Virus record (IMG/VR): IMGVR_UViG_3300045253_000042
Coordinates: 1-58,032 of that record
From: a virus
Strand: one strand, 5' to 3'
Length of the DNA: 58,032 nt
In this document: positions 1-58,032 of the stretch, in pieces
Layout of the letters: each line of letters starts with the position of its first letter
Numbering within the stretch: position 1 is the stretch's first letter
The notes under the pieces: generated by a model
The model's database searches: none
What the model saw: the letters and a program-made list of their open reading frames with translations, nothing else
What the model was told of the DNA's origin: nothing
Made by a program: the position numbers and the translations under genes

Positions 1-293
1 GCGGAGGAGCGGTTCCACTTCAGCCACGACCGAACCTGGTAGCCCCCCTCGGCCTCGACCCAGACACCCTCGCGTACCAGCGCCTGCGACGACTTGCCGA
101 TGGCGCGCAGCCCGACGCCGAACAGCAGCACCTGACGGTCGGTGAAGTACCCGTCAGCGGCTGCCCCGGCCGAGAACTGCAGGCTGCGGTAGAACAGCAG
201 CTCCGCGTCCGGTCCGGCGGCGAGCAGCGCGTCGTCCTGGTATGCGCTCGCTGACAGCGGCGCATACGGTCCGAGGCGAGGGGGACGAGGCAT
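1..293 (-). CDS. Replisome organiser-like protein, N-terminal part (joins 57906-57438)
   Basis: This is the N-terminal part of a gene split by the ends of the window. The ATG at 293-291 overlaps the TGA of the 130-residue gene at 293-685 by one base. The frame runs down to base 7 and continues, exactly in frame, at 57906-57438, giving 251 residues. The N-terminal half (FYRSLQFSAG, then GYFTDRQV and LVREGVW) has the spacing of the winged-helix domain of phage replisome organisers and DnaD-like helicase loaders. The inferred role is origin binding or loading of the DnaB helicase encoded at 52407-53714. The window-end extension at bases 1-6 should not be used in the protein. Confidence 0.75.
   Translation of the reverse strand, partial: MPRPPRLGPYAPLSASAYQDDALLAAGPDAELLFYRSLQFSAGAAADGYFTDRQVLLFGVGLRAIGKSSQALVREGVWVEAEGGYQVRSWLKWNRSS
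7..132. repeat. Left copy of terminal overlap
   Basis: Bases 7-132 are identical to 57907-58032. The first six bases of the window do not match the equivalent bases before the right copy and break the reading frame relationship, so they look like an end artefact. A short exact overlap at the two ends of a contig is what a circular assembly graph gives; a true short terminal repeat is the alternative. Confidence 0.95.
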
Positions 294-685
294 CAGCCGC
301 GGCCGCCCCTGCCGCGCGTGCTCGAGCGGCCAGCACCGGTGGGCTTGACGGAGGCCAGCGGCGACGGATCCCGCGCGACCTCACCGTCGGGCTCGACCGA
401 GTCGAACGTGCCGTCGTTGGTGCGCCGCACGAACGTGCCACGCATCAGCTCGCGCCACGCCTCGTCGTCGGCCGCGTCCAGCGGCAGCTCGATCTTCGTC
501 AGTCGCAGCGTGCCGACCGGGTGCGCCTCCGACGCCGGGTCCGGGATCGTCTGGCTCTCCACCACGTACTCGACGAGCGCGACGTAGTGCTTGCCCACAC
601 TGCGGTAGTGCTCGTCCGCCCTGGCGTCCAGGGATGTCTGCTCGGGCAGCTTGCCGCGCAGACGAAGGATGACGTCGTTGGTCAT
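293..685 (-). CDS. Conserved early hypothetical protein, 130 aa
   Basis: I do not recognise a function. The ATG at 685 forms an ATGA overlap with the stop of the RusA gene, and the stop overlaps the start of the replisome organiser, so it sits between recombination and replication functions. The N-terminus begins MTNDVILRLRG and the middle holds an acidic, helix-rich stretch ending RELMRGTFVRR. The C-terminus is basic and glycine/arginine rich. It has no transmembrane segment and no cysteine cluster. A longer frame reading through from 1183 exists, but the ATGA junction makes the 685 start far more likely. Confidence 0.75.
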   Translation of the reverse strand: MTNDVILRLRGKLPEQTSLDARADEHYRSVGKHYVALVEYVVESQTIPDPASEAHPVGTLRLTKIELPLDAADDEAWRELMRGTFVRRTNDGTFDSVEPDGEVARDPSPLASVKPTGAGRSSTRGRGGRG

Positions 686-1134
686 GGCGTTGTGCCTCCA
701 AGGGGTGAGACGCGGATCGAGGCGCCAGCCGGACGGTCCGGTGACGCCCATCGCTTGCGGATGTTCAGGTCCACGAACAGGCAGTCGTCGGCGATCAGGC
801 GGGCGATCGCGAGGGCGTCGAACACGGAGCGGGCGTGCTTGTCGACGTCGCCCTTGTCGCGGGCCGTCGGGTACGGGTCGTGGTTGCTGGGCGGCTGCTC
901 GATGTACACGGCGATCGTGGTGGCCAGCGGCTCGGCCAGCGGGAACATCGCGTCGCGGTGCATCTGCATCGACATGTGCGCGGCCGCGATCACGTCGCGG
1001 CGCCACGGCTTCAGGTGCGGGTTGTCCTCGATCGGGATGTGCCGGCCGGCGCGCTCGATGACCATTTTCGAGCCCTGCGGGGACGGCCGACCGTAGACGG
1101 CGATGTCGACGCTGGACGGGGTGAACAAGGTCAC
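682..1134 (-). CDS. rusA: RusA-family Holliday junction resolvase
   Basis: The protein (150 residues) matches RusA-family resolvases, which bind and cut four-way junctions as dimers in the cytoplasm during late recombination. Visible family features are GRPSPQGSK near the N-terminus and, further on, GDVDKHARSVFDAL followed by DDCLFVDLNIRKRW. The aspartates in these last two blocks and the lysine of DKHARS fit the metal-binding active site. I chose the GTG at 1134, which makes a GTGA overlap with the upstream Lsr2-like gene; an extended frame from 1200 would add an improbable arginine-rich leader. Coupling with the RecB-type nuclease upstream suggests processing of replication or recombination intermediates before packaging. 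Confidence 0.88.
   Translation of the reverse strand: MTLFTPSSVDIAVYGRPSPQGSKMVIERAGRHIPIEDNPHLKPWRRDVIAAAHMSMQMHRDAMFPLAEPLATTIAVYIEQPPSNHDPYPTARDKGDVDKHARSVFDALAIARLIADDCLFVDLNIRKRWASPDRPAGASIRVSPLGGTTP
696..709 (-). promoter_or_regulatory. Repeated ribosome-binding leader, copy 1
   Basis: On the minus strand this reads CTCACCCCTTGGAG, ending 10 bases before the ATG at 685, and it lies inside the end of the RusA gene. The same 14-base string recurs before the tail chaperone gene (21525-21538), and a copy with one extra C lies before the gene starting at 44452. In each copy CTC can pair with GAG, placing the GGAG Shine-Dalgarno in the 3' arm of a small hairpin. Confidence 0.5.
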
Positions 1135-1751
1135 GGCGTCGCCTCCCGCGCCCGCCACGCTGCCACGACGACGGCGGGGACACGGCCGACCTTCGGGCAC
1201 TCGACCTTGTTGGCTGCGGCCCAGCGGCGGACCTCCGCGGAGTCGTAGTCAGCCTTGGCGGCCGGACGCAGCTTCGCCTCCGCGGCCTTCAGCTGCTCGC
1301 GCAGACGCTGGACATCCGCCGCGGCCTGCGCCTTCTCCTGTGCCTGGCGCTCACGATCGCGGACCGCCTCGGCCTCCGCGGTGACGAGTGCCTGCAGCTG
1401 GTCAAGCATCATCGACACCCGGTCCGCGAGTGCACGGATCCGCGGCTTCGTGGAGGCCTTCGCAGTGAAGATCAGGTCCCGGACTGCTGGTCGCGGCTCG
1501 GGTGGCTGCAGCGGCCGTGGCGGCACGGTCGCGCCATGGGGGGGGGCGGGTGACAGCCGCGGGGAGCCGACCTGCTTGCCCTTCCAGGCGACACCGTCAG
1601 CGCCGATCACGTAGCCGTTGCTGCGGGCCAGGTCCGCGACCTCGCGGGGCATCAGGGCCGTCTCGTCGCTGATGGCGCGGACGGTCTTGCCTTCGGCCAT
1701 CAGCCGCAGCGCGAGGTCAGGTCCGGACGTGCGGGACGGGGCGGTGGTCAT
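1131..1751 (-). CDS. Lsr2-type DNA-binding protein with N-terminal HTH and coiled coil
   Basis: The 206-residue protein has three parts. Residues 8-50 look like a helix-turn-helix (EGKTVRAISDETALMPREV). Residues 105-165 form a charged coiled coil. Residues 170-202 match the C-terminal DNA-binding domain of actinobacterial Lsr2 (SAEVRRWAAANK followed by VGRVPAVVVAAW). In Lsr2 the loop RGR inserts into the AT-rich minor groove; here it is VGR. Lsr2 proteins silence foreign AT-rich DNA, so a phage relative could compete with, poison or mimic the host silencer, or simply regulate early genes. ATGA and GTGA overlaps fix both ends. The domain assignment is strong; the role is inferred. Confidence 0.8.
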   Translation of the reverse strand: MTTAPSRTSGPDLALRLMAEGKTVRAISDETALMPREVADLARSNGYVIGADGVAWKGKQVGSPRLSPAPPHGATVPPRPLQPPEPRPAVRDLIFTAKASTKPRIRALADRVSMMLDQLQALVTAEAEAVRDRERQAQEKAQAAADVQRLREQLKAAEAKLRPAAKADYDSAEVRRWAAANKVECPKVGRVPAVVVAAWRAREATP

Positions 1752-2512
1752 GAGGACCCTCCTTGGCTGGCGCCGGGCAGCATCCGGCCCTTCGCGTCAC
1801 GGGGGCGCAGCGACTGCGCCGCCGACTGGTCACGCGCCGCGATGCCGTGCTTGGCCATCACGTCCTGCACGAACTTGCGCGACCGGCACAGCCACGCCGC
1901 AATCTGCGGCTGCGACCAGCCCGACTCGTACCGGGACCGGACCTGGTCGACGAGTTCGGCCGGGTAGGCGTCGATGCGGTTCGTGCCGCCGGAGTGCCCG
2001 GCACGGTCGTCGCGGATCGGGACCTCGGCGGCCAAGATGACGCGGCGCACAGTGGCCGGGGTGGTGCCGGCCCGGCGGGCAATGGTGGGCACCGTCTCGC
2101 CAGCCGTGTAGGCGTCGACCATGGCCTGGCGCATCGCCAGTGGGATCGCCCGGGCCGGATGCTCATGCGGGGTGGGTGGCCGATCGTCGGGCGCGAGCCC
2201 GGTCACCCGCGCCGCAGACGCACCTGCGGGTTCAGCCGCGGGGACCGGCTCGGCCTGCACCGGCCGCGGAGATGGTGTCGCAGGCCGGGAGTCAGAAGGG
2301 GCGCCCGTGCGGCGTTCCTGGCCCGCTGGCGGGGGCGTGGCCACGGGTGGGGACTGGAGCCGGGCCGGGACCGTCGGCGGCGCAGCGGGCGGTGTGGGGG
2401 CGTCGAGAGGCTTGCACCCGGCGGCCTCCCAGCGGGCCTGCGCCGCGGCCAGACGGCGGGCCCTGGCGGCCTCCTCGGTCGGCGGCTTCGTCCCGCCCTT
2501 GCCGAACCTCAC
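1748..2512 (-). CDS. DNA-binding protein with tandem HTH motifs
   Basis: This 254-residue protein starts at a GTG (2512) that overlaps the stop of the 44-residue membrane gene (GTGA). Residues 1-35 are basic and helical. Residues 36-120 are a long proline/alanine linker. Residues 125-165 (YTAGETVPTIARRAGTTPAT) and 182-226 (YESGWSQPQIAAWL) are two consecutive helix-turn-helix units of the resolvase/Hin-like or small-terminase-like type. It probably binds DNA as an early regulator. A longer frame from 2668 would overlap the small upstream gene and is rejected. The target and sign of regulation are unknown. Confidence 0.72.
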   Translation of the reverse strand: MRFGKGGTKPPTEEAARARRLAAAQARWEAAGCKPLDAPTPPAAPPTVPARLQSPPVATPPPAGQERRTGAPSDSRPATPSPRPVQAEPVPAAEPAGASAARVTGLAPDDRPPTPHEHPARAIPLAMRQAMVDAYTAGETVPTIARRAGTTPATVRRVILAAEVPIRDDRAGHSGGTNRIDAYPAELVDQVRSRYESGWSQPQIAAWLCRSRKFVQDVMAKHGIAARDQSAAQSLRPRDAKGRMLPGASQGGSS

Positions 2513-2643
2513 GGCGCCCACTGTGGGGACCGCTCGAGCCCGTCGATGTCGCGTAGTAGCCGGGCGACGTTGGCTTCCATGTAGCCGCGCACCCACCAGC
2601 CGAAGGCGACACCGACGACGGTCGCAGCCGCCACCCGGATCAT
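2509..2643 (-). CDS. Small single-pass membrane protein, 44 aa
   Basis: This 44-residue frame is supported by an ATGA overlap with the upstream 161-residue gene (ATG at 2643) and a GTGA overlap with the next gene. Residues 3-18 (RVAAATVVGVAFGWWV) form one membrane segment close to the N-terminus. A short charged cytoplasmic or periplasmic tail (VARLLRDIDGLE) follows. There is no signal peptidase or lipobox site. Function unknown; small early membrane proteins of this kind may affect the host envelope or superinfection, but nothing here shows that. Confidence 0.7.
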   Translation of the reverse strand: MIRVAAATVVGVAFGWWVRGYMEANVARLLRDIDGLERSPQWAP

Positions 2644-3125
2644 GTGCCCACCCGCTCAGTCGTGCCATCCCACACGAACTCGCCGTGCGGGCCGACGGGG
2701 CGGTGCATGGAACAGCGGACGCAGAACGTGGCGGCGTAGAAGGCCGGCTCGCGGGCGTAAGTCTCGGCGAGCGCCTCCCCCATCGTCGTGACAGCGCCGC
2801 AGCCCTGGTCGATGGCGTCGAGCTCGGCCTGGGTCCAGAACCGGCCGAGCGCGCTGCCGCCGCCCGGCAGACGGTTCACGTACGCCTCGTAGGCGACGTA
2901 GCCCTGGTCCGGGTATCGCTCGCGCTGCTCGTCCGTCAGGTTCGCCAACGGGAACCGCGGACCGGGGCGACCGACGTGGACGTAGGACCGGCGCACGGGC
3001 CGAACGAACCCTTTGGCGCGTTCCTCGTCGGACAGCACCAGGTACACGTCGGCCATCGAGACGGGTTCGTCGTCGACTCCGTGGGTCAGCCGCGGGTCGT
3101 TGCGGTCGTCCGTGGTGCCGGTCAT
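2640..3125 (-). CDS. Conserved actinophage hypothetical protein, 161 aa
   Basis: The protein has the look of a family often seen in actinophage early regions: VRPVRRSYVHVG, then GRFWTQAELDAIDQGCG, then TTMGEALAETYAR, and a C-terminal CVRCSMHRPVGPHGEFVWDG. The CxxC plus nearby histidine and C110 may bind zinc, but four ligands in a standard ribbon are not clear. It is soluble, with no signal or membrane segment. ATGA overlaps join it to the Rpf-like lipoprotein gene upstream and the 44-residue membrane gene downstream. I know no function for this family. Confidence 0.8.
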   Translation of the reverse strand: MTGTTDDRNDPRLTHGVDDEPVSMADVYLVLSDEERAKGFVRPVRRSYVHVGRPGPRFPLANLTDEQRERYPDQGYVAYEAYVNRLPGGGSALGRFWTQAELDAIDQGCGAVTTMGEALAETYAREPAFYAATFCVRCSMHRPVGPHGEFVWDGTTERVGT

Positions 3126-3619
3126 GCGAGCCGCCCGCAGGTCGGCCAGGGTGTCCAGCCGCGGCGGGTCCAGGCGTGGTAGGCGACGGCGAGCTGCTCG
3201 GACACAGTGGCCTGGTCAGGGGTGGGTGCGTAGCGCAGGCCACCCCAGTCCTTCCAGAACGTGGCGCTGGCCTGGATCAGCCCGCGGTACTTGCCCGACG
3301 CGGACACATCGCGCGGGTTCCAGTGCGACTCGCAGTTGAACACCCGCCACGTCCCACGCGAGGCCGACCATCGGGCGAAGGTCACCCCACCCCGAGAGAC
3401 CCCGCTTGGCGTCGGGTTGGACCGTCTCGGGGTGGGGTGCTTGGGCCGGGGATGCGACCTGGACGCGCGCCATGGCTGTGAGTGCGCATGCGCCCAGGTC
3501 GCTCCGGGGCTGCTGCTCGCCGACGGACCGGCAGCCCCTGGCGAAACGCCTTGGCTACCGCAAGCGGCGAGCAGCAGCGAACAGGTGAAGGTGGCCACGT
3601 GCGGCTTCTTATGGATCAC
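3122..3619 (-). CDS. Lipoprotein with Rpf/transglycosylase-like domain
   Basis: The 165-residue protein starts at a GTG (3619) with a strong GGAGGTG eight bases upstream. Residues 1-20 are a lipoprotein signal with lipobox LAAC and cysteine 20, so it should be anchored on the outer face of the cell membrane. A proline/serine-rich linker follows to about residue 85. Residues 91-161 match the resuscitation-promoting-factor or transglycosylase-like fold: WRVFNCESHWNPRDVS with catalytic Glu97, then SGKYRGLIQ, ending RRGWTPWPTCG with the second conserved cysteine. It should cleave or bind peptidoglycan. It sits in the early operon rather than the lysis or tail cluster, so wall remodelling during infection is more likely than virion entry. 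Confidence 0.8.
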   Translation of the reverse strand: MIHKKPHVATFTCSLLLAACGSQGVSPGAAGPSASSSPGATWAHAHSQPWRASRSHPRPKHPTPRRSNPTPSGVSRGGVTFARWSASRGTWRVFNCESHWNPRDVSASGKYRGLIQASATFWKDWGGLRYAPTPDQATVSEQLAVAYHAWTRRGWTPWPTCGRLA

Positions 3620-3746
3620 GGTGAGCCACCTCCGGGGACAGCGGTTTGAGGGGGGCCGGCTGGGGCCACGTACGGGGGATGACGCGACCCCAGCCGGGTG
3701 GTGCGGCTGGCGCCAGGCCGGGGGAGTGTCCGGGCGCCAGCCCGTC

Positions 3747-3959
3747 TCAGGGCGGCGAGGTGCCGACTGGCTGGACCTGGCGGACGGACAGGCCGTCCTC
3801 GTGGATCAGCGCCCGTGCGTCCAGGTAGAAGGGGCGGGCCCGTCCGTTCCCGGACCGAACCCACAGCACCCGGTTGCCGCCGTTGTAGGCGGTGACGCGG
3901 CCCCGCACGGTGACCTCGACCTCGTCGCCGACCCGGGGGATGTACCGCTCGGCGGGCAT
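3747..3959 (-). CDS. Small SH3/KOW-like beta-barrel protein, 70 aa
   Basis: The protein begins MPAERYIPRVGDEVEVTVRG, continues VTAYNGGNRVLWVRS, and has an alternating hydrophobic pattern typical of a small SH3 or KOW-like barrel of 50-60 residues. The C-terminal QVQPVGTSPP is probably disordered. Its ATG overlaps the TGA of the upstream coiled-coil gene by one base. About 127 bases between its stop and the Rpf-like gene hold no convincing gene. Function unknown. Confidence 0.68.
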   Translation of the reverse strand: MPAERYIPRVGDEVEVTVRGRVTAYNGGNRVLWVRSGNGRARPFYLDARALIHEDGLSVRQVQPVGTSPP

Positions 3960-4174
3960 CAGCTGACCGCCTTGATCGCGCGCAGGGCCCGGACGTGCTC
4001 GAGCTGCTCGGCGAGCGCAGTACCGGCCTCGTCCAGGGCACTCTTGGCCGCGTCGAGGCGAGCGAGGGCGAGGTCGGCGTCAGCGATCGCCTCGTCCATC
4101 TCGGCCAGCCGTTCGCGGACCACCCGGTTGCGGCGCAGCATTTCCGCGAACGCTTCCCGCCGGACGGCGCTCAC
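3959..4174 (-). CDS. Small coiled-coil protein, 71 aa
   Basis: Nearly the whole protein is predicted to be helical and charged, with a heptad-like run (ERLAEMDEAIADADLALARL, then AKSALDEAGTALAEQL), so a dimeric coiled coil is likely. The GTG at 4174 overlaps the stop of the upstream gene (GTGA), and its own stop overlaps the next ATG. It has no recognisable domain and no membrane segment. Function unknown. Confidence 0.65.
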   Translation of the reverse strand: MSAVRREAFAEMLRRNRVVRERLAEMDEAIADADLALARLDAAKSALDEAGTALAEQLEHVRALRAIKAVS

Positions 4175-4392
4175 GGCTGGGCCGCCTTCTGTGCCCGCTC
4201 GGCCCTCGCGTGCTTGGCCCCGAACCCGCGCAGCCGGACCACCACGTCACCCATCGACGCGGTCCGACGGGCCTCGCGCCGGGCGAGGCGGTCCTCGGTG
4301 TCCTGGGTGCGCAGCATCCCCCGGGACTGACGGGCGAGGCGGTGCTCGTCCACCTCTGTGCGAGGCGGGCGTAGCTTGCGACGGTTGCTCAC
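4171..4392 (-). CDS. Small basic protein, 73 aa
   Basis: The protein is strongly basic, with many arginines (MSNRRKLRPPRTEV at the start, then ARREARRTASMGDVVVRLRG). The GTG at 4392 forms a GTGA overlap with the stop of the 99-residue gene, which excludes the longer frame from 4626. The charge suggests contact with nucleic acid or with an acidic partner, but no fold is recognisable. Confidence 0.65.
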   Translation of the reverse strand: MSNRRKLRPPRTEVDEHRLARQSRGMLRTQDTEDRLARREARRTASMGDVVVRLRGFGAKHARAERAQKAAQP

Positions 4393-4688
4393 GATGCGCC
4401 GCCTGACAGTGCTGACGTCGCGACCTCCGCAATGCGGCGCATGTGCATGTCCGGGATCCGCGCGCGCCGCAGTTGCGGGTCGGATCGAATGGCCTCGATC
4501 ACGCGCTCGAGGTCCGGGGCGTCCTCGATGCGGACGTAGACCCGGCACTCCCAGGCGTTCGGCGGCCAGTAGTCGAGCCACTCCTTCTCCGACGCGGGGA
4601 CTTTGTCGTTCGGCGATCGCACCCACCCCGGAATCTCCAGCGGCGGCGCCATCAGACCCGGGTCGTGCTGCGGTGCCCGCGTGCTCAT
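4389..4688 (-). CDS. Hypothetical early protein, 99 aa
   Basis: The protein contains a tryptophan-rich middle (EIPGWVRSPND, EWLDYWPPNAWECRVYVRIE) followed by a helix (APDLERVIEAIRSDPQLRR). The alternation of strand and helix suggests a small alpha/beta fold. The start makes an ATGA overlap with the stop of the Gp3-like gene upstream, so the two are probably co-translated. No function recognised. Confidence 0.68.
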   Translation of the reverse strand: MSTRAPQHDPGLMAPPLEIPGWVRSPNDKVPASEKEWLDYWPPNAWECRVYVRIEDAPDLERVIEAIRSDPQLRRARIPDMHMRRIAEVATSALSGGAS

Positions 4689-5728
4689 GCGACCGCCCCG
4701 GCCTCGAGCTCGGCCTTGCGGGTCAGGATCACGTCGTCCAACGGCTCGAGGACGTCGTCGGCGTCGGCGACGAGCTCCTGGTCCCAGCCCTTCTCGCGGG
4801 AGGCCTTGAACAGCACCCCGAGGCGGGCCAGGTCCTCGCAGGCGCGCGCCTCGTCGGCGATGCCCTGCGCGGTATCGGGGATCCCGCCGGCAGGGGTGCG
4901 CGCCGCCTGCTGGCGGGACCGCGATCCACCGTCCCCGGGGGAAGGCTCAGCCGAGTCGGCCGAGGGCTCCGGGGTCGGGCGGTCCTTGGGTGCCTCGATC
5001 GCCTTCAGTGCAGCGGGCGGCGGCGGTAGGGCCTGCTCGAGGCCACCGGTGTAGGTGCCCTCGATCAGCTCCCGCAGCGTCACCGAGGTGGACAGGACGA
5101 CCACGAACCAGTTCCGGGTCTGGCCGCCGGCGATCTTCTGCCGGGCCTCCATGCGCATCTTCGCCGGCAGCACGACGCCCTTCTCGCGGGCCTTTGCCAG
5201 CAGGTCCGCCGTGCCACCCAGCTCGAGCGCGGCCGTGTAGCCGTGGGACTCGTAGCGCCACACGCCGATGTCGGGCAGGTCCGGCAGGATCACGTTGACG
5301 CGGGTGGTCGGCTTGCACGCCCGGCCCTGCGCCGCCAGCTCCATGCGCTCGGAAATGTCCGCCGGGCACACGCAGGCGTGGTCGGTGGTCAGCTGGTCGA
5401 TGCCGTTGCAGCGGCGCACCAGGCCACCGCCGGACCACAGCTCGTAGTCCTGGGACAGGGCGGCCTCGCCGGGGGGGACCATGACGTCGAGCTCGGAGAC
5501 GTCGGCGATGACCTCCCACGCCTGGCGTCCGCCTTCCCACTCGATCGCCTCGCCGCCGTACAGTTCGGCGACGCGCTGCGCGGCGTGCGGGTCGTTCGTG
5601 GTGAACCGGAAGCGGTCCAGCTTCTCCGCCCGGGACTTGGTCTGGCCGTCCTTCACGTACCGGACCTGGCGTCCGATCCGGATGCGCCCAACCTCCCGGG
5701 CGCGCTGCTGTAGATCCAAGAGCGGCAT
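4685..5728 (-). CDS. phiC31 Gp3-like (recombination directionality factor family) protein
   Basis: The first 230 residues match the Gp3-like family of actinophages, whose founding member, phiC31 gp3, switches a serine integrase to excision. Matching blocks are MPLLDLQQRAREVGRIRIG, KLDRFRFTTND, AELYGGEAIEWEG, VPPGEAALSQDYELWSGGG and GVWRYESHGYTAALELGG. Cys107, Cys119, Cys121 and Cys138 could form a zinc site. Residues 240-290 are a proline-rich linker; the C-terminus is an acidic helix. The integrase of this phage is a tyrosine recombinase, so a role in excision is not assured. Many relatives lie in replication/recombination operons, as here beside a RecB-type nuclease, and may act in DNA metabolism. 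Confidence 0.82.
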   Translation of the reverse strand: MPLLDLQQRAREVGRIRIGRQVRYVKDGQTKSRAEKLDRFRFTTNDPHAAQRVAELYGGEAIEWEGGRQAWEVIADVSELDVMVPPGEAALSQDYELWSGGGLVRRCNGIDQLTTDHACVCPADISERMELAAQGRACKPTTRVNVILPDLPDIGVWRYESHGYTAALELGGTADLLAKAREKGVVLPAKMRMEARQKIAGGQTRNWFVVVLSTSVTLRELIEGTYTGGLEQALPPPPAALKAIEAPKDRPTPEPSADSAEPSPGDGGSRSRQQAARTPAGGIPDTAQGIADEARACEDLARLGVLFKASREKGWDQELVADADDVLEPLDDVILTRKAELEAGAVA

Positions 5729-6795
5729 CAGGCCACGTCCTCTACGTCGGCGGGTGTGGCGATGGGTGCGCCCGATCGCCAGTCGAAGATGAGTGCGGCG
5801 ATGTCCTGCATCGCCTTGGGGCCGACGCCCTTGATGGCCCGCAGCGTGGCGGCGGGGACGCCGTCCAGGTCAGCCAGCGACCGGTACCCGGAGCCCATGA
5901 GTACGGCGCGGCAGCGCAGCGCCGTGTCCTCCAGCAGCGGCGCCGGCTGGGTCCCGTCGGGCAGCGGCGGGTACAGGACCCGGCCGCCGAGCTTCGAGCC
6001 GAACTCGCGGCCCATGTGGTACTGGCGGGCCATCACGTCGAACCAGTCCAGCTCCCGCTGGTTCGCTGCGACCTCGATCAGCTTGTAGCCCCTGGAGTAC
6101 TCCCGGCGCAGGTGCAGCACCGCGGCCCCGTCCGTGTACGGCATCGGCGCGGTCGTCCCCAGGTCGTCCAGCCACACCTCGTCGCTGGCCCGGTACGCGG
6201 CGAGCTGGGCGCGCATCGTCGGCCGTAGGACCCGCCCGGACTTGGTGTCCACGCACTTGACCCGCTGCCCGTCGGGGAAGGTGGGCAGCTCGGCGACGAA
6301 GTCCAAGGTGCCGGCGGTGCGCCGCTCCAGGTCCACGACGGTGGCCTCGGCGAGCAGGAACCTTGGGTCGTAGTCGGCGACGAAGTTCAGGAACCCGTCG
6401 GAGATGGCGTCGAGGTCGACGCGCTCCCCGTCGATCTCCACGTCGACCAGGTGCTCGGGGATGACCGGTAGCGCCTTGTCGAGGATGAGGGCCTCGATCA
6501 CGTCGTGCTGGTAGACGCCGATGTCGGCGGCGAGCTCCCGGCGCCGCTCAGCGGCCTTGGCGGCTGCGGCGAGGGTGGCGTCGAAGCCGATCTCGGCGAG
6601 CATGTCCCCGACGAAGTCGTGATGCGCGAGGCACCAGTGCGCGGCGATCTTCGCCGCCCACGGGGTCAGGAACATCGACGAGTCGTTCGCGGCCGAGATC
6701 ACCGCCGTGACGGACTCGTACCGGTCGTCACCGGACAGGGCCGGGCGCACGTACCAGTGGCGCGACTCCCCGTCGACCATGCCGACGCGGGTCAC
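5728..6795 (-). CDS. RecB-type PD-(D/E)XK nuclease with C-terminal helix-hairpin-helix
   Basis: The 355-residue protein has the RecB-nuclease order of catalytic motifs: Glu150 (LLAE), Asp165 in GTLDFVAEL, Asp183 and Lys185 in CVDTKSG, and Gln197-x3-Tyr201 (QLAAYR). Residues 298-340 (MGSGYRSLADLDGVP, then IKGVGPKAMQDI) form a helix-hairpin-helix that binds DNA non-specifically. It probably trims double-strand ends or flaps to make recombinogenic single strands, working with RusA. The GTG at 6795 gives a GTGA overlap; ATG at 6780 is a possible alternative. No separate single-strand annealing protein was recognised next to it. Confidence 0.82.
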   Translation of the reverse strand: MTRVGMVDGESRHWYVRPALSGDDRYESVTAVISAANDSSMFLTPWAAKIAAHWCLAHHDFVGDMLAEIGFDATLAAAAKAAERRRELAADIGVYQHDVIEALILDKALPVIPEHLVDVEIDGERVDLDAISDGFLNFVADYDPRFLLAEATVVDLERRTAGTLDFVAELPTFPDGQRVKCVDTKSGRVLRPTMRAQLAAYRASDEVWLDDLGTTAPMPYTDGAAVLHLRREYSRGYKLIEVAANQRELDWFDVMARQYHMGREFGSKLGGRVLYPPLPDGTQPAPLLEDTALRCRAVLMGSGYRSLADLDGVPAATLRAIKGVGPKAMQDIAALIFDWRSGAPIATPADVEDVA

Positions 6796-7052
6796 GACAG
6801 GCTCCCCGGTGGTAGGGCAAGGCCAGTGCGGGCCTGCGCGGCCGCGACGAGCCCAGCGTCCGCGAACGCCTTCATGTCCTGCGGCGCGAAGAAGAAGTAG
6901 GCGCCCTGCGGGAACACCGGGGTGTCCAGGCGCAGGAACACCAGGGAGCCGGCCGGGGTCGGGACCTGCCCGAACGCCCAGTTCGTCGGCACCGGCTGCG
7001 GCTGCATCTGCGGGGGCGGGGCCGGCGCGTTGCCGTTCGGGACGGCGGTCAT
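6792..7052 (-). CDS. Hypothetical early protein with proline-rich N-terminus, 86 aa
   Basis: Residues 1-25 are proline/glutamine rich (APAPPPQMQPQPVP) and probably disordered. Residues 26-86 form a compact part with AGSLVFLRLDTPVFPQGAYF and a helix (PQDMKAFADAGLVAAAQ). ATGA and GTGA overlaps place it between a small membrane protein gene and the nuclease gene. No family recognised. Confidence 0.62.
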   Translation of the reverse strand: MTAVPNGNAPAPPPQMQPQPVPTNWAFGQVPTPAGSLVFLRLDTPVFPQGAYFFFAPQDMKAFADAGLVAAAQARTGLALPPGSLS

Positions 7053-7303
7053 GGCGTGGCCCCGTTCGGCCAGCGTTCGGTCGCGTAGGCGACCGCGGCC
7101 CGGCGGGTCCAGAACCGGGGCCCGGCGGTCTCTCCGTCCAGGGCGATGAAGGTCTGCCAGTTGGCCCAGCCGACGCGCTGGACCGTCCAGCGCGCGGTGG
7201 CGACGGCGGAGCGGTTCCCGGTGATGGCGTCGACGGCCAGGACCAGCCCGCAGCCGGATGCGACGGCGATGGCCGCGCCGGCGACGAGCTCGCGGGCGCT
7301 CAT
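7049..7303 (-). CDS. Small membrane-associated protein, 84 aa
   Basis: Residues 5-27 (ELVAGAAIAVASGCGLVLAV) form one hydrophobic segment at the N-terminus, followed by a soluble region with WTVQRVGWANWQTFIALD and FWTRRAAVAYATERW. The start at 7303 makes an ATGA overlap with the stop of the 57-residue gene, which excludes the longer frame from 7480. It belongs to a run of three small membrane genes. Function unknown. Confidence 0.68.
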   Translation of the reverse strand: MSARELVAGAAIAVASGCGLVLAVDAITGNRSAVATARWTVQRVGWANWQTFIALDGETAGPRFWTRRAAVAYATERWPNGATP

Positions 7304-7473
7304 CGCCACTGCCTCGGGGTCTCGTCCGCGATCTCCTGGCGGATGATGCGGTCCTGCGCGTCCCAGGCGGACCCCATGCCCAGCAGGGCGCCGACGACCC
7401 CGGACGCGATCACCGCGGCCAGGATCATGAACTTGGCGGCCAGCGGGCCGAACACGAACAGGGGTTCGCTCAT
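7300..7473 (-). CDS. Small membrane protein, 57 aa
   Basis: ATGA overlaps exist at both ends (ATG at 7473 and stop over 7303). Residues 14-34 (KFMILAAVIASGVVGALLGM) form a single membrane segment. The charged tail (DAQDRIIRQEIADETPRQW) is probably cytoplasmic. Too small for a domain match; function unknown. Confidence 0.7.
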   Translation of the reverse strand: MSEPLFVFGPLAAKFMILAAVIASGVVGALLGMGSAWDAQDRIIRQEIADETPRQWR

Positions 7474-7622
7474 CGCGCACGCCCGAACTGGCGGTCCTGG
7501 CGGCGCTCCCGCAGATGCTCCAGGAGGTCGCGGGCCAGCCAGAAGGCGGGGACGGCGACCAGGACGATCACGGCGGCCCCGATCAGCCCGAGGGCGAACG
7601 GCACGTCCAGCGGGCCCCTCAC
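7470..7622 (-). CDS. Small membrane protein, 50 aa
   Basis: The GTG at 7622 overlaps the stop of the upstream 126-residue gene (GTGA), and the stop overlaps the next ATG (ATGA). Residues 6-29 (DVPFALGLIGAAVIVLVAV) form one membrane segment, followed by a basic tail (LLEHLRERRQDRQFGRAR). It has the positive-inside pattern of a protein whose C-terminus is cytoplasmic. Function unknown. Confidence 0.7.
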   Translation of the reverse strand: MRGPLDVPFALGLIGAAVIVLVAVPAFWLARDLLEHLRERRQDRQFGRAR

Positions 7623-7999
7623 GACGCGACCGCCAGACCTACGGCGGGGGCGGCCAGACGAGCGATGGCCTTCCCGTAGACGACGTCGTACGCGGCGGCC
7701 TCGTCGTCGGCGAGGGCCCTCAGCCCCTCCGGGGACATGGCCAGGAACTCGTCCGAGTAGGCCTCGAACAGGACCTCCGGGTCGGCCAGGAACCGGTCCC
7801 GCTCGTGCCGGGCATCCGCGGCGGCCTGCAGCAGCTCGCGGGCCTGGTACTGGTTCAGGCCGTGGCCGTAGCCGAGGCGGTGCAGGCGCCGGGCAGCGGT
7901 GTCGGGGCGCAGGTCGGCCTCGATGATCAGGTCGACCAGGGCCAGGGCGACACCGGTACCGACCGGGTCGGGGTGGCTAGGGTTGAGCACTGGGACCAT
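7619..7999 (-). CDS. Hypothetical early protein, 126 aa
   Basis: This is the second gene of the early operon after the Cro-like gene. The ATG at 7999 has GGAAGAGAG just upstream; the longer frame from 8299 is the shadow of the Cro-like gene. The protein is helical and acidic (ALVDLIIEADLRPDTAARRL, YQARELLQAAADARHERDRF, then LRALADDEAAAYDVVYGKAI). No signal, membrane segment or known domain is visible. Confidence 0.68.
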   Translation of the reverse strand: MVPVLNPSHPDPVGTGVALALVDLIIEADLRPDTAARRLHRLGYGHGLNQYQARELLQAAADARHERDRFLADPEVLFEAYSDEFLAMSPEGLRALADDEAAAYDVVYGKAIARLAAPAVGLAVAS

Positions 8000-8023
8000 C
8001 TCTCTTCCGTGGTGGTGGTTCCT

Positions 8024-8053
8024 GAGGCCGTCCCGTTGCGTCGGGGCGGCCTC
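8024..8053 (-). terminator. Hairpin between Cro-like gene and early operon
   Basis: GAGGCCGTCCCG (8024-8035) faces CGGGGCGGCCTC (8042-8053) across a six-base loop, with one wobble or mismatch in a 12-base stem. It lies just after the TAA of the Cro-like gene and before the ribosome site of the 126-residue gene. There is no T-run, as is common in actinobacterial terminators. It could limit read-through into the early operon until an antiterminator or a second signal acts. Confidence 0.5.
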
Positions 8054-8058
8054 ACCTG

Positions 8059-8289
8059 TTAGGCGGACTGTTCGGCGGTCGCCTCCAGCAGCGAGCCGGG
8101 CGACACCTCGAGGAATGCGGCGACCGCGGCGAGCTCGTCGACGGTCAGGCGCTGCTCGCCCGAAAGGAGCCGGGCGGTGGTGGACGTGGTCCAGCCCAGG
8201 CCCCTGGCCAGCCCCCGGCCGCTGATCTTGCGGCGGGCTAGTTCGGCGCGCAGGTTCCCTGCGACCTGGTCCGTGGCACTGTGTCCCAT
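8059..8289 (-). CDS. XRE-family HTH protein, Cro-like
   Basis: The 76-residue protein is a lone helix-turn-helix of the XRE/Cro-CI type: NLRAELARRKISGRGLARGL, then TTSTTARLLSGEQRLTVDEL, then AFLEVSPGSLL. It is the first gene of the leftward early operon, so a Cro-like role is inferred. The ATG at 8289 has no ribosome site, and a -35/-10 pair ends eight bases before it, so its message may be leaderless. An upstream in-frame ATG (8319) falls inside that promoter. It resembles the plus-strand regulator at 8452-8700 (LRAE, KIxGRxL, RxLxGE), so the pair may bind related operators. Confidence 0.8.
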   Translation of the reverse strand: MGHSATDQVAGNLRAELARRKISGRGLARGLGWTTSTTARLLSGEQRLTVDELAAVAAFLEVSPGSLLEATAEQSA

Positions 8290-8327
8290 AGACCGGCACA
8301 GTAGACCGGTAATCGGCATGCCGTCAA
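8290..8327 (-). promoter_or_regulatory. Leftward early promoter with paired operator-like repeats
   Basis: On the minus strand TTGACG (8327-8322) and TACTGT (8303-8298) are separated by 18 bases, and the ATG at 8289 begins nine bases after the -10. TAGACCGG occurs on the plus strand at 8289-8296 and 8302-8309, 13 bases apart, overlapping the -10 and the start. A 10-base palindrome CGGCATGCCG (8314-8323) lies beside the -35. Another CCGGTC is at 8424-8429, upstream of the rightward regulator. These are good operator candidates for the two XRE proteins; no binding data are available. Confidence 0.5.
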
Positions 8328-8451
8328 GTGCATCAGCGTGCTACTTTTCGAGCCACCAGTGGCCCACGGAGCGGGATGGTGTTACGCCGAAGGGGCGAGT
8401 GTCCCGGTGTGTGGGTTGCACGGCCGGTCAGGACGTGGGACCGTCCACTCC

Positions 8452-8700
8452 ATGATGGACGACGCCTTCACCAAGGCCATCGCCGCCGAGCTCCGAGCGG
8501 AAGCGGCCCGCCAGAAGATCACCGGACGCGAGCTGTCGCGCCGGACGGGGATCCCAGCCAGCAACATCTCGCGCTACCTCAACGGCGAGGGCCTGGGCTT
8601 CGACCAGTACGTGCTGATCATGCGGGCGATGGGGAAGGAGCCGGCGACAGTCGGCGACCTTATCCAGCGGTATGGCGGCTCCTGGTCCGACGTCGCATGA
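8452..8700 (+). CDS. XRE-family HTH regulator, probable immunity repressor
   Basis: The 82-residue protein carries an XRE helix-turn-helix: ELRAEAARQKITGRELSRRT, then PASNISRYLNGEGLGFDQY. It is short for a CI-type repressor and has no peptidase or dimerisation domain. Its position as first gene of the plus-strand lysogeny group, divergent from the Cro-like gene and upstream of the integrase, makes it the best repressor candidate. ATG at 8452 or 8455 are both possible. No strong Shine-Dalgarno is seen, so leaderless or weak translation is possible. Confidence 0.72.
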   Translation: MMDDAFTKAIAAELRAEAARQKITGRELSRRTGIPASNISRYLNGEGLGFDQYVLIMRAMGKEPATVGDLIQRYGGSWSDVA

Positions 8701-8705
8701 TCACA

Positions 8706-8730
8706 CCGACGGCGGATATCCCGCCGTCGG
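8706..8730. repeat. Perfect 10-base inverted repeat before integrase
   Basis: CCGACGGCGG (8706-8715), ATATC, CCGCCGTCGG (8721-8730) form a perfect stem starting six bases after the regulator stop and ending 33 bases before the integrase start. It may be a terminator or attenuator that keeps integrase expression low, or a binding site near attP. No run of T follows it. Confidence 0.55.
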
Positions 8731-8763
8731 CCTCCGGGGGAAACTGGGCATCTCCTGGGGGGG

Positions 8764-9540
8764 ATGATGATCGACTCTCACTGCCGGTGGGCGCTGGTCG
8801 CCGGTGCCCGTCCGAACACGCTCGTCGCCCGCGGCGGGGTGCTGCGGCACTTCGCCAAGACGCACCCGCTCCTGGCCGCCGGCCGCGAGGACATCTACGT
8901 CTACCTGGCGCGGGACCATCTGTCCCCGCAGTCGCGGCGGTCCTACCTGCTGCACCTGCGCGCCTTCTACAGCTGGGCCACGCTCGAGGGCCTGATCGCC
9001 GCGGACCCGACCACGGGGATCCCGCTGACCCGGGTGCCGCGACGTGAGCCGCGCCCGATGCCGGACCGGGACCTGGCCTTGGCGTTGACCGCGCCGGAGC
9101 CGCTGCGGTCCTGGTTCCTGATCGCCGCCCTGGCGGGTCTGCGGGCCATGGAGATCGCCCCACTGCGCGGGGATGACCTGACCGACGGGTGGCTGTTCGT
9201 CCGGGAGGGCAAGGGCGGCCACTCGCGCAAGGTGTGGGCGCACCCACTCGTCCAGGAGGCCATCATCAGCCGCCAGACGGCCGGCCCGCTGTGGGAGGTG
9301 ACCCCGAAGCGGCTGACCGCGCAGGCGAACCGCTGGCTGCACGCCAACGGGATCAGCTCCACCATGCACACTGCCAGGCACTGGTTCGGCACGAACGTCC
9401 TCATCGCCTCAGGCGGCAACGTGCGGACCACCCAGGAGGCGCTCGGGCACGCCTCGGTGGCGTCGACGCAGGTGTACACCCGGATCAGCGAGGATCAGGT
9501 CCGGGCGGCCATTGAGGGCCTACCGTTGGCCGCGGCCTGA
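8764..9540 (+). CDS. int: Tyrosine recombinase, phage integrase
   Basis: The 258-residue protein has all catalytic residues of tyrosine recombinases: Arg127 (GLRAMEI), Lys150 (EGKGGHSRKV), His202-x2-Arg205 (MHTARHWFGT), His229 (LGHAS) and nucleophile Tyr238 (STQVYTRI). Residues 1-95 form the core-binding SAM-like helices. The usual N-terminal arm-binding domain of lambda-type integrases is absent, so the protein resembles XerC/D in size. It should integrate the genome into the host chromosome, with ATG at 8764 or 8767 behind a G-rich ribosome site. The attachment site was not identified: no tRNA 3' end was found nearby. Confidence 0.92.
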   Translation: MMIDSHCRWALVAGARPNTLVARGGVLRHFAKTHPLLAAGREDIYVYLARDHLSPQSRRSYLLHLRAFYSWATLEGLIAADPTTGIPLTRVPRREPRPMPDRDLALALTAPEPLRSWFLIAALAGLRAMEIAPLRGDDLTDGWLFVREGKGGHSRKVWAHPLVQEAIISRQTAGPLWEVTPKRLTAQANRWLHANGISSTMHTARHWFGTNVLIASGGNVRTTQEALGHASVASTQVYTRISEDQVRAAIEGLPLAAA

Positions 9541-9565
9541 CCGGGCCGAGGAAAGGGTCGAGACG

Positions 9566-9898
9566 ATGAATGCGCGAGCCGCCCTCATAGCTCTGCTAGC
9601 TCTCCCGCTCGTGCTGGCTGGCTGCTCCAGCTCGGGCCTGCCATCCGCGCACCATTCGCAGACCCCAGCCGAGCAGGTCGCCGCCGTGTTCACCCGCGAC
9701 GCCGGCTACCCGCCGCCGGACTCCCAGGGCGGCGCCGACGGCTGGCTCAAGGCTGTGCGGGACGACTGCGCGTTCTCCGACACCCAGCTTGCGATCGAGG
9801 GCCCGCTGCTGTACTCCCAGTCCGCGACGGGCTTTGCGGCCATGAAGGACTCGATGGCGGTCATCTGCCCGGCGCAGGCCGACAAGCTGACCCACTGA
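9566..9898 (+). CDS. Secreted lipoprotein, 110 aa
   Basis: Residues 1-20 are a lipoprotein signal (ALIALLALPLVLAGC) with lipobox LAGC. The mature part holds AAVFTRDAGYPPPDSQGG, a pair of cysteines (DDCAF and VICPAQ) that may form a disulfide, and no known domain. GGAAAGGG lies at a good distance from the ATG at 9566. As the last gene of the lysogeny-side operon it is likely expressed in lysogens. A role in superinfection exclusion or host surface change is a reasonable guess, not a demonstrated one. Confidence 0.75.
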   Translation: MNARAALIALLALPLVLAGCSSSGLPSAHHSQTPAEQVAAVFTRDAGYPPPDSQGGADGWLKAVRDDCAFSDTQLAIEGPLLYSQSATGFAAMKDSMAVICPAQADKLTH

Positions 9899-9910
9899 GG
9901 ACAGCCGAAA

Positions 9911-9936
9911 GGACCCCCGCCCGGAGGCGGGGGTCC
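9911..9936. terminator. Bidirectional terminator between convergent operons
   Basis: GGACCCCCGCC (9911-9921), CGGA, GGCGGGGGTCC (9926-9936) form a perfect 11-base stem with a four-base loop. It lies 12 bases after the stop of the plus-strand lipoprotein gene and 35 bases after the stop of the minus-strand glycoside-hydrolase-like gene, so it can end both transcripts. Confidence 0.8.
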
Positions 9937-9971
9937 AGTAGCCAGCGTCGGGCGTTGCCGTCGGCTGGGGG

Positions 9972-10775
9972 TCAGGCGGATGCGGCGCAGTACGCCGCCA
10001 GCTGGGCCGTGGACAGGGGCCGGCCGGTGAGGTCGTTGCCGCCGTTGGGCCAGTAGCAGAAGAACGAGCACCCGAGCGAGATGGCCAGGTCGATGTCGGC
10101 GACCATCGCGGCCTTGACCTCGGCGTCGGTGTACAGCGACGGGTTGGTCTGGGCCTGGATGCCGTTCTCGCAGATCCCCCACGGCTTGCCCAGCGACGCC
10201 GCGAACGAGGCGATGGTCGACCAGCGCCCACGGCTGTAGTTGTCGGGGGCGATGACCTTCGCGGCGGGGCAGTCCCAGTGCACGTACGAGCCGTCGGAGA
10301 ACGGCTGCCCGGTCGTGCACGCGGCAGGCAGGATCGGGTACCGGCGGCCCACGTTGATCCGGTCGACGATCACCCCGGCGGCCGAGTAGACCTTCGCCCA
10401 GCGGACGTAGTCGCCGCCCCACACGGACCGGTCTTCCTCGTGCAGCAGCACCAGGTAGTGGACGGCCGTGTCGGGCATGGCCTTACGCCACTCCGCCTCG
10501 AGCACCGCGGACGAGGTCCCGCCGACGAGCGCGTACTCGGCCGACCGGTTCGCGTCGTTGCTGTACACGATCGGCAGGCCCGCGGGGACGGCCGCGGCGT
10601 CGGCGGGGTTGAAGCAGCGCACGATGTGCGGCTTGATGATCGACAGGAGTTGCGCCGTCGACCAAGCGCCCTTCGAGGCGCCGACCTTGCAGCCCGTCGC
10701 CGCCGATGGGGCGATGTCGATGCTGGAGGACAGACCCGTGACCGGGTTGGTGACGGTGACCGTGGAGACGCTCAC
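9972..10775 (-). CDS. Glycoside-hydrolase-like TIM-barrel protein
   Basis: The 267-residue protein has two glutamates in the arrangement of clan GH-A hydrolases: Glu113 or Glu114 in YLVLLHEEDRS and Glu203 in LGKPWGICENG. The same layout (VRCFNPADAAAVPAGLPIVY, then LGKPW-x3-E) occurs in residues 415-645 of the giant protein at 38594-42301, so the two are homologous. The N-terminal strand segment TVTVTNPVTGLSSSIDI resembles part of the preceding 89-residue protein. It is the last gene of the structural/lysis operon. It may degrade a capsule or wall polysaccharide as a free enzyme or a virion part. No signal peptide is visible. Confidence 0.65.
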   Translation of the reverse strand: MSVSTVTVTNPVTGLSSSIDIAPSAATGCKVGASKGAWSTAQLLSIIKPHIVRCFNPADAAAVPAGLPIVYSNDANRSAEYALVGGTSSAVLEAEWRKAMPDTAVHYLVLLHEEDRSVWGGDYVRWAKVYSAAGVIVDRINVGRRYPILPAACTTGQPFSDGSYVHWDCPAAKVIAPDNYSRGRWSTIASFAASLGKPWGICENGIQAQTNPSLYTDAEVKAAMVADIDLAISLGCSFFCYWPNGGNDLTGRPLSTAQLAAYCAASA

Positions 10776-11041
10776 GCGATGCCCGTGAAAGTCGCCTTCG
10801 TCCCGTCGTCGGACGTCTGGGTCCAGACGCGGGGCGAGGTGTCCTTGACCGCGAACGGCTGCGGCGGCACCGCCGGCAGGTCGATGGGAGTGGGTGTGCT
10901 GATCTGCCCGGTCGCCGGGTTGGTGACCGTGATCAGGTCGTGCTCGGCCGGTGTGGACGGGCGCGGCGCGTCGGTCACCGTGAGGGTGAGCGTGTCGCCC
11001 CTCTTGTAGGTGGTCGGGGAGATGCTCAGGGTCGGTGCCAT
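10772..11041 (-). CDS. Small beta-sandwich-like protein, 89 aa
   Basis: Begins MAPTLSISPTTYKRGDTLTL and looks like an immunoglobulin-like strand protein throughout (LTVTDAPRP, HDLITVTNPATGQ, VWTQTSDDGTKATFTG). It shares the TVTNPxTG pattern with the N-terminus of the downstream hydrolase-like protein. TGATG and GTGA overlaps fix both ends. It is probably a virion or secreted carbohydrate-binding accessory for its neighbour; the fold is inferred from the pattern only. Confidence 0.62.
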   Translation of the reverse strand: MAPTLSISPTTYKRGDTLTLTVTDAPRPSTPAEHDLITVTNPATGQISTPTPIDLPAVPPQPFAVKDTSPRVWTQTSDDGTKATFTGIA

Positions 11042-11898
11042 CAGATGAATCCTCTCGACTTGCCCCACGCCTTCTCGACTCCGACGGCGGCAGCGTTCGA
11101 GCCGTAGTGCCGTGCGGCCCGCCACGGGGCGTTCGCGTTCCACAGTTCCAGGTCCACCGTCACGTCCGGTGGTGTCGGAGTCGGGGTGGGGGTGGGTGCG
11201 GGCTGCGCGAGGGGCACCAGCTGGGTCACATCACCCTGCTCGTGCAGGAGCCGGTCCCAGTCGGTGAACGAGAACGAGAAGTACCCGTGGTCGCCCCAGC
11301 TGCCGCCCCACGAGTTCGCGGCCCGCACCGTCTGGCTGACCGTGTCGACGCCGAGGACCTCGAACTCGTGGCCGCCACGGACCTGCGCGGAAGCGGAGAT
11401 CCGCACCCGCCCGGAGGTGTCCGGGTGGTCGAACGAGTCGTACCAGTTCACCCCGGTGATGACCGGCGCGGTCGCGAGCGCGGCGAGGGCCGCGTTCAGG
11501 GTCAGGGCGTGGGTGTAGCCGGAGATGTAGCCCAGCGAGCGCAGGACCTTCGCGGCGGACAGGCCGTCCGATCCGGTGTCCGTCGGTGGGTAGGTGCCCG
11601 GGTAGGCGTCGACCTCGGTGGCCTGGGAGTACACCGACACGGCGAGGACCTCGTCGAGCTGCGGATGGAACAGGCCACCCAGGTCCTCCAGCAGCGGCGA
11701 CGTTCCGATGGCGCCGACGGCGGCGTTGCCCGTGCAGGAGCCGAGGTGGCCCTGGTCGAAGATCGGCACCTGCCGCTTGTGCACCACCGACACGACCGCT
11801 CCCTCGGGCAGCGCGTACGCCAGCGATCGCGGGTCGTGGTTGATGTGCCGCCCCAGGCGCTTGCCGGGGACGACGAACTCGCGGATCGCGTATTTCAT
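11041..11898 (-). CDS. Papain-like cysteine peptidase
   Basis: The 285-residue protein shows the complete papain quartet: Gln49 and Cys55 in FDQGHLGSCTGNA, His177 in RGGHEFEVLG and Asn195 in AANSWGGSWGDHG. A proline/threonine-rich spacer (PAPTPTPTPTPP) separates a C-terminal domain of about 40 residues. I start at ATG 11898, five bases after GGAG; the GTG at 11901 is too close. No signal peptide or propeptide is apparent. It lies between an HNH gene and a strand-rich small gene downstream of the lysis genes. It could process a virion protein, cut a host surface protein or degrade peptide cross-links. Confidence 0.82.
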   Translation of the reverse strand: MKYAIREFVVPGKRLGRHINHDPRSLAYALPEGAVVSVVHKRQVPIFDQGHLGSCTGNAAVGAIGTSPLLEDLGGLFHPQLDEVLAVSVYSQATEVDAYPGTYPPTDTGSDGLSAAKVLRSLGYISGYTHALTLNAALAALATAPVITGVNWYDSFDHPDTSGRVRISASAQVRGGHEFEVLGVDTVSQTVRAANSWGGSWGDHGYFSFSFTDWDRLLHEQGDVTQLVPLAQPAPTPTPTPTPPDVTVDLELWNANAPWRAARHYGSNAAAVGVEKAWGKSRGFI

Positions 11899-11907
11899 CA
11901 CGTCTCC

Positions 11908-12252
11908 TCAGGCTCGGGCGGCCGGGCATGGCCAGTTCGGGACCGGCGGGCGGCCGGCAGCGACCCAGCCGCCGTACGCGAACCTGGCCGTGGCGAGCTC
12001 GACCGCGGAGAAGTGGCGCAGCACGAGCGGGTCGAGAACGCCCTGGTCGTGCTCCACCAGGTAGCGCACCAGGGAGTGCTGGCGGCGGTGATGGTTCGGG
12101 CAGAGGACCAGCATCGTGGACTGGTTGTCCTGCCCGCCCAGGGACAGCGGCAGCTCGTGGTGCTCATCGAAGCCACCGTGCCCGGACATCGCGGACGAGC
12201 AGGACTTGCCGAACGCGCACCGGGTACCGGGGGTGTCGAGCCCCGCGCTCAC
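11908..12252 (-). CDS. HNH endonuclease family protein, 114 aa
   Basis: The GTG at 12252 makes a GTGA overlap with the holin-like gene. An N-terminal pair of cysteines (CAFGKSC) is followed by the HNH core: DEHHELPLSLGGQDNQSTM and then LCPNHHRRQHSL. This order (double His, Asn in the middle, CPNHHRRQH) matches small phage HNH nucleases. Location within the lysis region is unusual for the terminase-linked HNH proteins of HK97-like phages, so it may be a free-standing or homing-type nuclease. The end of the gene and the ribosome site of the next share a 17-base string with the junction at 38587-38603. Confidence 0.75.
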   Translation of the reverse strand: MSAGLDTPGTRCAFGKSCSSAMSGHGGFDEHHELPLSLGGQDNQSTMLVLCPNHHRRQHSLVRYLVEHDQGVLDPLVLRHFSAVELATARFAYGGWVAAGRPPVPNWPCPAARA

Positions 12253-12581
12253 GTGAAAGGGGGCGGCGCCGGCGTCACATGCGGCGCGGGCTGCACGGTG
12301 ACCAGGTTGGCCCCGGTCACTTGCGCGGGCGCCACCAGGGCGGCCGTGGCACCCTTGCCGACGCCGTACTGCTTGGTGAGCCCGGTCGCGAACACGCCGA
12401 CGAACCACACCGCGGCGGAGAACCCGGCCAGGTTGTACATGGCGCGCCACGTCGACGACCAGTCGACGCCCTCGATGCCGTTGTGCTTGATGACCTGGTT
12501 CGCGGCGATGCCGAGGGCGGGCACCACGATGATGAGCAGCAGGTGCCGCACCCAGGCGGGCAACCTGTCAAGGGGTCCCAT
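12249..12581 (-). CDS. Holin-like membrane protein, 110 aa
   Basis: Residues 12-32 (RHLLLIIVVPALGIAANQV) and 50-68 (NLAGFSAAVWFVGVFATGL) form two membrane segments separated by a polar loop, followed by a long proline-rich tail. The size, two segments and position directly after the endolysin gene fit a class II holin. GTAGGAGG lies before the ATG at 12581. It would permeabilise the membrane at lysis. Two more membrane proteins in this cluster (13519-13881, 13924-14481) are competing candidates. Confidence 0.65.
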   Translation of the reverse strand: MGPLDRLPAWVRHLLLIIVVPALGIAANQVIKHNGIEGVDWSSTWRAMYNLAGFSAAVWFVGVFATGLTKQYGVGKGATAALVAPAQVTGANLVTVQPAPHVTPAPPPFT

Positions 12582-12592
12582 GATCTGGCCTC

Positions 12593-13522
12593 CTACGGCT
12601 TCGGGATGAACGGGTGCGCGGTCAGCGTCGCGATGACACTCCCGCCGACCAGCGGGGCGAGCGCGGCCGCCAGGGCGTTGACGTCGACGCCGCCGTGCAC
12701 GAGCGGGGCGAGAGCTGCGGCCAGGGCCGCCGGGTCGGTCTTGGCGGCGGCCGCGTCCTGGTCGGTCTTGGCGACCAGTGCGACCGCAGCTGCCGCGTCC
12801 TGGAACATGTTGACGAACGCGGTCGAGCGCTGGCCGCCGTCGGGGATCCCGGCCGCGTCGCACTCGGCGATCAGGTTCGGGTCGGAGATGCCGTTGCGCC
12901 AGCCGGCGCCCACGATGAACTGGCGGCCGTCGGAAAGGTGGACTCGGATCATCGTGGGCTCCCAGGGGGTAGCTGTCCACGCGCCGTAGCCGGGGACGGT
13001 GGCGCGGTCGTAGTCGACGGCGGTCCCGCCCAGGGACTGGCCGTTGTTGTACTGCTGGAGCTGGGCGCGCGGATCCCACTTGCCGGCGGACCAGCCGTAG
13101 GTCTGGAACCCGTACGCGCAGTGCCCCGCGTCGAGGACCGCCTTGACGGTGCCGATGCCGCCGTACCAGCCGTTGGCCGCAGCCGGCCGCGCGTCCGCCA
13201 GGCCCTGCGCGTAGGCGAGGACGTTGGGCCCGGTGGCTGCGCCGGTGTCGTCCTCCGCGAAGTACACGACCGTGCCGGGCGGGCACCCCAGACGCTTGCA
13301 CTCCGCGGTGGCTGCGGCGGCGTCGGTTGCCCCCCCAGCCCTTCCGGTGGTGTACCGGTTCCCGGTCGTCTCGTAGATCAGGACCACGTCGAGGCCGGCC
13401 GCGTGGTAGGCGTCGACCTGGGCCCGGTCCAGGTACTTGAAGTACTGGCCGACAAACCGCTTCCCGGCAGCGACCAGGGCCGCAGGGGTGGGATGGCCGG
13501 CCGCGTCGACGCCTTCGATCAT
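12593..13522 (-). CDS. Endolysin with DUF1906 glycoside-hydrolase-like domain
   Basis: Residues 1-195 match the DUF1906 (Rv2525c-like) TIM-barrel found in actinobacterial and phage lysins: MIEGVDAAGHPTPAALVAAG, RFVGQYFKYLDR, DVVLIYETTGNRY, VYFAEDDTG, and later GFQTYGWSAGKWDPRAQLQQ. Asp6 and acidic residues in FAEDD are candidate catalytic residues. Residues 215-309 hold an alanine-rich helical region with a repeated AALAPLV motif, perhaps a wall-binding or oligomerisation part. No signal peptide, so release depends on a holin. It overlaps the upstream membrane protein gene (ATGA). Confidence 0.82.
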   Translation of the reverse strand: MIEGVDAAGHPTPAALVAAGKRFVGQYFKYLDRAQVDAYHAAGLDVVLIYETTGNRYTTGRAGGATDAAAATAECKRLGCPPGTVVYFAEDDTGAATGPNVLAYAQGLADARPAAANGWYGGIGTVKAVLDAGHCAYGFQTYGWSAGKWDPRAQLQQYNNGQSLGGTAVDYDRATVPGYGAWTATPWEPTMIRVHLSDGRQFIVGAGWRNGISDPNLIAECDAAGIPDGGQRSTAFVNMFQDAAAAVALVAKTDQDAAAAKTDPAALAAALAPLVHGGVDVNALAAALAPLVGGSVIATLTAHPFIPKP

Positions 13523-13881
13523 GGCGGCGCCTCCCCTTCGGTGTGCTCGCCAGCGGCCAGGTGCTCGTCGAACCGCTCGGACAGCAGCGAGATGTCCCGG
13601 CTGTTCGCGAAGGTGCCGCGCTCAGTGCGGTCGATCGCGGCATCCATGTGTTCCAGGCGGCGGTGCAAGTCCGGCAGGGAGTCCCCGCCGTTCGCGTCCG
13701 GCTGGATCGTCTTGGTGCGGTCCACGACGGTGGAGCGAACCTCGGTGAGCTGGTCGGAGATGACGTTCTTGATGGCCCCGCGGATGGCGCGACGCAGCAG
13801 CACATAGAGGCCACCGACGGCCGCGACGACCGCTGCGACGTCTTCCCAGGAGTGCACGCCGACGTCGTTGAGCAGGCTCAT
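13519..13881 (-). CDS. Single-pass membrane protein with coiled tail, 120 aa
   Basis: Residues 14-30 (DVAAVVAAVGGLYVLLR) form one membrane segment near the N-terminus, followed by a basic patch (RRAIRGAIKNV) and a helical soluble tail (LPDLHRRLEHMDAAIDRTE, then LLSERFDEHLAAGE). This resembles small phage membrane proteins encoded beside endolysins (holin or lysis regulator). It overlaps the endolysin start by ATGA. Function in lysis is inferred from position only. Confidence 0.65.
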   Translation of the reverse strand: MSLLNDVGVHSWEDVAAVVAAVGGLYVLLRRAIRGAIKNVISDQLTEVRSTVVDRTKTIQPDANGGDSLPDLHRRLEHMDAAIDRTERGTFANSRDISLLSERFDEHLAAGEHTEGEAPP

Positions 13882-13923
13882 GGCTTTTGCCCCGTTCCAT
13901 TCAGTTGTGGTAGCCCCCAGGTC

Positions 13924-14481
13924 CTATGGCTGTGCCTGATCCTTCTGCTGCGCGGCCACGACGGTGGCGGCGAGGCGCTCCGCGAGGGAGACGCGCATGT
14001 CTACGAGCCGGTTCTCGATCTCGTCGATCTCCGCGACGAGCTCCGGGTCGATCACCAGGCCGGCCCGACGGTTCAGGCGGGCCACCTCACGCTTGGCCAG
14101 CAGCAGCGCTTCGGTGGCGACCAGCTCGTTCTGTTTCGCGGCGGTCAGGTTCGAGTTGACGAGCGTGTGGATCTCGCGCAGCGCGCCCTGCGTTCTGGCG
14201 TCCGCGTCGGCCGCCGCCAGCGCGACCCGCTCGTTCGACTCGACCAGCAGCCGGGCAGCCTCTGCCGCGTGCGCGGCGGCCTCGTCCTGGCGCTCGAGCA
14301 GCAGCGCTGCCGCCTCGGCGGCCTGCGCGGCCACCTGGTCGTCGTGCTCACGCAGCGCCAGCGCAGCCTCGGCGGCCCGCTGCGCGACCGCGTCCTGGCG
14401 CTTGTTGGCCTGCCGTGCCACCAGCAGCGGCGTGACGATGGTTCCCAGGACGAAGATCAGCGCGACCAGGACGGGCGTCAC
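13924..14481 (-). CDS. Membrane-anchored coiled-coil protein, 185 aa
   Basis: Residues 1-22 (VLVALIFVLGTIVTPLLVA) form a membrane anchor. The rest is an almost continuous charged coiled coil with alanine/glutamate repeats (AAEAAALLLERQDEAAAHAA, then AEAARLLVESNERVALAA), ending NRLVDMRVSLAERLAATVV. The architecture suits a long rod projecting from the membrane. In a Gram-positive phage the lysis cassette does not need spanins, so a role as holin regulator or other envelope protein is open. Starts at GTG 14481 behind GGGGG. Confidence 0.62.
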   Translation of the reverse strand: MTPVLVALIFVLGTIVTPLLVARQANKRQDAVAQRAAEAALALREHDDQVAAQAAEAAALLLERQDEAAAHAAEAARLLVESNERVALAAADADARTQGALREIHTLVNSNLTAAKQNELVATEALLLAKREVARLNRRAGLVIDPELVAEIDEIENRLVDMRVSLAERLAATVVAAQQKDQAQP

Positions 14482-14513
14482 CGCCTACCCCCTCTAGTGT
14501 CAGGACGACTGGG

Positions 14514-15035
14514 TTATGCGCTCTCGACCTTGCCGTCCACGTGCAGGGAGTCCGACGTCGCCCACGTCCACGGGGCGGTCGGCGTGACCGGGACCAGCCC
14601 GTCTGCCGCGGTCTGCGAGGTGTACAGGACGAGGCTGTTCGTCGCCGAGGTGTCCAGCAGGATCGCCTGCCCGATCAGGTGCACGCTGCCGGCGTTGTGG
14701 AAGTAGTGACACATCGCCGAGGTGTGCAGGTTCGCCACGTTCGGGGTGGTGGTGATGAACGGCAGCACGATCGACCAGATCCCGGACCCGTAGGTCGACG
14801 TCGACCCGAACGTGATGGTGAGCCGATACCAGAAGGTCTTGCCGTCCTGGAAGTAGCGGCCGACCGCGGACCCGTTGTTGACGACCGGGTTCGTGGTCGC
14901 GCCGATCAGCGACGGCGTGAAGCCGGTCCAGGCGGCCTGCAGGCCCGTGAACGGGGTGCCGATCTCGGCGTTCAGCGTCGCCGCGGTCACGATCTCCGCC
15001 GTGACGAACACGTGCGGGGTGTAGTTGATGCTCAC
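14514..15035 (-). CDS. Minor virion (tail-associated) protein, 173 aa
   Basis: The start MSINYTPHVFVTAEIVTAAT followed by LNAEIGTPFTGLQAAWT is typical of the N-terminus of actinophage minor tail or fibre proteins. The remainder is a beta-rich domain (TFWYRLTITFGSTSTYGSG, LPFITTTPNVANLHT, AILLDTSATNSLVLYTSQ) resembling small receptor-binding heads. It overlaps the stop of the upstream gene (GTGA) and lies after the tail-tip genes. A virion role is likely; the exact part is not known. Confidence 0.68.
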   Translation of the reverse strand: MSINYTPHVFVTAEIVTAATLNAEIGTPFTGLQAAWTGFTPSLIGATTNPVVNNGSAVGRYFQDGKTFWYRLTITFGSTSTYGSGIWSIVLPFITTTPNVANLHTSAMCHYFHNAGSVHLIGQAILLDTSATNSLVLYTSQTAADGLVPVTPTAPWTWATSDSLHVDGKVESA

Positions 15036-15610
15036 GCCAGGTCACCCCGGGCCGAGAGCAGCGTGTTCTCGGCGCGCAGCACCGCGACGGTCTCGTCGGG
15101 TTCCCAGTTCTGCAGCACCGCCGGCCGTACCGCCATGGCGTCCTCGACGCCGCCCACGTCCTCGGGCCAGATCACCGGCACCCACCGGCCGTCGACGTGG
15201 GCGTTGAGGCAGTCGACGCAGAACATGCGGTGGTCGGTGCGGCACGCGAGCTGCGCCCCGCCGCACGGGCAGACCGCGATCCAGCGGCCGTGGTTGACCC
15301 GCACCCGGATGGCGTGCTCGCGGCCGGCCACGTAGTCGTCCGGCGGGGTGAACGGTGCGACGTCGGTGCGGTTCCAGCCGACGCGGGTCACCCAGGTCGC
15401 ACCCTTGGCCGGCGGCTCCGGTGGCCACGGGGAGGCTGCGGCCAGGTCGGCCATCGCGGCCGCATGCTCGGCCGGCGGGTACTGGTCGGCGAGGCTGGCG
15501 ACGAGCCGGGTCTGCCGGTCGTGTTCGGTCCAGGCGGCCCGGTAGGCCTTGCTCGCCCGCTGGCCATAGTGGGAGGCGTCCTGCAGCACGACGCCTCCCG
15601 GGGCAAACAT
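15032..15610 (-). CDS. Hypothetical protein with Cys cluster, 192 aa
   Basis: The frame extends to 16102, but its first part is a shadow of the tail protein. The ATG at 15610 (MFAPGGVVLQDASHYGQ) is the best start. Residues 115-145 hold CPCGGAQLACRTDHRMFCVDC, a compact set of five cysteines and a histidine that probably binds zinc. A helical N-terminal half (AYRAAWTEHDRQTRLVASL) precedes it. The product is not an obvious virion protein. No function recognised. Confidence 0.6.
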   Translation of the reverse strand: MFAPGGVVLQDASHYGQRASKAYRAAWTEHDRQTRLVASLADQYPPAEHAAAMADLAAASPWPPEPPAKGATWVTRVGWNRTDVAPFTPPDDYVAGREHAIRVRVNHGRWIAVCPCGGAQLACRTDHRMFCVDCLNAHVDGRWVPVIWPEDVGGVEDAMAVRPAVLQNWEPDETVAVLRAENTLLSARGDLA

Positions 15611-15645
15611 AGGGTCTCTGACGAGCCTTGGGCCGCGCGGGCTAC

Positions 15646-15834
15646 TCAGGCTGGGGGCGCCTTCTTTCGACGGTCCAGGGCCGCGCTGATCGTCGCGAGC
15701 AGCGGCTCGATGAGGAGGCTGAGGGCGACGAAGAACAGGCCCCAGTCGACGAGGAGCAGGTCCCCGAGGTTCTTGGACAGGGCGGCGAGCGCGAACAGCA
15801 CAGCGGCGACGATCATGAACAGGAGCGCGAGCAT
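15646..15834 (-). CDS. Small two-pass membrane protein, 62 aa
   Basis: Residues 1-20 (MLALLFMIVAAVLFALAALS) and 26-50 (LLVDWGLFFVALSLLIEPLL) are two membrane segments, with a basic C-terminus (DRRKKAPPA). Size and topology suit a small holin or holin partner, although it is six genes away from the main lysis pair. It has AGGAG-like sequence close to its ATG. Confidence 0.62.
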   Translation of the reverse strand: MLALLFMIVAAVLFALAALSKNLGDLLLVDWGLFFVALSLLIEPLLATISAALDRRKKAPPA

Positions 15835-15843
15835 GGTGGTCTC

Positions 15844-18375
15844 CTAGCGGGCCAGGACGGTGGTGGTGCCGAGGGATCCGTAGGTGGCGTCGCCCAGGAT
15901 CCACACGTTCAGGGGCTGCGGCGGGGACTGCTGGTCCTGCCACACCGGGGACAGCAGCAGCGTCACCTGGTAGCCCGGGCCGTACACCCGCGGCCGGGCG
16001 ATCTGCTCGACGTAGAAGTCCAGCGACATGGTCAGCCCGGCGGAGGTGCGGCGCTTGACGGTGACCCGGTCGCCCTGCTGGATGTTCAGGGCGCACGCCC
16101 ACAGCGCCGGGTTCGCGGCCGGGGTGAACGTCAGCGACTGGATCCGCTGGTGCGCGTCCTTGTACTGCTGCACCGTCCAGGTGGCGACGTCGAGGGCCTC
16201 CCAGTCCGAGGCCAGGTTCGGGGTCAGCGACAGGGGCGCGTCGAAGTAGCGGCCCATGCTGGTCGCATCGGACGCTCTCTGGGTGACCCCGCCGGGCCGG
16301 GTGACGTCGACGTCATTGACGACCAACGTCGGGTCGTCGTCGAACGCGATGTCGCCCTCGTACGGCAGCTCGCCGCCGGCGGTGTTCTCCCCGAACACCC
16401 ACACGGCGGAGTGCGCGGTGTACCGGTCGGCGCGGCCGGAGAACACGATCGTCCCGTCGCGGCGCACGTTGTGGTTGCCGCCCTCAGCGAGGACCACGTC
16501 GTTCAGGGCCGCGAGCAGGCCGGTCCCGGCCAGGCCGGATGCTGGCCCCATCGCGGTCATGCCGGCGTCGATCGCGTTGGGCAGGTTGACGGTGGCGTAA
16601 TTCAGCAGCCGCGAGTAGCGGGTGCCGGACAGCTCCCCGGCGAACGCCGTGGCCGCCGCCGCCCCTAGCTTGCCGGCGGCGGTGGCGCCGACGAGCCGGT
16701 TCTGCCAGATCACGACCTGCCCCACGTTGACCGGGGACGAGGAGTTCAGGCCGGGCTGGCGGGCACCCAGGGCGGGGAACACGTTCGGGATCGGCAGGGC
16801 GCTCGAGCCGACCGCGGTGCCCTGGCTGACCCCGTCCAGGTAGAGCCGGACGGTGACCTGGTCGACGTTGAGGGTGAACATGGCGCAGTGCGGCACGTTC
16901 GGGGCCAGCCCGTACGGGGTCTGCACCGTCGCGGCGGGCAGCGGCGGCCCGGCGAGCTCGAAGATGAGCCCGGCGACGGCGCCGAGCAGCACCTGGCCGC
17001 TGCCGTTGGACGACAGGAACAGCTGCACCCCGTACTGGTAGTTGTTGACCCCGTCGTTCACGTAGATGGTCTGGTCGAACATGGTGGTCTGCAGCAGGTT
17101 CCCGAACGTGTCCGGGAACTGGAAGCACATCAGCACCGTCCACGGCCCGGACCCGACGGCGGCGGCCGGGTCGAACCCGAGGAACGGGGCGAGCGGCCCG
17201 ACGGTGACACCAAGCTTGAGGGACGTGAGCGCGTCGGCGACGACCGGGGTGGTGTCCCCCAGGGCGCACAGCGCGTTCGGGCCGGTGACGGGCTGGTTGA
17301 CCTTCGCGTAGATGATGCCCGGCCCGTGCCGGCCGGTGGCGTCCGAGACCTGCAGCACGCCCGCCGGGTTGGTGCACGGGTAGTAGGCGTCGGGGGTCTC
17401 GGACATGACCTGCTCGGTCATGATGTCGCGCAGCGGCACCTTCGGCAGGAGCGCGAAGGCGTCGACGGTCGGGGACTGGATCTGCCCGACGAACCCGGCC
17501 AGGCGCCACGTCTGCGGCCACCGTTCGATGTAGCCGGACCAGTCGGTGACGAACGTCGGCCCCGTCGTCGTGAACGCGGTGCCGACGGTGCCGAACTCGG
17601 GTTGCACCGCGTCGACCCAGGCGGCGCCCGCGCCGGTGCCGGTGAAGGTGACCGACACGGTGACGACCGGGGTGGTGGGCACGAACGCGGCGGTCAGGGA
17701 CTGGTAGGACCCCAGCGTGGACGTGGTGCCGTAGGCGGTGCCGTTGACCCGCAGCGTCGCCCCGGTCAGGTTCGCGGTCAGGTAGACGGGCGCGGTGATG
17801 AACGTGGGGATGCCGGGGATCACCGGGATGACGAGCTTGGCCCCGGCCAGGGTGCCGGGGGTGGCCGCGAAGTTGACCTTCATGGCCTTGCCGCCGGCCT
17901 TGACGTGCGCCGTGTCGTTGGACAGCGTCGGCGTCGTGCCGGTGCCGGTGACGGCCCAGTGCCCGACGGTGCCGCCCTCGAACGATGCGTCCTCGCTCGA
18001 CACGTTCGCGTCCGGCCACGCGGCGTTGGTGTCGTTGAGGATGTTCCCCGCGGTCGACAGCGCGGTGGTGTTCCATGCCGCAACGGTCCGGGCCGGCCGG
18101 TACGGGACGACGTTCGGCCAGTACGGGCTCGACGTGTTCGACGGGTTCAGCGCCTCGTCGTCGTTGCGCATCGTCCACGAGCCCTGCCCGGCCTGCTGCT
18201 GCGCGAGCTCGTACTGCCGTCCCTGCGTCGCCGACGCGGCGGACACCCGCCACCCGACGTCGACCCACGCGGCCAGCAGCTGCGCCGCCGTGTAGACGGT
18301 GTTGGGGTCGATGCCGAACGCGACCTGGTCGGAGAACACCGGGGTGTTCCCCAGGATCGGCGGCTGGTAGCTCAC
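15844..18375 (-). CDS. Minor tail protein (tail tip), 843 aa
   Basis: It directly follows the tape-measure gene (GTGA overlap). The N-terminus has the pattern of actinophage tail-hub proteins: AAWVDVGWRVSAASATQGRQ, YELAQQQAGQGSWTMRNDD, LNPSNTSSPYWPNVVPYRP. Residues 125-275 look like a carbohydrate-binding insertion (DASFEGGTVGHWAVTG to GAAWVDAVQ). Residues 330-560 contain a laminin-G/concanavalin-like domain (YYPCTNPAGVLQVSDATGRH, NVPHCAMFTLNVDQVTVRLY). The C-terminal third returns to a tail-hub-like part. Probably a distal baseplate protein contacting the host surface. Confidence 0.8.
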   Translation of the reverse strand: MSYQPPILGNTPVFSDQVAFGIDPNTVYTAAQLLAAWVDVGWRVSAASATQGRQYELAQQQAGQGSWTMRNDDEALNPSNTSSPYWPNVVPYRPARTVAAWNTTALSTAGNILNDTNAAWPDANVSSEDASFEGGTVGHWAVTGTGTTPTLSNDTAHVKAGGKAMKVNFAATPGTLAGAKLVIPVIPGIPTFITAPVYLTANLTGATLRVNGTAYGTTSTLGSYQSLTAAFVPTTPVVTVSVTFTGTGAGAAWVDAVQPEFGTVGTAFTTTGPTFVTDWSGYIERWPQTWRLAGFVGQIQSPTVDAFALLPKVPLRDIMTEQVMSETPDAYYPCTNPAGVLQVSDATGRHGPGIIYAKVNQPVTGPNALCALGDTTPVVADALTSLKLGVTVGPLAPFLGFDPAAAVGSGPWTVLMCFQFPDTFGNLLQTTMFDQTIYVNDGVNNYQYGVQLFLSSNGSGQVLLGAVAGLIFELAGPPLPAATVQTPYGLAPNVPHCAMFTLNVDQVTVRLYLDGVSQGTAVGSSALPIPNVFPALGARQPGLNSSSPVNVGQVVIWQNRLVGATAAGKLGAAAATAFAGELSGTRYSRLLNYATVNLPNAIDAGMTAMGPASGLAGTGLLAALNDVVLAEGGNHNVRRDGTIVFSGRADRYTAHSAVWVFGENTAGGELPYEGDIAFDDDPTLVVNDVDVTRPGGVTQRASDATSMGRYFDAPLSLTPNLASDWEALDVATWTVQQYKDAHQRIQSLTFTPAANPALWACALNIQQGDRVTVKRRTSAGLTMSLDFYVEQIARPRVYGPGYQVTLLLSPVWQDQQSPPQPLNVWILGDATYGSLGTTTVLAR

Positions 18376-20378
18376 GTCAGCCCCGACAGCGGATCGAACC
18401 CGCTGCGGCGCTTCTTCTGCAGGTTGATGGTCTGCAGGTCGTCGTAGACGTGCTCGGCCAGCCGACGAGCGGACGCCCGGTCACCGCCGACGAGCGTCCC
18501 GATGTTGACGATCAGCTGCGTCCCCCCGCCGCCGCGCCCGAGGGGGGTGATCATGCCGGACCGGGAGCCGACCGACGGCGCGGTCCAGATCTCCGGCTGC
18601 CGGTTGAGGCCGATCAGGTATGGCATGCCGGCGACGGTCGGGCCGCCGGAGTCGCGGATCGGGTGGCCGGGCCCGTTCTGACTGGACCGGGACGCAGGCG
18701 GGCCCGTATTCGAGCCGTGGCTGAGGAAGTGGGTGACCTGGGAGATGATGTCCAGGACGGGCTGCATGAGCGTGGTGATGATCCGGACGGCCTGACGGAA
18801 CGGCCACGTCAGCACGTCGACGAGGGTCGACCAGGCCCGCTGGATGCCGCCCCACACGGTGTTGACGACGCCCAGGACCGTCGACCAGTGCTGCGTGACC
18901 CACACGATCGCCAGGCCGAACGGCCCGGTCAGGATCCCCAGCAGCAGCACCCAGTGCCCACGGATGAACCCGACGACGCTGGACACGACGGTCTGGATGG
19001 CGTGGAACACGTCAAGGACGATGGTGCGGAACGTCTGGAAGTGGTTCCAGGCGTAGATCACGCCGGCGACGAGCAGGCTGATGCCGGCGACGATCGCGAG
19101 CAGCGGCCACGTCGCGGCCAAGGTGGCCGCAGCGGCCATGCCCATGGAGATGATCCACGCCCCGATCGCCGCCACGAGCAGGGTGCCGATGACGATCGCG
19201 ACCCCGAGCAGTACGGGCTTGTGCGCGATCAGCCAGTTCGTCCACTGCACGCCGACCGCTGTGACCTTCTCCACGATCGGGATGAGGACGTCGCCGAGCT
19301 TGATGGCCATCGCGCTGACCCCGGCCCGCACGTTCGCGATCTTGGCGTTCAGGTCCTGCTGGGTGAGCGCGAAGCCCTTCACGTGGCCGCCAGCCTCGGT
19401 GCTGGCGTGCCCGATCGTCTTGATGTTGTCCGCGAACGTCTTCGCGTGCGCACCCGTCAGCGCCAGCGCCGCGGTCATGCCGCGGGTCCCGCCCACAGCC
19501 TTCGCCAGGGCCGCCGTGTACTGGATCGACCCGACCGGGAACTTCTTGCCGACCGCGTCGGTGATCAGCGCCAGGGCGCCCTGCAGGCCACCCTTGGACA
19601 GCGCCTTCTTCACGCTGTCCGCGGACAGGCCGATGAGCTTGAGTTCCTTCTTCGCCGACCCGGCCGGGTTGATCAGGCTCGCCAGCGCGAACCGCAGCGC
19701 GGTCGACGCCGCGTCCGCGGAAATGCCCTGCGCGGTCATCGTCGCCATCGCGCCGGCGATCTGCGCGAACGGCACGTGCAGGGCCGAGGCGATCGGCAGC
19801 ACGTTGTGCAGCGACCCGGACAGGGCCTCCATCGTGGTCTTGCCCGCCGCGACGGTCGCGACCAACTGGGAGGTGATCAGCGCGGCCTTCGACGTCGGGA
19901 CCTGGTAGTCGGTCATCGCCGTGGTCAGGCCGTCCGCGACGGTCCGCATGTCGGCGCCGCCGACCTTCGCGCCCTCCGCAGCCGCCCTCAGCACGGCCAG
20001 ACCGGCCGCGCCGTGGTAGCCGGCGGACTCGATCAGGTACATGCCCTTGGACAGGTCGATCGGCACCTGGCCGACCTGCGAGGCCATCGACAAGATGCCG
20101 TCGCGGACCATCTTGATGTTCGCCTCGGACTCGCCCGCACCCGTGACGAGCTGGGTGGTCGACTCCTGGAAGTCGGCGGCCATCTTGATCGACGCCGCAC
20201 CCACGACGACAGCCACACCGGCGATGCCCAGCAGGGCGGCCTTGCCGATGCTCGACGCGGCCTGGAAGTGCGAGCCCGTCTTGGCGACCTCGGCCCGGCC
20301 CTCGGCCATCGACCGGGTGAACTGGCCGGTCTTCGCCCGCAGCTCCAGGATCAGCGGGGGGAGCATCTCGCCGGCCAC
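18372..20378 (-). CDS. Tape measure protein
   Basis: The 668-residue protein has the N-terminal phage tape-measure domain: RMAEGRAEVAKTG-like start, then QESTTQLVTGAGESEANI, IDLSKGMYLIESAGYHG, GLTTAMTDYQVPTSKAALIT and MTAQGISADAASTALR. Hydrophobic segments include VLLGVAIVIGTLLVAAIGAW and GHWVLLLGILTGPFGLAIVW in the middle. At about 1.5 angstrom per residue its length predicts a tail of roughly 100 nm, so a siphovirus. The GTG start at 20378 has GAGGAGG upstream. No lysozyme or peptidase domain is visible in it. Confidence 0.92.
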   Translation of the reverse strand: MAGEMLPPLILELRAKTGQFTRSMAEGRAEVAKTGSHFQAASSIGKAALLGIAGVAVVVGAASIKMAADFQESTTQLVTGAGESEANIKMVRDGILSMASQVGQVPIDLSKGMYLIESAGYHGAAGLAVLRAAAEGAKVGGADMRTVADGLTTAMTDYQVPTSKAALITSQLVATVAAGKTTMEALSGSLHNVLPIASALHVPFAQIAGAMATMTAQGISADAASTALRFALASLINPAGSAKKELKLIGLSADSVKKALSKGGLQGALALITDAVGKKFPVGSIQYTAALAKAVGGTRGMTAALALTGAHAKTFADNIKTIGHASTEAGGHVKGFALTQQDLNAKIANVRAGVSAMAIKLGDVLIPIVEKVTAVGVQWTNWLIAHKPVLLGVAIVIGTLLVAAIGAWIISMGMAAAATLAATWPLLAIVAGISLLVAGVIYAWNHFQTFRTIVLDVFHAIQTVVSSVVGFIRGHWVLLLGILTGPFGLAIVWVTQHWSTVLGVVNTVWGGIQRAWSTLVDVLTWPFRQAVRIITTLMQPVLDIISQVTHFLSHGSNTGPPASRSSQNGPGHPIRDSGGPTVAGMPYLIGLNRQPEIWTAPSVGSRSGMITPLGRGGGGTQLIVNIGTLVGGDRASARRLAEHVYDDLQTINLQKKRRSGFDPLSGLT

Positions 20379-20396
20379 GGATGCCTCCTCGAACGG

Positions 20397-20834
20397 CTAG
20401 GGGGATCGGGTGGCGCGGGTCCAGTGGGTGCGGGCGATCTGCTCCAGCGGGTCCTTCGTGGACTTCACCGCCGGCTCGAACGAGGGGTAGCCGGGCTGGT
20501 CGTAACGGCGCCCCAGGGAGTCCACGCCGCTGAACCCGAGCTCGAGGCGCCGGAAGTAGCTGACGGTGGGGCCGACGCGGGTGTGCGCGCCGGCCAGGCC
20601 GTCCGAGCGGACCGGCTCGTGCCGGATCGAGCGCCGGGCGGTGCCGGTGACGACGTTCGGCTTGTCACCCCCGACGTGGGGTTGGCCCTTGGCGTGCGAG
20701 CCTTGGAAGTTCGCCTTCGCGGCGGCCTCCACGGTGGCCGCGGACTCCGCGACGATGACCTGCGCGACCGCAGCCGCCTCGGCGATCACCTTGTCGAAGG
20801 CGTGCTCCAGCTCGTGCAACCCGAAGACCGGCAT
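20397..20834 (-). CDS. HK97 gp10-like head-tail/tail completion protein
   Basis: The 145-residue protein starts with a long helix (GLHELEHAFDKVIAEAAAVA) and continues ANFQGSHAKGQPHV, TGTARRSIRHEP and RVGPTVSYFRRLELG, the order seen in the HK97 gp10 family of tail terminators and completion proteins. It usually lies before the tail tube gene; here it lies after the tail chaperones and before the tape measure. Family assignment is from overall pattern, so moderate certainty. Confidence 0.62.
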   Translation of the reverse strand: MPVFGLHELEHAFDKVIAEAAAVAQVIVAESAATVEAAAKANFQGSHAKGQPHVGGDKPNVVTGTARRSIRHEPVRSDGLAGAHTRVGPTVSYFRRLELGFSGVDSLGRRYDQPGYPSFEPAVKSTKDPLEQIARTHWTRATRSP

Positions 20835-20837
20835 GGC

Positions 20838-21034
20838 TCACTTCTTCTCGTTCTGCACCTCGAGGACGACGTTGTCCAGGCCCACGATCCAGTCGATGAC
20901 CTCGTCCGGCTCGGCCAGGTACTGCTCGTGGGTTAGCCCTCCAACGACGGACCGGTACCGGTACTCGCGCCAACGCTCTCCGGCTCCGGCCAGGTCGTCT
21001 CCGAGGCCACCGCCTGGTCCGCCTCCGAGGGCCC
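20838..21034 (-). CDS. Tail assembly chaperone, -1 frameshift extension
   Basis: In the -1 frame relative to the upstream chaperone gene there is an open frame from 21170 to the TGA at 20838, with no good start codon. It encodes GERWREYRYRSVVGGLTHEQ and then YLAEPDEVIDWIVGLDNVVL, a pattern typical of the second part of actinophage tail chaperones. A run AAGGGGGCCC on the minus strand (21038-21029) is a candidate slip site, giving about 64 extra residues on a product of about 226. Other slip sites between 21170 and 20933 are not excluded, so the left boundary given for fusion is approximate. Confidence 0.68.
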
Positions 21035-21517
21035 CCTTGATGGCTCGGAGGCCCCAGTAGGGGACGCCGGGTTCTCCACGGATGCAGCAGTGAACCCATT
21101 GGCCTTGACGTGCTCGGCGTACACCCGGCCCGCGGCCTGGCTCAGCATCTGGTACTCGATGTCGCGCAGGTCAGCCAGCCCCGCGATCGTGTCCGGTACC
21201 GGCTGCGGCAGGGTCCACGAGTCCAGGAGGGCGAACAAGGTGGCGTCACCCATCCGCTCGAGTAGGTCCCATTCCCGCTCGTCCAGCCGCAGCGCGTCGA
21301 GGCGGTCGGCGGCGGCCTCCATCTCGGCCACACGCTGCTCGTCGGTGGCGTCGTCGGGCAGATCCTGCGGCTGGGCGTCGACGACTTCCTGGAAGCGGCG
21401 CGCCCCCAACGACTGCACCAGGATCTTCAGGGGCCGTTTCTGGCCGGCGGTGAGCTGACCGGGATCGCGCAGGACCGCGGACTGGCCATCCGGAAGGTCG
21501 ACGGTGGTGGGTGCCAT
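20933..21517 (-). CDS. Tail assembly chaperone, zero-frame product
   Basis: The 194-residue protein lies between tail tube and tape measure, the standard place. It starts MAPTTVDLPDGQSAVLRDPG at ATG 21517. The body is helical and acidic (ALRLDEREWDLLERMGDATL, FALLDSWTLPQP, GLADLRDIEYQMLSQAAG), with a disordered acidic C-terminus. It should bind the tape measure during tail assembly. A -1 shift near its end makes a longer form (see 20838-21034). Its start is preceded by the repeated leader element at 21525-21538. Confidence 0.82.
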   Translation of the reverse strand: MAPTTVDLPDGQSAVLRDPGQLTAGQKRPLKILVQSLGARRFQEVVDAQPQDLPDDATDEQRVAEMEAAADRLDALRLDEREWDLLERMGDATLFALLDSWTLPQPVPDTIAGLADLRDIEYQMLSQAAGRVYAEHVKANGFTAASVENPASPTGASEPSRGPSEADQAVASETTWPEPESVGASTGTGPSLEG

Positions 21518-21524
21518 GGTTGGG

Positions 21525-21538
21525 CTCCAAGGGGTGAG
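21525..21538 (-). promoter_or_regulatory. Repeated ribosome-binding leader, copy 2
   Basis: The minus strand reads CTCACCCCTTGGAG, with flanking GGG and CCC extending the stem to GGGCTC/GAGCCC (21522-21541). It ends seven bases before the ATG of the tail chaperone gene. It is identical to the element at 696-709 and nearly identical to that at 44459-44473. Confidence 0.5.
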
Positions 21539-21546
21539 CCCGGCCG

Positions 21547-22542
21547 TCAGTACGCGGCCGAGACGGGCGAGAGCAGGGAGAACAGCTGCGGGGAAACGCC
21601 CCCGTTGGTGGCGTCGGTGGCGTTGTCGACGGCCTCCAGGTTCGCGGTGACCTCCAGGTACTTGCCGTTGTCGGCGATCGACACGTTGTCGTAGGCCATC
21701 TGCGAGTGCTGGAACTTCGCATAGTGCACGGCGTCCCCGGCCGGGTTGTTCTGCAGCACCAGCGCCGGCTGGGTGTTCGCCAGGTAGCCGGACATGTCGT
21801 CGACGGGGACCGTGTTGCCCCGGTAGATCGCCAGCAGCGACCCGGTGACGGTTAGCTCGCCGACGAAGATGACGTACGGGGACTGGGTGCCGTTCGCGCC
21901 GAACTCCGCCGACGTGGCCCGCTTCATCGACAGCTTGATGTCGGAGTAGTTGGTGGTGCCCGTCCCACCGATGGTCAGCGTCGTGTTCCAGGCGGGCTGC
22001 GCCAGCTTCGTCGTGGGCGTGTTGCTTGGTGCGGTCACGATCGTCGCCGGCAGGCCCATCCACGACGGGGTGAGCCCCGCCAGGGAGTCCAGCACCTTCG
22101 TCTCGATGTCCAGGCCTGCGAGCTGGCAGCCGGCCATTCGCCAGCACTCGGACCCGTTGAACAGCCAGATCGTCCACGACGTGGGCTGCCCGGCGTTCGC
22201 GTTGTTCAGCAGCGACGTCTTGTGCGTGTACGGGTCGGCGCCGCCGGTGATCGCGTCGGGGCCGCCCAGGATGTTCATCATGTGCGGCATCGCCGAGTCC
22301 AGGTACAGGAACGTCTGGTAATCCAGCGTGTCGTAGCGGACCCCGGCGACCTGCCCATACAGGTTCCCCATCGACCCGCGCAACGCCTGGTCCTTCAGCA
22401 TCGTCTGCTGCGGGGCGTGCTTGGGGGAGACGACCGGCACCCACACAGTCGGTGCGGCGGCCGGGGTGCCGTACGTGGATGCGCCTTCCTTGCCCATGCC
22501 CATCCACTGCAGGCCGGTCGGGAAGATGATCGGGTTCGCCAT
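21547..22542 (-). CDS. Major tail (tube) protein
   Basis: The 331-residue protein lies between connector genes and the chaperones. It starts ANPIIFPTGLQWMGMGKEG and has the beta-rich composition and stretches typical of actinophage tail tube proteins: GTPAAAPTVWVPVVSPKH, VRYDTLDYQTFLYLDSAMPH, SWTIWLFNGSECWRMAG, LSLAIYRG-like core and PALVLQNNPAGDAVHYAKFQ. It would form stacked hexamers around the tape measure. No added Ig domain is clear at the C-terminus. Confidence 0.8.
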   Translation of the reverse strand: MANPIIFPTGLQWMGMGKEGASTYGTPAAAPTVWVPVVSPKHAPQQTMLKDQALRGSMGNLYGQVAGVRYDTLDYQTFLYLDSAMPHMMNILGGPDAITGGADPYTHKTSLLNNANAGQPTSWTIWLFNGSECWRMAGCQLAGLDIETKVLDSLAGLTPSWMGLPATIVTAPSNTPTTKLAQPAWNTTLTIGGTGTTNYSDIKLSMKRATSAEFGANGTQSPYVIFVGELTVTGSLLAIYRGNTVPVDDMSGYLANTQPALVLQNNPAGDAVHYAKFQHSQMAYDNVSIADNGKYLEVTANLEAVDNATDATNGGVSPQLFSLLSPVSAAY

Positions 22543-22545
22543 CGT

Positions 22546-22896
22546 CTACTCCTGGCTCGGCGCGGAAAGGCGTTCGGTGAGTTCGGCGACGGTCCCCGAG
22601 TCGTCCAGGCCACGCTCGCGCGCGAGTTCCTGCAGCTCGGGCTTGCGCTTGGGCAGCTCCGCCGGTCCGGCGAGGGCCGCGGCGGTTCCCGGGTCGGCGG
22701 GGTCGAGCTCGAAGTGCACGAGCAGCAGGTCGGTGCGCAGCAGGTCGCCGGGCTCGAGGATGACCGTGTGGTCCAACGGTTCGCCGTCCGGGCCGGTCAG
22801 GGGGGCGCCGCCGCGTTCCACGGTGGTGTCGGGGCCGTGCGTGAGGTCGGCGAAGATGCGCGGCTCGAGGCCGGTGAACCGGTAGCTGTAGGTCAT
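22546..22896 (-). CDS. Small head-tail region protein with SAP/HeH-like C-terminus, 116 aa
   Basis: The ATG at 22896 (MTYSYRFTGLEPRIFADLTH) follows the upstream stop closely; the longer frame is a shadow. The N-terminal 80 residues are strand-rich (TVILEPGDLLRTDLLLVHFE). Residues 86-116 (LPKRKPELQELARERGLDDS, then GTVAELTERLS) resemble a SAP or HeH helix-extended-loop-helix motif. The position before the tail tube gene suggests a connector or tail-joining role. Confidence 0.62.
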   Translation of the reverse strand: MTYSYRFTGLEPRIFADLTHGPDTTVERGGAPLTGPDGEPLDHTVILEPGDLLRTDLLLVHFELDPADPGTAAALAGPAELPKRKPELQELARERGLDDSGTVAELTERLSAPSQE

Positions 22897-22898
22897 GG

Positions 22899-23426
22899 TC
22901 AGGCTCCCTGCGGGATCATCTCGACGACGGCGAACTTGACGGCCTGCCACTGGTGCACGGTGCCCTTGTCCTCGAGGGGAAGGTCCGCGTCGATGACGAT
23001 GTCGGGTGAGTTGGTGCGGTCACCCTCGCCGGCCTGCCAGGCGATGCCGCCGGCACCGGTGCCGAGGGTCCGGTCGGCGCGGATCAGGTCGGTGATGTCG
23101 TCGAGGAGAAGGTCCAGCGGGTCCACCCACGCGGCCCGGTCCTGGTCGACGGGCAGCGGGTTCGGGATGAGCCAGCGGTAGACGACGACCAGGGCGGTGT
23201 CCCAGACGGCCATCTTCTGGCCGCCGTGCTCGCCGCCCAGGGCGATGCGGGTCTCGGCCTTGTGCGGCAGGTGCACGTAGGCGATGGCCGCCCAGTTCGC
23301 GTCCCCGTACTCGAAGTCCTGCCCGGGGGCCAGCGTCGGCGCCGCCCGGTACACCTTCACCAGGCCGTTGATGGCCGGCGGGGAGAAGTAGTCGACCAGG
23401 GCGCGCCGCACCGAGGCTCTACTCAT
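22899..23426 (-). CDS. Tail terminator / head-tail connector protein, 175 aa
   Basis: The ATG at 23426 overlaps the TGA of the upstream gene by one base. The protein contains ALVDYFSPPAINGLVKVYRA, ALGGEHGGQKMAVWDTALVV, DPLDLLLDDITDLIRADRTL and ends HQWQAVKFAVVEMIPQGA. This strand/helix order, with the strand pair around ALVVVYRW, fits tail terminator proteins of siphoviruses. The assignment rests on order and size. Confidence 0.62.
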   Translation of the reverse strand: MSRASVRRALVDYFSPPAINGLVKVYRAAPTLAPGQDFEYGDANWAAIAYVHLPHKAETRIALGGEHGGQKMAVWDTALVVVYRWLIPNPLPVDQDRAAWVDPLDLLLDDITDLIRADRTLGTGAGGIAWQAGEGDRTNSPDIVIDADLPLEDKGTVHQWQAVKFAVVEMIPQGA

Positions 23427-24310
23427 CAGCGGACCCGGATGAACGGGTGCAGCAGCTTGGTGGCGATGTCGACGTTCACGTTCCCGCCGGACTCGATCAG
23501 CGCCGTCTTGGTGGGCTGCTGGTCGAATCCGCCCAGGACGATGGCCTGCGAGCCCTCGGTCTTGATGAGGGCGCTGGTGAGCTCGGTGGTGGCTTCCTTC
23601 ACCGCATCGGGTAGCGCCGAGATGGCGGTCCCGGTGGCGTGCGCGAACTGCAGCGGCGCAGTCAGGGGCACCGTGGTCGACCCGAACACGTAGCTGGCGT
23701 CGACGACGACGTCCTCGGTTTCGGCCTTGTCGGGCAGGTTCAACGTCAGGCCTGCGACGATCCCCAGCGGCGACGCCACCGTCACGGCCGCATCGTTCGC
23801 GGCCGCGACATCGGCGAGCAGCGTGTTCGTGTAGCCGTTGACGTACCCGAGGATCAGGTACGCGCGGTCCTGCGGGCCTGGGTCCAGGGTCCAGATCAGG
23901 CCGTTGCTGTTCTGGATCGGGATCTGCACGACCTTGCGCTGGATCCATAGCCCGGTCAGGTCCGTCATCGCCTGCAGGGACGCCGGGGACCAGCCCCACT
24001 GCACGGAGGTGACCGCGATGATCGGGGAGTAGTCGCACGGCACCCACACGGTGCCGTCGCGGCGCACCCGGTACATCCCGACCTGGACGTCAGCGGTGGC
24101 GGCCAGGACCTGCTTGCAGATCACGTTGACCCACCCGGACGCCCGGCCGATCGTCTGCCGCAGCACCGCCGTGTTGTCGCCCCACGACCCGGTCGGGTTC
24201 AGCTTCGACGTCGACACCCCGGTCGGGGCCTGCTCGTACTCGTCGGTCGTGATGTACGGCGTGCGGACGGCGTAGGACGGGACGATGGGGGCGACGGCGG
24301 GGCTGACCAT
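23426..24310 (-). CDS. Head-tail connector (adaptor) protein, 294 aa
   Basis: ATG at 24310. The protein has WGDNTAVLRQTIGRASGWVN and VICKQVLAATADVQVGMYRV near the N-terminus, then PIIAVTSVQWGWSPASLQ and a C-terminal helix TELTSALIKTEGSQAIVLGG. Proteins of this kind follow the capsid genes in actinophages and serve as head completion or adaptor proteins. The longer frame from 24661 overlaps the neighbouring gene and is rejected. A hairpin precedes it (24347-24392). Confidence 0.6.
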   Translation of the reverse strand: MVSPAVAPIVPSYAVRTPYITTDEYEQAPTGVSTSKLNPTGSWGDNTAVLRQTIGRASGWVNVICKQVLAATADVQVGMYRVRRDGTVWVPCDYSPIIAVTSVQWGWSPASLQAMTDLTGLWIQRKVVQIPIQNSNGLIWTLDPGPQDRAYLILGYVNGYTNTLLADVAAANDAAVTVASPLGIVAGLTLNLPDKAETEDVVVDASYVFGSTTVPLTAPLQFAHATGTAISALPDAVKEATTELTSALIKTEGSQAIVLGGFDQQPTKTALIESGGNVNVDIATKLLHPFIRVR

Positions 24311-24346
24311 GTCCGTGCCTCCCGTCGCGCGCCTGGTGGGGATGTG

Positions 24347-24392
24347 TTCCGGGCCCGGACCCCTCCCCCTTGTGAAGCGGCCGGGCCCGGAA
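24347..24392 (-). terminator. Hairpin between capsid-side and tail-side genes
   Basis: TTCCGGGCCCGG (24347-24358) and CCGGGCCCGGAA (24381-24392) are a perfect 12-base inverted repeat with a 22-base loop, placed four bases after the stop of the lysine/alanine-rich protein gene. It may terminate part of the transcripts or protect the 3' end of the highly expressed capsid message. Confidence 0.6.
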
Positions 24393-24395
24393 CGA

Positions 24396-24794
24396 TCAGG
24401 AGCCCGGCTTGCCCTTCGCGGGCGGTGCCGCGACCGGCTTGGCGGCCTTCTTGGCAGGCTTGCGGGGGGCGGCCTTGCGCGTGGCCGCCTTCTTGGCCGG
24501 GGCCTTGCGCGCTGCAGCCTTGCGGGGCGCCCGGGCGGCTGGCTGGGAGGCGGCGAGCTTGGCGACCGCGTCGTACAGGGACGCCGGGTCGCGGCGGCGC
24601 TCCAGCTCCTCGGCCGTGAGGCGGGCGTGGCGCTCGATCTCGTCCTCCCACGCCTTCGCACCGTTCACGTGGTTGTCGCGCAGGAACACCCCGAACGCCT
24701 CGGGTACCACCACGGCCCCGTCCTTGTCGACCTTGAACACGCCCTCGTCCTCATTGCCGACCGAGGAGGCGTTCTGCAGCGTGTAGACCTTCAT
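24396..24794 (-). CDS. Head region protein with histone-like lysine/alanine tail, 132 aa
   Basis: Residues 1-85 are a normal folded part (MKVYTLQNASSVGNEDEGVF, AVVVPEAFGVFLRDNHVNG, then a helix EDEIERHARLTAEELERR). Residues 88-132 are made of lysine/alanine/proline repeats (RKAPAKKAATRKAAPRKP) like the tail of histone H1 or HupB. The tail should bind DNA non-specifically. It lies between capsid fibre and connector genes, so it could contact DNA at the portal vertex or in the head. A similar tail occurs in the protein at 43662-43946. Confidence 0.72.
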   Translation of the reverse strand: MKVYTLQNASSVGNEDEGVFKVDKDGAVVVPEAFGVFLRDNHVNGAKAWEDEIERHARLTAEELERRRDPASLYDAVAKLAASQPAARAPRKAAARKAPAKKAATRKAAPRKPAKKAAKPVAAPPAKGKPGS

Positions 24795-24814
24795 GTCGTT
24801 TCTCCTTGGGTTGG

Positions 24815-25594
24815 TCAGGACAGCGCGGCCCAGTAGCCGACTGCGAGCGCGCTGATCGCGCCGAGCGACGTGGGCGGGGTGGTGGTCAGGCCGGTGTTCG
24901 CGGACCCGTACTTGCTGGCCGTCGCGGCTAGGCCGGCGTTGACGGCGGCCGTGGTGCCGTGTCGCGCGAACGTGGGCAGCGTCGTGCCGTTGGCGTAGAA
25001 GCCGACGTACACGAACCCGGCCGGGACCTGCACCGGCGCGGCCAGCGCGGAAGCGACCTGCCCGGTGGACTGCCACGCCGTGTGCTGGCTCGCGGACTGC
25101 GCGAGCAGGCCCCCGCCCGGTGCGCCGGCGTACAGCAGGGCGAAGCACTGCCCGGAGGTGAGGCCGGAACCGGCGGCGGTCACGTTCAGCAGCAGGTTGG
25201 AGACGTAGCGGGTCTGACGAACCGGCACCCGCACCAGGTACAGGGTGCCGCCGGCGGCCAGGATCGTGCCCCCGGTCAGGTAGTCCGGGGGGGCGGACCA
25301 TTCGACCAGGCCGAAGTCGGAGGGAGACGGGCCGGTGGTTGCGACGACGGTGTCCAGGTGCGGGGACATGAACACCCCGGCCCCGGTGACCTGCGCGGTC
25401 AGCGACACCTGCGCGCCGTTGGAGTCCTGCAGCGTCACCGACAGGGGCCCGGGCGGCACGTAGTACACCTGCGCGGCGTTCGTGGTCAGCGGCAGCGGCA
25501 CCGGAAGGGTCAGGGCCGCGTCGTAGTACAGGGACTGGTTGGCGGACACGAGAGTCAGGCCGCCGGCATCAGCGGGGATGAAGACCCTGGGCAT
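24815..25594 (-). CDS. Head fibre or capsid decoration protein, 259 aa
   Basis: It directly follows the major capsid gene. The protein begins MPRVFIPADAGGLTLVSANQ and is beta-rich. A first domain (to about residue 80) contains VYYVPPGPLSVTLQDSNGAQ; the rest has YVSNLLLNVTAAGSGLTSGQ and GFVYVGFYANGTTLPTFARH, ending with a pattern seen in phage head fibres or cleaved surface proteins. GGAGC lies before the ATG. A decoration or fibre role is inferred. Confidence 0.62.
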   Translation of the reverse strand: MPRVFIPADAGGLTLVSANQSLYYDAALTLPVPLPLTTNAAQVYYVPPGPLSVTLQDSNGAQVSLTAQVTGAGVFMSPHLDTVVATTGPSPSDFGLVEWSAPPDYLTGGTILAAGGTLYLVRVPVRQTRYVSNLLLNVTAAGSGLTSGQCFALLYAGAPGGGLLAQSASQHTAWQSTGQVASALAAPVQVPAGFVYVGFYANGTTLPTFARHGTTAAVNAGLAATASKYGSANTGLTTTPPTSLGAISALAVGYWAALS

Positions 25595-25619
25595 GATGCG
25601 CTCCGCTCTGCCGTGGGGT

Positions 25620-25650
25620 GGGCGGCCCCGGTATCGAGCCGGGGCCGCCC
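25620..25650 (-). terminator. Hairpin after major capsid gene
   Basis: GGGCGGCCCCGG (25620-25631), a seven-base loop, and CCGGGGCCGCCC (25639-25650) form a perfect 12-base stem about 15 bases after the capsid gene TAG. This is the usual place for a partial terminator or mRNA-stabilising hairpin that raises capsid protein yield over downstream genes. Confidence 0.72.
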
Positions 25651-25665
25651 GCTAACGCATCGCGC

Positions 25666-27141
25666 CTAGGCGATGTTGGTGAGCACACCCATGGCGACGG
25701 GTGCCCGGTTGATGAACGCCTCGAAGGACCGGATCTCGAAGTCCTTGCGGGGGCCACCACCGAGGGTGTCCGCGACACGCGAGGTGCCGTAGTCGAACTG
25801 GGTGACGTCACGCAGGGTCCGGCACTCCAGCACGCTGGAGATGTTGGCCTGCGGGAACGGCACCCGGTCGGTGCGGGCGATGATCGTGCCCGGCGGCAGC
25901 GACGTGTGGACCTCAATCGGGACGGTGATGCCGCCCGCCGGGGTGTTCACGACGTGCCCGACGCGGCCACCTGCGACCGTGTCGACACGGCCGGCCTCAT
26001 CGGTGTTCAGGTACGTCACCGCTGAGGGCTGCGCCAGGATCAGGTCCGCGATCTCCTGCGCCTGCGCCGCGTTCATCATGAGCGCGGTCGGGGAGCACTT
26101 GACCTTGTTCCAGATCGCCAGGAACAGCGCCTTGATCTGCGTGACGGACCCGCCGGACAGGGCTAGGGCCGCCGCGCCGCCGTCGGTGAAGACGGCCGGG
26201 TTGGCGGTCGCGGAGCCGGTCTGCACGAACTGCCCGGCCGTGTTGTAGTCGCCGGTCAGCGACGACAGGAAGCCGTTGAACTGCTGGCCCTGGCCCGATG
26301 CGACACCGGATCCGTTGTCCGCCGCCAGGTTCAGCGTCGGGATGACGGAGTACAGGTCCGGCAGTGCGGACAGCGGCTGGTTCGAGCCCGTCGCGGCCGT
26401 GATCGTCACCGAGGCGGTGGTCGTGGTCGCGTAGTAGAACGAGGTGCCGCCCGAGTTCGAGCTGATGAACCAGTCGTACGCGACCGCGCCCTTCACCGCG
26501 GCGATGGAGCAGGCGATCGAGCCGGTCGAGCCGGTCGTCGTCTGGTCGGTGGAGGCCTTGCCGCGGCTGTTCCCGCCGTAGTAGTAGCCCATGGCGGTGC
26601 GGGCCGCGACCGACACCCGGTACGTGGTGAGCGCCGCGAGGGTGCCACCGGTCGTCGACGGGGTCGCGGTGATCGTGCCGGGCTGGACCAGGTTGTAGCT
26701 CTGGCCGCCGATGAGGGCCCTGTCCTCGGCGATGAGGAAGTCGTTCAGGGTCTGCATCGTCTGCTCGGCGTACGGGTCGAACAGGCCCCGGGCCACGTCG
26801 AAGGCGTCCTGGGTGACCTGACCGGAGCGGGCCAGCGGCACGTACGGTGCCTGGAAGTCCTGCTCGGTGTTGATCATCGGCTTGCCTGCGTAGTCGTACC
26901 CGGCGAACGGGGTCGACTGGCTGGCGGTCGAGTCCATGAACGCGCGCCAGATCGCGAACGGCGAACCGTTCGGCGAGGACTTGCGCGCGACCTTGTCTCG
27001 GAACGGGGTGACCACCGGGATCAGTCGCACGATCCCGGTCAGGTCGTAGGAGTACGCGCCGGTCGACTCGAGCAGGCCCGTGGTCTGGGCCTTGGCGATC
27101 TCGGCGAGCGTCTCCTCGGTGACGTCCTGGAGGACAGTCAT
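25666..27141 (-). CDS. Major capsid protein, HK97-type with Ig/Fn3-like insertion
   Basis: The 491-residue protein starts at ATG 27141 behind GAAAGGGG; the frame from 27165 is less likely. N-terminal part: TVLQDVTEETLAEIAKAQTT, GIVRLIPVVTPFRDKVARKS, and LNDFLIAEDRALIGG, the long-helix region of HK97-fold capsids. Residues about 155-255 look like an inserted Ig or fibronectin-III-like domain (TTYRVSVAARTAMGYYYGG, AVAYDWFISSNSGGTSFYYA). The C-terminal part resumes the shell fold (SPTALMMNAAQAQEIADLIL, VPFPQANISSVLECRTLRD, FEIRSFEAFINRAP). No N-terminal delta domain is apparent; a separate scaffold is encoded next door. Confidence 0.88.
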   Translation of the reverse strand: MTVLQDVTEETLAEIAKAQTTGLLESTGAYSYDLTGIVRLIPVVTPFRDKVARKSSPNGSPFAIWRAFMDSTASQSTPFAGYDYAGKPMINTEQDFQAPYVPLARSGQVTQDAFDVARGLFDPYAEQTMQTLNDFLIAEDRALIGGQSYNLVQPGTITATPSTTGGTLAALTTYRVSVAARTAMGYYYGGNSRGKASTDQTTTGSTGSIACSIAAVKGAVAYDWFISSNSGGTSFYYATTTTASVTITAATGSNQPLSALPDLYSVIPTLNLAADNGSGVASGQGQQFNGFLSSLTGDYNTAGQFVQTGSATANPAVFTDGGAAALALSGGSVTQIKALFLAIWNKVKCSPTALMMNAAQAQEIADLILAQPSAVTYLNTDEAGRVDTVAGGRVGHVVNTPAGGITVPIEVHTSLPPGTIIARTDRVPFPQANISSVLECRTLRDVTQFDYGTSRVADTLGGGPRKDFEIRSFEAFINRAPVAMGVLTNIA

Positions 27142-27205
27142 GGAGGTGGTGCCCCTTTCAGGCATGCGTCAGGGCCCGCGCTCGGCGGGGTGACGGAAGG
27201 TCGGG

Positions 27206-29143
27206 TCAGTTGCGGTGCGGCGGGCGGGTGGCGTGCAGCTGGCGCAGCGCCTCAGCGGCTGCGGTCTCCAGCTCCAGGGCCCTAGCCGCCCTCGTGGTGG
27301 CGTCAGGAGCGGACGTCCACTCCTCCTTCGCCACCGTCTCGTGCCGTAGCGCACCGACGTTCTGACCGCGCAGCACGTGGGGCTCCGGCATGGGCCGGTC
27401 CTCGTCGCCCCGCACGCGCTCTGCGCCTCTGGTCAGGACCTTGGACGGTGCTGGTGCCTCCAGGTCGGCGATCCGGTCCTCCAGCGCCTTCACGACCTCG
27501 GCGTGCTCGTCGTCTCGCGCCTTCAGGACAGCGGTCACCTGCTCCTCGATCATCTCCTTCAGCACCTCCTGAGCCGTCTTGGCGACCGGCTCCTCGGCGG
27601 AGGTGGAAGCTGTGGTGGCGGGCGGCGGCGCGGGCTCGGTGGCCGCGGTCGCGTCCGTGGGGGTGCCGACATCCTCCGGCTCGGCCGGGGTGTCGTCAGG
27701 GGCGTCGGCCGGGGCGTCCGCGTCGGCACCGGTGGTGCCCATCAGGACCCGCAGGCCGAGCTCGACCAGGGCCGCCTTCTGCTCCGAGCCGGACCCGGTC
27801 AGGGCCTGGCGCTTCAGGTCCGCATCGGACACCTTCGCCAGCGGGTCGTCCGCCCTGGCGACCTCGTCGGGCTCGGGCTCGGGCTCGTCGGCCTTCGCGA
27901 CGGCCGCTGCGACGGCCTCCGCGATCACCGCGGCCTCCTTGGACACGCCCACCGACGCGGACGAGCTGTGCCCGTCGTCGGCGGTGTCGGCCACGGGCTC
28001 GGTGGTGTCCGCGGTGGTCGGCTCGTCGCCTTCCTTCGCCACGTCGTCGACGGCCGGGGCGGCGGGCAGCGACGACAGGACCTGGGAGAGGGAGTCGACG
28101 GCGTCGCGGATCTTGCCCTCGTTCGCGGCGGACAGGACCCGGCCGGCCTTGGCGATCGGCACCAGCTGCTCCAGGACGTCCAGGGCGCCCGGGTCGATGC
28201 CCTCGGCGGCCTTGCCGACGGCCTGGATCTCCTCGGTGCCGGTCTGCGCCTCCAGCTCCTCATCGACGGCGTAGGCGGCCAGGACGCCGATGGCGTAGTC
28301 GAGGGCGCAGGCCGCATCGTTCAGGTCGAAGGAGTTGTCGATGCTGTCGGCGTCGCCGCCGGTGTCGGCCTCGACCATCTCCCGCTGCGCGAGGACCTCC
28401 AGCGCGTTCTTGGTTCGGCCCAGGACCCCGGTCCACTTGCGGGCCGTGGCGGCGTCGACGGACTCCCAGGCGGGTGAGCCGGGCACGTTCTCGTCCCCGA
28501 CGATCCCGTCGGCGGTGCCCTCCGCGAGCGGGGTGGCCAGGTCGACCTCGCCCGGGTCCTCGCTGACCTCGTCGTCGGCCTTCGCCACGTTGGTCGCGCC
28601 GGCGTCAGCCGAGCCGGTGTTGTCGGCGGCCTGCGCGGTGGGCTGGTCTGCGTCGTGGTCAGACAGGGAGCCGACCTGCTCGCTGGCGCCGCCCTCGCTC
28701 GCCTCCGCGCCGTCCGAGGTCGACTCGGCGACTGCGTCCTTGGCGACCTGCTCCACCGTGTCGGTGTCGGGCATATCGGTCTCCTCCTGGGCCTTGGCGA
28801 CGTCGATGCCGAACTTCTTGGCAGCCGCCTTGATCTTGGGCATGGCCTTGTCACCGAACGGGGACTGCGGTGCGCGCGACAGCGCGTTGCGGGTGTGCGC
28901 CTCGTCGTAGATCGCGAAGTGCCGCAGCGACAGCGGCGTGGTCTTGCCGTTGGCCTTCTTGCCGCCCGGCTCGACGTACGCGAAGTCGGAGTCGGGGCGC
29001 TCATCCATCGACGCCGTCGAGGCTTCGGCCTTGGCGATCAGGACCCGGTGCCCGTTCGCGGACTTGCCGACCAGGTCGACGCGCGGCAGGTCGGCGTCGA
29101 CGAGCTCGGTGAAGTCGTCGACCGGGATCGTCGTGTCGCTCAT
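27206..29143 (-). CDS. Scaffold-like capsid assembly protein, 645 aa
   Basis: Residues 1-105 contain VDLVGKSANGHRVLIAKAE and the block HFAIYDEAHTRNALSRAPQS followed by PFGDKAMPKIKAAAKKFGID, a small domain common in actinophage capsid operons. Residues 120-520 are very acidic and low-complexity, with alanine/aspartate/glutamate runs. Residues 530-580 form a coiled coil (EVLKEMIEEQVTAVLK, then HAEVVKALEDRIADLE). The position between protease and capsid gene, high acidity and terminal helix fit a scaffold cleaved on maturation. It is much longer than usual scaffolds (200-350 residues). ATGA overlap with the protease gene. Confidence 0.68.
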   Translation of the reverse strand: MSDTTIPVDDFTELVDADLPRVDLVGKSANGHRVLIAKAEASTASMDERPDSDFAYVEPGGKKANGKTTPLSLRHFAIYDEAHTRNALSRAPQSPFGDKAMPKIKAAAKKFGIDVAKAQEETDMPDTDTVEQVAKDAVAESTSDGAEASEGGASEQVGSLSDHDADQPTAQAADNTGSADAGATNVAKADDEVSEDPGEVDLATPLAEGTADGIVGDENVPGSPAWESVDAATARKWTGVLGRTKNALEVLAQREMVEADTGGDADSIDNSFDLNDAACALDYAIGVLAAYAVDEELEAQTGTEEIQAVGKAAEGIDPGALDVLEQLVPIAKAGRVLSAANEGKIRDAVDSLSQVLSSLPAAPAVDDVAKEGDEPTTADTTEPVADTADDGHSSSASVGVSKEAAVIAEAVAAAVAKADEPEPEPDEVARADDPLAKVSDADLKRQALTGSGSEQKAALVELGLRVLMGTTGADADAPADAPDDTPAEPEDVGTPTDATAATEPAPPPATTASTSAEEPVAKTAQEVLKEMIEEQVTAVLKARDDEHAEVVKALEDRIADLEAPAPSKVLTRGAERVRGDEDRPMPEPHVLRGQNVGALRHETVAKEEWTSAPDATTRAARALELETAAAEALRQLHATRPPHRN

Positions 29144-29664
29144 GTGGTGCTCCTGACCGTGCGCCGCTTGGCCGCGCCCTGCGTGGAGACGCCGGTGACG
29201 CGACCGGTCTTGTACAGGCCCCAGGCGTAGTCATCGCACTGCAGGCCGACCAGCCACGTCCCGGACTTGATGACCACGTCCTCGCCGCCGGTGTTCGTCA
29301 GCGCCCAGTCCGGGCCCCGGTACACGTACGACTCGACGACGACCGCGTGCTCGTCCTCGAGCCCGGGGTTGAAGTAGGAGGCGTGCGCGACCCCGGCGAC
29401 GCCACCGCGGTGCTTGGCGATCAGCCGCCACGCGGCCTGCTCGACCTCGGCCTCGTTCATGAAGTCGCGGGCCCCGTCGACGCCCTTCGCGATCCGGTCC
29501 TGCTTGCCGGGCTCCCACGCGACGCACAGCAGGTAGCGCTGCTCGGCGGTCTCCTTCACGACCTCGACGGGCAGCGGCTCCGGCTCGAGCGCGGACTTGG
29601 CGACCGGCTCGTCGCCGACGAGCTCGTAGTGCCCGGTGGCCGGGTCACGGCGCAGATGGGTCAC
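29140..29664 (-). CDS. XkdF-like prohead maturation protease
   Basis: The 174-residue protein matches the XkdF-like putative phage serine protease family: YLLCVAWEPGKQDRIAKGVD, ARDFMNEAEVEQAAWRLIAK, HASYFNPGLEDEHAVVVESY, then GTWLVGLQCDDYAWGLYKTG and VTGVSTQGAAKRR. It lies between the portal fusion and scaffold genes as expected for a capsid maturation protease. It would trim scaffold or capsid N-terminus within the prohead. Catalytic His and Ser candidates are His95 and Ser163 (my estimate from family pattern). Confidence 0.78.
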   Translation of the reverse strand: MTHLRRDPATGHYELVGDEPVAKSALEPEPLPVEVVKETAEQRYLLCVAWEPGKQDRIAKGVDGARDFMNEAEVEQAAWRLIAKHRGGVAGVAHASYFNPGLEDEHAVVVESYVYRGPDWALTNTGGEDVVIKSGTWLVGLQCDDYAWGLYKTGRVTGVSTQGAAKRRTVRSTT

Positions 29665-29666
29665 GA

Positions 29667-32600
29667 TCAGTCCCCTTCACCGAACTCGACGGGCAGGTCC
29701 GACACGCTCGCGCCCGCGGCGTCGATCAGCACCGGGGAGGACGCGCAACGGCAGTACGGGTGGACGGGCACCAGCGACCCTTCGGAGACGGGCCACGGGT
29801 TGTTCTCCTCCAGAGACGTGCACTCCTGGCAGGCACCGTCAGCGGTCAGGACGTCGAAGGCCTCGATGCCGTTGGAGGCGTAGGTGTCCAGGGTGGCCGC
29901 GTCGACGGCGCGGGCCGTCTCGGTCTGCGCAATCATCTCGGCGCGGCTCAGGTCCCCGACGATGCCGTCCAGGTAGCCAGCGATGGTGTCGACGCTGTCC
30001 CCGGCGGCCAGGCCGTCCGCGACGGCGTTCCCGATCCGCTCCAGCGTGGTGGCGTCGATCCCGTCGATGCTGATCCCGGCACCGTCGAGCAGGTCCGCGA
30101 GGCCACCGTCAGCCGCGGCGAGCGAGGCTGACGGGTCGCCGGGCTCCCACGTCGACCAGTCGATCCCGGCCGCGACGTCACCCACGGCGGAGGCCACGTA
30201 CCCGCCGGACTGGCGGGCTGCGGTGCCCAGGCCGGCGGTGTAGGCGTCGGCGATGAGCTGGCGCATGACCCGCTCGAGCTCGGCCGTCGATGCCGCGCCG
30301 GCAGCCGACTGGGCGGCTGCGGTGATCTGGGCGCGGGCCGCCGCGGCCGCGTCATCCTTCGCCACGGACCCGGCGGCCCGGGCCGGGGCTCCCTCCGCCT
30401 TGGCGGCTGCCCCGGCTGCTGCCGCGCTGTGCAGCTGGGAGGGGCTAAACGTGGCCCGTAGAGCGGCCTGCAGGAGTGGGGCGTAGTGATCGGTCAGGCG
30501 CAGGTCGTAGGCGTGCTGTGGGGCGTTGTCCGCGTCACGCCATGACGCTTTTGGGTCGGCCTTCACCACCTGCGCCGTCCCGGTCAGCGCCGCCAGGACG
30601 ACGGGCAGGTCCTGGGCCAGCTCGGAGCGCACCGCCGGGTTGCCCTCCAGGCTGGCCGGGTCCCACCAGGCGGCGACCTCGGCGCAGTCCCCGTCCGGGT
30701 CGTCCGGGTTCAGCACCCGGCCGGTCTGGTTGTTGACCGGCAGCACCGACTCGTCGGGGACGACGATGACGAAGCCCTGGTAGACCCCGTTCGCCGAGGT
30801 CCACGTCTGGCCGTTCTCGAAGGCGTGCGGCGTGGCCAGGTCCAGATAGGGGGCCAGGGAGCAGCCGGTCTCCTCCTGCCACTCCCGCCATGCGGCAGCG
30901 AGCGGGGTCTCGCCGTCCTCGATGCACCCGCCGGGGAACTCCCACGTCCCCGACGCCGGATCGGCCGGGTCGAGGGCGCGCTGCAACATGAGCACCCTCC
31001 CGGTGTCCGCCGCGACGACCGCCAGTCCGGCCGCGACCATCTGGCCGGCCGCTTTGCGCACCTCGGCCCGGCCTGCCTGGTTGAGCCGGTGCGCGAGACG
31101 CGGCTCGAACGCGGCGAACGTGAAGTCGCGCCAGTCACGGGACTTGCGGCGCTGCTTGACGAAGCGGCGGAACGTGGCCAGCTCGCCCTTGACGACCTCG
31201 AGCAGCTCGTCGTCCTCGTCGTCGTCGGCCAGCATGGGGGAGCCGTAGGCGCCGGTCTGCTCAGTGATCCCGACCGTGGCCTCCTTCGCCACCGGCGGCG
31301 GTGGCGGTGGCGCTGCGGGCGGCAGCTCGGGGACTGGCGGCCCGTATCGCTGCACGGCGAGCGGCTCGGTCGGCGGCGGCGGGTTCGGCATGACACCCTC
31401 GACCGGGGTGAACGGGGCGTGCGGCAGCGGTGCGTCAGCGACGGGGGCGGCGGACTCAGCGTCGATGGGGCCGGCGACGGCCTTGAGCGCGGACAGCGGG
31501 ATGGGGCCGCCGCGGGTGGTGAAGATGAACCGCGGCACCGGGATGCCGTCCGGCTCGGACAGGCCGTACACCCGCTGACGGGCCTCGGACGCGGAGATGA
31601 CCCCCGCCTTGATGTACAGGTCGTCGGCCTGCGCGGTGTTGAGCCGGTCCTCCTTCTCCTGCCCGGTGTCGAACGCGAACTCCAGGTCCAGGCCCAGGTC
31701 GTCCTGCAGGAACCGGGTGAAGATGCCCTCGGCGTGCTGGATCAGCGGCAGGTCCCCGATGCGGAACTGCACGTCGGACTGGGTCTCGGAGGTGGCCCGG
31801 TTGACGGTCTCGGTGAACCCCAGGTCCGAGGGCACCACGTGGTAGCTGGCCGCGGTCTTGCGCATGAGGAACAGGGAGAAGGCGTCGGTGAACTCCTTCT
31901 CGTTCGTCCACGCGAACGTGGTGCCGTTCGGCACCCACTTGACCTGGTGCTTGGCCGTGTCGTCGCCGTACAGCAGCGCGTCCCACGCGGTCTGGAAGTC
32001 CTCGATCTGGGTCGGGTCCCAGCCGTCGGGCGCGGACGCGAACGCCTCCGGCACGTTGCCGGTGGTGAAGCGCTGCAGGAAGTACGACTGGAACCGCAGG
32101 TCGGTGTTGGCGTTCAGCAGCACCGACTCGATGGGCGCCTTCCCGTACGGGGTGCCCGACGTGGGCTGGTACGGGACGTAGATCAGGTCGTCGGTGGTCA
32201 ACCAGTCCCACGGGATGCCCTGCGCGAACTGCACGAACGCCGGCGCGGGCGGCTCCGGGGTGCCCCCGTAGTAGTCCAGCAGCGGCGCGATCGTCGTCCC
32301 GTCGACGACCTTCAGGCCGATGGCCTGGCCGGCGTTGTTGCGCATCCGGTACAAGGTCCCGGCGTCGAACGCGAGGATGTCGTACAGGTAGGAGGCGAGC
32401 CACGCCGGGAACGGGGTGAGCCGGTCGGGCCGGTCCAGGATCCGCTTCCCGTACGCGATCTGCGCCTCCACGTCGAGCCCGGACGCGCCGGGCTTGGCGA
32501 CCAGCGACCAGGCCAGGGACCGCACCGAGTTGATGCGGTGCCAGATGCAGATCTGCGCGATGTCGTACGCCTCGATCAGGCCGCGCAGGGTGTCGAAGCT

Positions 32601-32807
32601 GACGCGCTCGTCGCGGCGGGGCCGGGCCGCGATGTTGTAGCCGGACATGTAGTCCTGCTCGCGCGGCGGCACCGAGTAGCCGGCGTAGGGCGCGAGCGGC
32701 GCACCGGGGCCGAACGTCCGGCCGACCATGCCCTGGCGGGCGGCGGCCTGCTCCATCGGCACCGGCCGGCCCCACTGGTCCACGACGAGCAGGGAGGTCT
32801 CGCTCAT
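29667..32807 (-). CDS. Portal-Nudix-MuF fusion protein
   Basis: The 1046-residue protein holds three modules. Residues 40-440 are the portal (FDTLRGLIEAYDIAQICIWH, RINSVRSLAWSLV, VVPSDLGFTETVNRATSETQ). Residues 440-505 are a proline-rich linker. Residues about 590-745 are a Nudix hydrolase with a complete box at 627-649 (GCIEDGETPLAAAWREWQEE) and the conserved WEFPGG before it. Residues 820-1030 are the MuF minor head domain (RAEMIAQTETARAVDAATLD and PVHPYCRCASSPV). Portal-MuF fusions are known in actinophages; a catalytic-looking Nudix domain between the two is unusual. No stop or frameshift breaks the fusion. One copy sits at each of the 12 portal positions if not cleaved. Confidence 0.9.
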   Translation of the reverse strand: MSETSLLVVDQWGRPVPMEQAAARQGMVGRTFGPGAPLAPYAGYSVPPREQDYMSGYNIAARPRRDERVSFDTLRGLIEAYDIAQICIWHRINSVRSLAWSLVAKPGASGLDVEAQIAYGKRILDRPDRLTPFPAWLASYLYDILAFDAGTLYRMRNNAGQAIGLKVVDGTTIAPLLDYYGGTPEPPAPAFVQFAQGIPWDWLTTDDLIYVPYQPTSGTPYGKAPIESVLLNANTDLRFQSYFLQRFTTGNVPEAFASAPDGWDPTQIEDFQTAWDALLYGDDTAKHQVKWVPNGTTFAWTNEKEFTDAFSLFLMRKTAASYHVVPSDLGFTETVNRATSETQSDVQFRIGDLPLIQHAEGIFTRFLQDDLGLDLEFAFDTGQEKEDRLNTAQADDLYIKAGVISASEARQRVYGLSEPDGIPVPRFIFTTRGGPIPLSALKAVAGPIDAESAAPVADAPLPHAPFTPVEGVMPNPPPPTEPLAVQRYGPPVPELPPAAPPPPPPVAKEATVGITEQTGAYGSPMLADDDEDDELLEVVKGELATFRRFVKQRRKSRDWRDFTFAAFEPRLAHRLNQAGRAEVRKAAGQMVAAGLAVVAADTGRVLMLQRALDPADPASGTWEFPGGCIEDGETPLAAAWREWQEETGCSLAPYLDLATPHAFENGQTWTSANGVYQGFVIVVPDESVLPVNNQTGRVLNPDDPDGDCAEVAAWWDPASLEGNPAVRSELAQDLPVVLAALTGTAQVVKADPKASWRDADNAPQHAYDLRLTDHYAPLLQAALRATFSPSQLHSAAAAGAAAKAEGAPARAAGSVAKDDAAAAARAQITAAAQSAAGAASTAELERVMRQLIADAYTAGLGTAARQSGGYVASAVGDVAAGIDWSTWEPGDPSASLAAADGGLADLLDGAGISIDGIDATTLERIGNAVADGLAAGDSVDTIAGYLDGIVGDLSRAEMIAQTETARAVDAATLDTYASNGIEAFDVLTADGACQECTSLEENNPWPVSEGSLVPVHPYCRCASSPVLIDAAGASVSDLPVEFGEGD

Positions 32808-32823
32808 GCGACCCGCCTCCAGC

Positions 32824-34458
32824 TCATCGTTGTGGTTGCTTGCGGTGGGCCCGGAACGCGGCCTGCCGGGCGGCCTCCAGCGGAGCCAGCTCGACGACCT
32901 CAGCGGCGGCGGCCTGCTCCTCGGCGGCCTTCTCGGCTGCGATCGTCTCGGCGCGGCGCTTCATGAACTCGATCCACTGCGCAGCCCCGGCGCCGCCAAG
33001 CAGCAGCCGGTCCAGGCCCTGGGACAGCGCGTCGACCTGGTCGTCGTTGCTGCCGTTCGGGAACGCTGCGGCCTCGTCGATGATCTCGGCCCCCCACCCC
33101 GGGTCGATGTCGGCGTGCGGCAGCAAGACGTTCCCGGCCTCGATGAAGTGGGACACGGCGCTGGCCCGGGCGTACTTGGAGCCGTGCGGCTCGACCGGCA
33201 CGATGCCGGGGATCTTGGTGCGCAGCGTGTCGATGACGGCGCTGCCGTTGGCCTTGTCCTCGACGAGCTTCGCGGCGGCGCCGGGCCACTTGGCGACCTG
33301 GTGCTGGAACGCCTTGATGGTCTCGGTGAACGTCATCCGGCGGCGCACCTGGTCGAGCACGTAGACGTCCGCCCCGATGCGGGCCAGGACCTGCCCGACG
33401 ACGAAGTCGGAGCCGCGCTTGTCCTTGAACGTCATGTCCCACGACAGGACCATGTCGTCGCACACCATCCGGTGGGTGCCGTCCGCGTCGACGGTCCACG
33501 GGATCGCGGCGTAGCGGCGCCACCACTGCCGCTTCCACACGTCGCCGGACTCCGGTGCGGGCCGTCCCTGGAACAGGGCCTGCCACTGGCGCGGCGGGGT
33601 GGCGACCTTTGTGGCCCGCCACTGGGACCCGGTGCGCTGACGGGCGGAGTCCATGAACTCCCCGGGCTGACGGCCCAGCGGGTCGACCTGGCCCTTCGCC
33701 GGGTCGTGGTCGGCCTGCGCGGGGATGTTGATGACCGTCCACCGGTCGAAATCGAGCTCGCCCGCGGCCTCGTCCTGCGCCTGCTTGGCGAGCAGCCGAC
33801 CGGCCAGGTCGAGCTCAGACCAGCGGGTCAGGATCAGCACCACGGGCGCACCCGGGCCCAGACGCGGCCGACCGACCGACGTCCACCACGCCCACGCGGC
33901 CTCGGACTGGTTCTCCGAATCGGCGGCCTTGTAGTCCTTGACCGGGTCGTCGATGAACAGCACGTCGACGGGCCGCCCGGTCAGGGCGCCCCCGATGCCG
34001 ATGGCGTAGCAGCCGCCACGGTGCGGCGGGTCCAATACCCAGCGGGACGCGGCCTTGGAGTCGCGGCGCAGCCGCAGACCCAGGTCGACGTTCCCGTCGG
34101 TGCCGTCGAACGTCAGAATGTCGTTGCGGATCTTGGAGGAGAACCCCGACGCGATGTTGCCGTCGAAGGAGACGATGCCGATGCGCAGGTTCGGGTCCCG
34201 CGCCAGCATCCACAGCGCCCCGTAGTGCGTGGTCCGCTCGGACTTCCCCTCCTGCGGCGGCATCGAGATGATCAGCCGGTCGGTGCGGCCCTCCGCCACG
34301 TCGACCAGGGCCGCGTCGACGATGTCGAGGGCGCCGGTCTGGCGGGTCGTCGGATCCAGGTCCCTCGCCAGCGCCCCGGGTGTCGACCAGTCGGGGCGGT
34401 CCAGGACCGGGTTGGAGAACGCCCGGGCGACCAGGTCCAGCACCGTGTCGACGGACAT
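32824..34458 (-). CDS. terL: Terminase large subunit
   Basis: The 544-residue protein has the full ATPase and nuclease set. Walker A is residues 66-73 (MPPQEGKS), Walker B 167-171 (LFIDD), coupling motif about 209-214 (ILTRWSE). Nuclease acids are Asp341 (LSWDMTFKDK), the VEDK pair at 400-401 and Asp472/473 with Asp476 (SNDDQVDALS). It pumps DNA into the prohead through the portal encoded next. The C-terminus is alanine/glutamate rich. Its small subunit partner is not adjacent but about 13.6 kb upstream in the transcript direction (48050-48763). Confidence 0.95.
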   Translation of the reverse strand: MSVDTVLDLVARAFSNPVLDRPDWSTPGALARDLDPTTRQTGALDIVDAALVDVAEGRTDRLIISMPPQEGKSERTTHYGALWMLARDPNLRIGIVSFDGNIASGFSSKIRNDILTFDGTDGNVDLGLRLRRDSKAASRWVLDPPHRGGCYAIGIGGALTGRPVDVLFIDDPVKDYKAADSENQSEAAWAWWTSVGRPRLGPGAPVVLILTRWSELDLAGRLLAKQAQDEAAGELDFDRWTVINIPAQADHDPAKGQVDPLGRQPGEFMDSARQRTGSQWRATKVATPPRQWQALFQGRPAPESGDVWKRQWWRRYAAIPWTVDADGTHRMVCDDMVLSWDMTFKDKRGSDFVVGQVLARIGADVYVLDQVRRRMTFTETIKAFQHQVAKWPGAAAKLVEDKANGSAVIDTLRTKIPGIVPVEPHGSKYARASAVSHFIEAGNVLLPHADIDPGWGAEIIDEAAAFPNGSNDDQVDALSQGLDRLLLGGAGAAQWIEFMKRRAETIAAEKAAEEQAAAAEVVELAPLEAARQAAFRAHRKQPQR

Positions 34459-34461
34459 CGG

Positions 34462-37400
34462 CTACGTGAACTGGACGGTGACGGGGCCCTTGACGACCTG
34501 GGTGGCGTCGCCGATCTTCAGGTACAGCCACATGATCGTGTTCGGGTCGGGCTGGAAGTCGGAGTTCGGGCCGCACTGGCACATCGCCCAGTGGTCGCCC
34601 TCGGTGTCGGTGTACCAGGTGGCCGGCAGGTTGATCTCCGCCTGCGTCGGTCGGATCGCGCCGCGCTCGGTGATCTGGAAGTTCACGATGTCGCCGGTCG
34701 GGTCCAGCCCGAACCTGGACGTGACCAGCACCGGCACCGGCTCATCGGAGACCGCCAGCTGGGAGTGCATGCGCCCTCCCTTGGTCAGCGACACCGTCCA
34801 CACCGGGCCGCCGGCGCGTGCGGTGAACAGGGCGTGGTCGTCCAGGACCCGGATCGCGAAGTCGCCCGGGTGGAAGACGGCGTGCTTGATCTGGTCGAGG
34901 AACGCGGCCAGGACCGTGGCGGCCCGCTGCACGGCCCGGACCGCGTGCCGCAGACCCTGGCTCGGCCCCTGCAGGAGCACGTCGTCGACGAGCTGGGTGT
35001 AGCCGGCCGGGCTGTTCGGGGCGACGACCAGCAGCCACGCCTTCACGGCCTGCGCCGGGGCCAGGTTGACCGCGTTCCCGGCGAAGGTGTGGGACTGGCC
35101 GGCCGGGATGCTGACGGTGCCGATCAGGCTGGAGGTCAGGTAGGTGTTGTCGGCACGGAAGAACTCCACGTACACGCTGACGAACTGCGCGGCGACGGAG
35201 GTGTTCGTGACCGTGGCCCGCGCGGACCACCGGTCCCCCGGTGTCGCGGGCGGGGCGGAGGCCAGCTTCGGCCAGGAGATCCGCAGCCCGTCGCCGGCGC
35301 CGGACGCCGTCCCGAGGAACGAGGTGGCCCCGTCGATCGGACTGGTGGTGGTGACCACGTAGGTGCCGTTGGTGAACGACGCCTCGGCCAGGTTCTCGGC
35401 CCGGTACGTGGACGGCGCGAGCAGGTTGTACGCCGGGGCGACGTAGGCGTTCAGCTGGGCCACGACCGCGGCGGTGCGCCGCAGCAGCACGGTCTGTCCG
35501 ATGCGGAACGTCTGCCCGACGACCGTCGTCCACACCCCGGCCGTGGTGGTCGAGGTGGTCCGCCTGGCGGTGACCGCCTGGATGCTGCGGGCGGTCAGGG
35601 CTGCGACGGCCCGGACGTTGATCGAGCTCGCCGTCTGGTTCAGCAGGTTCCGCACTGGGGCCTCGACGTAGCGCAGGGTCGCCGTGAGAGCGGCCATGGA
35701 GATGCGCAGCACCGGGCCTTGGGTGGCGCGGCTGGTGACGCCCAGGGCGTTCTTGACGGTGCGCCCGACCGTGGTGGTGGCCTTGAGGGCCACACCCGGG
35801 CCGTTGGACACCGTCCGTCCGACGGTGGTGGCGATCGACCGGGTGGCGGCCACGGAGGCCTTCAGTGCCCGACCTGGGGCGGTGGCGACCAGCTGGCGGG
35901 CGGCCACAGCTGCGGACGTCTTCGCCAGCCCCGCCTCGAGCAGCGCCCAGGTCCGGGACACGGCCTGCGCCAGGGTGCGGCCTGGGGCCTGGACGGCGGT
36001 GCGGGTGGCGGCGACCGCGGAGGCCACGGGCCGGCCGGTCATGACCACGATCGACGCCCGCGCCGTGGCGACCGCGTGGTTCAGGCGGGCGCCGTCGGTC
36101 ACTGGGGCGGCCACCGTCTGGAAGATCAGAATCGCGGACCGGACCCGGGCCAGCACGTTGAGGCCGTGCGCGGACCGGAACGCCACCGTGACCTGCGACC
36201 CGGCACGGGCCGGCGACAGAGTCCACGTCGGTGCGGTCGGCGAGCCCACGGCCGGGCCGATCAGGTAGGCGGTGGACTGCCCGCCGGCCACGTTCGCATC
36301 CGACGTGAGCTGGGTATAGCCGCCCGACAGGGTGCAGGTCGTACCGGACGGGGTGCCGTACGTGATCGCCGACACGACCAGGTCGTCGGGCTGGGCCGGC
36401 GTGACGTTCTCCGCGGCCGGGGTCGTGGTCGACAGGTACTGGTGCGCGGCGTGCTGGTCAGGCTGGGTCGTGATGTCGCCGGAGTACTCGGACAGGACGA
36501 CGGTGGTGGCGAACGCTGCCCCGTTGACGGTCACCCGCTGGGCGGCCAGGGGTAGCGCGTCGGGGCAGTACCAGATCTCGATGTCCCGGCTGTTCGCCGC
36601 GTTCCCGTCGCCGCGCACGTAGCTGTTGCCGGCGCCGTCGGTGACCGACGTGATGGCGACGTTGGTGTTGACCGCGACAGAGACGACGAGCAGGTTCCCG
36701 GCGGTGGTGGTCAGCGGCGCGGACTGGGCGGCGCCGCTCGAGCCGGTCCAGTGGGCCTGCTGCACGAGCGCGAACCCGGGGCCGCTCAGCAAGGTCAGCA
36801 CGTGGGCGACGGCGTTGCGCAGCGCCCGCGCGGGCGCCTGCACGATGGCGAGGGCCGCGGTGGCCGCGTGCTTGACGGTCCGGGCCGGGGCCTGGGTCAC
36901 GGTCCGGGTCGCGGCCACGGCCTGCGCCAAGGTGCGGGCTGGGGCCTGGGTGACGAGCAGCGTCTGGAACCGGGACTGGAGGTTCGAGACGGTCGCGGCG
37001 AGCGTCTGCGTGGCCTTGCGGGCCGCAGCCACAGCGGCGCCGAGGGCGCGGGCCGGGGACGTCACGACCAGGACCGTCCCAGCGGCAGCAGCCTTCAGTG
37101 CCCTGGCCGGGGTCTGCGTGACGGCGCGGGTCGCGACCACCGCCTGGGCCTTGATCGACTTGGCCGGGTTCTGCACGACCGGTCCGCGCAGCCCGGTGAT
37201 CGCGGCGAGCAGCGCCCGACCCGGTGCCTGCAGCAGCGCCGCCAGGGCAGCGGTCACGGACTCCACAGCAACCGGCGCCGTCGTCGTGGCCGCCCGGACC
37301 GTGTTCACGATCGCCGCCAGGGATGCCGGCGGGCCGACCCAGTCCAGGGTCGAGTAGCCCCAGTAGGGGACGAGCAGGTGCGTGGTCAGCCCGGGGGCGG

Positions 37401-38028
37401 TGATGTAGCCGATGTTCACCGTGTCGACGAACCCGCCGAGGGTGTACGTCTGCGGGCCGGACTGCTCGAGCAGGACGTTGTTCTGGTCCCACAGCCGCAT
37501 GTACATCTTCTGCGCGACCGCGTCGACCGCGATCTCCGCCGTGTAGATCACCCCAGCGACCAGGGTGGTGGTGCTCGTGTAGCGGGTGGTCGTCTTGTCC
37601 CGCAGCACCAGCTTGTTCGTCGTGGTCGTGACCAGGCCGCACTGCACGATGCCGAGGCCGCGCAGGTTGAGGATCGTCGAGTTGTTGGCGGTCGGCCAGT
37701 CCTGGAGCATGAAGGTGCACACCGCGAACGCCGCGGCGATCCCGTCCTGGGGGATGCCGGCCATGGTGGCGAACCGGTTCGCGGTGCCCGTCGAGACGTC
37801 GACCCGCGAACCCATCGCGGACCCGGTGACGACCAGGCTCGCGTCGTACACCCAGGTCGCCCCGAGAGTGAGCGCGCCGCCGTCGGAGATGCCGGAGGTC
37901 TGCAGGTAGTTGCTGCCGGCCTGCCCGTTACCTTCGGAGAAGTTGTCGACCTCCCGGACGGCGATGCGCAGGCCGGAGCGACCAAGCGGAACGCCGGGGG
38001 CTACTAGCGCAGGAGGGAACTCGGGCAC
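34462..38028 (-). CDS. Giant repeat-containing virion protein, 1188 aa
   Basis: The protein alternates beta domains with a degenerate repeat. Residues 30-230 resemble a concanavalin/laminin-G domain (IVQCGLVTTTTNKLVLRDKT, IYTAEIAVDAVAQKMYMRLW). Residues 265-415 and 640-865 consist of about 19-residue units of the form TQAPARTLAQAVAATRTV. Residues 420-620 form an Ig-like or head-fibre-like domain, and 865-1020 a carbohydrate-binding-like domain (SFTNGTYVVTTTSPIDGATS, WSARATVTNTSVAAQFVSVY). The C-terminus is another beta part (FQITERGAIRPTQAEINLPA). It probably forms a long fibre or surface stalk. The repeat is shared with the protein at 38594-42301. Confidence 0.7.
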   Translation of the reverse strand: MPEFPPALVAPGVPLGRSGLRIAVREVDNFSEGNGQAGSNYLQTSGISDGGALTLGATWVYDASLVVTGSAMGSRVDVSTGTANRFATMAGIPQDGIAAAFAVCTFMLQDWPTANNSTILNLRGLGIVQCGLVTTTTNKLVLRDKTTTRYTSTTTLVAGVIYTAEIAVDAVAQKMYMRLWDQNNVLLEQSGPQTYTLGGFVDTVNIGYITAPGLTTHLLVPYWGYSTLDWVGPPASLAAIVNTVRAATTTAPVAVESVTAALAALLQAPGRALLAAITGLRGPVVQNPAKSIKAQAVVATRAVTQTPARALKAAAAGTVLVVTSPARALGAAVAAARKATQTLAATVSNLQSRFQTLLVTQAPARTLAQAVAATRTVTQAPARTVKHAATAALAIVQAPARALRNAVAHVLTLLSGPGFALVQQAHWTGSSGAAQSAPLTTTAGNLLVVSVAVNTNVAITSVTDGAGNSYVRGDGNAANSRDIEIWYCPDALPLAAQRVTVNGAAFATTVVLSEYSGDITTQPDQHAAHQYLSTTTPAAENVTPAQPDDLVVSAITYGTPSGTTCTLSGGYTQLTSDANVAGGQSTAYLIGPAVGSPTAPTWTLSPARAGSQVTVAFRSAHGLNVLARVRSAILIFQTVAAPVTDGARLNHAVATARASIVVMTGRPVASAVAATRTAVQAPGRTLAQAVSRTWALLEAGLAKTSAAVAARQLVATAPGRALKASVAATRSIATTVGRTVSNGPGVALKATTTVGRTVKNALGVTSRATQGPVLRISMAALTATLRYVEAPVRNLLNQTASSINVRAVAALTARSIQAVTARRTTSTTTAGVWTTVVGQTFRIGQTVLLRRTAAVVAQLNAYVAPAYNLLAPSTYRAENLAEASFTNGTYVVTTTSPIDGATSFLGTASGAGDGLRISWPKLASAPPATPGDRWSARATVTNTSVAAQFVSVYVEFFRADNTYLTSSLIGTVSIPAGQSHTFAGNAVNLAPAQAVKAWLLVVAPNSPAGYTQLVDDVLLQGPSQGLRHAVRAVQRAATVLAAFLDQIKHAVFHPGDFAIRVLDDHALFTARAGGPVWTVSLTKGGRMHSQLAVSDEPVPVLVTSRFGLDPTGDIVNFQITERGAIRPTQAEINLPATWYTDTEGDHWAMCQCGPNSDFQPDPNTIMWLYLKIGDATQVVKGPVTVQFT

Positions 38029-38029
38029 A

Positions 38030-38584
38030 TCAGTGTCCCCATCTGATCCACTGCGCCTGGATCAGGTTCGTCGCCGATGACGTACCGCAGGTCACCGACA
38101 GCGCGAACCCCTGCGCGGTGGTCTGGTCGGCGGTGGTGATCAGCGTGCCGCCCATCGGGATGGCCTGTCCGGCCAGGATCGCGGTGGTCGGCCAGACGAT
38201 GAAGCCGCTGCCGTTGATCTTCGCGAGCGACGCGGCCACGTTCAGTGAGGTGACCTGGAAGTCGAACTCGCCGAACCACGGGCTCGAGGCCGGGATGGTG
38301 CCACCGGACGGAACGACCGCCGAAGCGCCGAAGGAGATGTTCGACGACGGGGTGGCGGACTGCCCGAAGCGGGGCGTGAAGGTCCAGTTGATGCCGGTCG
38401 CGGACTGGCAGATCCCGCCGAACTTGCAGGTGTAGACCGCGCCCTCGACGAGCTCGTCGCCGGGGATAGACGACCAGATCGCCGGGTTCCACAGGTTCGC
38501 CTCGGCGGTGAACGTGTTCAGCGACGCAGGGGGGGTGGGGAACCCGTTCTTGTACGCCTGATAGATCGGCCTCGGGAAGGGCAC
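38030..38584 (-). CDS. Virion protein, beta-rich, 184 aa
   Basis: The protein starts MPFPRPIYQAYKNGFPTPPA and has a beta-rich composition (VYTCKFGGICQSATGINWTF, FGEFDFQVTSLNVAASLAK). It lies between the two giant repeat proteins with very short spacing. GAGGAG precedes the GTG at 38584. It is probably a capsid surface or fibre-associated part. No family recognised. Confidence 0.62.
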   Translation of the reverse strand: MPFPRPIYQAYKNGFPTPPASLNTFTAEANLWNPAIWSSIPGDELVEGAVYTCKFGGICQSATGINWTFTPRFGQSATPSSNISFGASAVVPSGGTIPASSPWFGEFDFQVTSLNVAASLAKINGSGFIVWPTTAILAGQAIPMGGTLITTADQTTAQGFALSVTCGTSSATNLIQAQWIRWGH

Positions 38585-38593
38585 GGCGTCTCC

Positions 38594-41500
38594 TCAGGCT
38601 CGGATGTCGAACACGTCTGGGACCTGGTTGCCGGGCGACTCGGCGCTGTTCACGGCGCCCACGCCGCGGGTCGGTGCGGCCAGCAGCCGATGCCGGACTG
38701 CCTGCACGACGCGGCCTAGTGCCGTCGCAGCCGATGCCGGAAACAGGGCCCGAACTGCGGCCTGCACCCGCCTGACCGGGGCCACGGTCACCTTCGGGCT
38801 GGTGGTGACGGCCGGGTTGTTCTCGCGCCCCACCGTGGCAGCAGTGGCCCGTCCAGCCGCAGCCGTAGCCGCCTGGTGGACGGGGCGGCCGGTCATGGTC
38901 TGGGCGGCCCGCACCGTGGCGGACAGGGCGGACTGGCCCAGGTGTCCGAACGTGTACGCGCTGGCCGCCAGGGTCTGCAGCAGATTCTGGACCTGGCTGA
39001 CCGCGGACGCCGCCGGGGTTTGCGTGACCTGCAGAACGCTCGGCACGACCGCCTGCGCCTTGATCGACTCGACGGGGTTCTGGACGATCCGCGACGACCA
39101 GCCGACGCCCGTCGCGGACAGGCGCTTGCTGGGGGCCTGCGTGATCGTCCCCAGCGCGACGACGGCGGCGTTGGTGAGCTTGCGGATCGGGGCCTGCACC
39201 ACGGTCACGGACTGCAGCCGGGCAGTGGACTGGGCCAGCAGCTTCGTCGTCGTCTCCACCGCGCGCGCCGTCGCTGTCAGCGCCCGCTGCCCCTGCACGG
39301 CGAGCGGGGCCTGGATGGCGGTGTGGCGCCTGCCGACGGCGTGGGCGAGCTTGCGGGCCGGCGCCTCGATCGCCGCCACGACGTTGACCTGCCCGGCGCC
39401 CTGGTTCTGCACCGACCGAGCCACGGTGGTCGCGATCCTGCGAGTCCACGCCACCGCCTGGCTCGAGGCGGCGACCAACACCGGGTGGACGGGCAGCACC
39501 GAGGTGACACGGGCGCCGAGGGTCTTGGTGGAGGCGATCGAGATGGACGCCAGATCGACGTAGAACTTCTGCCCCGCGACCGAGGTGTCGGTGGCGAACA
39601 GTGCGACGGTGTGCAGCGTCGACGTGGCGACGAACGAGAAGTTCAGCTGCTCCCACACGTTGTGCCGCGAGCTCGGGTTGGAGAACAGGAACAGGCCGTC
39701 GGTGAAGAACTGCACCGGCGGCAGCCCGGTCGGCATGTACACCCATATCGAGATGTTCATGACGTTGCCGGGGGTGGCCGGGAAGTCCAGCAGCGTCTCG
39801 GAGACCAGGAACGAGGAGCCGGTCACCGACGCGAGGGTGACCTGCATCGACCGGAAGCCGTCCTTGGCCTGGTCGGTGGTGTTCGCCAGGACCGGCAGCG
39901 GCACCCCGGCCGTGTACCAGGCGCCGACGGAGCCGTCCTCGAACGACTGCGACGCGGCCGACAGGAACGGCGCCGAGCTGGGCTGCTGCACCCGCAGCCT
40001 GGCGAGCATCGCGTTCTTCTTCGCGATCGCCACCGTGCTCACACCGGTCGACAGCTGCTGGAAGAACGACGCCCCGCCGGACGGCTGCGGCGGTGGGGTC
40101 CGCCAGTAGGCGGCGGACTGCGGCATCAGCCACACGACCGCGTTCGCGGCGTGGGGGAAGGCGAGGGCGGGGACGTGCAGGGTGGCGGGCCCGGACGCTG
40201 TCTGCGTGGTCCCGGATGTTAGGCCAACCGTCTCGGGGTGCGCGCCGTGCGGGTCGATGGTGATGACGGCGCCGTTGGCGATCGAGTGGTCCGTCGGCTG
40301 CGGGGGGCTCGAGACCTTCCCCGGGATGTCGTTGACGACGATCGACGTCGCCCCGGCCAGGGTGGCGCCGGCCAGGTTCGTGTCGAGCAGGTTGTGGTTG
40401 TGGTCGAACCAGGCGATCGACAGCGCCGGGTTCCCGAGGCTGTTGTTCGCGGCGACCCCGGCCTGCATGTGCGGCAGATGCCCGCCCGCCCCGGTGTCGG
40501 GGGGGTTCGCGGCGACGCTGGTGCCGAACTCCTCGACCGTCCACGGCTTACCCAGGTGCGCCGCGTACGCCGCGGTGTTGGCCCAGATGGACAGGTTCGC
40601 GTACGGGTCGGAGCCGACGTAGTCGACGTTCGGGGTGGTGGAGATCCACGTGTCGCAGAACGCTGTCGTGTTGTTGAAGAACAGGCCGGTCATGATCGGC
40701 CCGAACGCGATCGGGTGCGCCCGGTTCGCGTTGACCATCGGCTTGAGCTTCGTCATGAGGACGATCAGCTCGGCCTTGTGCTGCGCCGCCGTGTAGCTGA
40801 CCCCGTTGTTGTCGGGCTCGTGGACGAGGCAGCCCTTCATCTGGTCGAGGTCCTGCACCGCCCCGAAGTAGTTCGCGAGGAACGCGAGCGCGTTGTTCTG
40901 CGCGACCGCACCGTTGTCGCCGCGCAGGTCCGCGCGGCCCCACACCTGGTTCCCGCCGGTGTACGTGCCGGCGCCGTCGACCATGGTGCTGCTCGCCGAG
41001 TACGTGATCGGGGTGCCGGCCGCGACCGCGGCGACGTCCGACGGGGTGTAGCAGCGGACCCGCTTCGCCGGCGGCGTCGGCGTCAGCTCCGGGTACCCGG
41101 GCTGCGACGTGCCGTACGTGACTGCGGCGGTCGGCAACGTCGTGATCACCGTGGTGTGCGTGCCGTCGTTCCCGAACACGATCGGCCCGGTCAGGTGCTT
41201 GCCGCTGGCGTCGACGATCTCCGACAGGGTGATCGTGCCGAGGCGCGGGTACGACCCGGTCGCACCTGAGCCGGGCGCGTCCTGGAACGACGTCACCGCG
41301 AGGCGCGCACCGGAGGCGAGGGTGACCTGGTCGTTGTACGCCGACAGGACACCCTCGGCCTGGTACGCCTCGGTGAAGCCGCCCGACAGCGGGATGGTGC
41401 CGTTGTTGACGAAGATCACGTTGTTGATTGACCGGACACCGTTCCACGGGCCGCGGCCGTCGCCCATCACGTGCCCAGAGATGGCCCGGCCACCGTCGGA

Positions 41501-42301
41501 CTGGATGGTGCAGTTGCTGATCTGCCCGTAGCACGCCTTGCTGTCGAGGCCGCCGGAGTCGGAGTTGTGCCCGAGCAGGCAGTTGTCGATGAAGAAGTAC
41601 TCGCAGTCCGACTCGAACAGGCAGGCGTCGCCCTGCCGGAACCCGGTCGTCGCCGAGCTCACGAATCCTGTGACGGTGGAGTTCGTGAGCCGCGCGTTCA
41701 GGCCCGGCACCCACAGCGACCGGGTCGCCGGCGGGCTGGCGCCCTGGAACTGGAAGACGTGCAGGCCGACCGGGTTCAGGTTCGGGCCGCCGCCGATCAG
41801 CACACAGTTGTCGACGTCGATGCTGTGGTAGCCCTCGATCGCCACCGCGAGGCCGGTGCAGAACAGGCCCCGGCAGATGACCTTGCTGGCCGGGTTGGTG
41901 CCCTGCCCGGTCGTGAGCTTCATCAGGCCTTGGCTGGTGAAGCCGTTGATCGTGACGGTGCACGTCGCGGTGTCGTTGATCGCAACCAGCGGGCCCGTGG
42001 TCGCCGACGTCGTGATGTACGTGTAGTTGCCGCCGGTGGGGCCGCTGGGGCCGCGGCCCACCCCGTAGGGGCCGAAGTTGATCGGCGCCCCGCCGCCCGC
42101 GCCCACCACGGTCAGGGCGGTGCAGTCCGCGGACGCGGTGAGCAGGCCCGCGTTGCCGCCGCCGTCCACCAGGTTGCACGCCGACAGGTCGACGGTGACG
42201 ACGCCGTGGCAGGTGCTGCGCGCGTTCGGCATCGTGAACGTGCCGGACGGCGCCGTGTACGTGGCGTTGGTCAGGACGCCCGGGATGCCGAGGACCGTCA
42301 C
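38594..42301 (-). CDS. Giant multidomain adsorption protein: beta-helix, GH-like domain, repeats
   Basis: The 1235-residue protein has four regions. Residues 1-400 form a beta-helix pattern as in pectate-lyase-like tailspikes (GYHSIDVDNCVLIGGG, CEYFFIDNCLLGHNSDSGG, GQISNCTIQSDGGRAISGH). Residues 415-645 form a TIM-barrel glycoside-hydrolase-like domain with Glu495 (CLVHEPDNNG) and Glu590/591 (LGKPWTVEEFG). Residues about 785-935 look like a carbohydrate-binding domain (SFEDGSVGAWYTAG). Residues about 950-1235 hold repeats like those of the 1188-residue protein (VQNPVESIKAQAVV is nearly shared). It likely binds and cuts a surface polysaccharide. Starts at GTG 42301 behind GGGAGG. Confidence 0.72.
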   Translation of the reverse strand: MTVLGIPGVLTNATYTAPSGTFTMPNARSTCHGVVTVDLSACNLVDGGGNAGLLTASADCTALTVVGAGGGAPINFGPYGVGRGPSGPTGGNYTYITTSATTGPLVAINDTATCTVTINGFTSQGLMKLTTGQGTNPASKVICRGLFCTGLAVAIEGYHSIDVDNCVLIGGGPNLNPVGLHVFQFQGASPPATRSLWVPGLNARLTNSTVTGFVSSATTGFRQGDACLFESDCEYFFIDNCLLGHNSDSGGLDSKACYGQISNCTIQSDGGRAISGHVMGDGRGPWNGVRSINNVIFVNNGTIPLSGGFTEAYQAEGVLSAYNDQVTLASGARLAVTSFQDAPGSGATGSYPRLGTITLSEIVDASGKHLTGPIVFGNDGTHTTVITTLPTAAVTYGTSQPGYPELTPTPPAKRVRCYTPSDVAAVAAGTPITYSASSTMVDGAGTYTGGNQVWGRADLRGDNGAVAQNNALAFLANYFGAVQDLDQMKGCLVHEPDNNGVSYTAAQHKAELIVLMTKLKPMVNANRAHPIAFGPIMTGLFFNNTTAFCDTWISTTPNVDYVGSDPYANLSIWANTAAYAAHLGKPWTVEEFGTSVAANPPDTGAGGHLPHMQAGVAANNSLGNPALSIAWFDHNHNLLDTNLAGATLAGATSIVVNDIPGKVSSPPQPTDHSIANGAVITIDPHGAHPETVGLTSGTTQTASGPATLHVPALAFPHAANAVVWLMPQSAAYWRTPPPQPSGGASFFQQLSTGVSTVAIAKKNAMLARLRVQQPSSAPFLSAASQSFEDGSVGAWYTAGVPLPVLANTTDQAKDGFRSMQVTLASVTGSSFLVSETLLDFPATPGNVMNISIWVYMPTGLPPVQFFTDGLFLFSNPSSRHNVWEQLNFSFVATSTLHTVALFATDTSVAGQKFYVDLASISIASTKTLGARVTSVLPVHPVLVAASSQAVAWTRRIATTVARSVQNQGAGQVNVVAAIEAPARKLAHAVGRRHTAIQAPLAVQGQRALTATARAVETTTKLLAQSTARLQSVTVVQAPIRKLTNAAVVALGTITQAPSKRLSATGVGWSSRIVQNPVESIKAQAVVPSVLQVTQTPAASAVSQVQNLLQTLAASAYTFGHLGQSALSATVRAAQTMTGRPVHQAATAAAGRATAATVGRENNPAVTTSPKVTVAPVRRVQAAVRALFPASAATALGRVVQAVRHRLLAAPTRGVGAVNSAESPGNQVPDVFDIRA

Positions 42302-42323
42302 GGCGCCTCCCGGTCAGGACGTG

Positions 42324-42360
42324 GCGACCGGGCCGCCCTTCCCCTCGACGGCCCGGTCGC
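42324..42360 (-). terminator. Hairpin upstream of giant adsorption gene
   Basis: GCGACCGGGCCG (42324-42335) and CGGCCCGGTCGC (42349-42360) are a perfect 12-base inverted repeat with a 13-base loop, six bases after the TAG of the 164-residue gene and before the giant gene. It would separate accessory from virion transcripts unless read through. Confidence 0.65.
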
Positions 42361-42366
42361 GTCCGT

Positions 42367-42861
42367 CTACTCGTCCCGGCCGTAGGCCTGGTCGCGGGCC
42401 CGACGCAGCACCCGGATGAGCCTGTTGATGCCTTCGCGGTCCAACGTCGCGAACAGGCCACGCCCGAGGTCGGACGCCTTCACCAACGGGTCGACCAGCA
42501 GCGACGCTTCCTCCGGGATGTCGGCGTCGGTACGCGCCGCCCCGGTCGGTTCTGCCCCGCCGTCGTAGCCGCGACCGAACACGACCGCGTACCACAGGTC
42601 ACGCCACGCGGTCCGCACCCATAGGGCCTCGAAGCCGTCGAACGCCCACGAGCTGACCACCATGCCGGGCACGATCCGTTCCCGCCACGGGATGCTGGGC
42701 CGGCGCCACATGTCGACCAGGTCGCCGAGGTCGGCCGGGTCGTCCGGTGTCTGCGGGTCCCGCATCAGCGTGGCCAGCTGCACGTGCCCGCTCGGCTGTG
42801 GCGACCACTGCAGTTCAGCATCGAACACGCCGACGCTGTCGTAGATCCTCTCCTTGGGCAT
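42367..42861 (-). CDS. Hypothetical protein, 164 aa
   Basis: I choose the ATG at 42861 (MPKERIYDSVGVFDAELQWS) with GGAGGTG seven bases upstream. The first half contains GHVQLATLMRDPQT and SSWAFDGFEALWVRTAWRDL; the C-terminus is a helix rich in arginine (GINRLIRVLRRARDQAYG). Neither membrane segment nor cysteine cluster is present. It sits among virion genes bracketed by two hairpins; no function recognised. Confidence 0.65.
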   Translation of the reverse strand: MPKERIYDSVGVFDAELQWSPQPSGHVQLATLMRDPQTPDDPADLGDLVDMWRRPSIPWRERIVPGMVVSSWAFDGFEALWVRTAWRDLWYAVVFGRGYDGGAEPTGAARTDADIPEEASLLVDPLVKASDLGRGLFATLDREGINRLIRVLRRARDQAYGRDE

Positions 42862-42869
42862 CACGCCCA

Positions 42870-42884
42870 CCTCCATCACGGAGG
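42870..42884 (-). promoter_or_regulatory. Hairpin that can mask a ribosome-binding site
   Basis: On the minus strand CCTCC GTGAT GGAGG forms a five-base stem in which GGAGG is the Shine-Dalgarno of the 164-residue gene. Translation may depend on unfolding by ribosomes or another factor. The stem is short, so the effect may be mild. Confidence 0.35.
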
Positions 42885-42917
42885 AGCCGCCCTGCGAATG
42901 GGGCGGACGTACGTGAA

Positions 42918-42941
42918 GGCCCGACCCCGAAGGGCCGGGCC
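42918..42941 (-). terminator. Hairpin after 213-residue virion gene
   Basis: GGCCCG (42918-42923) and CGGGCC (42936-42941) pair across a 12-base loop; an alternative pairing uses GGGCC at 42932-42936. It lies just after the stop of the gene at 42948-43589. The stem is shorter than the other terminators here, so confidence is limited. Confidence 0.4.
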
Positions 42942-42947
42942 AACGTC

Positions 42948-43589
42948 CTACTGGAACTGCACCTGCGCCGTCGACTGCAGCGTGTTCCCGGAGCTCAGGT
43001 TGATGACGGCGAAGTCGAAGTGCGCGAGCAGCGTCCCACCGGTGATCGCCGACGCACCCGGGATGTTCCCCGCCGTCACCACATCCGACGCCGCGATCGT
43101 CGCGATCGCCGCCGACCCGTTCTGGCCGCGCGTCACCGTCAGCGACGTCGACCCGGACCCGGCCGTCACCTGCAGGACCTCGGTGCGGATCTGGATGTAG
43201 GTGTTGTTCGCCGGCGTGAACGATGCACCGGAGGTGAACGTGGTCGCCGAGCTAGAGCCGATGATCGCCCCGGAGGCGACGGTGGTGGAGAACGGCTTCG
43301 TCGTCGAGTCGAGCAGCGCGACCTCGGTGACGGCGCGGGTGCCCGACGCGGTCAGGGTGGCGACGACCTGGTAGGTGTCGTTCGCCGTCGACGTGGTGAC
43401 GACGGAGCTGGTGCCGGTCTGGCGGGCCTCGGCGGTCTCCGCGAACAGGGCGATGTCGGAGACGGCGGCGGTGAACTGGGCTGAGGGGACGCCCCAGTTC
43501 ATGACCTTCGGCTCGGCCTGCGTGGGTGTGGCGCCGACCATGCGACCGGACAGGACGTCGCGGCCCTTGGACGTGATGACGGATGCCAT
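42948..43589 (-). CDS. Virion or fibre-type protein, 213 aa
   Basis: ATG at 43589 (MASVITSKGRDVLSGRMVG) with AAGGGGAAA upstream. The protein is beta-rich and serine/threonine rich (ANDTYQVVATLTASGTRAVT, EVALLDSTTKPFSTTVASGA, LTVTRGQNGSAAIATIAASD), like phage tail-fibre or tail-associated shafts that start with a short adaptor helix. Other features (ALFAETAEARQTG) resemble fibre N-terminal parts. A virion role is inferred from composition and neighbours. Confidence 0.62.
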   Translation of the reverse strand: MASVITSKGRDVLSGRMVGATPTQAEPKVMNWGVPSAQFTAAVSDIALFAETAEARQTGTSSVVTTSTANDTYQVVATLTASGTRAVTEVALLDSTTKPFSTTVASGAIIGSSSATTFTSGASFTPANNTYIQIRTEVLQVTAGSGSTSLTVTRGQNGSAAIATIAASDVVTAGNIPGASAITGGTLLAHFDFAVINLSSGNTLQSTAQVQFQ

Positions 43590-43632
43590 GACGGTTTCCC
43601 CTTGCTCGGTCGGACAGGACGGGGCGGTGCGG

Positions 43633-43656
43633 CACGCCGGCAAGGGGTCCGGCGTG
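43633..43656 (-). terminator. Hairpin after basic-tailed small gene
   Basis: CACGCCGG (43633-43640), loop CAAGGGGT, CCGGCGTG (43649-43656) form a perfect eight-base stem five bases beyond the stop of the gene at 43662. It may end the accessory transcript before the fibre genes. Confidence 0.5.
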
Positions 43657-43661
43657 GTGGT

Positions 43662-43946
43662 TCAGCGCTTGCGGGCGGTGGCCTTCTTCGCCGCGGCTGG
43701 CTTGCTCGAGCGCTTCGCTGCGGCCTTGCTGAGGGCGATGGCCTGCAGGTTCAGGAGCGCTTCGCCGAGCGACTTCCACGCCTCGGCTGCCTGCTCGAGC
43801 GCTTCTCGCGAGGCGCGCACCTGGGCGATGACCTCGGCGGTGCCGCGCGGGGACTGCTCATCCGACGGCTTCGGGGTGGCCGCGTCGATCAGGCCCGCGA
43901 CGTCGGCAGTCAGGCGCTGCAGGGTGGGGGCGAGGTCAGCGAGCAT
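43662..43946 (-). CDS. Helical protein with basic lysine/alanine tail, 94 aa
   Basis: Residues 1-70 are helical (LADLAPTLQRLTADVAGLID, then AQVRASREALEQAAEAWKSL). Residues 73-94 form a basic lysine/alanine tail (KRSSKPAAAKKATARKR) like that of the head protein at 24396-24794. This suggests DNA or RNA contact. No partner is known. Confidence 0.65.
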   Translation of the reverse strand: MLADLAPTLQRLTADVAGLIDAATPKPSDEQSPRGTAEVIAQVRASREALEQAAEAWKSLGEALLNLQAIALSKAAAKRSSKPAAAKKATARKR

Positions 43947-43949
43947 GGC

Positions 43950-44270
43950 TCAGTCCTCCAGCTGGTCGGCGAGGCGGTCCGCGACGTGCGCGTTCCACCG
44001 GTTCACGCGGCGGTGGGCGCGTGGCAGCAGCACCGACTTCCACCACAGCATGCGCAGCGGGTTGGGGTGCCAGAAGTCGACGATGCCCAGGTCGTAGCGG
44101 CCGCGGCAGCCGGTCGTGGTGCAGCGGTGGTCGCAGGCCGGGACGCAGGAGTGGGCGTCGGGCAGGTACGGGGTGCCGTCGTCGCGCACGCTCGCGGTCG
44201 GGCCGAGCTGGCAGTACAGGACGGCGGCGTGCCAGTTCCCGGGCTTCTCCGGTGCGGTCGAGTGCGTCAC
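43950..44270 (-). CDS. Small Cys/His-rich protein, 106 aa
   Basis: The sequence holds CVPACDHRCTTTGC, four cysteines and a histidine in 14 residues, which could bind zinc, after a beta-rich start (NWHAAVLYCQLGPTASV). The C-terminus is basic and helical (VLLPRAHRRVNRWNAHVADR). The GTG at 44270 overlaps the stop of the gene upstream. It belongs to a run of putative zinc-binding mini-proteins. Function unknown. Confidence 0.65.
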   Translation of the reverse strand: MTHSTAPEKPGNWHAAVLYCQLGPTASVRDDGTPYLPDAHSCVPACDHRCTTTGCRGRYDLGIVDFWHPNPLRMLWWKSVLLPRAHRRVNRWNAHVADRLADQLED

Positions 44271-44452
44271 AGCGAGTTCGCCTTCGCTCGCCGGGCCTGC
44301 TCGCGTGTGATCGACGTCGTGAGCTTGCGGGCGAGCCTGTCGACCTGGGCGTCGCTGAGCCCGTTGATCGCCTGGTCAAGCAGCGTACCCAGCGCGTCAG
44401 GGTCGAGTTCGGGCTTGATCGTGACGATGAGCTCGGTGGGCAGCGCTGCCAT
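44267..44452 (-). CDS. Small alpha/beta protein, 61 aa
   Basis: ATG at 44452 (MAALPTELIVTIKPELDPDA) follows the repeated leader element. The rest is helical (LGTLLDQAINGLSDAQVDRL, ARKLTTSITREQARRAK). No domain recognised. The stop overlaps the start of the Cys/His-rich gene (GTGA). Confidence 0.62.
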   Translation of the reverse strand: MAALPTELIVTIKPELDPDALGTLLDQAINGLSDAQVDRLARKLTTSITREQARRAKANSL

Positions 44453-44458
44453 GTCTCG

Positions 44459-44473
44459 CTCCAAGGGGGTGAG
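44459..44473 (-). promoter_or_regulatory. Repeated ribosome-binding leader, copy 3
   Basis: The minus strand reads CTCACCCCCTTGGAG, one C longer than the other two copies, six bases before the ATG at 44452. CGCTC/GAGCG around it pairs into a five-base stem. Confidence 0.45.
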
Positions 44474-44477
44474 CGGG

Positions 44478-44867
44478 TCAGGTGAACTTCAGTTCGTGGC
44501 CTTTCGGGCACTTCTTGGTCCGGCGGTCCTGCACGTACGCCGAGCAGACCTGGCACTTGGACCGGTCACACATCGGGCAGTCCAGCAGCCACACCGCGAC
44601 CGCGCCGTCCACGGCGGGTGGGATGTAGCGCAGCGGCACACCGTTCTCGCACACGTGGCAGCGCCCGACCGCGGCCGGCTTCGGCGCCACGACGGGCAGC
44701 GGCGGGGGCAGTTCGATCGGGACGGCGGGTGGGCCGGTGATCGCGAGGCGCTCGTCGAGGAGCTCGTCGATGGTGTCCCACACCTTGTCGAGGCCGATGA
44801 TCGTGCCGGAGTGCAGGGCGAGGCGGCAGTCGGCGAGGCGATGGTCGATCAGCTTCAGGCGCGACAC
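44478..44867 (-). CDS. Double zinc-ribbon-like protein, 129 aa
   Basis: I choose GTG 44867 with GGAGGTG upstream. The N-terminal half is helical (ALHSGTIIGLDKVWDTIDEL) and followed by a proline-rich linker. The C-terminal half has GRCHVCENG, DCPMCDRSKCQVCSAYVQ and KKCPKGHELKF: eight cysteines plus a histidine in pairs typical of zinc ribbons. It may bind nucleic acid. No function recognised. Confidence 0.68.
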   Translation of the reverse strand: MSRLKLIDHRLADCRLALHSGTIIGLDKVWDTIDELLDERLAITGPPAVPIELPPPLPVVAPKPAAVGRCHVCENGVPLRYIPPAVDGAVAVWLLDCPMCDRSKCQVCSAYVQDRRTKKCPKGHELKFT

Positions 44868-44888
44868 GGCACCTCCCCCCGGCAAGGG

Positions 44889-45167
44889 TCAGAGCTGGAC
44901 GGTGGCCCCTGCGTCGTACAGGCGGGCGTACTCCAGCCACGAGTCGCCGATGCCGTGCAAGCGTTCGGCGCGCACCGGATTCGTCTCGGCGTGGGCCTCG
45001 GCCGCGAGCAGCAGCCGGGCCGCGTTGGCCATCGCCTCGTCCGAGGTGGGGGCGCCCGGCGGGTCGGCCACGGCCACCTCCCCGGGCATGCGGAAGGCCC
45101 CGGTCCCGATGTCCGGGCACGCGAGGCCTGCGGGGTGAATGTCACACGACTGGGCGTGCGGCGTCAA
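44889..45167 (-). CDS. Hypothetical protein, 92 aa, probable TTG start
   Basis: The best start is TTG 45167, which forms a TTGA overlap with the upstream stop; an internal ATG (MPGEVAVADPPG) at residue 27 is the alternative. The N-terminus has CDIHPAGLACPDIG, the rest a helix (SDEAMANAARLLLAAEAHAE, then RLHGIGDSWLEYARLYDAG). No function known. Confidence 0.5.
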   Translation of the reverse strand: MTPHAQSCDIHPAGLACPDIGTGAFRMPGEVAVADPPGAPTSDEAMANAARLLLAAEAHAETNPVRAERLHGIGDSWLEYARLYDAGATVQL

Positions 45168-45394
45168 CTACCGCGCGTCCGGGACGTGCGCGTGTCGGCC
45201 GCGGCGGCGGCGGCGGCGCGGTTCAGTTCGGCGAGGCTGTACAGGGTGCAGCGGTGCTGATCGCGGCCGTGGCGGGCAATCTTGCCGCGGTACGCCCAGT
45301 TGCGGATCTGGCCGGGGGTGATGGTGCGTCCGCCCACCGATAGGAAGGCTGCGCCGGTGTAGGCGTCGACGAGGTCGCGGGGGCGGTCAGCCAT
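45164..45394 (-). CDS. Small HTH (MerR/excisionase-like) DNA-binding protein, 76 aa
   Basis: ATG at 45394 overlaps the upstream gene by eight bases. The sequence DAYTGAAFLSVGGRTITPGQ followed by IRNWAYRGKIARHGRDQH and CTLYSLAELN has the order of helix-turn-helix plus wing in MerR-like or phage excisionase-like domains (helix, IRNWAxRGKI, strand, YxLxEL). It may be a regulator or the excisionase that partners the tyrosine integrase, although it lies far from int. Function inferred. Confidence 0.65.
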   Translation of the reverse strand: MADRPRDLVDAYTGAAFLSVGGRTITPGQIRNWAYRGKIARHGRDQHRCTLYSLAELNRAAAAAAADTRTSRTRGS

Positions 45395-45974
45395 CGCGTA
45401 GCTGGCGCTCCTCCTCGGCCGCGTAGGCATCGAGCAGGCGCGCCTCGTTCTCGGCGTCGATGTTCCCGATGGTCATCTCGGGTCCGAAGCCGACGCCCAT
45501 GCGGTGCTGGTAGGGCGGGACGCTGGTGTCGTTGTCCGGTTCGTGGGGGCCGTCGTCGGGCTCGCGCAGGATCCCCCAGGCCAGATCCGGCGCGTCGGGG
45601 AGCGCGCTCAGCAGACGGTTGAGTTGGTCGGCGATCATCTCCATCCGGCCGCCGAGGCTCGCCTCGTACTGCCGCCGAGCGGTGGTGACCAGCCCGGCCT
45701 GCGACGCGACCGCTAGCCAGCGCAGGCCAGCGTCGGTGGCGGTGGTCGTCAGCGAACGCCAGTATTCGGACGCCGTCTGCGTAGACGCGGCGTGCCCGTC
45801 CCAGCCCTCCAGCAGCCGCAGCTCGATGAGTGTCTCCGGGTCGCGCACCACGGGCTCGTCCCACGGCGGCGCCCACCGCATCGAGTCGTCGAGGGCGGCG
45901 TACTCCCCGTCGTACCCGTCGACGTCGAGGACACCGTCGATGGTGGCCAGCAGCTGGTCGACGTCGCGGCTCAC
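45387..45974 (-). CDS. Hypothetical protein, 195 aa
   Basis: GTG at 45974 overlaps the stop of the 45-residue gene (GTGA). The protein has VDQLLATIDGVLDVDGYDGE, ALDDSMRWAPPWDEP, then a helix MEMIADQLNRLLSALPDAPD and an acidic C-terminal helix (DAENEARLLDAYAAEEERQL). No cysteine cluster or signal. No family recognised. Confidence 0.65.
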   Translation of the reverse strand: MSRDVDQLLATIDGVLDVDGYDGEYAALDDSMRWAPPWDEPVVRDPETLIELRLLEGWDGHAASTQTASEYWRSLTTTATDAGLRWLAVASQAGLVTTARRQYEASLGGRMEMIADQLNRLLSALPDAPDLAWGILREPDDGPHEPDNDTSVPPYQHRMGVGFGPEMTIGNIDAENEARLLDAYAAEEERQLRDG

Positions 45975-46108
45975 GACGCGACCGCCATGCCGCAGCGGGT
46001 GCACGTCGACACGGTCCAGCCCGGCTCACCAGTCTCGGGGTCAGGCAGGGTGACCGCGTCCCAGCGGGGATGGGAGCAGCGTAGGACGTGACGCCACAGC
46101 CACCTCAC
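45971..46108 (-). CDS. Mini zinc-finger-like protein, 45 aa
   Basis: A 45-residue frame with GTGA overlaps at both ends (start 46108, stop over 45974). It encodes MRWLWRHVLRCSHPRWDAVT, then TCTRCGMAVAS. The pattern C-x-H before and C-x2-C after a 25-residue spacer suggests a one-metal finger. Function unknown. Confidence 0.65.
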   Translation of the reverse strand: MRWLWRHVLRCSHPRWDAVTLPDPETGEPGWTVSTCTRCGMAVAS

Positions 46109-46272
46109 GGCTGCATCCCGAGGATGCGCGCGATCCGGTCGGAGACGTCACACGCCAAACCTTCGCTCTTACTGGCCTCGCATCCGACGTACCCCCCGAC
46201 CGTCGGGATCGGCCTCCAGCGGCTCGCCTCCAGGACCGCCCGGATCGCGTCGAGCTGCTCTCGCTCAGTCAC
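46105..46272 (-). CDS. Small hypothetical protein, 55 aa
   Basis: GTG 46272 and the stop are both in GTGA overlaps; the longer frame from 46365 is not needed. The sequence has a helix (TEREQLDAIRAVLEASRW) and ends SDRIARILGMQP. No domain recognised. Confidence 0.62.
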   Translation of the reverse strand: MTEREQLDAIRAVLEASRWRPIPTVGGYVGCEASKSEGLACDVSDRIARILGMQP

Positions 46273-46649
46273 AGCGTCCACTCCTGTCGGTAGTCGGGGT
46301 GGTCGGAGTAGACGGCGGCCAGGGCGCGGAGTGTTGCGCAGGGCCAGCCGTGCTCGAACGTGCACGTCTCGCAGTCAGGCACGAGCGCGTGACCGTCGGA
46401 CGGATGCAGCTCGATGATGCGCCGCTTGGCCTCGCACTCGCGCAGCACCCGAGCCGGGTGGTTCCAGGCGATAAACCCGATCGTGGTGTGACGTAGCGGA
46501 TGCTCGCCCTGGGCGATGTGACCCTGAGTCGCGTCGGCGAGTTCGGAGTAGGCGCTGATCAGCCACGGCGACGGGCTAACATCCTCCGCGCCATGAGCGG
46601 CGTCCTCGTCTTCGGCGATGCGAGCCAGCAGGAACTCGGTGATGGTCAT
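46269..46649 (-). CDS. DUF6221-like actinophage protein, 126 aa
   Basis: ATG 46649 makes an ATGA overlap. The protein matches a family frequent in actinophages and Streptomyces: MTITEFLLARIAEDEDAA, then NHPARVLRECEAKRRIIELH and CETCTFEHGWPCATLRALAA, ending AVYSDHPDYRQEW. The three conserved cysteines may bind metal. Its first eight codons are nearly the same as those of the upstream gene (22-base repeat). Function of the family is not known. Confidence 0.8.
   Translation of the reverse strand: MTITEFLLARIAEDEDAAHGAEDVSPSPWLISAYSELADATQGHIAQGEHPLRHTTIGFIAWNHPARVLRECEAKRRIIELHPSDGHALVPDCETCTFEHGWPCATLRALAAVYSDHPDYRQEWTL
46630..46649 (-). repeat. Gene-start repeat, copy 1
   Basis: The 20 bases aggaactcggtgatggtcat (plus strand) encode the MTITEFL start of the DUF6221-like gene. 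They match 46851-46870 with one difference. Confidence 0.8.
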
Positions 46650-46870
46650 CGGCGCCACGCCCGCTCATGCGCGGCTGCCATCTCGGCGAACGCGCGGCCC
46701 ATCTGGCGAAGGGCAGGCGTCATCTGATCGCGGATCGCGATGCTCATCCGTAGCAGATCGGCGGAGAACCGGCCCGCGTACTGGCTGACGGTGGGCCGGT
46801 GGTTCGTGGCCACCAACGCCGACCCTCCAGGTAGTGCGGCTCCGGCTCGCAGGAACTCGGTGATCGTCAT
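46646..46870 (-). CDS. Small helical protein sharing MTITEFL start, 74 aa
   Basis: The start MTITEFLRAGAALPGG copies that of the following DUF6221-like protein, but the rest is different: a helix-rich basic part (SADLLRMSIAIRDQMTPALR, then FAEMAAAHERAWRR). It may be a partial duplicate that acquired another C-terminus. ATGA overlaps at both ends. Confidence 0.65.
   Translation of the reverse strand: MTITEFLRAGAALPGGSALVATNHRPTVSQYAGRFSADLLRMSIAIRDQMTPALRQMGRAFAEMAAAHERAWRR
46851..46870 (-). repeat. Gene-start repeat, copy 2
   Basis: aggaactcggtgatcgtcat (plus strand), one base different from 46630-46649, at the first codons of the 74-residue gene. Confidence 0.8.
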
Positions 46871-47811
46871 GCGTGGGCCTCCAATGCTGCCGCTGCCTGC
46901 TCGTTCGCGTAGCGTTGCCGCACAGCCAGCCAGTACTCCTCCGGCTCATACCGGCGCCCACACGCCCCGCACACCCACACCTCGCGCAGGCCGCCCTGGT
47001 CACAGCCCCGGCCGTCCGGGCCCACATGCCACTCGAACCATTGGCGTTGCAGCAGCCGATGCCACCACCCGAACGCCGCAGGCTGGTGGTCACACGCCAA
47101 CGGTGGGGCGAACGCGCGGCGCAGCGCCGTCTGGTCACAGTCCAGGCAGGGCGCGTCGGAGCGGTCGACGCGTTCCCCGTGCGCCGTCGCGTCCTCGAGG
47201 TGGCGGTGGATGCGGCGGACGTCGTCGACGAAGTCGACCCAGGCCGGGTGGTTCTGCGCGGCCCACGACAGGTGCGCCAGCAGGTACGTGGTGGTGCCCG
47301 TCATGGTGGCGGCGACCTCAGCGGCGGGTTGGGCCTGCAGGCCGCGCCAGTCGTCCTCCCACTGCCCGAACGTCGACGCCGGGGACTCCGGGTCCGACAT
47401 CAGGTTCATGCCGTGCTGCGGGGAACGCAGCGGCGCCGAGTTGTACGACTCGTCGTAGCCGAGGTCCAGCGGCACGGGCCAGTCCTTGCGCGGATATGCC
47501 GTCCCAGCCGAGCCGGGCGTCAGGATCGCCAGCGCCAGGTCCGGACGGCTGCTGGCGAGCTCGAGCGGCAGGTACGCGAACATGTCGAGGCTGGCGAGGA
47601 TGTGGGCGCGGACCCGGGCGACACAGCCGTAGCAGGTCTGCTCCAGTTCGGGCGGGAGGGACCGGCAGCAGACGACGCACTGCCAGTGCTGCGACATCTG
47701 GGCGTGGTCCGCGGCGGCGGTGTTGGCCTCGTCGCGGGTGTCCCAGGTGCCGTGCCAGGAGCAGCGGGCGCACGCCCGGGTGTGCGGGTCGGTCGACAGC
47801 TGGGCGGTCAT
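46867..47811 (-). CDS. Cys-rich multi-zinc-finger protein, 314 aa
   Basis: Three Cys clusters are visible: CARCSWHGTWD and CVVCCRSLPPELEQTCYGC near the N-terminus, CLDCDQTALRRAF in the middle, and VWVCGACGRRYEPEEYW near the C-terminus. Between them is a helical part (MTGTTTYLLAHLSWAAQNHP, ending DDVRRIHRHLED) seen in related proteins of actinobacteria and their phages. It probably binds nucleic acid or protein via zinc fingers. No enzyme motif. ATGA overlaps both sides. Confidence 0.75.
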   Translation of the reverse strand: MTAQLSTDPHTRACARCSWHGTWDTRDEANTAAADHAQMSQHWQCVVCCRSLPPELEQTCYGCVARVRAHILASLDMFAYLPLELASSRPDLALAILTPGSAGTAYPRKDWPVPLDLGYDESYNSAPLRSPQHGMNLMSDPESPASTFGQWEDDWRGLQAQPAAEVAATMTGTTTYLLAHLSWAAQNHPAWVDFVDDVRRIHRHLEDATAHGERVDRSDAPCLDCDQTALRRAFAPPLACDHQPAAFGWWHRLLQRQWFEWHVGPDGRGCDQGGLREVWVCGACGRRYEPEEYWLAVRQRYANEQAAAALEAHA

Positions 47812-48053
47812 CGGGTGCGGCCCTCGTGCTCCGCGCGGAGCCGGGCAACCATGCCGTTGTACCGATCCATCTCGCGGCGCTGGGCGTCGCAGCAGGGCGG
47901 CTCGTCACTGTTCGGGTGCATCTCCCGGCCGCAGTACGGGCACCACGAGTAGCCGCTGTCCGGGTGTGCTGCGGCGACCTCGGGGCGCGGGCCGTCGATG
48001 AAAGCCATGCCGCTCGGCGGCAGATCGGGGCGGCGGTGACGGCGGAATCTCAT
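47808..48053 (-). CDS. Small zinc-ribbon-like protein, 81 aa
   Basis: The core SWCPYCGREMHP followed by PPCCDAQRREMDRYN has a C-x2-C and CC pair consistent with one zinc site. The N-terminus is basic (MRFRRHRRPDLPPSG). ATGA overlaps link it to the small terminase gene upstream and the Cys-rich gene downstream. Confidence 0.7.
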   Translation of the reverse strand: MRFRRHRRPDLPPSGMAFIDGPRPEVAAAHPDSGYSWCPYCGREMHPNSDEPPCCDAQRREMDRYNGMVARLRAEHEGRTR

Positions 48054-48763
48054 GGCTTGGTCTCCTGGTCGAGTCGGGTCGCGGTGGCCTTCCGTGTCGG
48101 GCGTTTGACCGGCGCCTTCTTCGCTGCGGGGTTCACGTTTCTGGCCCGCGATCTAGGCGCCGGTGCTGGCGGGTCGACGAGGTCGGCGAGGTCGGCGTCC
48201 ACGATGTCGTCGTCCCGGGACCCGGGCGGCAGCTCGACCAGGCGCAGGCCCTGCACGTAGCGGGCCACCGCGGCCCGGGCCCGGTCGTCGCGGGCCACCC
48301 CCAGGTCCTCGAGCAGCACCTGCAGCCCGGGGATGAGCCGGGCTGCGACGTCCTGCGCCAGGTCCAGCTGCCGTTCGGCCAGGCCGTCCGCATGGTCGAG
48401 GCCCCACAGCCGGCGGATCGACCGGCTGACTCGTTCGGCTGCGATGATGGCCTTCACGTCCCCGGCGCGGATCTTCGAGTCCAGTGCGAGCATCAGCCGC
48501 TCCAGCCGCAGCCCCTCAATCTCCCGCAGCAACGCGGCCTCCGGTGCCGCCACCCGAGCCAGCGCCCGCTTGAGGGCCACGGATGCGCCGGACTTGTCGG
48601 CGAACGGCGGGGTCACCGTCTTGGCGATCACGTCGAGGGTGTAGCCGGCGCGGCGCAGCTCCAGGACTTGGCGTTCCCGCTCCAACGTGACGTCGGTGGC
48701 GACGTACGGGGCCGCGCCGGGAGACGCGGTGGTGGAGACCCGTCGGGCCTTCGGGCCGGCCAT
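48050..48763 (-). CDS. terS: Terminase small subunit
   Basis: The 237-residue protein has an N-terminal HTH (TLERERQVLELRRAGYTLDV, then IAKTV) and the block RLERLMLALDSKIRAGDVKA followed by ERVSRSIRRLWGLD, typical of actinophage small terminases that bind pac or cos DNA. The C-terminal tail is basic (NPAAKKAPVKRPTRKA). It starts where the truncated methyltransferase ends (TGATG). It lies far from the large subunit gene, which is unusual but occurs. Confidence 0.82.
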   Translation of the reverse strand: MAGPKARRVSTTASPGAAPYVATDVTLERERQVLELRRAGYTLDVIAKTVTPPFADKSGASVALKRALARVAAPEAALLREIEGLRLERLMLALDSKIRAGDVKAIIAAERVSRSIRRLWGLDHADGLAERQLDLAQDVAARLIPGLQVLLEDLGVARDDRARAAVARYVQGLRLVELPPGSRDDDIVDADLADLVDPPAPAPRSRARNVNPAAKKAPVKRPTRKATATRLDQETKP

Positions 48764-49071
48764 CAGGTGCCTCGGGTGAAGTCGTGGGCGCGGCCCTTGC
48801 GGGTGGGTTTGATGCCGGTGTGTTCCTGCCAGCGGCGGCAGATCACGTCGCAGTAGGCCGGGTCGAGTTCGATGAGGCGTGCCAGCCGGCCGGTCTGGTG
48901 GGCGGCGATCAGGGTGGTCCCGGAGCCGGCGAACGGGTCCGCGGGCAGGTCATGCGTCTTGGCGTTCCCCGGGTACGGCAGCACGTTGCTGATGGGTTCG
49001 GTCTGGTCGGCGAGCTCGGGCCGGATCTGGTGTTGAACGATCACGGGTTGAACGGTCCGGCGGCTGCTCAC
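48763..49071 (-). pseudogene. ParB/methyltransferase remnant with internal deletion, 102 aa
   Basis: The N-terminal 43 residues match the start of ParB-methyltransferase fusion proteins ([17 protein letters not shown]). Residue 45 onward matches the end of the same family: [40 protein letters not shown], then [17 protein letters not shown]. Such proteins are usually 400 residues or more. The ParB body, target recognition and the DPPY catalytic motif are missing, yet the frame is intact. It keeps SAM motif I. The GTG at 49071 has GGAGAG nearby. It may still be translated for coupling with terS. Confidence 0.75.
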
Positions 49072-49149
49072 TGGTCACTCTCCGTGGTCATGCGGGTCGG
49101 GGATTTGGGGCAGTTGGCTGGGCATGTTGGTCCGGTCTGAGCATGACGA

Positions 49150-49545
49150 CTAGGGCGGTAGTGACTCTGCGTCACCGATCAGGGTGGTTGGGCCTGTCTG
49201 GGGGTCGGGTTGGGTGGGGGCCGTTCCGTATTCGTGGACGGTGTACGACCTCATAGGCAGTGAGGGCGTGGTGTTGAACGGGCAGTCCTCGCCGGAGTGG
49301 ACGGCTGTCGTCATCACGTAGGAGCCGGCGCCGTAGCGGGCCGAGAACGCCGCCAGATCGAACGGCCACGGCATCGCCTGCACCATGGCGACGGCCACCC
49401 GAGCGTCCCCCTCGAGCGTCGAGCCCGGGTTGACGATGGCGCCGTTCGCTTGGACCCGGGCCACGAGCAGCTGGTAGCCGGCCACCCAGCGGTTCTCGAC
49501 GACGTCCACATGCCCGATGACGTCGACATGCTCGGCGCCGCTCAT
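49150..49545 (-). CDS. Hypothetical protein, 131 aa
   Basis: ATG 49545 overlaps the upstream stop (ATGA). The sequence has SGAEHVDVIGHVDVVENRWV, AGYQLLVARVQANGAIVNPG, then RVAVAMVQAMPWPFDLAAFS, suggesting an alpha/beta fold. About 78 bases after its stop hold only tiny frames before the next gene. No family recognised. Confidence 0.62.
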   Translation of the reverse strand: MSGAEHVDVIGHVDVVENRWVAGYQLLVARVQANGAIVNPGSTLEGDARVAVAMVQAMPWPFDLAAFSARYGAGSYVMTTAVHSGEDCPFNTTPSLPMRSYTVHEYGTAPTQPDPQTGPTTLIGDAESLPP

Positions 49546-50144
49546 TCCGCCTCCTTCGCGTAGAGCACCGAAGCGCGGGGGTCGTTCAAAGTGCGGCGCT
49601 CGAACGCTTCGCACAGCGCCTCGACGGCCCGTACCCGCTGCTCCAGCCGGGCCACCTCAGCCCGCGCAGCGTCCCGCTCGGCCTCGGCGTCCTCGGCGCG
49701 GTCCTTCCATCCGAACCCCGACTCCTCGGCTTCCTCCCAACGCGCTACGACAACGGCCCGCGCCTCCCGCTCGGCCTCGGCGTCCTCGGCCCTGCGTCGC
49801 TGCTCCTGTCCGTAGCGACTGTTCTTTCGGCTGTGATCTAGCGCCCGCGAATACCGCCCTTGCCAGAGGTCTACGTCTGCTCGGGCAGCAGCCAGAGCGG
49901 GCGCATAGACGCTGGCAGCGATTCTGGCGGCATCCTCGGCGTCACCGAATCCGGCAGCCCGCATCGCCTTGGTCGCCTCACCGACCAGCGCCTCGGTGTC
50001 CTGGCTGCCCGGCTCTACGGCGCTGGGCTCGGCGGCGGGGAACGGCCAGGGTCGTCCGGTGCCATCCGTGTAGACGCCGCCGCCCTTGCCGTCGTCCTGC
50101 CAGCGCTTGTCCTCTACGGCGCTGGGCTCGGGGCGGTCAGACAT
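49542..50144 (-). CDS. Coiled-coil protein, 200 aa
   Basis: Residues 1-50 are polar and probably disordered. Residues 60-90 hold a small helical part (DAEDAARIAASVYAPALAAA). Residues 100-190 form a long arginine/glutamate coiled coil with a repeated block (RAEDAEAEREARAVVVARWE, RAEDAEAERDAARAEVARLE). The repeat suggests internal duplication. No enzyme motif. Confidence 0.68.
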   Translation of the reverse strand: MSDRPEPSAVEDKRWQDDGKGGGVYTDGTGRPWPFPAAEPSAVEPGSQDTEALVGEATKAMRAAGFGDAEDAARIAASVYAPALAAARADVDLWQGRYSRALDHSRKNSRYGQEQRRRAEDAEAEREARAVVVARWEEAEESGFGWKDRAEDAEAERDAARAEVARLEQRVRAVEALCEAFERRTLNDPRASVLYAKEAE

Positions 50145-50406
50145 CGGAACCTCCGGGGGGGCCTCCAGCGCAGTGGCGGCACTGCGGCTCGATCACGCCA
50201 GCGCGGAACAGGCCAGTAACGATGAGATCCTTGCTGCCACGATGCTCTTTGATCCATGCGCGGGCAGTGTTCTCTGGGCCGAGCACTGCGACATGGCCAG
50301 TGCCCTTACCCTCCCAGTGGCCGGTGAGGCGGTAGGAGATCACCCAGCACTCGCGACCAACCTCGACCATGTCCAGCGACTCGTGGTGACGCGCGACCGG
50401 TGACAT
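50137..50406 (-). CDS. Hypothetical protein, 89 aa
   Basis: ATG 50406 overlaps the upstream TGA by one base (TGATG). It contains ARHHESLDMVEVGRECWVIS, YRLTGHWEGKGTGHVAVLGP, and ends CRHCAGGPPGG. Only one C-x2-C pair is present. Function unknown. Confidence 0.65.
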   Translation of the reverse strand: MSPVARHHESLDMVEVGRECWVISYRLTGHWEGKGTGHVAVLGPENTARAWIKEHRGSKDLIVTGLFRAGVIEPQCRHCAGGPPGGSDV

Positions 50407-50618
50407 CAAGAGACCTCGATGCTGAAGTCGGGAGCAAACGTGGCCTTCAAGTCGGCCAGATTCATGTCGTCAAGAGACAGCCAGCAGGCGCACAGGTCAC
50501 CGGTGGCCCAGACCTGGACACCGCCACAATCCGAGCAGGGAGTGGGCGGGCAGCTGTTGCAGTGCTCGGGCTGGGGTACACCGTCACCCACCTCGGTACT
50601 ACATCCTCGACAACGCAT
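50406..50618 (-). CDS. Small Cys-rich protein, 70 aa
   Basis: ATG 50618 overlaps the TGA of the 42-residue gene (TGATG), which replaces the longer frame from 50741. It has CRGCSTEVG, CNSCPPTPCSDCGGVQVW and CACW: nine cysteines in about 45 residues, probably one or two zinc sites. The C-terminal DDMNLADLKATFAPDFSIEV is a separate acidic helix. Confidence 0.68.
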   Translation of the reverse strand: MRCRGCSTEVGDGVPQPEHCNSCPPTPCSDCGGVQVWATGDLCACWLSLDDMNLADLKATFAPDFSIEVS

Positions 50619-50746
50619 CAGGACACCGAACCGATGCGCTGCGCCGAATGCTTCCAACACAGCGCATCCCCGCCTTTCACTGTGATCGCGTCCTGAACGC
50701 CAAGACCGTCTGGAGGAGCTAGGTCGATACACACTGCACATTTCAT
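50618..50746 (-). CDS. Mini zinc-finger-like protein, 42 aa
   Basis: The ATG at 50746 has AAGGAG seven bases upstream, and it overlaps the methyltransferase-like gene (ATGA). The sequence MKCAVCIDLAPPDGLGVQDA followed by CWKHSAQRIGSVS gives C-x2-C ... C-x2-H, a plausible one-metal finger. Confidence 0.68.
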   Translation of the reverse strand: MKCAVCIDLAPPDGLGVQDAITVKGGDALCWKHSAQRIGSVS

Positions 50747-51237
50747 GCGATCACTCCTTGATCGAGAACGCGCTGCATAACCCCGGTTCCGGGGAACAGG
50801 TCGTCCACTTCGTCGCCCTCCACGTAACCCATGAGGTCGAGCACCCAGCGGCAGAACTCTTCGGGCTTAGCGCCGGTCAGGCCCTTGCGCATGGTGATGG
50901 GCGCGACCAGGAAGTCTCGGCCCACGGGCGCGCCGTCCTTGGATGAGTCCCGGCCGGGCTTCCACAGCACGTACTCGTGGGCGTAGGCGATGCGAACGTT
51001 CCGTTTGAACGCGCAGAACGATTTGGACCACGGTGAGATACGGCACTCCGGCGCGACGGCCAGGATCTTTCGCAGCGAGACCGACGAACAGCTGTAGGCC
51101 CAGCCGTCGTACTCCACATCCAGTTTGGCTAACAGCGCGGCATGCGTAGCCAAGTCGTCCCAGATTTTGCTATTGGGATGCTCGGGATAGCGCCGGCTCA
51201 TCCCTAGGTACACTGGGTCGGCGTAGGCGAGCTTCAC
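50743..51237 (-). CDS. DNA methyltransferase-like protein with DPVY instead of DPPY
   Basis: The 164-residue protein matches a family of small phage methyltransferases with the catalytic motif at the N-terminus and SAM motif at the C-terminus: MKLAYADPVYLGMSRRYPEH, KIWDDLATHAALLAKLD, VRIAYAHEYVLWKPG, and KGLTGAKPEEFCRWVLDLMG before LFPGTG (147-152). Relatives have ADPPY; here residue 9 is Val. This replaces a proline of the usual catalytic loop, so activity may be altered or lost. GTG 51237 overlaps the upstream stop (GTGA). Confidence 0.78.
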   Translation of the reverse strand: MKLAYADPVYLGMSRRYPEHPNSKIWDDLATHAALLAKLDVEYDGWAYSCSSVSLRKILAVAPECRISPWSKSFCAFKRNVRIAYAHEYVLWKPGRDSSKDGAPVGRDFLVAPITMRKGLTGAKPEEFCRWVLDLMGYVEGDEVDDLFPGTGVMQRVLDQGVIA

Positions 51238-51509
51238 GAATCCGCCTCCGCCGTCGGGCGACTGAAAAGCGCAGCAGGGCGGCCGAAGCCGGGCGCGGGG
51301 CAGTTGTCGCAGCAGCATTCGCTCGGCCATTCGCAGCGGTCGTTGTGGCCCGAACAGCAGCGCGCCTCGGGGTCCCCGGAGACGCTGGGCTCGGGGGGCT
51401 GGTCGCAGAACGTCCATCCGTCATCGTTGCTGTGATAGTCGATAATGACGCCGCGTCTCACCGGCAGCCCGTGTCCGCAGCGCTGGGGGTGTGTCTGGGA
51501 CTCAGTCAC
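51234..51509 (-). CDS. Cys-rich small protein, 91 aa
   Basis: The sequence has CGHGLPVRRGVIIDYHSND near the start, then a dense Cys cluster CCSGHNDRCEWPSECCCDNC with eight cysteines, likely metal-binding or disulfide-linked. GTGA overlaps on both sides. Function unknown. Confidence 0.65.
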   Translation of the reverse strand: MTESQTHPQRCGHGLPVRRGVIIDYHSNDDGWTFCDQPPEPSVSGDPEARCCSGHNDRCEWPSECCCDNCPAPGFGRPAALFSRPTAEADS

Positions 51510-51838
51510 GACGCCTCCACGGCGAGCGCGGCGATGAGCTGGGCGCCGATGTACTCGGTGTAGGCGTGGGGGATCGCTTCGCGCAGGTCGTCCCAGGTCA
51601 TCCAGTCGATGCCCATGTCTGCGTGGACAACGTCGAACCCGACAAGGGATGCCGGGTCGGCGAGCACTTCCATCGCGTCGGCCACGATCAGCTCGAACGG
51701 ATAGGACGGGTGGTCCTCGATGTCCACCCCGACCACGTCGAACCCGGCCCGCCAGTAGCCCATCGCGGCCCCGCCGGCACCGCAGAACAGATCCAAAAGT
51801 CGCGGTCGGTGTGTCTGGGGCTCAACCGGCGCTGACAT
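51506..51838 (-). pseudogene. C5-cytosine methyltransferase remnant with internal deletion, 110 aa
   Basis: Residues 11-72 match the N-terminus of Dcm-type enzymes: RPRLLDLFCGAGGAAMGYWR (motif I), DVVGVDIEDHPSYPF and LVGFDVVHA. In complete relatives this is followed at once by SPPCQ with the catalytic cysteine and about 120 more residues. Here residue 74 jumps to MGIDWMTWDDLREAIPHAYT and EYIGAQLIAAL, the extreme C-terminus of the same family. The deletion is in frame. Motif IV cysteine and target recognition are gone, so no methylation is expected. ATG 51838 is normal. Confidence 0.8.
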
Positions 51839-52190
51839 CGGCGCTGTCCTCTCGCGAACTCACTCCGTGCCAGCCCGCGCCGTGCACCGGACACGGGTGT
51901 TCGGGCGGCGAGTAGTAAGCCCCGCCGGCGGCTGTCGTACAGCTGCAGATCACGCCGACGCCAGGCTGAAGGCTGCGCAGTTCAGCGACCTGCGCCTCGA
52001 GCTCGACGATGCGGGCCCTGGCCTGATGCAGCTCGCGCGGGATGGGATCCGGTGGGCGCGGTGGATGGAACGCGGGCTGCTGGCCGCACTGGCACGGGGC
52101 CGCGCCCGACGCGAACACGTGGCTGTTGAGGGTCGGGTCGCACCGCAGCGCGGACGCCGGCAAGGCGTTCGTGAACATCGGATCAGGCAT
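51822..52190 (-). CDS. Small coiled protein with Cys motifs, 122 aa
   Basis: ATG 52190 overlaps the upstream gene by eight bases. It has CQCGQQPAFHPP in the first half, a short helix (RELHQARARIVELEAQVAEL) and VICSCTTAAGGAYYSPPEHP followed by CPVHGAGWHG. Two C-x-C pairs plus C-x2-H make zinc binding likely. Function unknown. Confidence 0.65.
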   Translation of the reverse strand: MPDPMFTNALPASALRCDPTLNSHVFASGAAPCQCGQQPAFHPPRPPDPIPRELHQARARIVELEAQVAELRSLQPGVGVICSCTTAAGGAYYSPPEHPCPVHGAGWHGVSSREDSADVSAG

Positions 52191-52410
52191 CGTGGGAACT
52201 CCGGTTCTGTAGATCGTCCAGGAGGCGGCGCGCCAGCTCCCACGTCTCGTCCGAGCTGCGCGGCACCCCGGCGACCCGTTCGGCAGCACGGCGCTCCGCG
52301 TCGGTGGATGGCCACGGGCCCGGGGTTGCGTGGAACAGCCAGGCGAGCTTGTCGGCCTTCACCAGGCGGGCCGCGTTCGCCCGGGCTGAGTGCGAGAAGT
52401 CGGCGCTCAC
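52183..52410 (-). CDS. Small hypothetical protein, 75 aa
   Basis: GTG 52410 overlaps the stop of the helicase gene (GTGA). It contains HSARANAARLVKADKLAWLF and RAAERVAGVPRSSDETWELA, then RRLLDDLQ. The helical C-terminus could be a partner of the helicase, but no family is known to me. Confidence 0.65.
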   Translation of the reverse strand: MSADFSHSARANAARLVKADKLAWLFHATPGPWPSTDAERRAAERVAGVPRSSDETWELARRLLDDLQNRSSHDA

Positions 52411-53714
52411 CACGACCGCCTCCCATCCACGAACCGGGAGTAGGCGGTCTGCGCCATCAAGGTGACCGTCGTCGTGGGGCCTTGCCTCTGTTTCGCCACG
52501 ATCAGATCGACCTCGCCCGCTCTGTTCAACGGGTCGTAAAGCTCGGGGCGATGGAGCAGCAGAACCACATCCGCGTCTTGTTCGATGGCGCCGGACTCGC
52601 GCAGGTCCGCCAGGTTCGGGCGGCCGCCGCTGCGGCCCTCCGGCTGCCGGTTCAGCTGCGCCAGGACCACCACCGGGATCCGCTCCGACTTCGCCAACAG
52701 CTTCAGTCCGCGGGCGAGCTCGGCGACCGCGTTCTGCCGGTACCGGGCGTCCGTGGTTTGTGCGGTGACCAGCTGCAGGTAATCGACGACGAGCAGGTCC
52801 ACCTTGTGGCGGCGCACCCACGCCCGGATCGAGTGCAGGGTCTGGGACTCCAGGTCCTCGATCCACAAAGGGGCTTCCCGGATCCGGTCGCTGGCCTTCG
52901 CGATGCGTTCCCAGGCGTCCTCGGACAGGTCCCGGCGCAGCAGGTCCGTCAGTGGCACCCCGGCTTCGGCGGCGATCGCGCGCTGGGTCAGTTCGGCGCC
53001 GGTCATCTCCAGGGAGATCAGGCCGGCCGGCCGGCGCAGACGCAGGGCACAGTGCCGGACCAGGTCCAGGCCGACGATCGACTTCCCCACCGCCGGGCGG
53101 GCGCCGATGACGATGAACTGGCCGGGCAGCAGTGGGCGCAGCTCCAGGTCCAGGTCGAGGTAGCCGGTGGGGATGCCGTCGGTGCCGCCGGCCGGGTTCT
53201 GCAGGTCGTCGACGACCTGGTCGAGCCAGTCCCCCAGCCGCCGGGTCGAATCCCTGCCCCCCGTCGCCGAGGCCAGACGCAGGGCCAAGTCGGCGTCGGC
53301 GAGCTTGTCCGCGGCCGGTGCGTCGGATCGGGCGAGCTGCGCGATGTGTTCCCCCGCGGCCAGCAGGCGCCTCGAGGTTGCGGCGGCGAGGACCATGTCG
53401 GCGTAGTAGGCGACCGAGCGCGGCGACGGCGTTGAGGCCATGAGCTGCGCCAGGTATGGGGCACCGCCGGCGGCGACCAGGGCCGGGCCGAGCTCGTGCG
53501 CCACCGTGAGCGCATCGACGGGGTCGCCGCGGTCGAACAGGGCCAGCAGGGCGCCAAAAATGGCCCCGTGCGCTGGCCGGAACATGTCCGCTGGGGACAG
53601 GAGCGCGGCCGCTGTCGCGCATGCGTCTGGGGACAGCAGAGCGGATCCGAGAACGGCGGCCTCTGCGGCCGTGTCCTGCGGGGGCGGCGCCGTGCCCCAG
53701 TTGTCGCTGGTCAT
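52407..53714 (-). CDS. dnaB: Replicative DNA helicase, DnaB family
   Basis: The 435-residue protein has the DnaB N-terminal domain (AEAAVLGSALLSPDACATAA) and RecA-type ATPase: Walker A 204-212 (GARPAVGKS), Walker B 307-311 (LLVVD) in DLLVVDYLQLV, and the late motif LADLRESGAIEQDADVVLLL. It is near full length for the family. It unwinds host-polymerase-driven forks on phage DNA. The replisome organiser encoded at the circular junction is the likely loader. ATGA overlap with the HNH gene. Confidence 0.93.
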   Translation of the reverse strand: MTSDNWGTAPPPQDTAAEAAVLGSALLSPDACATAAALLSPADMFRPAHGAIFGALLALFDRGDPVDALTVAHELGPALVAAGGAPYLAQLMASTPSPRSVAYYADMVLAAATSRRLLAAGEHIAQLARSDAPAADKLADADLALRLASATGGRDSTRRLGDWLDQVVDDLQNPAGGTDGIPTGYLDLDLELRPLLPGQFIVIGARPAVGKSIVGLDLVRHCALRLRRPAGLISLEMTGAELTQRAIAAEAGVPLTDLLRRDLSEDAWERIAKASDRIREAPLWIEDLESQTLHSIRAWVRRHKVDLLVVDYLQLVTAQTTDARYRQNAVAELARGLKLLAKSERIPVVVLAQLNRQPEGRSGGRPNLADLRESGAIEQDADVVLLLHRPELYDPLNRAGEVDLIVAKQRQGPTTTVTLMAQTAYSRFVDGRRSW

Positions 53715-54112
53715 GGGACCACGAGCTCGGTCTGGCCGGCGGCGGCGCGGGTGGCCCGCAGTGTGGTCGCGCGTGTCTCTGCGTGGTGGTCGGCGTCATA
53801 CGCCAGGTGGCAGCCCTGGCACATGGCCTTCAGGTTCTCGTCGCGGCAGTCCTCCGGGGTGTGGTTCAGATGCGCGACGGTGAGCACGACCACGGACCCG
53901 GTGAACATCGAGTTGTGGTGGTTCAGGTTCGGGCAGCGCTTGTCTGGCACGAGTGGGTCGCGCCCGACCAGCCAGCCGTAGCGGCGATGCGACTCGGAGC
54001 CGCACTCGCCCATGCACTCGCACCGGTCACCCGCACGATCGCGGATGCGCCGGCTGATCTGGCGCCAGTCCTTCGGGTAGCGGGCGCGGTTCTCCGGACG
54101 GATCGGGCTCAC
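53711..54112 (-). CDS. HNH endonuclease-like protein, 133 aa
   Basis: GTG 54112 overlaps the AAA ATPase stop (GTGA). The N-terminus is basic (RPENRARYPKDWRQISRRIR). Cysteines in RCECMGECG and CPNLNHHN surround the HNH core LTVAHLNHTPEDCRDENLKA followed by MCQGCHLAYDADHH. This order (H, N, C-x2-CH) is typical of phage HNH nucleases of the NinG/recombination or packaging type. Confidence 0.78.
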   Translation of the reverse strand: MSPIRPENRARYPKDWRQISRRIRDRAGDRCECMGECGSESHRRYGWLVGRDPLVPDKRCPNLNHHNSMFTGSVVVLTVAHLNHTPEDCRDENLKAMCQGCHLAYDADHHAETRATTLRATRAAAGQTELVVP

Positions 54113-55272
54113 ATCGCACCCCGCAGCCACGCCACCAGCTCGGCCGGTGTGCCGCCGACCCAGCGGGCCGTCATGTCCGCGCCGCTCAGCCGCGGCGCGA
54201 AGTACCCGATGAGGGCCTTCACCTGGTCGGCGTCGAGGAGCCCCAGGTCCAGGCGCATGTCGACGCGGCCCGGCCGCACGAGCGCCGGGTCGAGGGTGTC
54301 GGGCCGGTTCGTGGTCATGACGGTGACCAGGCCGTGCGGGGTGATGAACCCGTCCAGGGCGTTCAGCAGGCCGGCAGTGGTGACGTACCGGTCGGTGTCG
54401 ATGTCGCGGTCGGTGGCGGCCTTGACGCAGTCGATGTCCTCGATCACCAGGCAGGAACGCGGCGGCACGCCCGACAGGGCGTTCGCCAGGGCCGAGTTGC
54501 CCTGCACGTCCGACAGGGTCAGGTAGTACACGTCCAGGCCGAGTTCGCCGCACACGGCCGCGATGGTCGAGGTCTTGCCGGTGCCGGGCGGGCCGGCGAG
54601 GAGGTATCCCCGGTGGTATGGCAGGCCCCAGGTGGCGTAGTCGACCTCGGAGTCCAGGAAGGTGCGGGCGTCGCCGATGAGCCGGTTCAGCATCCCGTCG
54701 GCGAGCGCCACCGACGGCAGGGGGCGGGGGGCGAGCGGCCCGGTCGGGCGCCAGTTGTCGCCCCAGCGGGTGTTCACGTACAGGCACGGCGGCCGGTGGG
54801 CCTCGGTCTCGACAAGGTGCGCGAGGTGCGCAAGGACCGCGTCGCGGGCGGCGACGGTGCGCATGGTCAGGGTCAGCCAGCGGTCGGTGACCAGCTTTGA
54901 TCCACCCAGGTCCCCCAGGTCCAGGGCAGCCTCCGTGCCGGCGCGGGCGACGACCATGTGACCGTGGTGGCGGAAGCGCAGCGGCCTCGCACCGTCGTGC
55001 TGCAACGCGGGGACGCGGCGGGGCGCACGATGGGACGGCTCCACGTCGCGGGGGCGGGTCGTACGGAACGACAGCGACCGCTGCTGCGCGGGCGCCGCCG
55101 AGGACAGCACCCATGCCTGCACCAGCGGGTAGATGGCCTCCCCGGAGTCGACGCGGATCGTGTACGCGGTGCGTTCCCGCCACGCCCGCCAGCCGGCCAG
55201 GGTCATGTCGGAGACCGCCTTGCCGATGACGGCGTACTCGATCGCGTCGGTGACGCGGGCCTTGGCCTTCAC
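54109..55272 (-). CDS. BCS1-like AAA+ ATPase
   Basis: The 387-residue protein has an N-terminal 180-residue part like BCS1-type proteins (VQAWVLSSAAPAQQRSLSFR, PLRFRHHGHMVVARA). The ATPase holds Walker A 227-234 (GPPGTGKT), Walker B 275-281 (LVIEDID), sensor TTNRPDTLDPALVRPGRVD with arginine finger, and GLLNALDGFITPHGLVTVMT. BCS1 is a mitochondrial protein translocase/unfoldase; bacterial and phage relatives are of unknown role. Between helicase and HNH genes a function in DNA replication or as a remodeller is likely. GTG 55272 overlaps the upstream stop. Confidence 0.85.
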   Translation of the reverse strand: MKAKARVTDAIEYAVIGKAVSDMTLAGWRAWRERTAYTIRVDSGEAIYPLVQAWVLSSAAPAQQRSLSFRTTRPRDVEPSHRAPRRVPALQHDGARPLRFRHHGHMVVARAGTEAALDLGDLGGSKLVTDRWLTLTMRTVAARDAVLAHLAHLVETEAHRPPCLYVNTRWGDNWRPTGPLAPRPLPSVALADGMLNRLIGDARTFLDSEVDYATWGLPYHRGYLLAGPPGTGKTSTIAAVCGELGLDVYYLTLSDVQGNSALANALSGVPPRSCLVIEDIDCVKAATDRDIDTDRYVTTAGLLNALDGFITPHGLVTVMTTNRPDTLDPALVRPGRVDMRLDLGLLDADQVKALIGYFAPRLSGADMTARWVGGTPAELVAWLRGAM

Positions 55273-55724
55273 GACGCCACCACCAGCGTTCGGCCACCCT
55301 CGGAGTCGAGCAGCCACCAGTTCCCGGCGTGGTCGCGGACCGGCTGCTCGAGCGGGTCGGTGCCCATCGGCACCTTCCACCCGCCGGCCAGCGCCCACAG
55401 CGGCTCGTTCTCATACCGGTAGTTGCAGGCGATGCACGCGCAGGTTCCGTCCTGGACGGCCTGCGGCCGATTCCCGCCCATCCCGCCGAGCCGGTGGTTG
55501 AACACGAGTAGCTCGCGGCGCGGCTGCCCACACGACAGGCACGCACCGTCCCGCTCGTACACGGCGTCGCGGGTCTTGCGCGACGGGCCCGTGTACCGGG
55601 TGGCACCCAGGACGGCGGCGGCGGTCCGTTCGATCCGTTGGCGTTGCATCTGCGCCGACGACTGGCGCAGCGGTGTCTTCGCGCGCAGCGGGGTGTGCCG
55701 CTCCAACGGCTCGCCCCGCTTCAC
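55269..55724 (-). CDS. HNH endonuclease-like protein, 151 aa
   Basis: GTG 55724 overlaps the DUF3850 gene stop. The N-terminus MKRGEPLERHTPLRAKTPLR is typical of phage HNH proteins. The core has CLSCGQPRRELLVFNHRLGG, then MGGNRP and CIACNYRYENEPLWALAGGW. It keeps two C-x2-C pairs and the central His; the last helix has NYRYENEP in the place of the HNH asparagine/histidine. It may nick or cut DNA in recombination, or be a homing-type protein. Confidence 0.72.
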   Translation of the reverse strand: MKRGEPLERHTPLRAKTPLRQSSAQMQRQRIERTAAAVLGATRYTGPSRKTRDAVYERDGACLSCGQPRRELLVFNHRLGGMGGNRPQAVQDGTCACIACNYRYENEPLWALAGGWKVPMGTDPLEQPVRDHAGNWWLLDSEGGRTLVVAS

Positions 55725-55957
55725 CGAGCCTCCAAGCCGAGCACGACGTAGCCGGGCTGCAGGCCACCGCCGTCGGGTAGATCCGGGTCGCCGGAGAACA
55801 CGTACATGATGCGCGCGCTGAACATGCGGAAGTCGTCGCCCAGGTTGAGCACGTCGCCGACCTGGAAGTTCCGGTCGTTGCGCCGGACCTCGAACGTCTT
55901 GGTGCCGTCCTGAATGCGGTCCATGTAACGCGGCTCGCATCGCAGCGAGTGGATCAT
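55721..55957 (-). CDS. DUF3850 / ASCH-PUA-like protein, 78 aa
   Basis: The pattern MIHSLRCEPRYMDRIQDGTK followed by TFEVRRNDRNFQVGDVLNLG and YVVLGLEAR matches the DUF3850 family (ASCH/PUA-like beta barrels). These are predicted RNA-binding domains, some acting in translation or RNA modification. It is full length for the family. ATG 55957 overlaps the gene upstream (ATGA). Confidence 0.8.
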   Translation of the reverse strand: MIHSLRCEPRYMDRIQDGTKTFEVRRNDRNFQVGDVLNLGDDFRMFSARIMYVFSGDPDLPDGGGLQPGYVVLGLEAR

Positions 55958-56175
55958 GCCCCCACCCCCGCCAGGTCCGGTTTGCGCTCGAGCAGGTGCC
56001 ACGGGTTGTCATCAGGGCAGCGGTGGTCGACGGCCCGCAGGACGACCAGGCCGGCCTGCGATGCGGGGAGCTCGAGGGTCCAGCCGCATACCTCGCACTG
56101 GACGCCGTACACGGGCCGGGTCGGGTCGGCGTCCTGGACGTACAGCGTGAACACGGCCATCGACTCGCGGCTCAT
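55954..56175 (-). CDS. Small zinc-binding-like protein, 73 aa
   Basis: ATG 56175 makes an ATGA overlap with the 166-residue gene. The sequence SRESMAVFTLYVQDADPTRP is followed by CEVCGWTLELPASQAGLVVL and DHRCPDDNPWHLL. C-x2-C ... H-x-C is consistent with a zinc site in a small treble-clef-like fold. Function unknown. Confidence 0.68.
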   Translation of the reverse strand: MSRESMAVFTLYVQDADPTRPVYGVQCEVCGWTLELPASQAGLVVLRAVDHRCPDDNPWHLLERKPDLAGVGA

Positions 56176-56672
56176 TCGGCGTGCACCTCCCCGCGTAGGT
56201 GGGCGAGTGTCTTGGTCAGGGAGACCAGCCACGAGTGCCGGACCCGGTCAGGCGCGTCAGCTGTCTCCGGGCACAGCGCGCCGTGGACCACGGCAGCGGC
56301 GGCGAGGCCAGCCATGTCGGCCATCTCGTCGTCGGTGGCGATGAACTGCTCGGCGATGTTGATCGGCGTCAGGTACGGGACCGCATCCATGCCCTGCAGC
56401 TGCTCCGCCGTGTAGGGGCCCTCGTCGGGCTGGATGGCCATGACGAGGAGCTCGTGGGTGGTGCCAGCGAACTTGTGGAACGGCTCAGGGAATCCCGGCT
56501 GCCCGTCGCGGAGGCGGACCACGGCCAGGATGTACTGCTGCCACAGCGGGTGATAGCTGGGGGCGGTGATGATCCAGTGGCAGACCGTCTCCGCCTCGGT
56601 CGGCCGCCCGGTCAACTCGATCCGTTCGGCGTGGCCGTAGTGGCCTTCGACGTGGTCGGTGGGGATGTCCAT
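56172..56672 (-). CDS. Hypothetical protein, 166 aa
   Basis: ATG 56672 overlaps the upstream TGA. It contains GRPTEAETVCHWIITAPSYH, PLWQQYILAVVRLRDGQPGF, and a C-terminal helix (EMADMAGLAAAAVVHGALCP, then LTKTLAHLRGE). It has an overall alpha/beta pattern; no known domain. Conserved actinophage early gene by style. Confidence 0.65.
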   Translation of the reverse strand: MDIPTDHVEGHYGHAERIELTGRPTEAETVCHWIITAPSYHPLWQQYILAVVRLRDGQPGFPEPFHKFAGTTHELLVMAIQPDEGPYTAEQLQGMDAVPYLTPINIAEQFIATDDEMADMAGLAAAAVVHGALCPETADAPDRVRHSWLVSLTKTLAHLRGEVHAE

Positions 56673-57100
56673 CAGGCGATCAGCTCCTTGACCTGCTCGC
56701 GGATCGTCGGCAGCGCGACGTCCCCGAGGGTGCGGCCGTCCTTGAGCACCAGGAACGGCATGAACGCCTGCTCGACGGAGACCAGTCCCATCTCGACGGC
56801 CTCCAGGTTCGCCTTCAGCAGCAGCACCAGGCCGCGCCAGCGCTCCTTGACGTCCTGCTCCCACTTCGGCCGGGTCTGCACCCAACGGCCGGTGCGGCCG
56901 TTGTAGACCTTGTCCTCGGTGGGGGCCGGCGGGATCGGCACGCCGATGCGCACCGGGAAGCCGGCCATGAAGAACTCGAGCACCGCCCAGCCGGGCTCCT
57001 GCCCGAACCGGTACGTGTCGATCTCGTACCGGGTCAAGACGCGGCCGATCTCTTGCTGGCTGCTTGACACCGACACCGAAGTGCCCTTCGCGTAGGTCAT
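56672..57100 (-). CDS. Conserved phage hypothetical protein, 142 aa
   Basis: This protein belongs to a family widely seen in actinophage replication regions: YAKGTSVSVSSSQQEIGRVL, TRYEIDTYRFGQEPGWAVLE, KWEQDVKERWRGLVLLLKAN and LEAVEMGLVSVEQAFMPFLV. Helix-rich and soluble. Its location between the putative replisome organiser operon start and helicase genes suggests DNA metabolism. The function is not known to me. Confidence 0.8.
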   Translation of the reverse strand: MTYAKGTSVSVSSSQQEIGRVLTRYEIDTYRFGQEPGWAVLEFFMAGFPVRIGVPIPPAPTEDKVYNGRTGRWVQTRPKWEQDVKERWRGLVLLLKANLEAVEMGLVSVEQAFMPFLVLKDGRTLGDVALPTIREQVKELIA

Positions 57101-57441
57101 GCGGTCAGCTCCTGGGTGGGTCGGCCAGCTGCGACGGCGGCGCGGTGGTTGCGCAGCCAGTCCCGGTAGGCGACCGGATCGTTGGGGTCGATCGGCGGGA
57201 CAGGTTCGGGGCTGCGGGCCAGGCGTTCGGCGCGGATCTCGTCGTAGCCGTCCAGCACATCGGTCACGTCGATGAACCGCCGGCCGTGACGCTTCGCCCC
57301 GTACACCGCGGCGACCGCGTCGTCCAGCGGCACGTCGGCGAGCAGCGGGAACCAGGCGTCAGGGGTGCCGGCGTTGATGGCCTGCGCCGGGCACAGGTGC
57401 TGGATCAGCTCGACCAAGTCCACGCACTCGGTGGGGATCAT
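57097..57441 (-). CDS. Hypothetical replication-region protein, 114 aa
   Basis: ATG 57441 overlaps the replisome organiser stop (ATGA). The protein has ECVDLVELIQHLCPAQAINA, AWFPLLADVPLDDAVAAVYG and FIDVTDVLDGYDEIRAERLA, a helical layout that resembles N-terminal domains of helicase loaders (DnaI/replication-initiation accessory). Co-translation with the organiser supports a link to replication initiation; this is inferred. Confidence 0.68.
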   Translation of the reverse strand: MIPTECVDLVELIQHLCPAQAINAGTPDAWFPLLADVPLDDAVAAVYGAKRHGRRFIDVTDVLDGYDEIRAERLARSPEPVPPIDPNDPVAYRDWLRNHRAAVAAGRPTQELTA

Positions 57442-58032
57442 GCGCGTCCCTCCGCGGCTAGGGCGCGCTGCCGCGCACCGGACAGGTCCGCCTGGCGGCC
57501 GTTGCGGCGGACCGACGGTGCCGCGAGCTCGTGCAGCACCGAGGCGAGGGCCGAGGGATGCATCCGGCGGCGCGCCCACTCAGCCAGCGATCCCCGGACC
57601 TGGTCATACGGGAAGCCCTCGCCGAGCAGCTTCCCGACCTCTTTCGCGACCTGGCCGACGACGCGGTCTGGCGGTCGCTGCGGCTCGTGGTCGATCCACT
57701 CAGCGATCAGGGTCGCGGCGGATTCCGGCGGATCCGCCACTGGCGTGGAGTGAACTGGAGTGTCGTGATCCCTGTCCCCACTTACAGGACCACTCCACTC
57801 CAGGGAATCCAGCGGTAATCCCTCTGGAATCGGTACGGATTCCGGCACCTTTCCGGACGCTTTCCGTTCACGGTCGCGTCGTCTTTCCGTACCGATCTGC
57901 TCCGCTGAGCGGTTCCACTTCAGCCACGACCGAACCTGGTAGCCCCCCTCGGCCTCGACCCAGACACCCTCGCGTACCAGCGCCTGCGACGACTTGCCGA
58001 TGGCGCGCAGCCCGACGCCGAACAGCAGCACC
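57438..58032 (-). CDS. Replisome organiser-like protein, C-terminal part (joins 293-7)
   Basis: This is the C-terminal 197 residues of the gene begun at 293. The winged-helix domain ends with AEGGYQVRSWLKWNRSAEQI, followed by an arginine-rich linker (ERRRDRERKASGKV). Residues about 165-251 hold a helical C-terminal domain (ATLIAEWIDHEPQRPPDRVV, GQVAKEVGKLLGEGFPYDQV, LAEWARRRMHPSALASVLHE), the usual partner-binding part of DnaD/replisome organiser proteins. The stop overlaps the next ATG. Confidence 0.78.
   Translation of the reverse strand, partial: VLLFGVGLRAIGKSSQALVREGVWVEAEGGYQVRSWLKWNRSAEQIGTERRRDRERKASGKVPESVPIPEGLPLDSLEWSGPVSGDRDHDTPVHSTPVADPPESAATLIAEWIDHEPQRPPDRVVGQVAKEVGKLLGEGFPYDQVRGSLAEWARRRMHPSALASVLHELAAPSVRRNGRQADLSGARQRALAAEGRA
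57907..58032. repeat. Right copy of terminal overlap
   Basis: Identical to 7-132 and inside the replisome organiser gene. It shows that the linear sequence was cut from a circular or circularly permuted molecule. Confidence 0.95.

Follow-up and report, generated by a model that had tools for sequence, protein, structure and literature searches.

In SPP1, the portal targets the MuF protein gp7 to the interior of the procapsid (PMC6316719). MuF-toxin and VIP2-MuF fusions place an enzyme on this complex of MuF and portal, presumably for transport within the head (PMC7302621, PMC6316719). A 2022 survey describes Nudix domains fused to MuF, portal or head serine peptidase, which may be packaged and injected (PMC9503650, section 3.5.2); packaging and injection have also been proposed for other enzymes (PMC5512222). 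In that part of the survey the head-fused Nudix domains are placed with T4 NudE. Separately, the same survey reports 2H domains fused to MuF or portal, and its text on head-fused Nudix domains makes no mention of an exchange of the two at a common slot (PMC9503650). The 2H fold is also that of the anti-CBASS nuclease Acb1 (PMC9117128).

We have analyzed an IMG/VR record of a soil phage, of 58,032 bases and ~71% GC and referred to here as the window, in which one polypeptide carries a portal, a Nudix and a MuF domain. The fusion to portal and MuF resembles that of the Nudix domains in the relevant section of the survey (PMC9503650). It may differ in its affinity: the profile of the window's Nudix subfamily scores T4 NudE at just 22 bits, whereas cellular MutT-type proteins reach ~46-52 bits at best. 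As in the MuF-toxin and VIP2-MuF fusions (PMC7302621, PMC6316719), the proposed arrangement is of an enzyme carried in the head on MuF and portal; however, the cargo of those systems is an ADP-ribosyltransferase or other toxin, whereas that of the window is a predicted hydrolase lying between portal and MuF. Fused head enzymes are therefore already known, and what is new is the comparative picture, in which Nudix and 2H domains are exchanged at one site. In the text, figures apart, of the open-access literature this exchange appears to be undescribed.

The Portal, Nudix and MuF Domains Lie in a Single Open Frame

The head genes of the window, which also contains a tape-measure gene, are on the minus strand in the usual order of terminase, portal polypeptide, XkdF-like protease, acidic protein and probable capsid; all window coordinates below refer to that strand. 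The gene for the terminase large subunit (32824-34458; phrog_38, 1.7e-87; PF17289) is directly upstream of the portal gene (29667-32807), and that for the XkdF-like head-maturation protease (29140-29664; PF14550, 3e-12) is directly downstream. The product of 25666-27165 matches phrog_13692 (1.7e-42), whose function is unnamed in PHROGs. It is probably the major capsid protein, because its position equals that of the annotated major capsid gene in the Arthrobacter phages Mufasa8 and Sonali, in which the order of terminase, portal, protease and capsid genes is similar to that of the window.

The portal gene is an open reading frame of 1046 amino acids with zero internal stops. An earlier note, made from the sequence alone, read it as three domains in a single frame, and this is borne out for the window by matches in both Pfam and PHROGs; it does not extend to some of the relatives, which encode MuF in a gene of its own or have a break in the Nudix coding sequence. 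The portal domain (residues 48-440; 31488-32666) matches PF04860 over residues 87-412 (2.7e-15) and phrog_2662 over residues 47-421 (1.1e-58). The MuF minor-head domain (residues 905-1030; 29718-30095) contains the motif C-x2-C ... HP-x-CRC and matches phrog_4728, MuF-type head morphogenesis (6.7e-14); its match to PF04233 (residues 924-1022; 6.5e-6) is slightly below the cut-off, at 27.3 against 29.6 bits.

The model of residues 431-1046 begins with a proline-rich linker (residues 431-529; 31221-31517) that is predicted to be flexible, with pLDDT mostly 33-71. A helical hairpin follows (residues 530-586; 31050-31220), evident as conservation in the alignment and as two confident helices in the model; the hairpin, with the motif WRDF-F...LN-GR--VRK, is common to Nudix-bearing and 2H-bearing relatives. 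Next comes the Nudix globule (residues 591-741; 30585-31037; PF00293 and AlphaFold2 model), the occupant of what we shall call the slot, and then a short linker of low confidence and the mostly helical MuF domain.

The Nudix Domain Is Predicted to Be a Complete Enzyme Module

Residues 590-745 are recognized as Nudix by profile search, as the earlier note had proposed, with a match to PF00293 at residues 591-720 (1.1e-15; 58 bits, the cut-off being 21) and one in PHROGs at 5.5e-17. The Nudix box GX5EX7REUXEEXGU is complete (residues 627-649; 30861-30929), reading G627-x5-E633-x7-R641-E642-W-x-E645-E646-x-G648-C649, so that the catalytic motif is intact at the residues originally named. Each of the six residues checked (G627, E633, R641, E642, E645 and E646) shows 100% conservation across an alignment of 91 distinct homologous domains. 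A chance motif or a mis-joined frame was considered and rejected in view of the open frame, the profile matches and the invariant box residues.

An AlphaFold2 model of the domain, built from 51 sequences, has a mean pLDDT of 81.8 and superposes on solved Nudix enzymes over the full length of the domain. Comparison with 6uuf (RenU) gives Z = 14.8 and an rmsd of 2.6 over 134 residues; the values for 3r03 and NadM are Z = 13.5 and 13.1, respectively, and MutT2, RppH and Dcp2 are also among the nearest neighbors. On the basis of the model, the domain in the slot is a Nudix fold. The intact box suggests that it is an active enzyme.

Nudix enzymes cut NDP-X bonds. The structural neighbors of the domain cover many different substrates, and of the substrate-specificity motifs sought in its sequence none points to a substrate. 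In the 91 domains the X-loop after the box is of variable length and lacks a conserved proline; Tyr 676 is invariant, at a variable spacing from the box. The ADP-ribose diphosphatase group has a proline in this loop ~17 residues after the box (PMC5389931). When cellular genomes were scanned with the subfamily, the best among the matches listed were ordinary MutT-type proteins.

Relatives of the Nudix Domain Are Found Only in Head Polypeptides

The portal-Nudix-MuF architecture is shared by two Arthrobacter phages in culture, Mufasa8 and Sonali, and by dozens of viral contigs from soil; searching with the whole protein matched 39 viral contigs. The Nudix profile on its own matched 358 relatives, and the best 80 of these were examined. 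The Nudix domain shares an open reading frame with portal and/or MuF at 73 of the 75 new loci, the exceptions being L049, where the contig is truncated at the 5' end, and L111, where the frame overlaps a MuF frame. Using a hand-made majority sequence of the alignment as query, we found the subfamily in four distinct cultured phages among 50,697 records, each time in a head protein. Mufasa8 and Sonali have portal-Nudix-MuF, Pam4 has MuF-Nudix, and Gilgamesh has the domain on an S78 prohead protease adjoining the capsid gene. Thus among the relatives found, that is, the best 80 of 358 and the cultured phages, the subfamily appears from sequence to be confined to head polypeptides.

A Nudix domain in a portal polypeptide had been described as unusual. 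This is so among cultured phages, with their four distinct examples, but not among soil viral contigs, where it is widespread, and in the literature fusions to portal, MuF and protease have already been published (PMC9503650, in the part concerned with head proteins). The possibility that the insertion is peculiar to the window was rejected, since the fusion is widespread in viral contigs.

Five arrangements are seen: portal-Nudix-MuF; portal-Nudix with a separate MuF gene; portal-MuF-Nudix (L114, L116 and L118); MuF-Nudix (L089 and Pam4); and protease-Nudix (Gilgamesh). The domain has thus been relocated repeatedly among head proteins. The gp3 proteins of Mufasa8 and Sonali have the same order as the window, but are 44-46% identical to it in the portal and 53-57% in the Nudix domain, values that apply also to L037. 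In some other relatives the portals are 31-34% identical to that of the window, yet the Nudix domains are 60-67% identical. These Nudix domains are thus closer to that of the window than are those of Mufasa8, Sonali and L037, an indication that the domain has moved horizontally. The median dN/dS is ~0.13 for the Nudix domain (19 pairs) compared with 0.24 for the portal (15 pairs), and the Nudix domain is under purifying selection.

Nudix and 2H Domains Are Exchanged at One Site

The two portal clades were scanned apart, a joint alignment being too divergent to scan with. A scan with the portal alone added 67 window-like loci; Nudix lies in the portal frame at 51 of them and is missing from 9, and the other 7 are incomplete. 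Seven genes hold a 2H phosphoesterase in the slot, a minority of the 96 window-like portals. Five of these (L205, L206, L248, L257 and L258) match PF13563 above the cut-off, at 4e-8 to 2e-6, and two (L219 and L249) were recognized by the family profile. One gene (L235) has Nudix and 2H in tandem, and in three (L213, L236 and L238) the visible part of the slot contains neither. On the tree of the 96 portal sequences the 2H state requires at least six changes, each of them imposed by branches with good support.

The exchange is clearest between close pairs. The Nudix-bearing L234 and the 2H-bearing L248 are mostly 70-95% identical on both flanks, but 24-32% in the slot. The portals of L255 and of the 2H-bearing L258 are mostly 87-97% identical. 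Evidently Nudix and 2H have been swapped at one site between otherwise similar portal genes. The same pattern is seen in a second portal clade, where either domain, Nudix or 2H, may follow the portal or MuF. Among 80 loci from a scan for the 2H family, 38 have the domain fused to portal or MuF, in several cases alongside Nudix in one protein, and both histidine-threonine motifs are invariant in the family alignment. Such a swap ties both enzymes to one job, and provides a natural experiment on that job.

At L307 (9414-12017) an 868-amino acid protein fuses an ADP-ribosyltransferase (PF03496, 1.5e-25) to a 2H of the slot type, and adjoins a portal-MuF gene.

A Proposed Cargo Slot in the Head and Its Alternatives

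We propose that the portal-MuF polypeptide contains an exchangeable cargo slot, holding enzymes that degrade nucleotide signals in the procapsid, and for this explanation as a whole, which includes catalytic activity of the Nudix domain, we would give a probability of about 0.57. We infer the location of the Nudix domain inside the head, its activity, its substrate and its release or delivery. Since portal and MuF form the inside of the head vertex, a Nudix domain fused to them should be built into the procapsid and enclosed with the DNA in the head, probably one per portal subunit. There would then be 12 copies at a portal vertex, and an uncleaved virion protein would be of 110 kDa, both as the earlier note supposed. 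The enzyme would hydrolyze an NDP-X nucleotide, either at the vertex or in the newly infected cell; the most plausible target is an immune or stress signal from the ADP-ribose or cyclic-nucleotide network. Points against the proposal are that fusion to the portal precludes ejection of the module without cleavage, and that only 7 of the 96 window-like portals bear 2H. Cleavage of the polypeptide is possible because the gene for a head-maturation protease is directly downstream, and the domain might be released from the portal by this neighboring protease and then delivered.

That one site takes either a Nudix or a 2H domain, the latter with the fold of Acb1, suggests a common target class, namely nucleotide signals related to ADP-ribose or to cyclic nucleotides. 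The initial suggestion that NDP-X compounds, among them ADP-ribose and NAD, would be hydrolyzed within the head or the cell is plausible, and gains support from the exchange with 2H at the same site.

A more specific version is that the region between portal and MuF, or after MuF, is a dedicated delivery slot for Nudix, 2H or both, destroying nucleotide immune signals, so that the virion is preloaded against CBASS- or Thoeris-type defense and its cargo is swapped as host defenses change. This we put forward tentatively, as a somewhat doubtful extension. The anti-CBASS analogy comes from fold and motif: Acb1 (PMC9117128) has the 2H fold and H-x-T/H-x-T tetrad of the alternative occupant of the slot, but unlike that occupant it is fused to neither portal nor MuF, and 2H is the domain of relatives, that of the window itself being Nudix. 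Comparison of the slot 2H family with solved structures including Acb1 gave one weak match and none that was significant.

Alternatively, the Nudix domain could act late in the producing cell, in nucleotide sanitizing, turnover of NAD or ADP-ribose, or RNA decapping, with the fusion serving co-expression and its presence in the virion incidental. The occurrence of MutT2, RppH and Dcp2 among the nearest structural neighbors would fit this, as would the hindrance to ejection that a portal fusion imposes. Yet a subfamily found only fused to head proteins, and repeatedly re-fused to portal, MuF and protease, would be odd if location were irrelevant, and sanitizing of the pool hardly explains exchange with 2H. 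On balance we consider this unlikely. More improbable still is that the fused enzyme aids takeover rather than immune evasion by modifying host RNA or proteins on arrival, through removal of NAD caps, 5' ends or ADP-ribose adducts; fold similarity to Dcp2 and RppH and the L307 protein beside a portal-MuF gene speak for it, but among the loci inspected L307 alone links an ADP-ribosyltransferase to 2H. Equally improbable is a non-enzymatic spacer, structural or ligand-binding, in head assembly or DNA packaging, for although the domain is located in a structural protein and the Nudix clan has non-enzymatic members (PMC5389931), the six box residues examined do not vary across the 91 domains, and slots that are empty (L213, L236 and L238) or hold an unrelated fold argue that no structural role depends on Nudix.

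If the cargo-slot proposal is correct, an enzyme that is part of the portal vertex could be at work as soon as infection begins. Known phage inhibitors of nucleotide-signaling defenses are generally produced only once infection is under way. With Mufasa8 and Sonali in culture, the slot enzyme is open to experiment.

Insertions and Additional Domains in the Relatives

Intein-like inserts occur in the portal module of L036 and in or beside MuF of L024, L037, L089 and L108; in L089 and L108 there are Pfam intein-splicing matches below the cut-off. Four loci share a break in the Nudix coding sequence at a single conserved point, following DTGRVLMLQRA (L250, 7380-7770; L252, 6920-7467; L256, 5389-5936; L263, 7583-8369). 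The coding sequence restarts at an ATG 390-790 bases on, with the box intact and an antisense open reading frame between. A split Nudix gene and an unrecognized intron are the candidate explanations; an Rfam search of the interrupted relatives matched no intron family. The NPDDPDGD loop of the Nudix domain carries a 1264-base insert in L262 (2156-3420), encoding a 378-amino acid protein with LAGLIDADG-like motifs that is a candidate homing endonuclease, and a 369-base insert is present at the same loop in L024. Here too Rfam gave no match to a known intron.

A ParB-like domain adjoins Nudix in the same polypeptide in L107 and L118 (phrog_1033 matches), and a ParB-like VADGHHH/R motif was seen by eye beside Nudix in L050, L060 and L115. 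In another portal clade a second, divergent type of Nudix domain directly follows MuF (L303, L310, L320 and L333; PF00293, 2e-10 to 2e-13).
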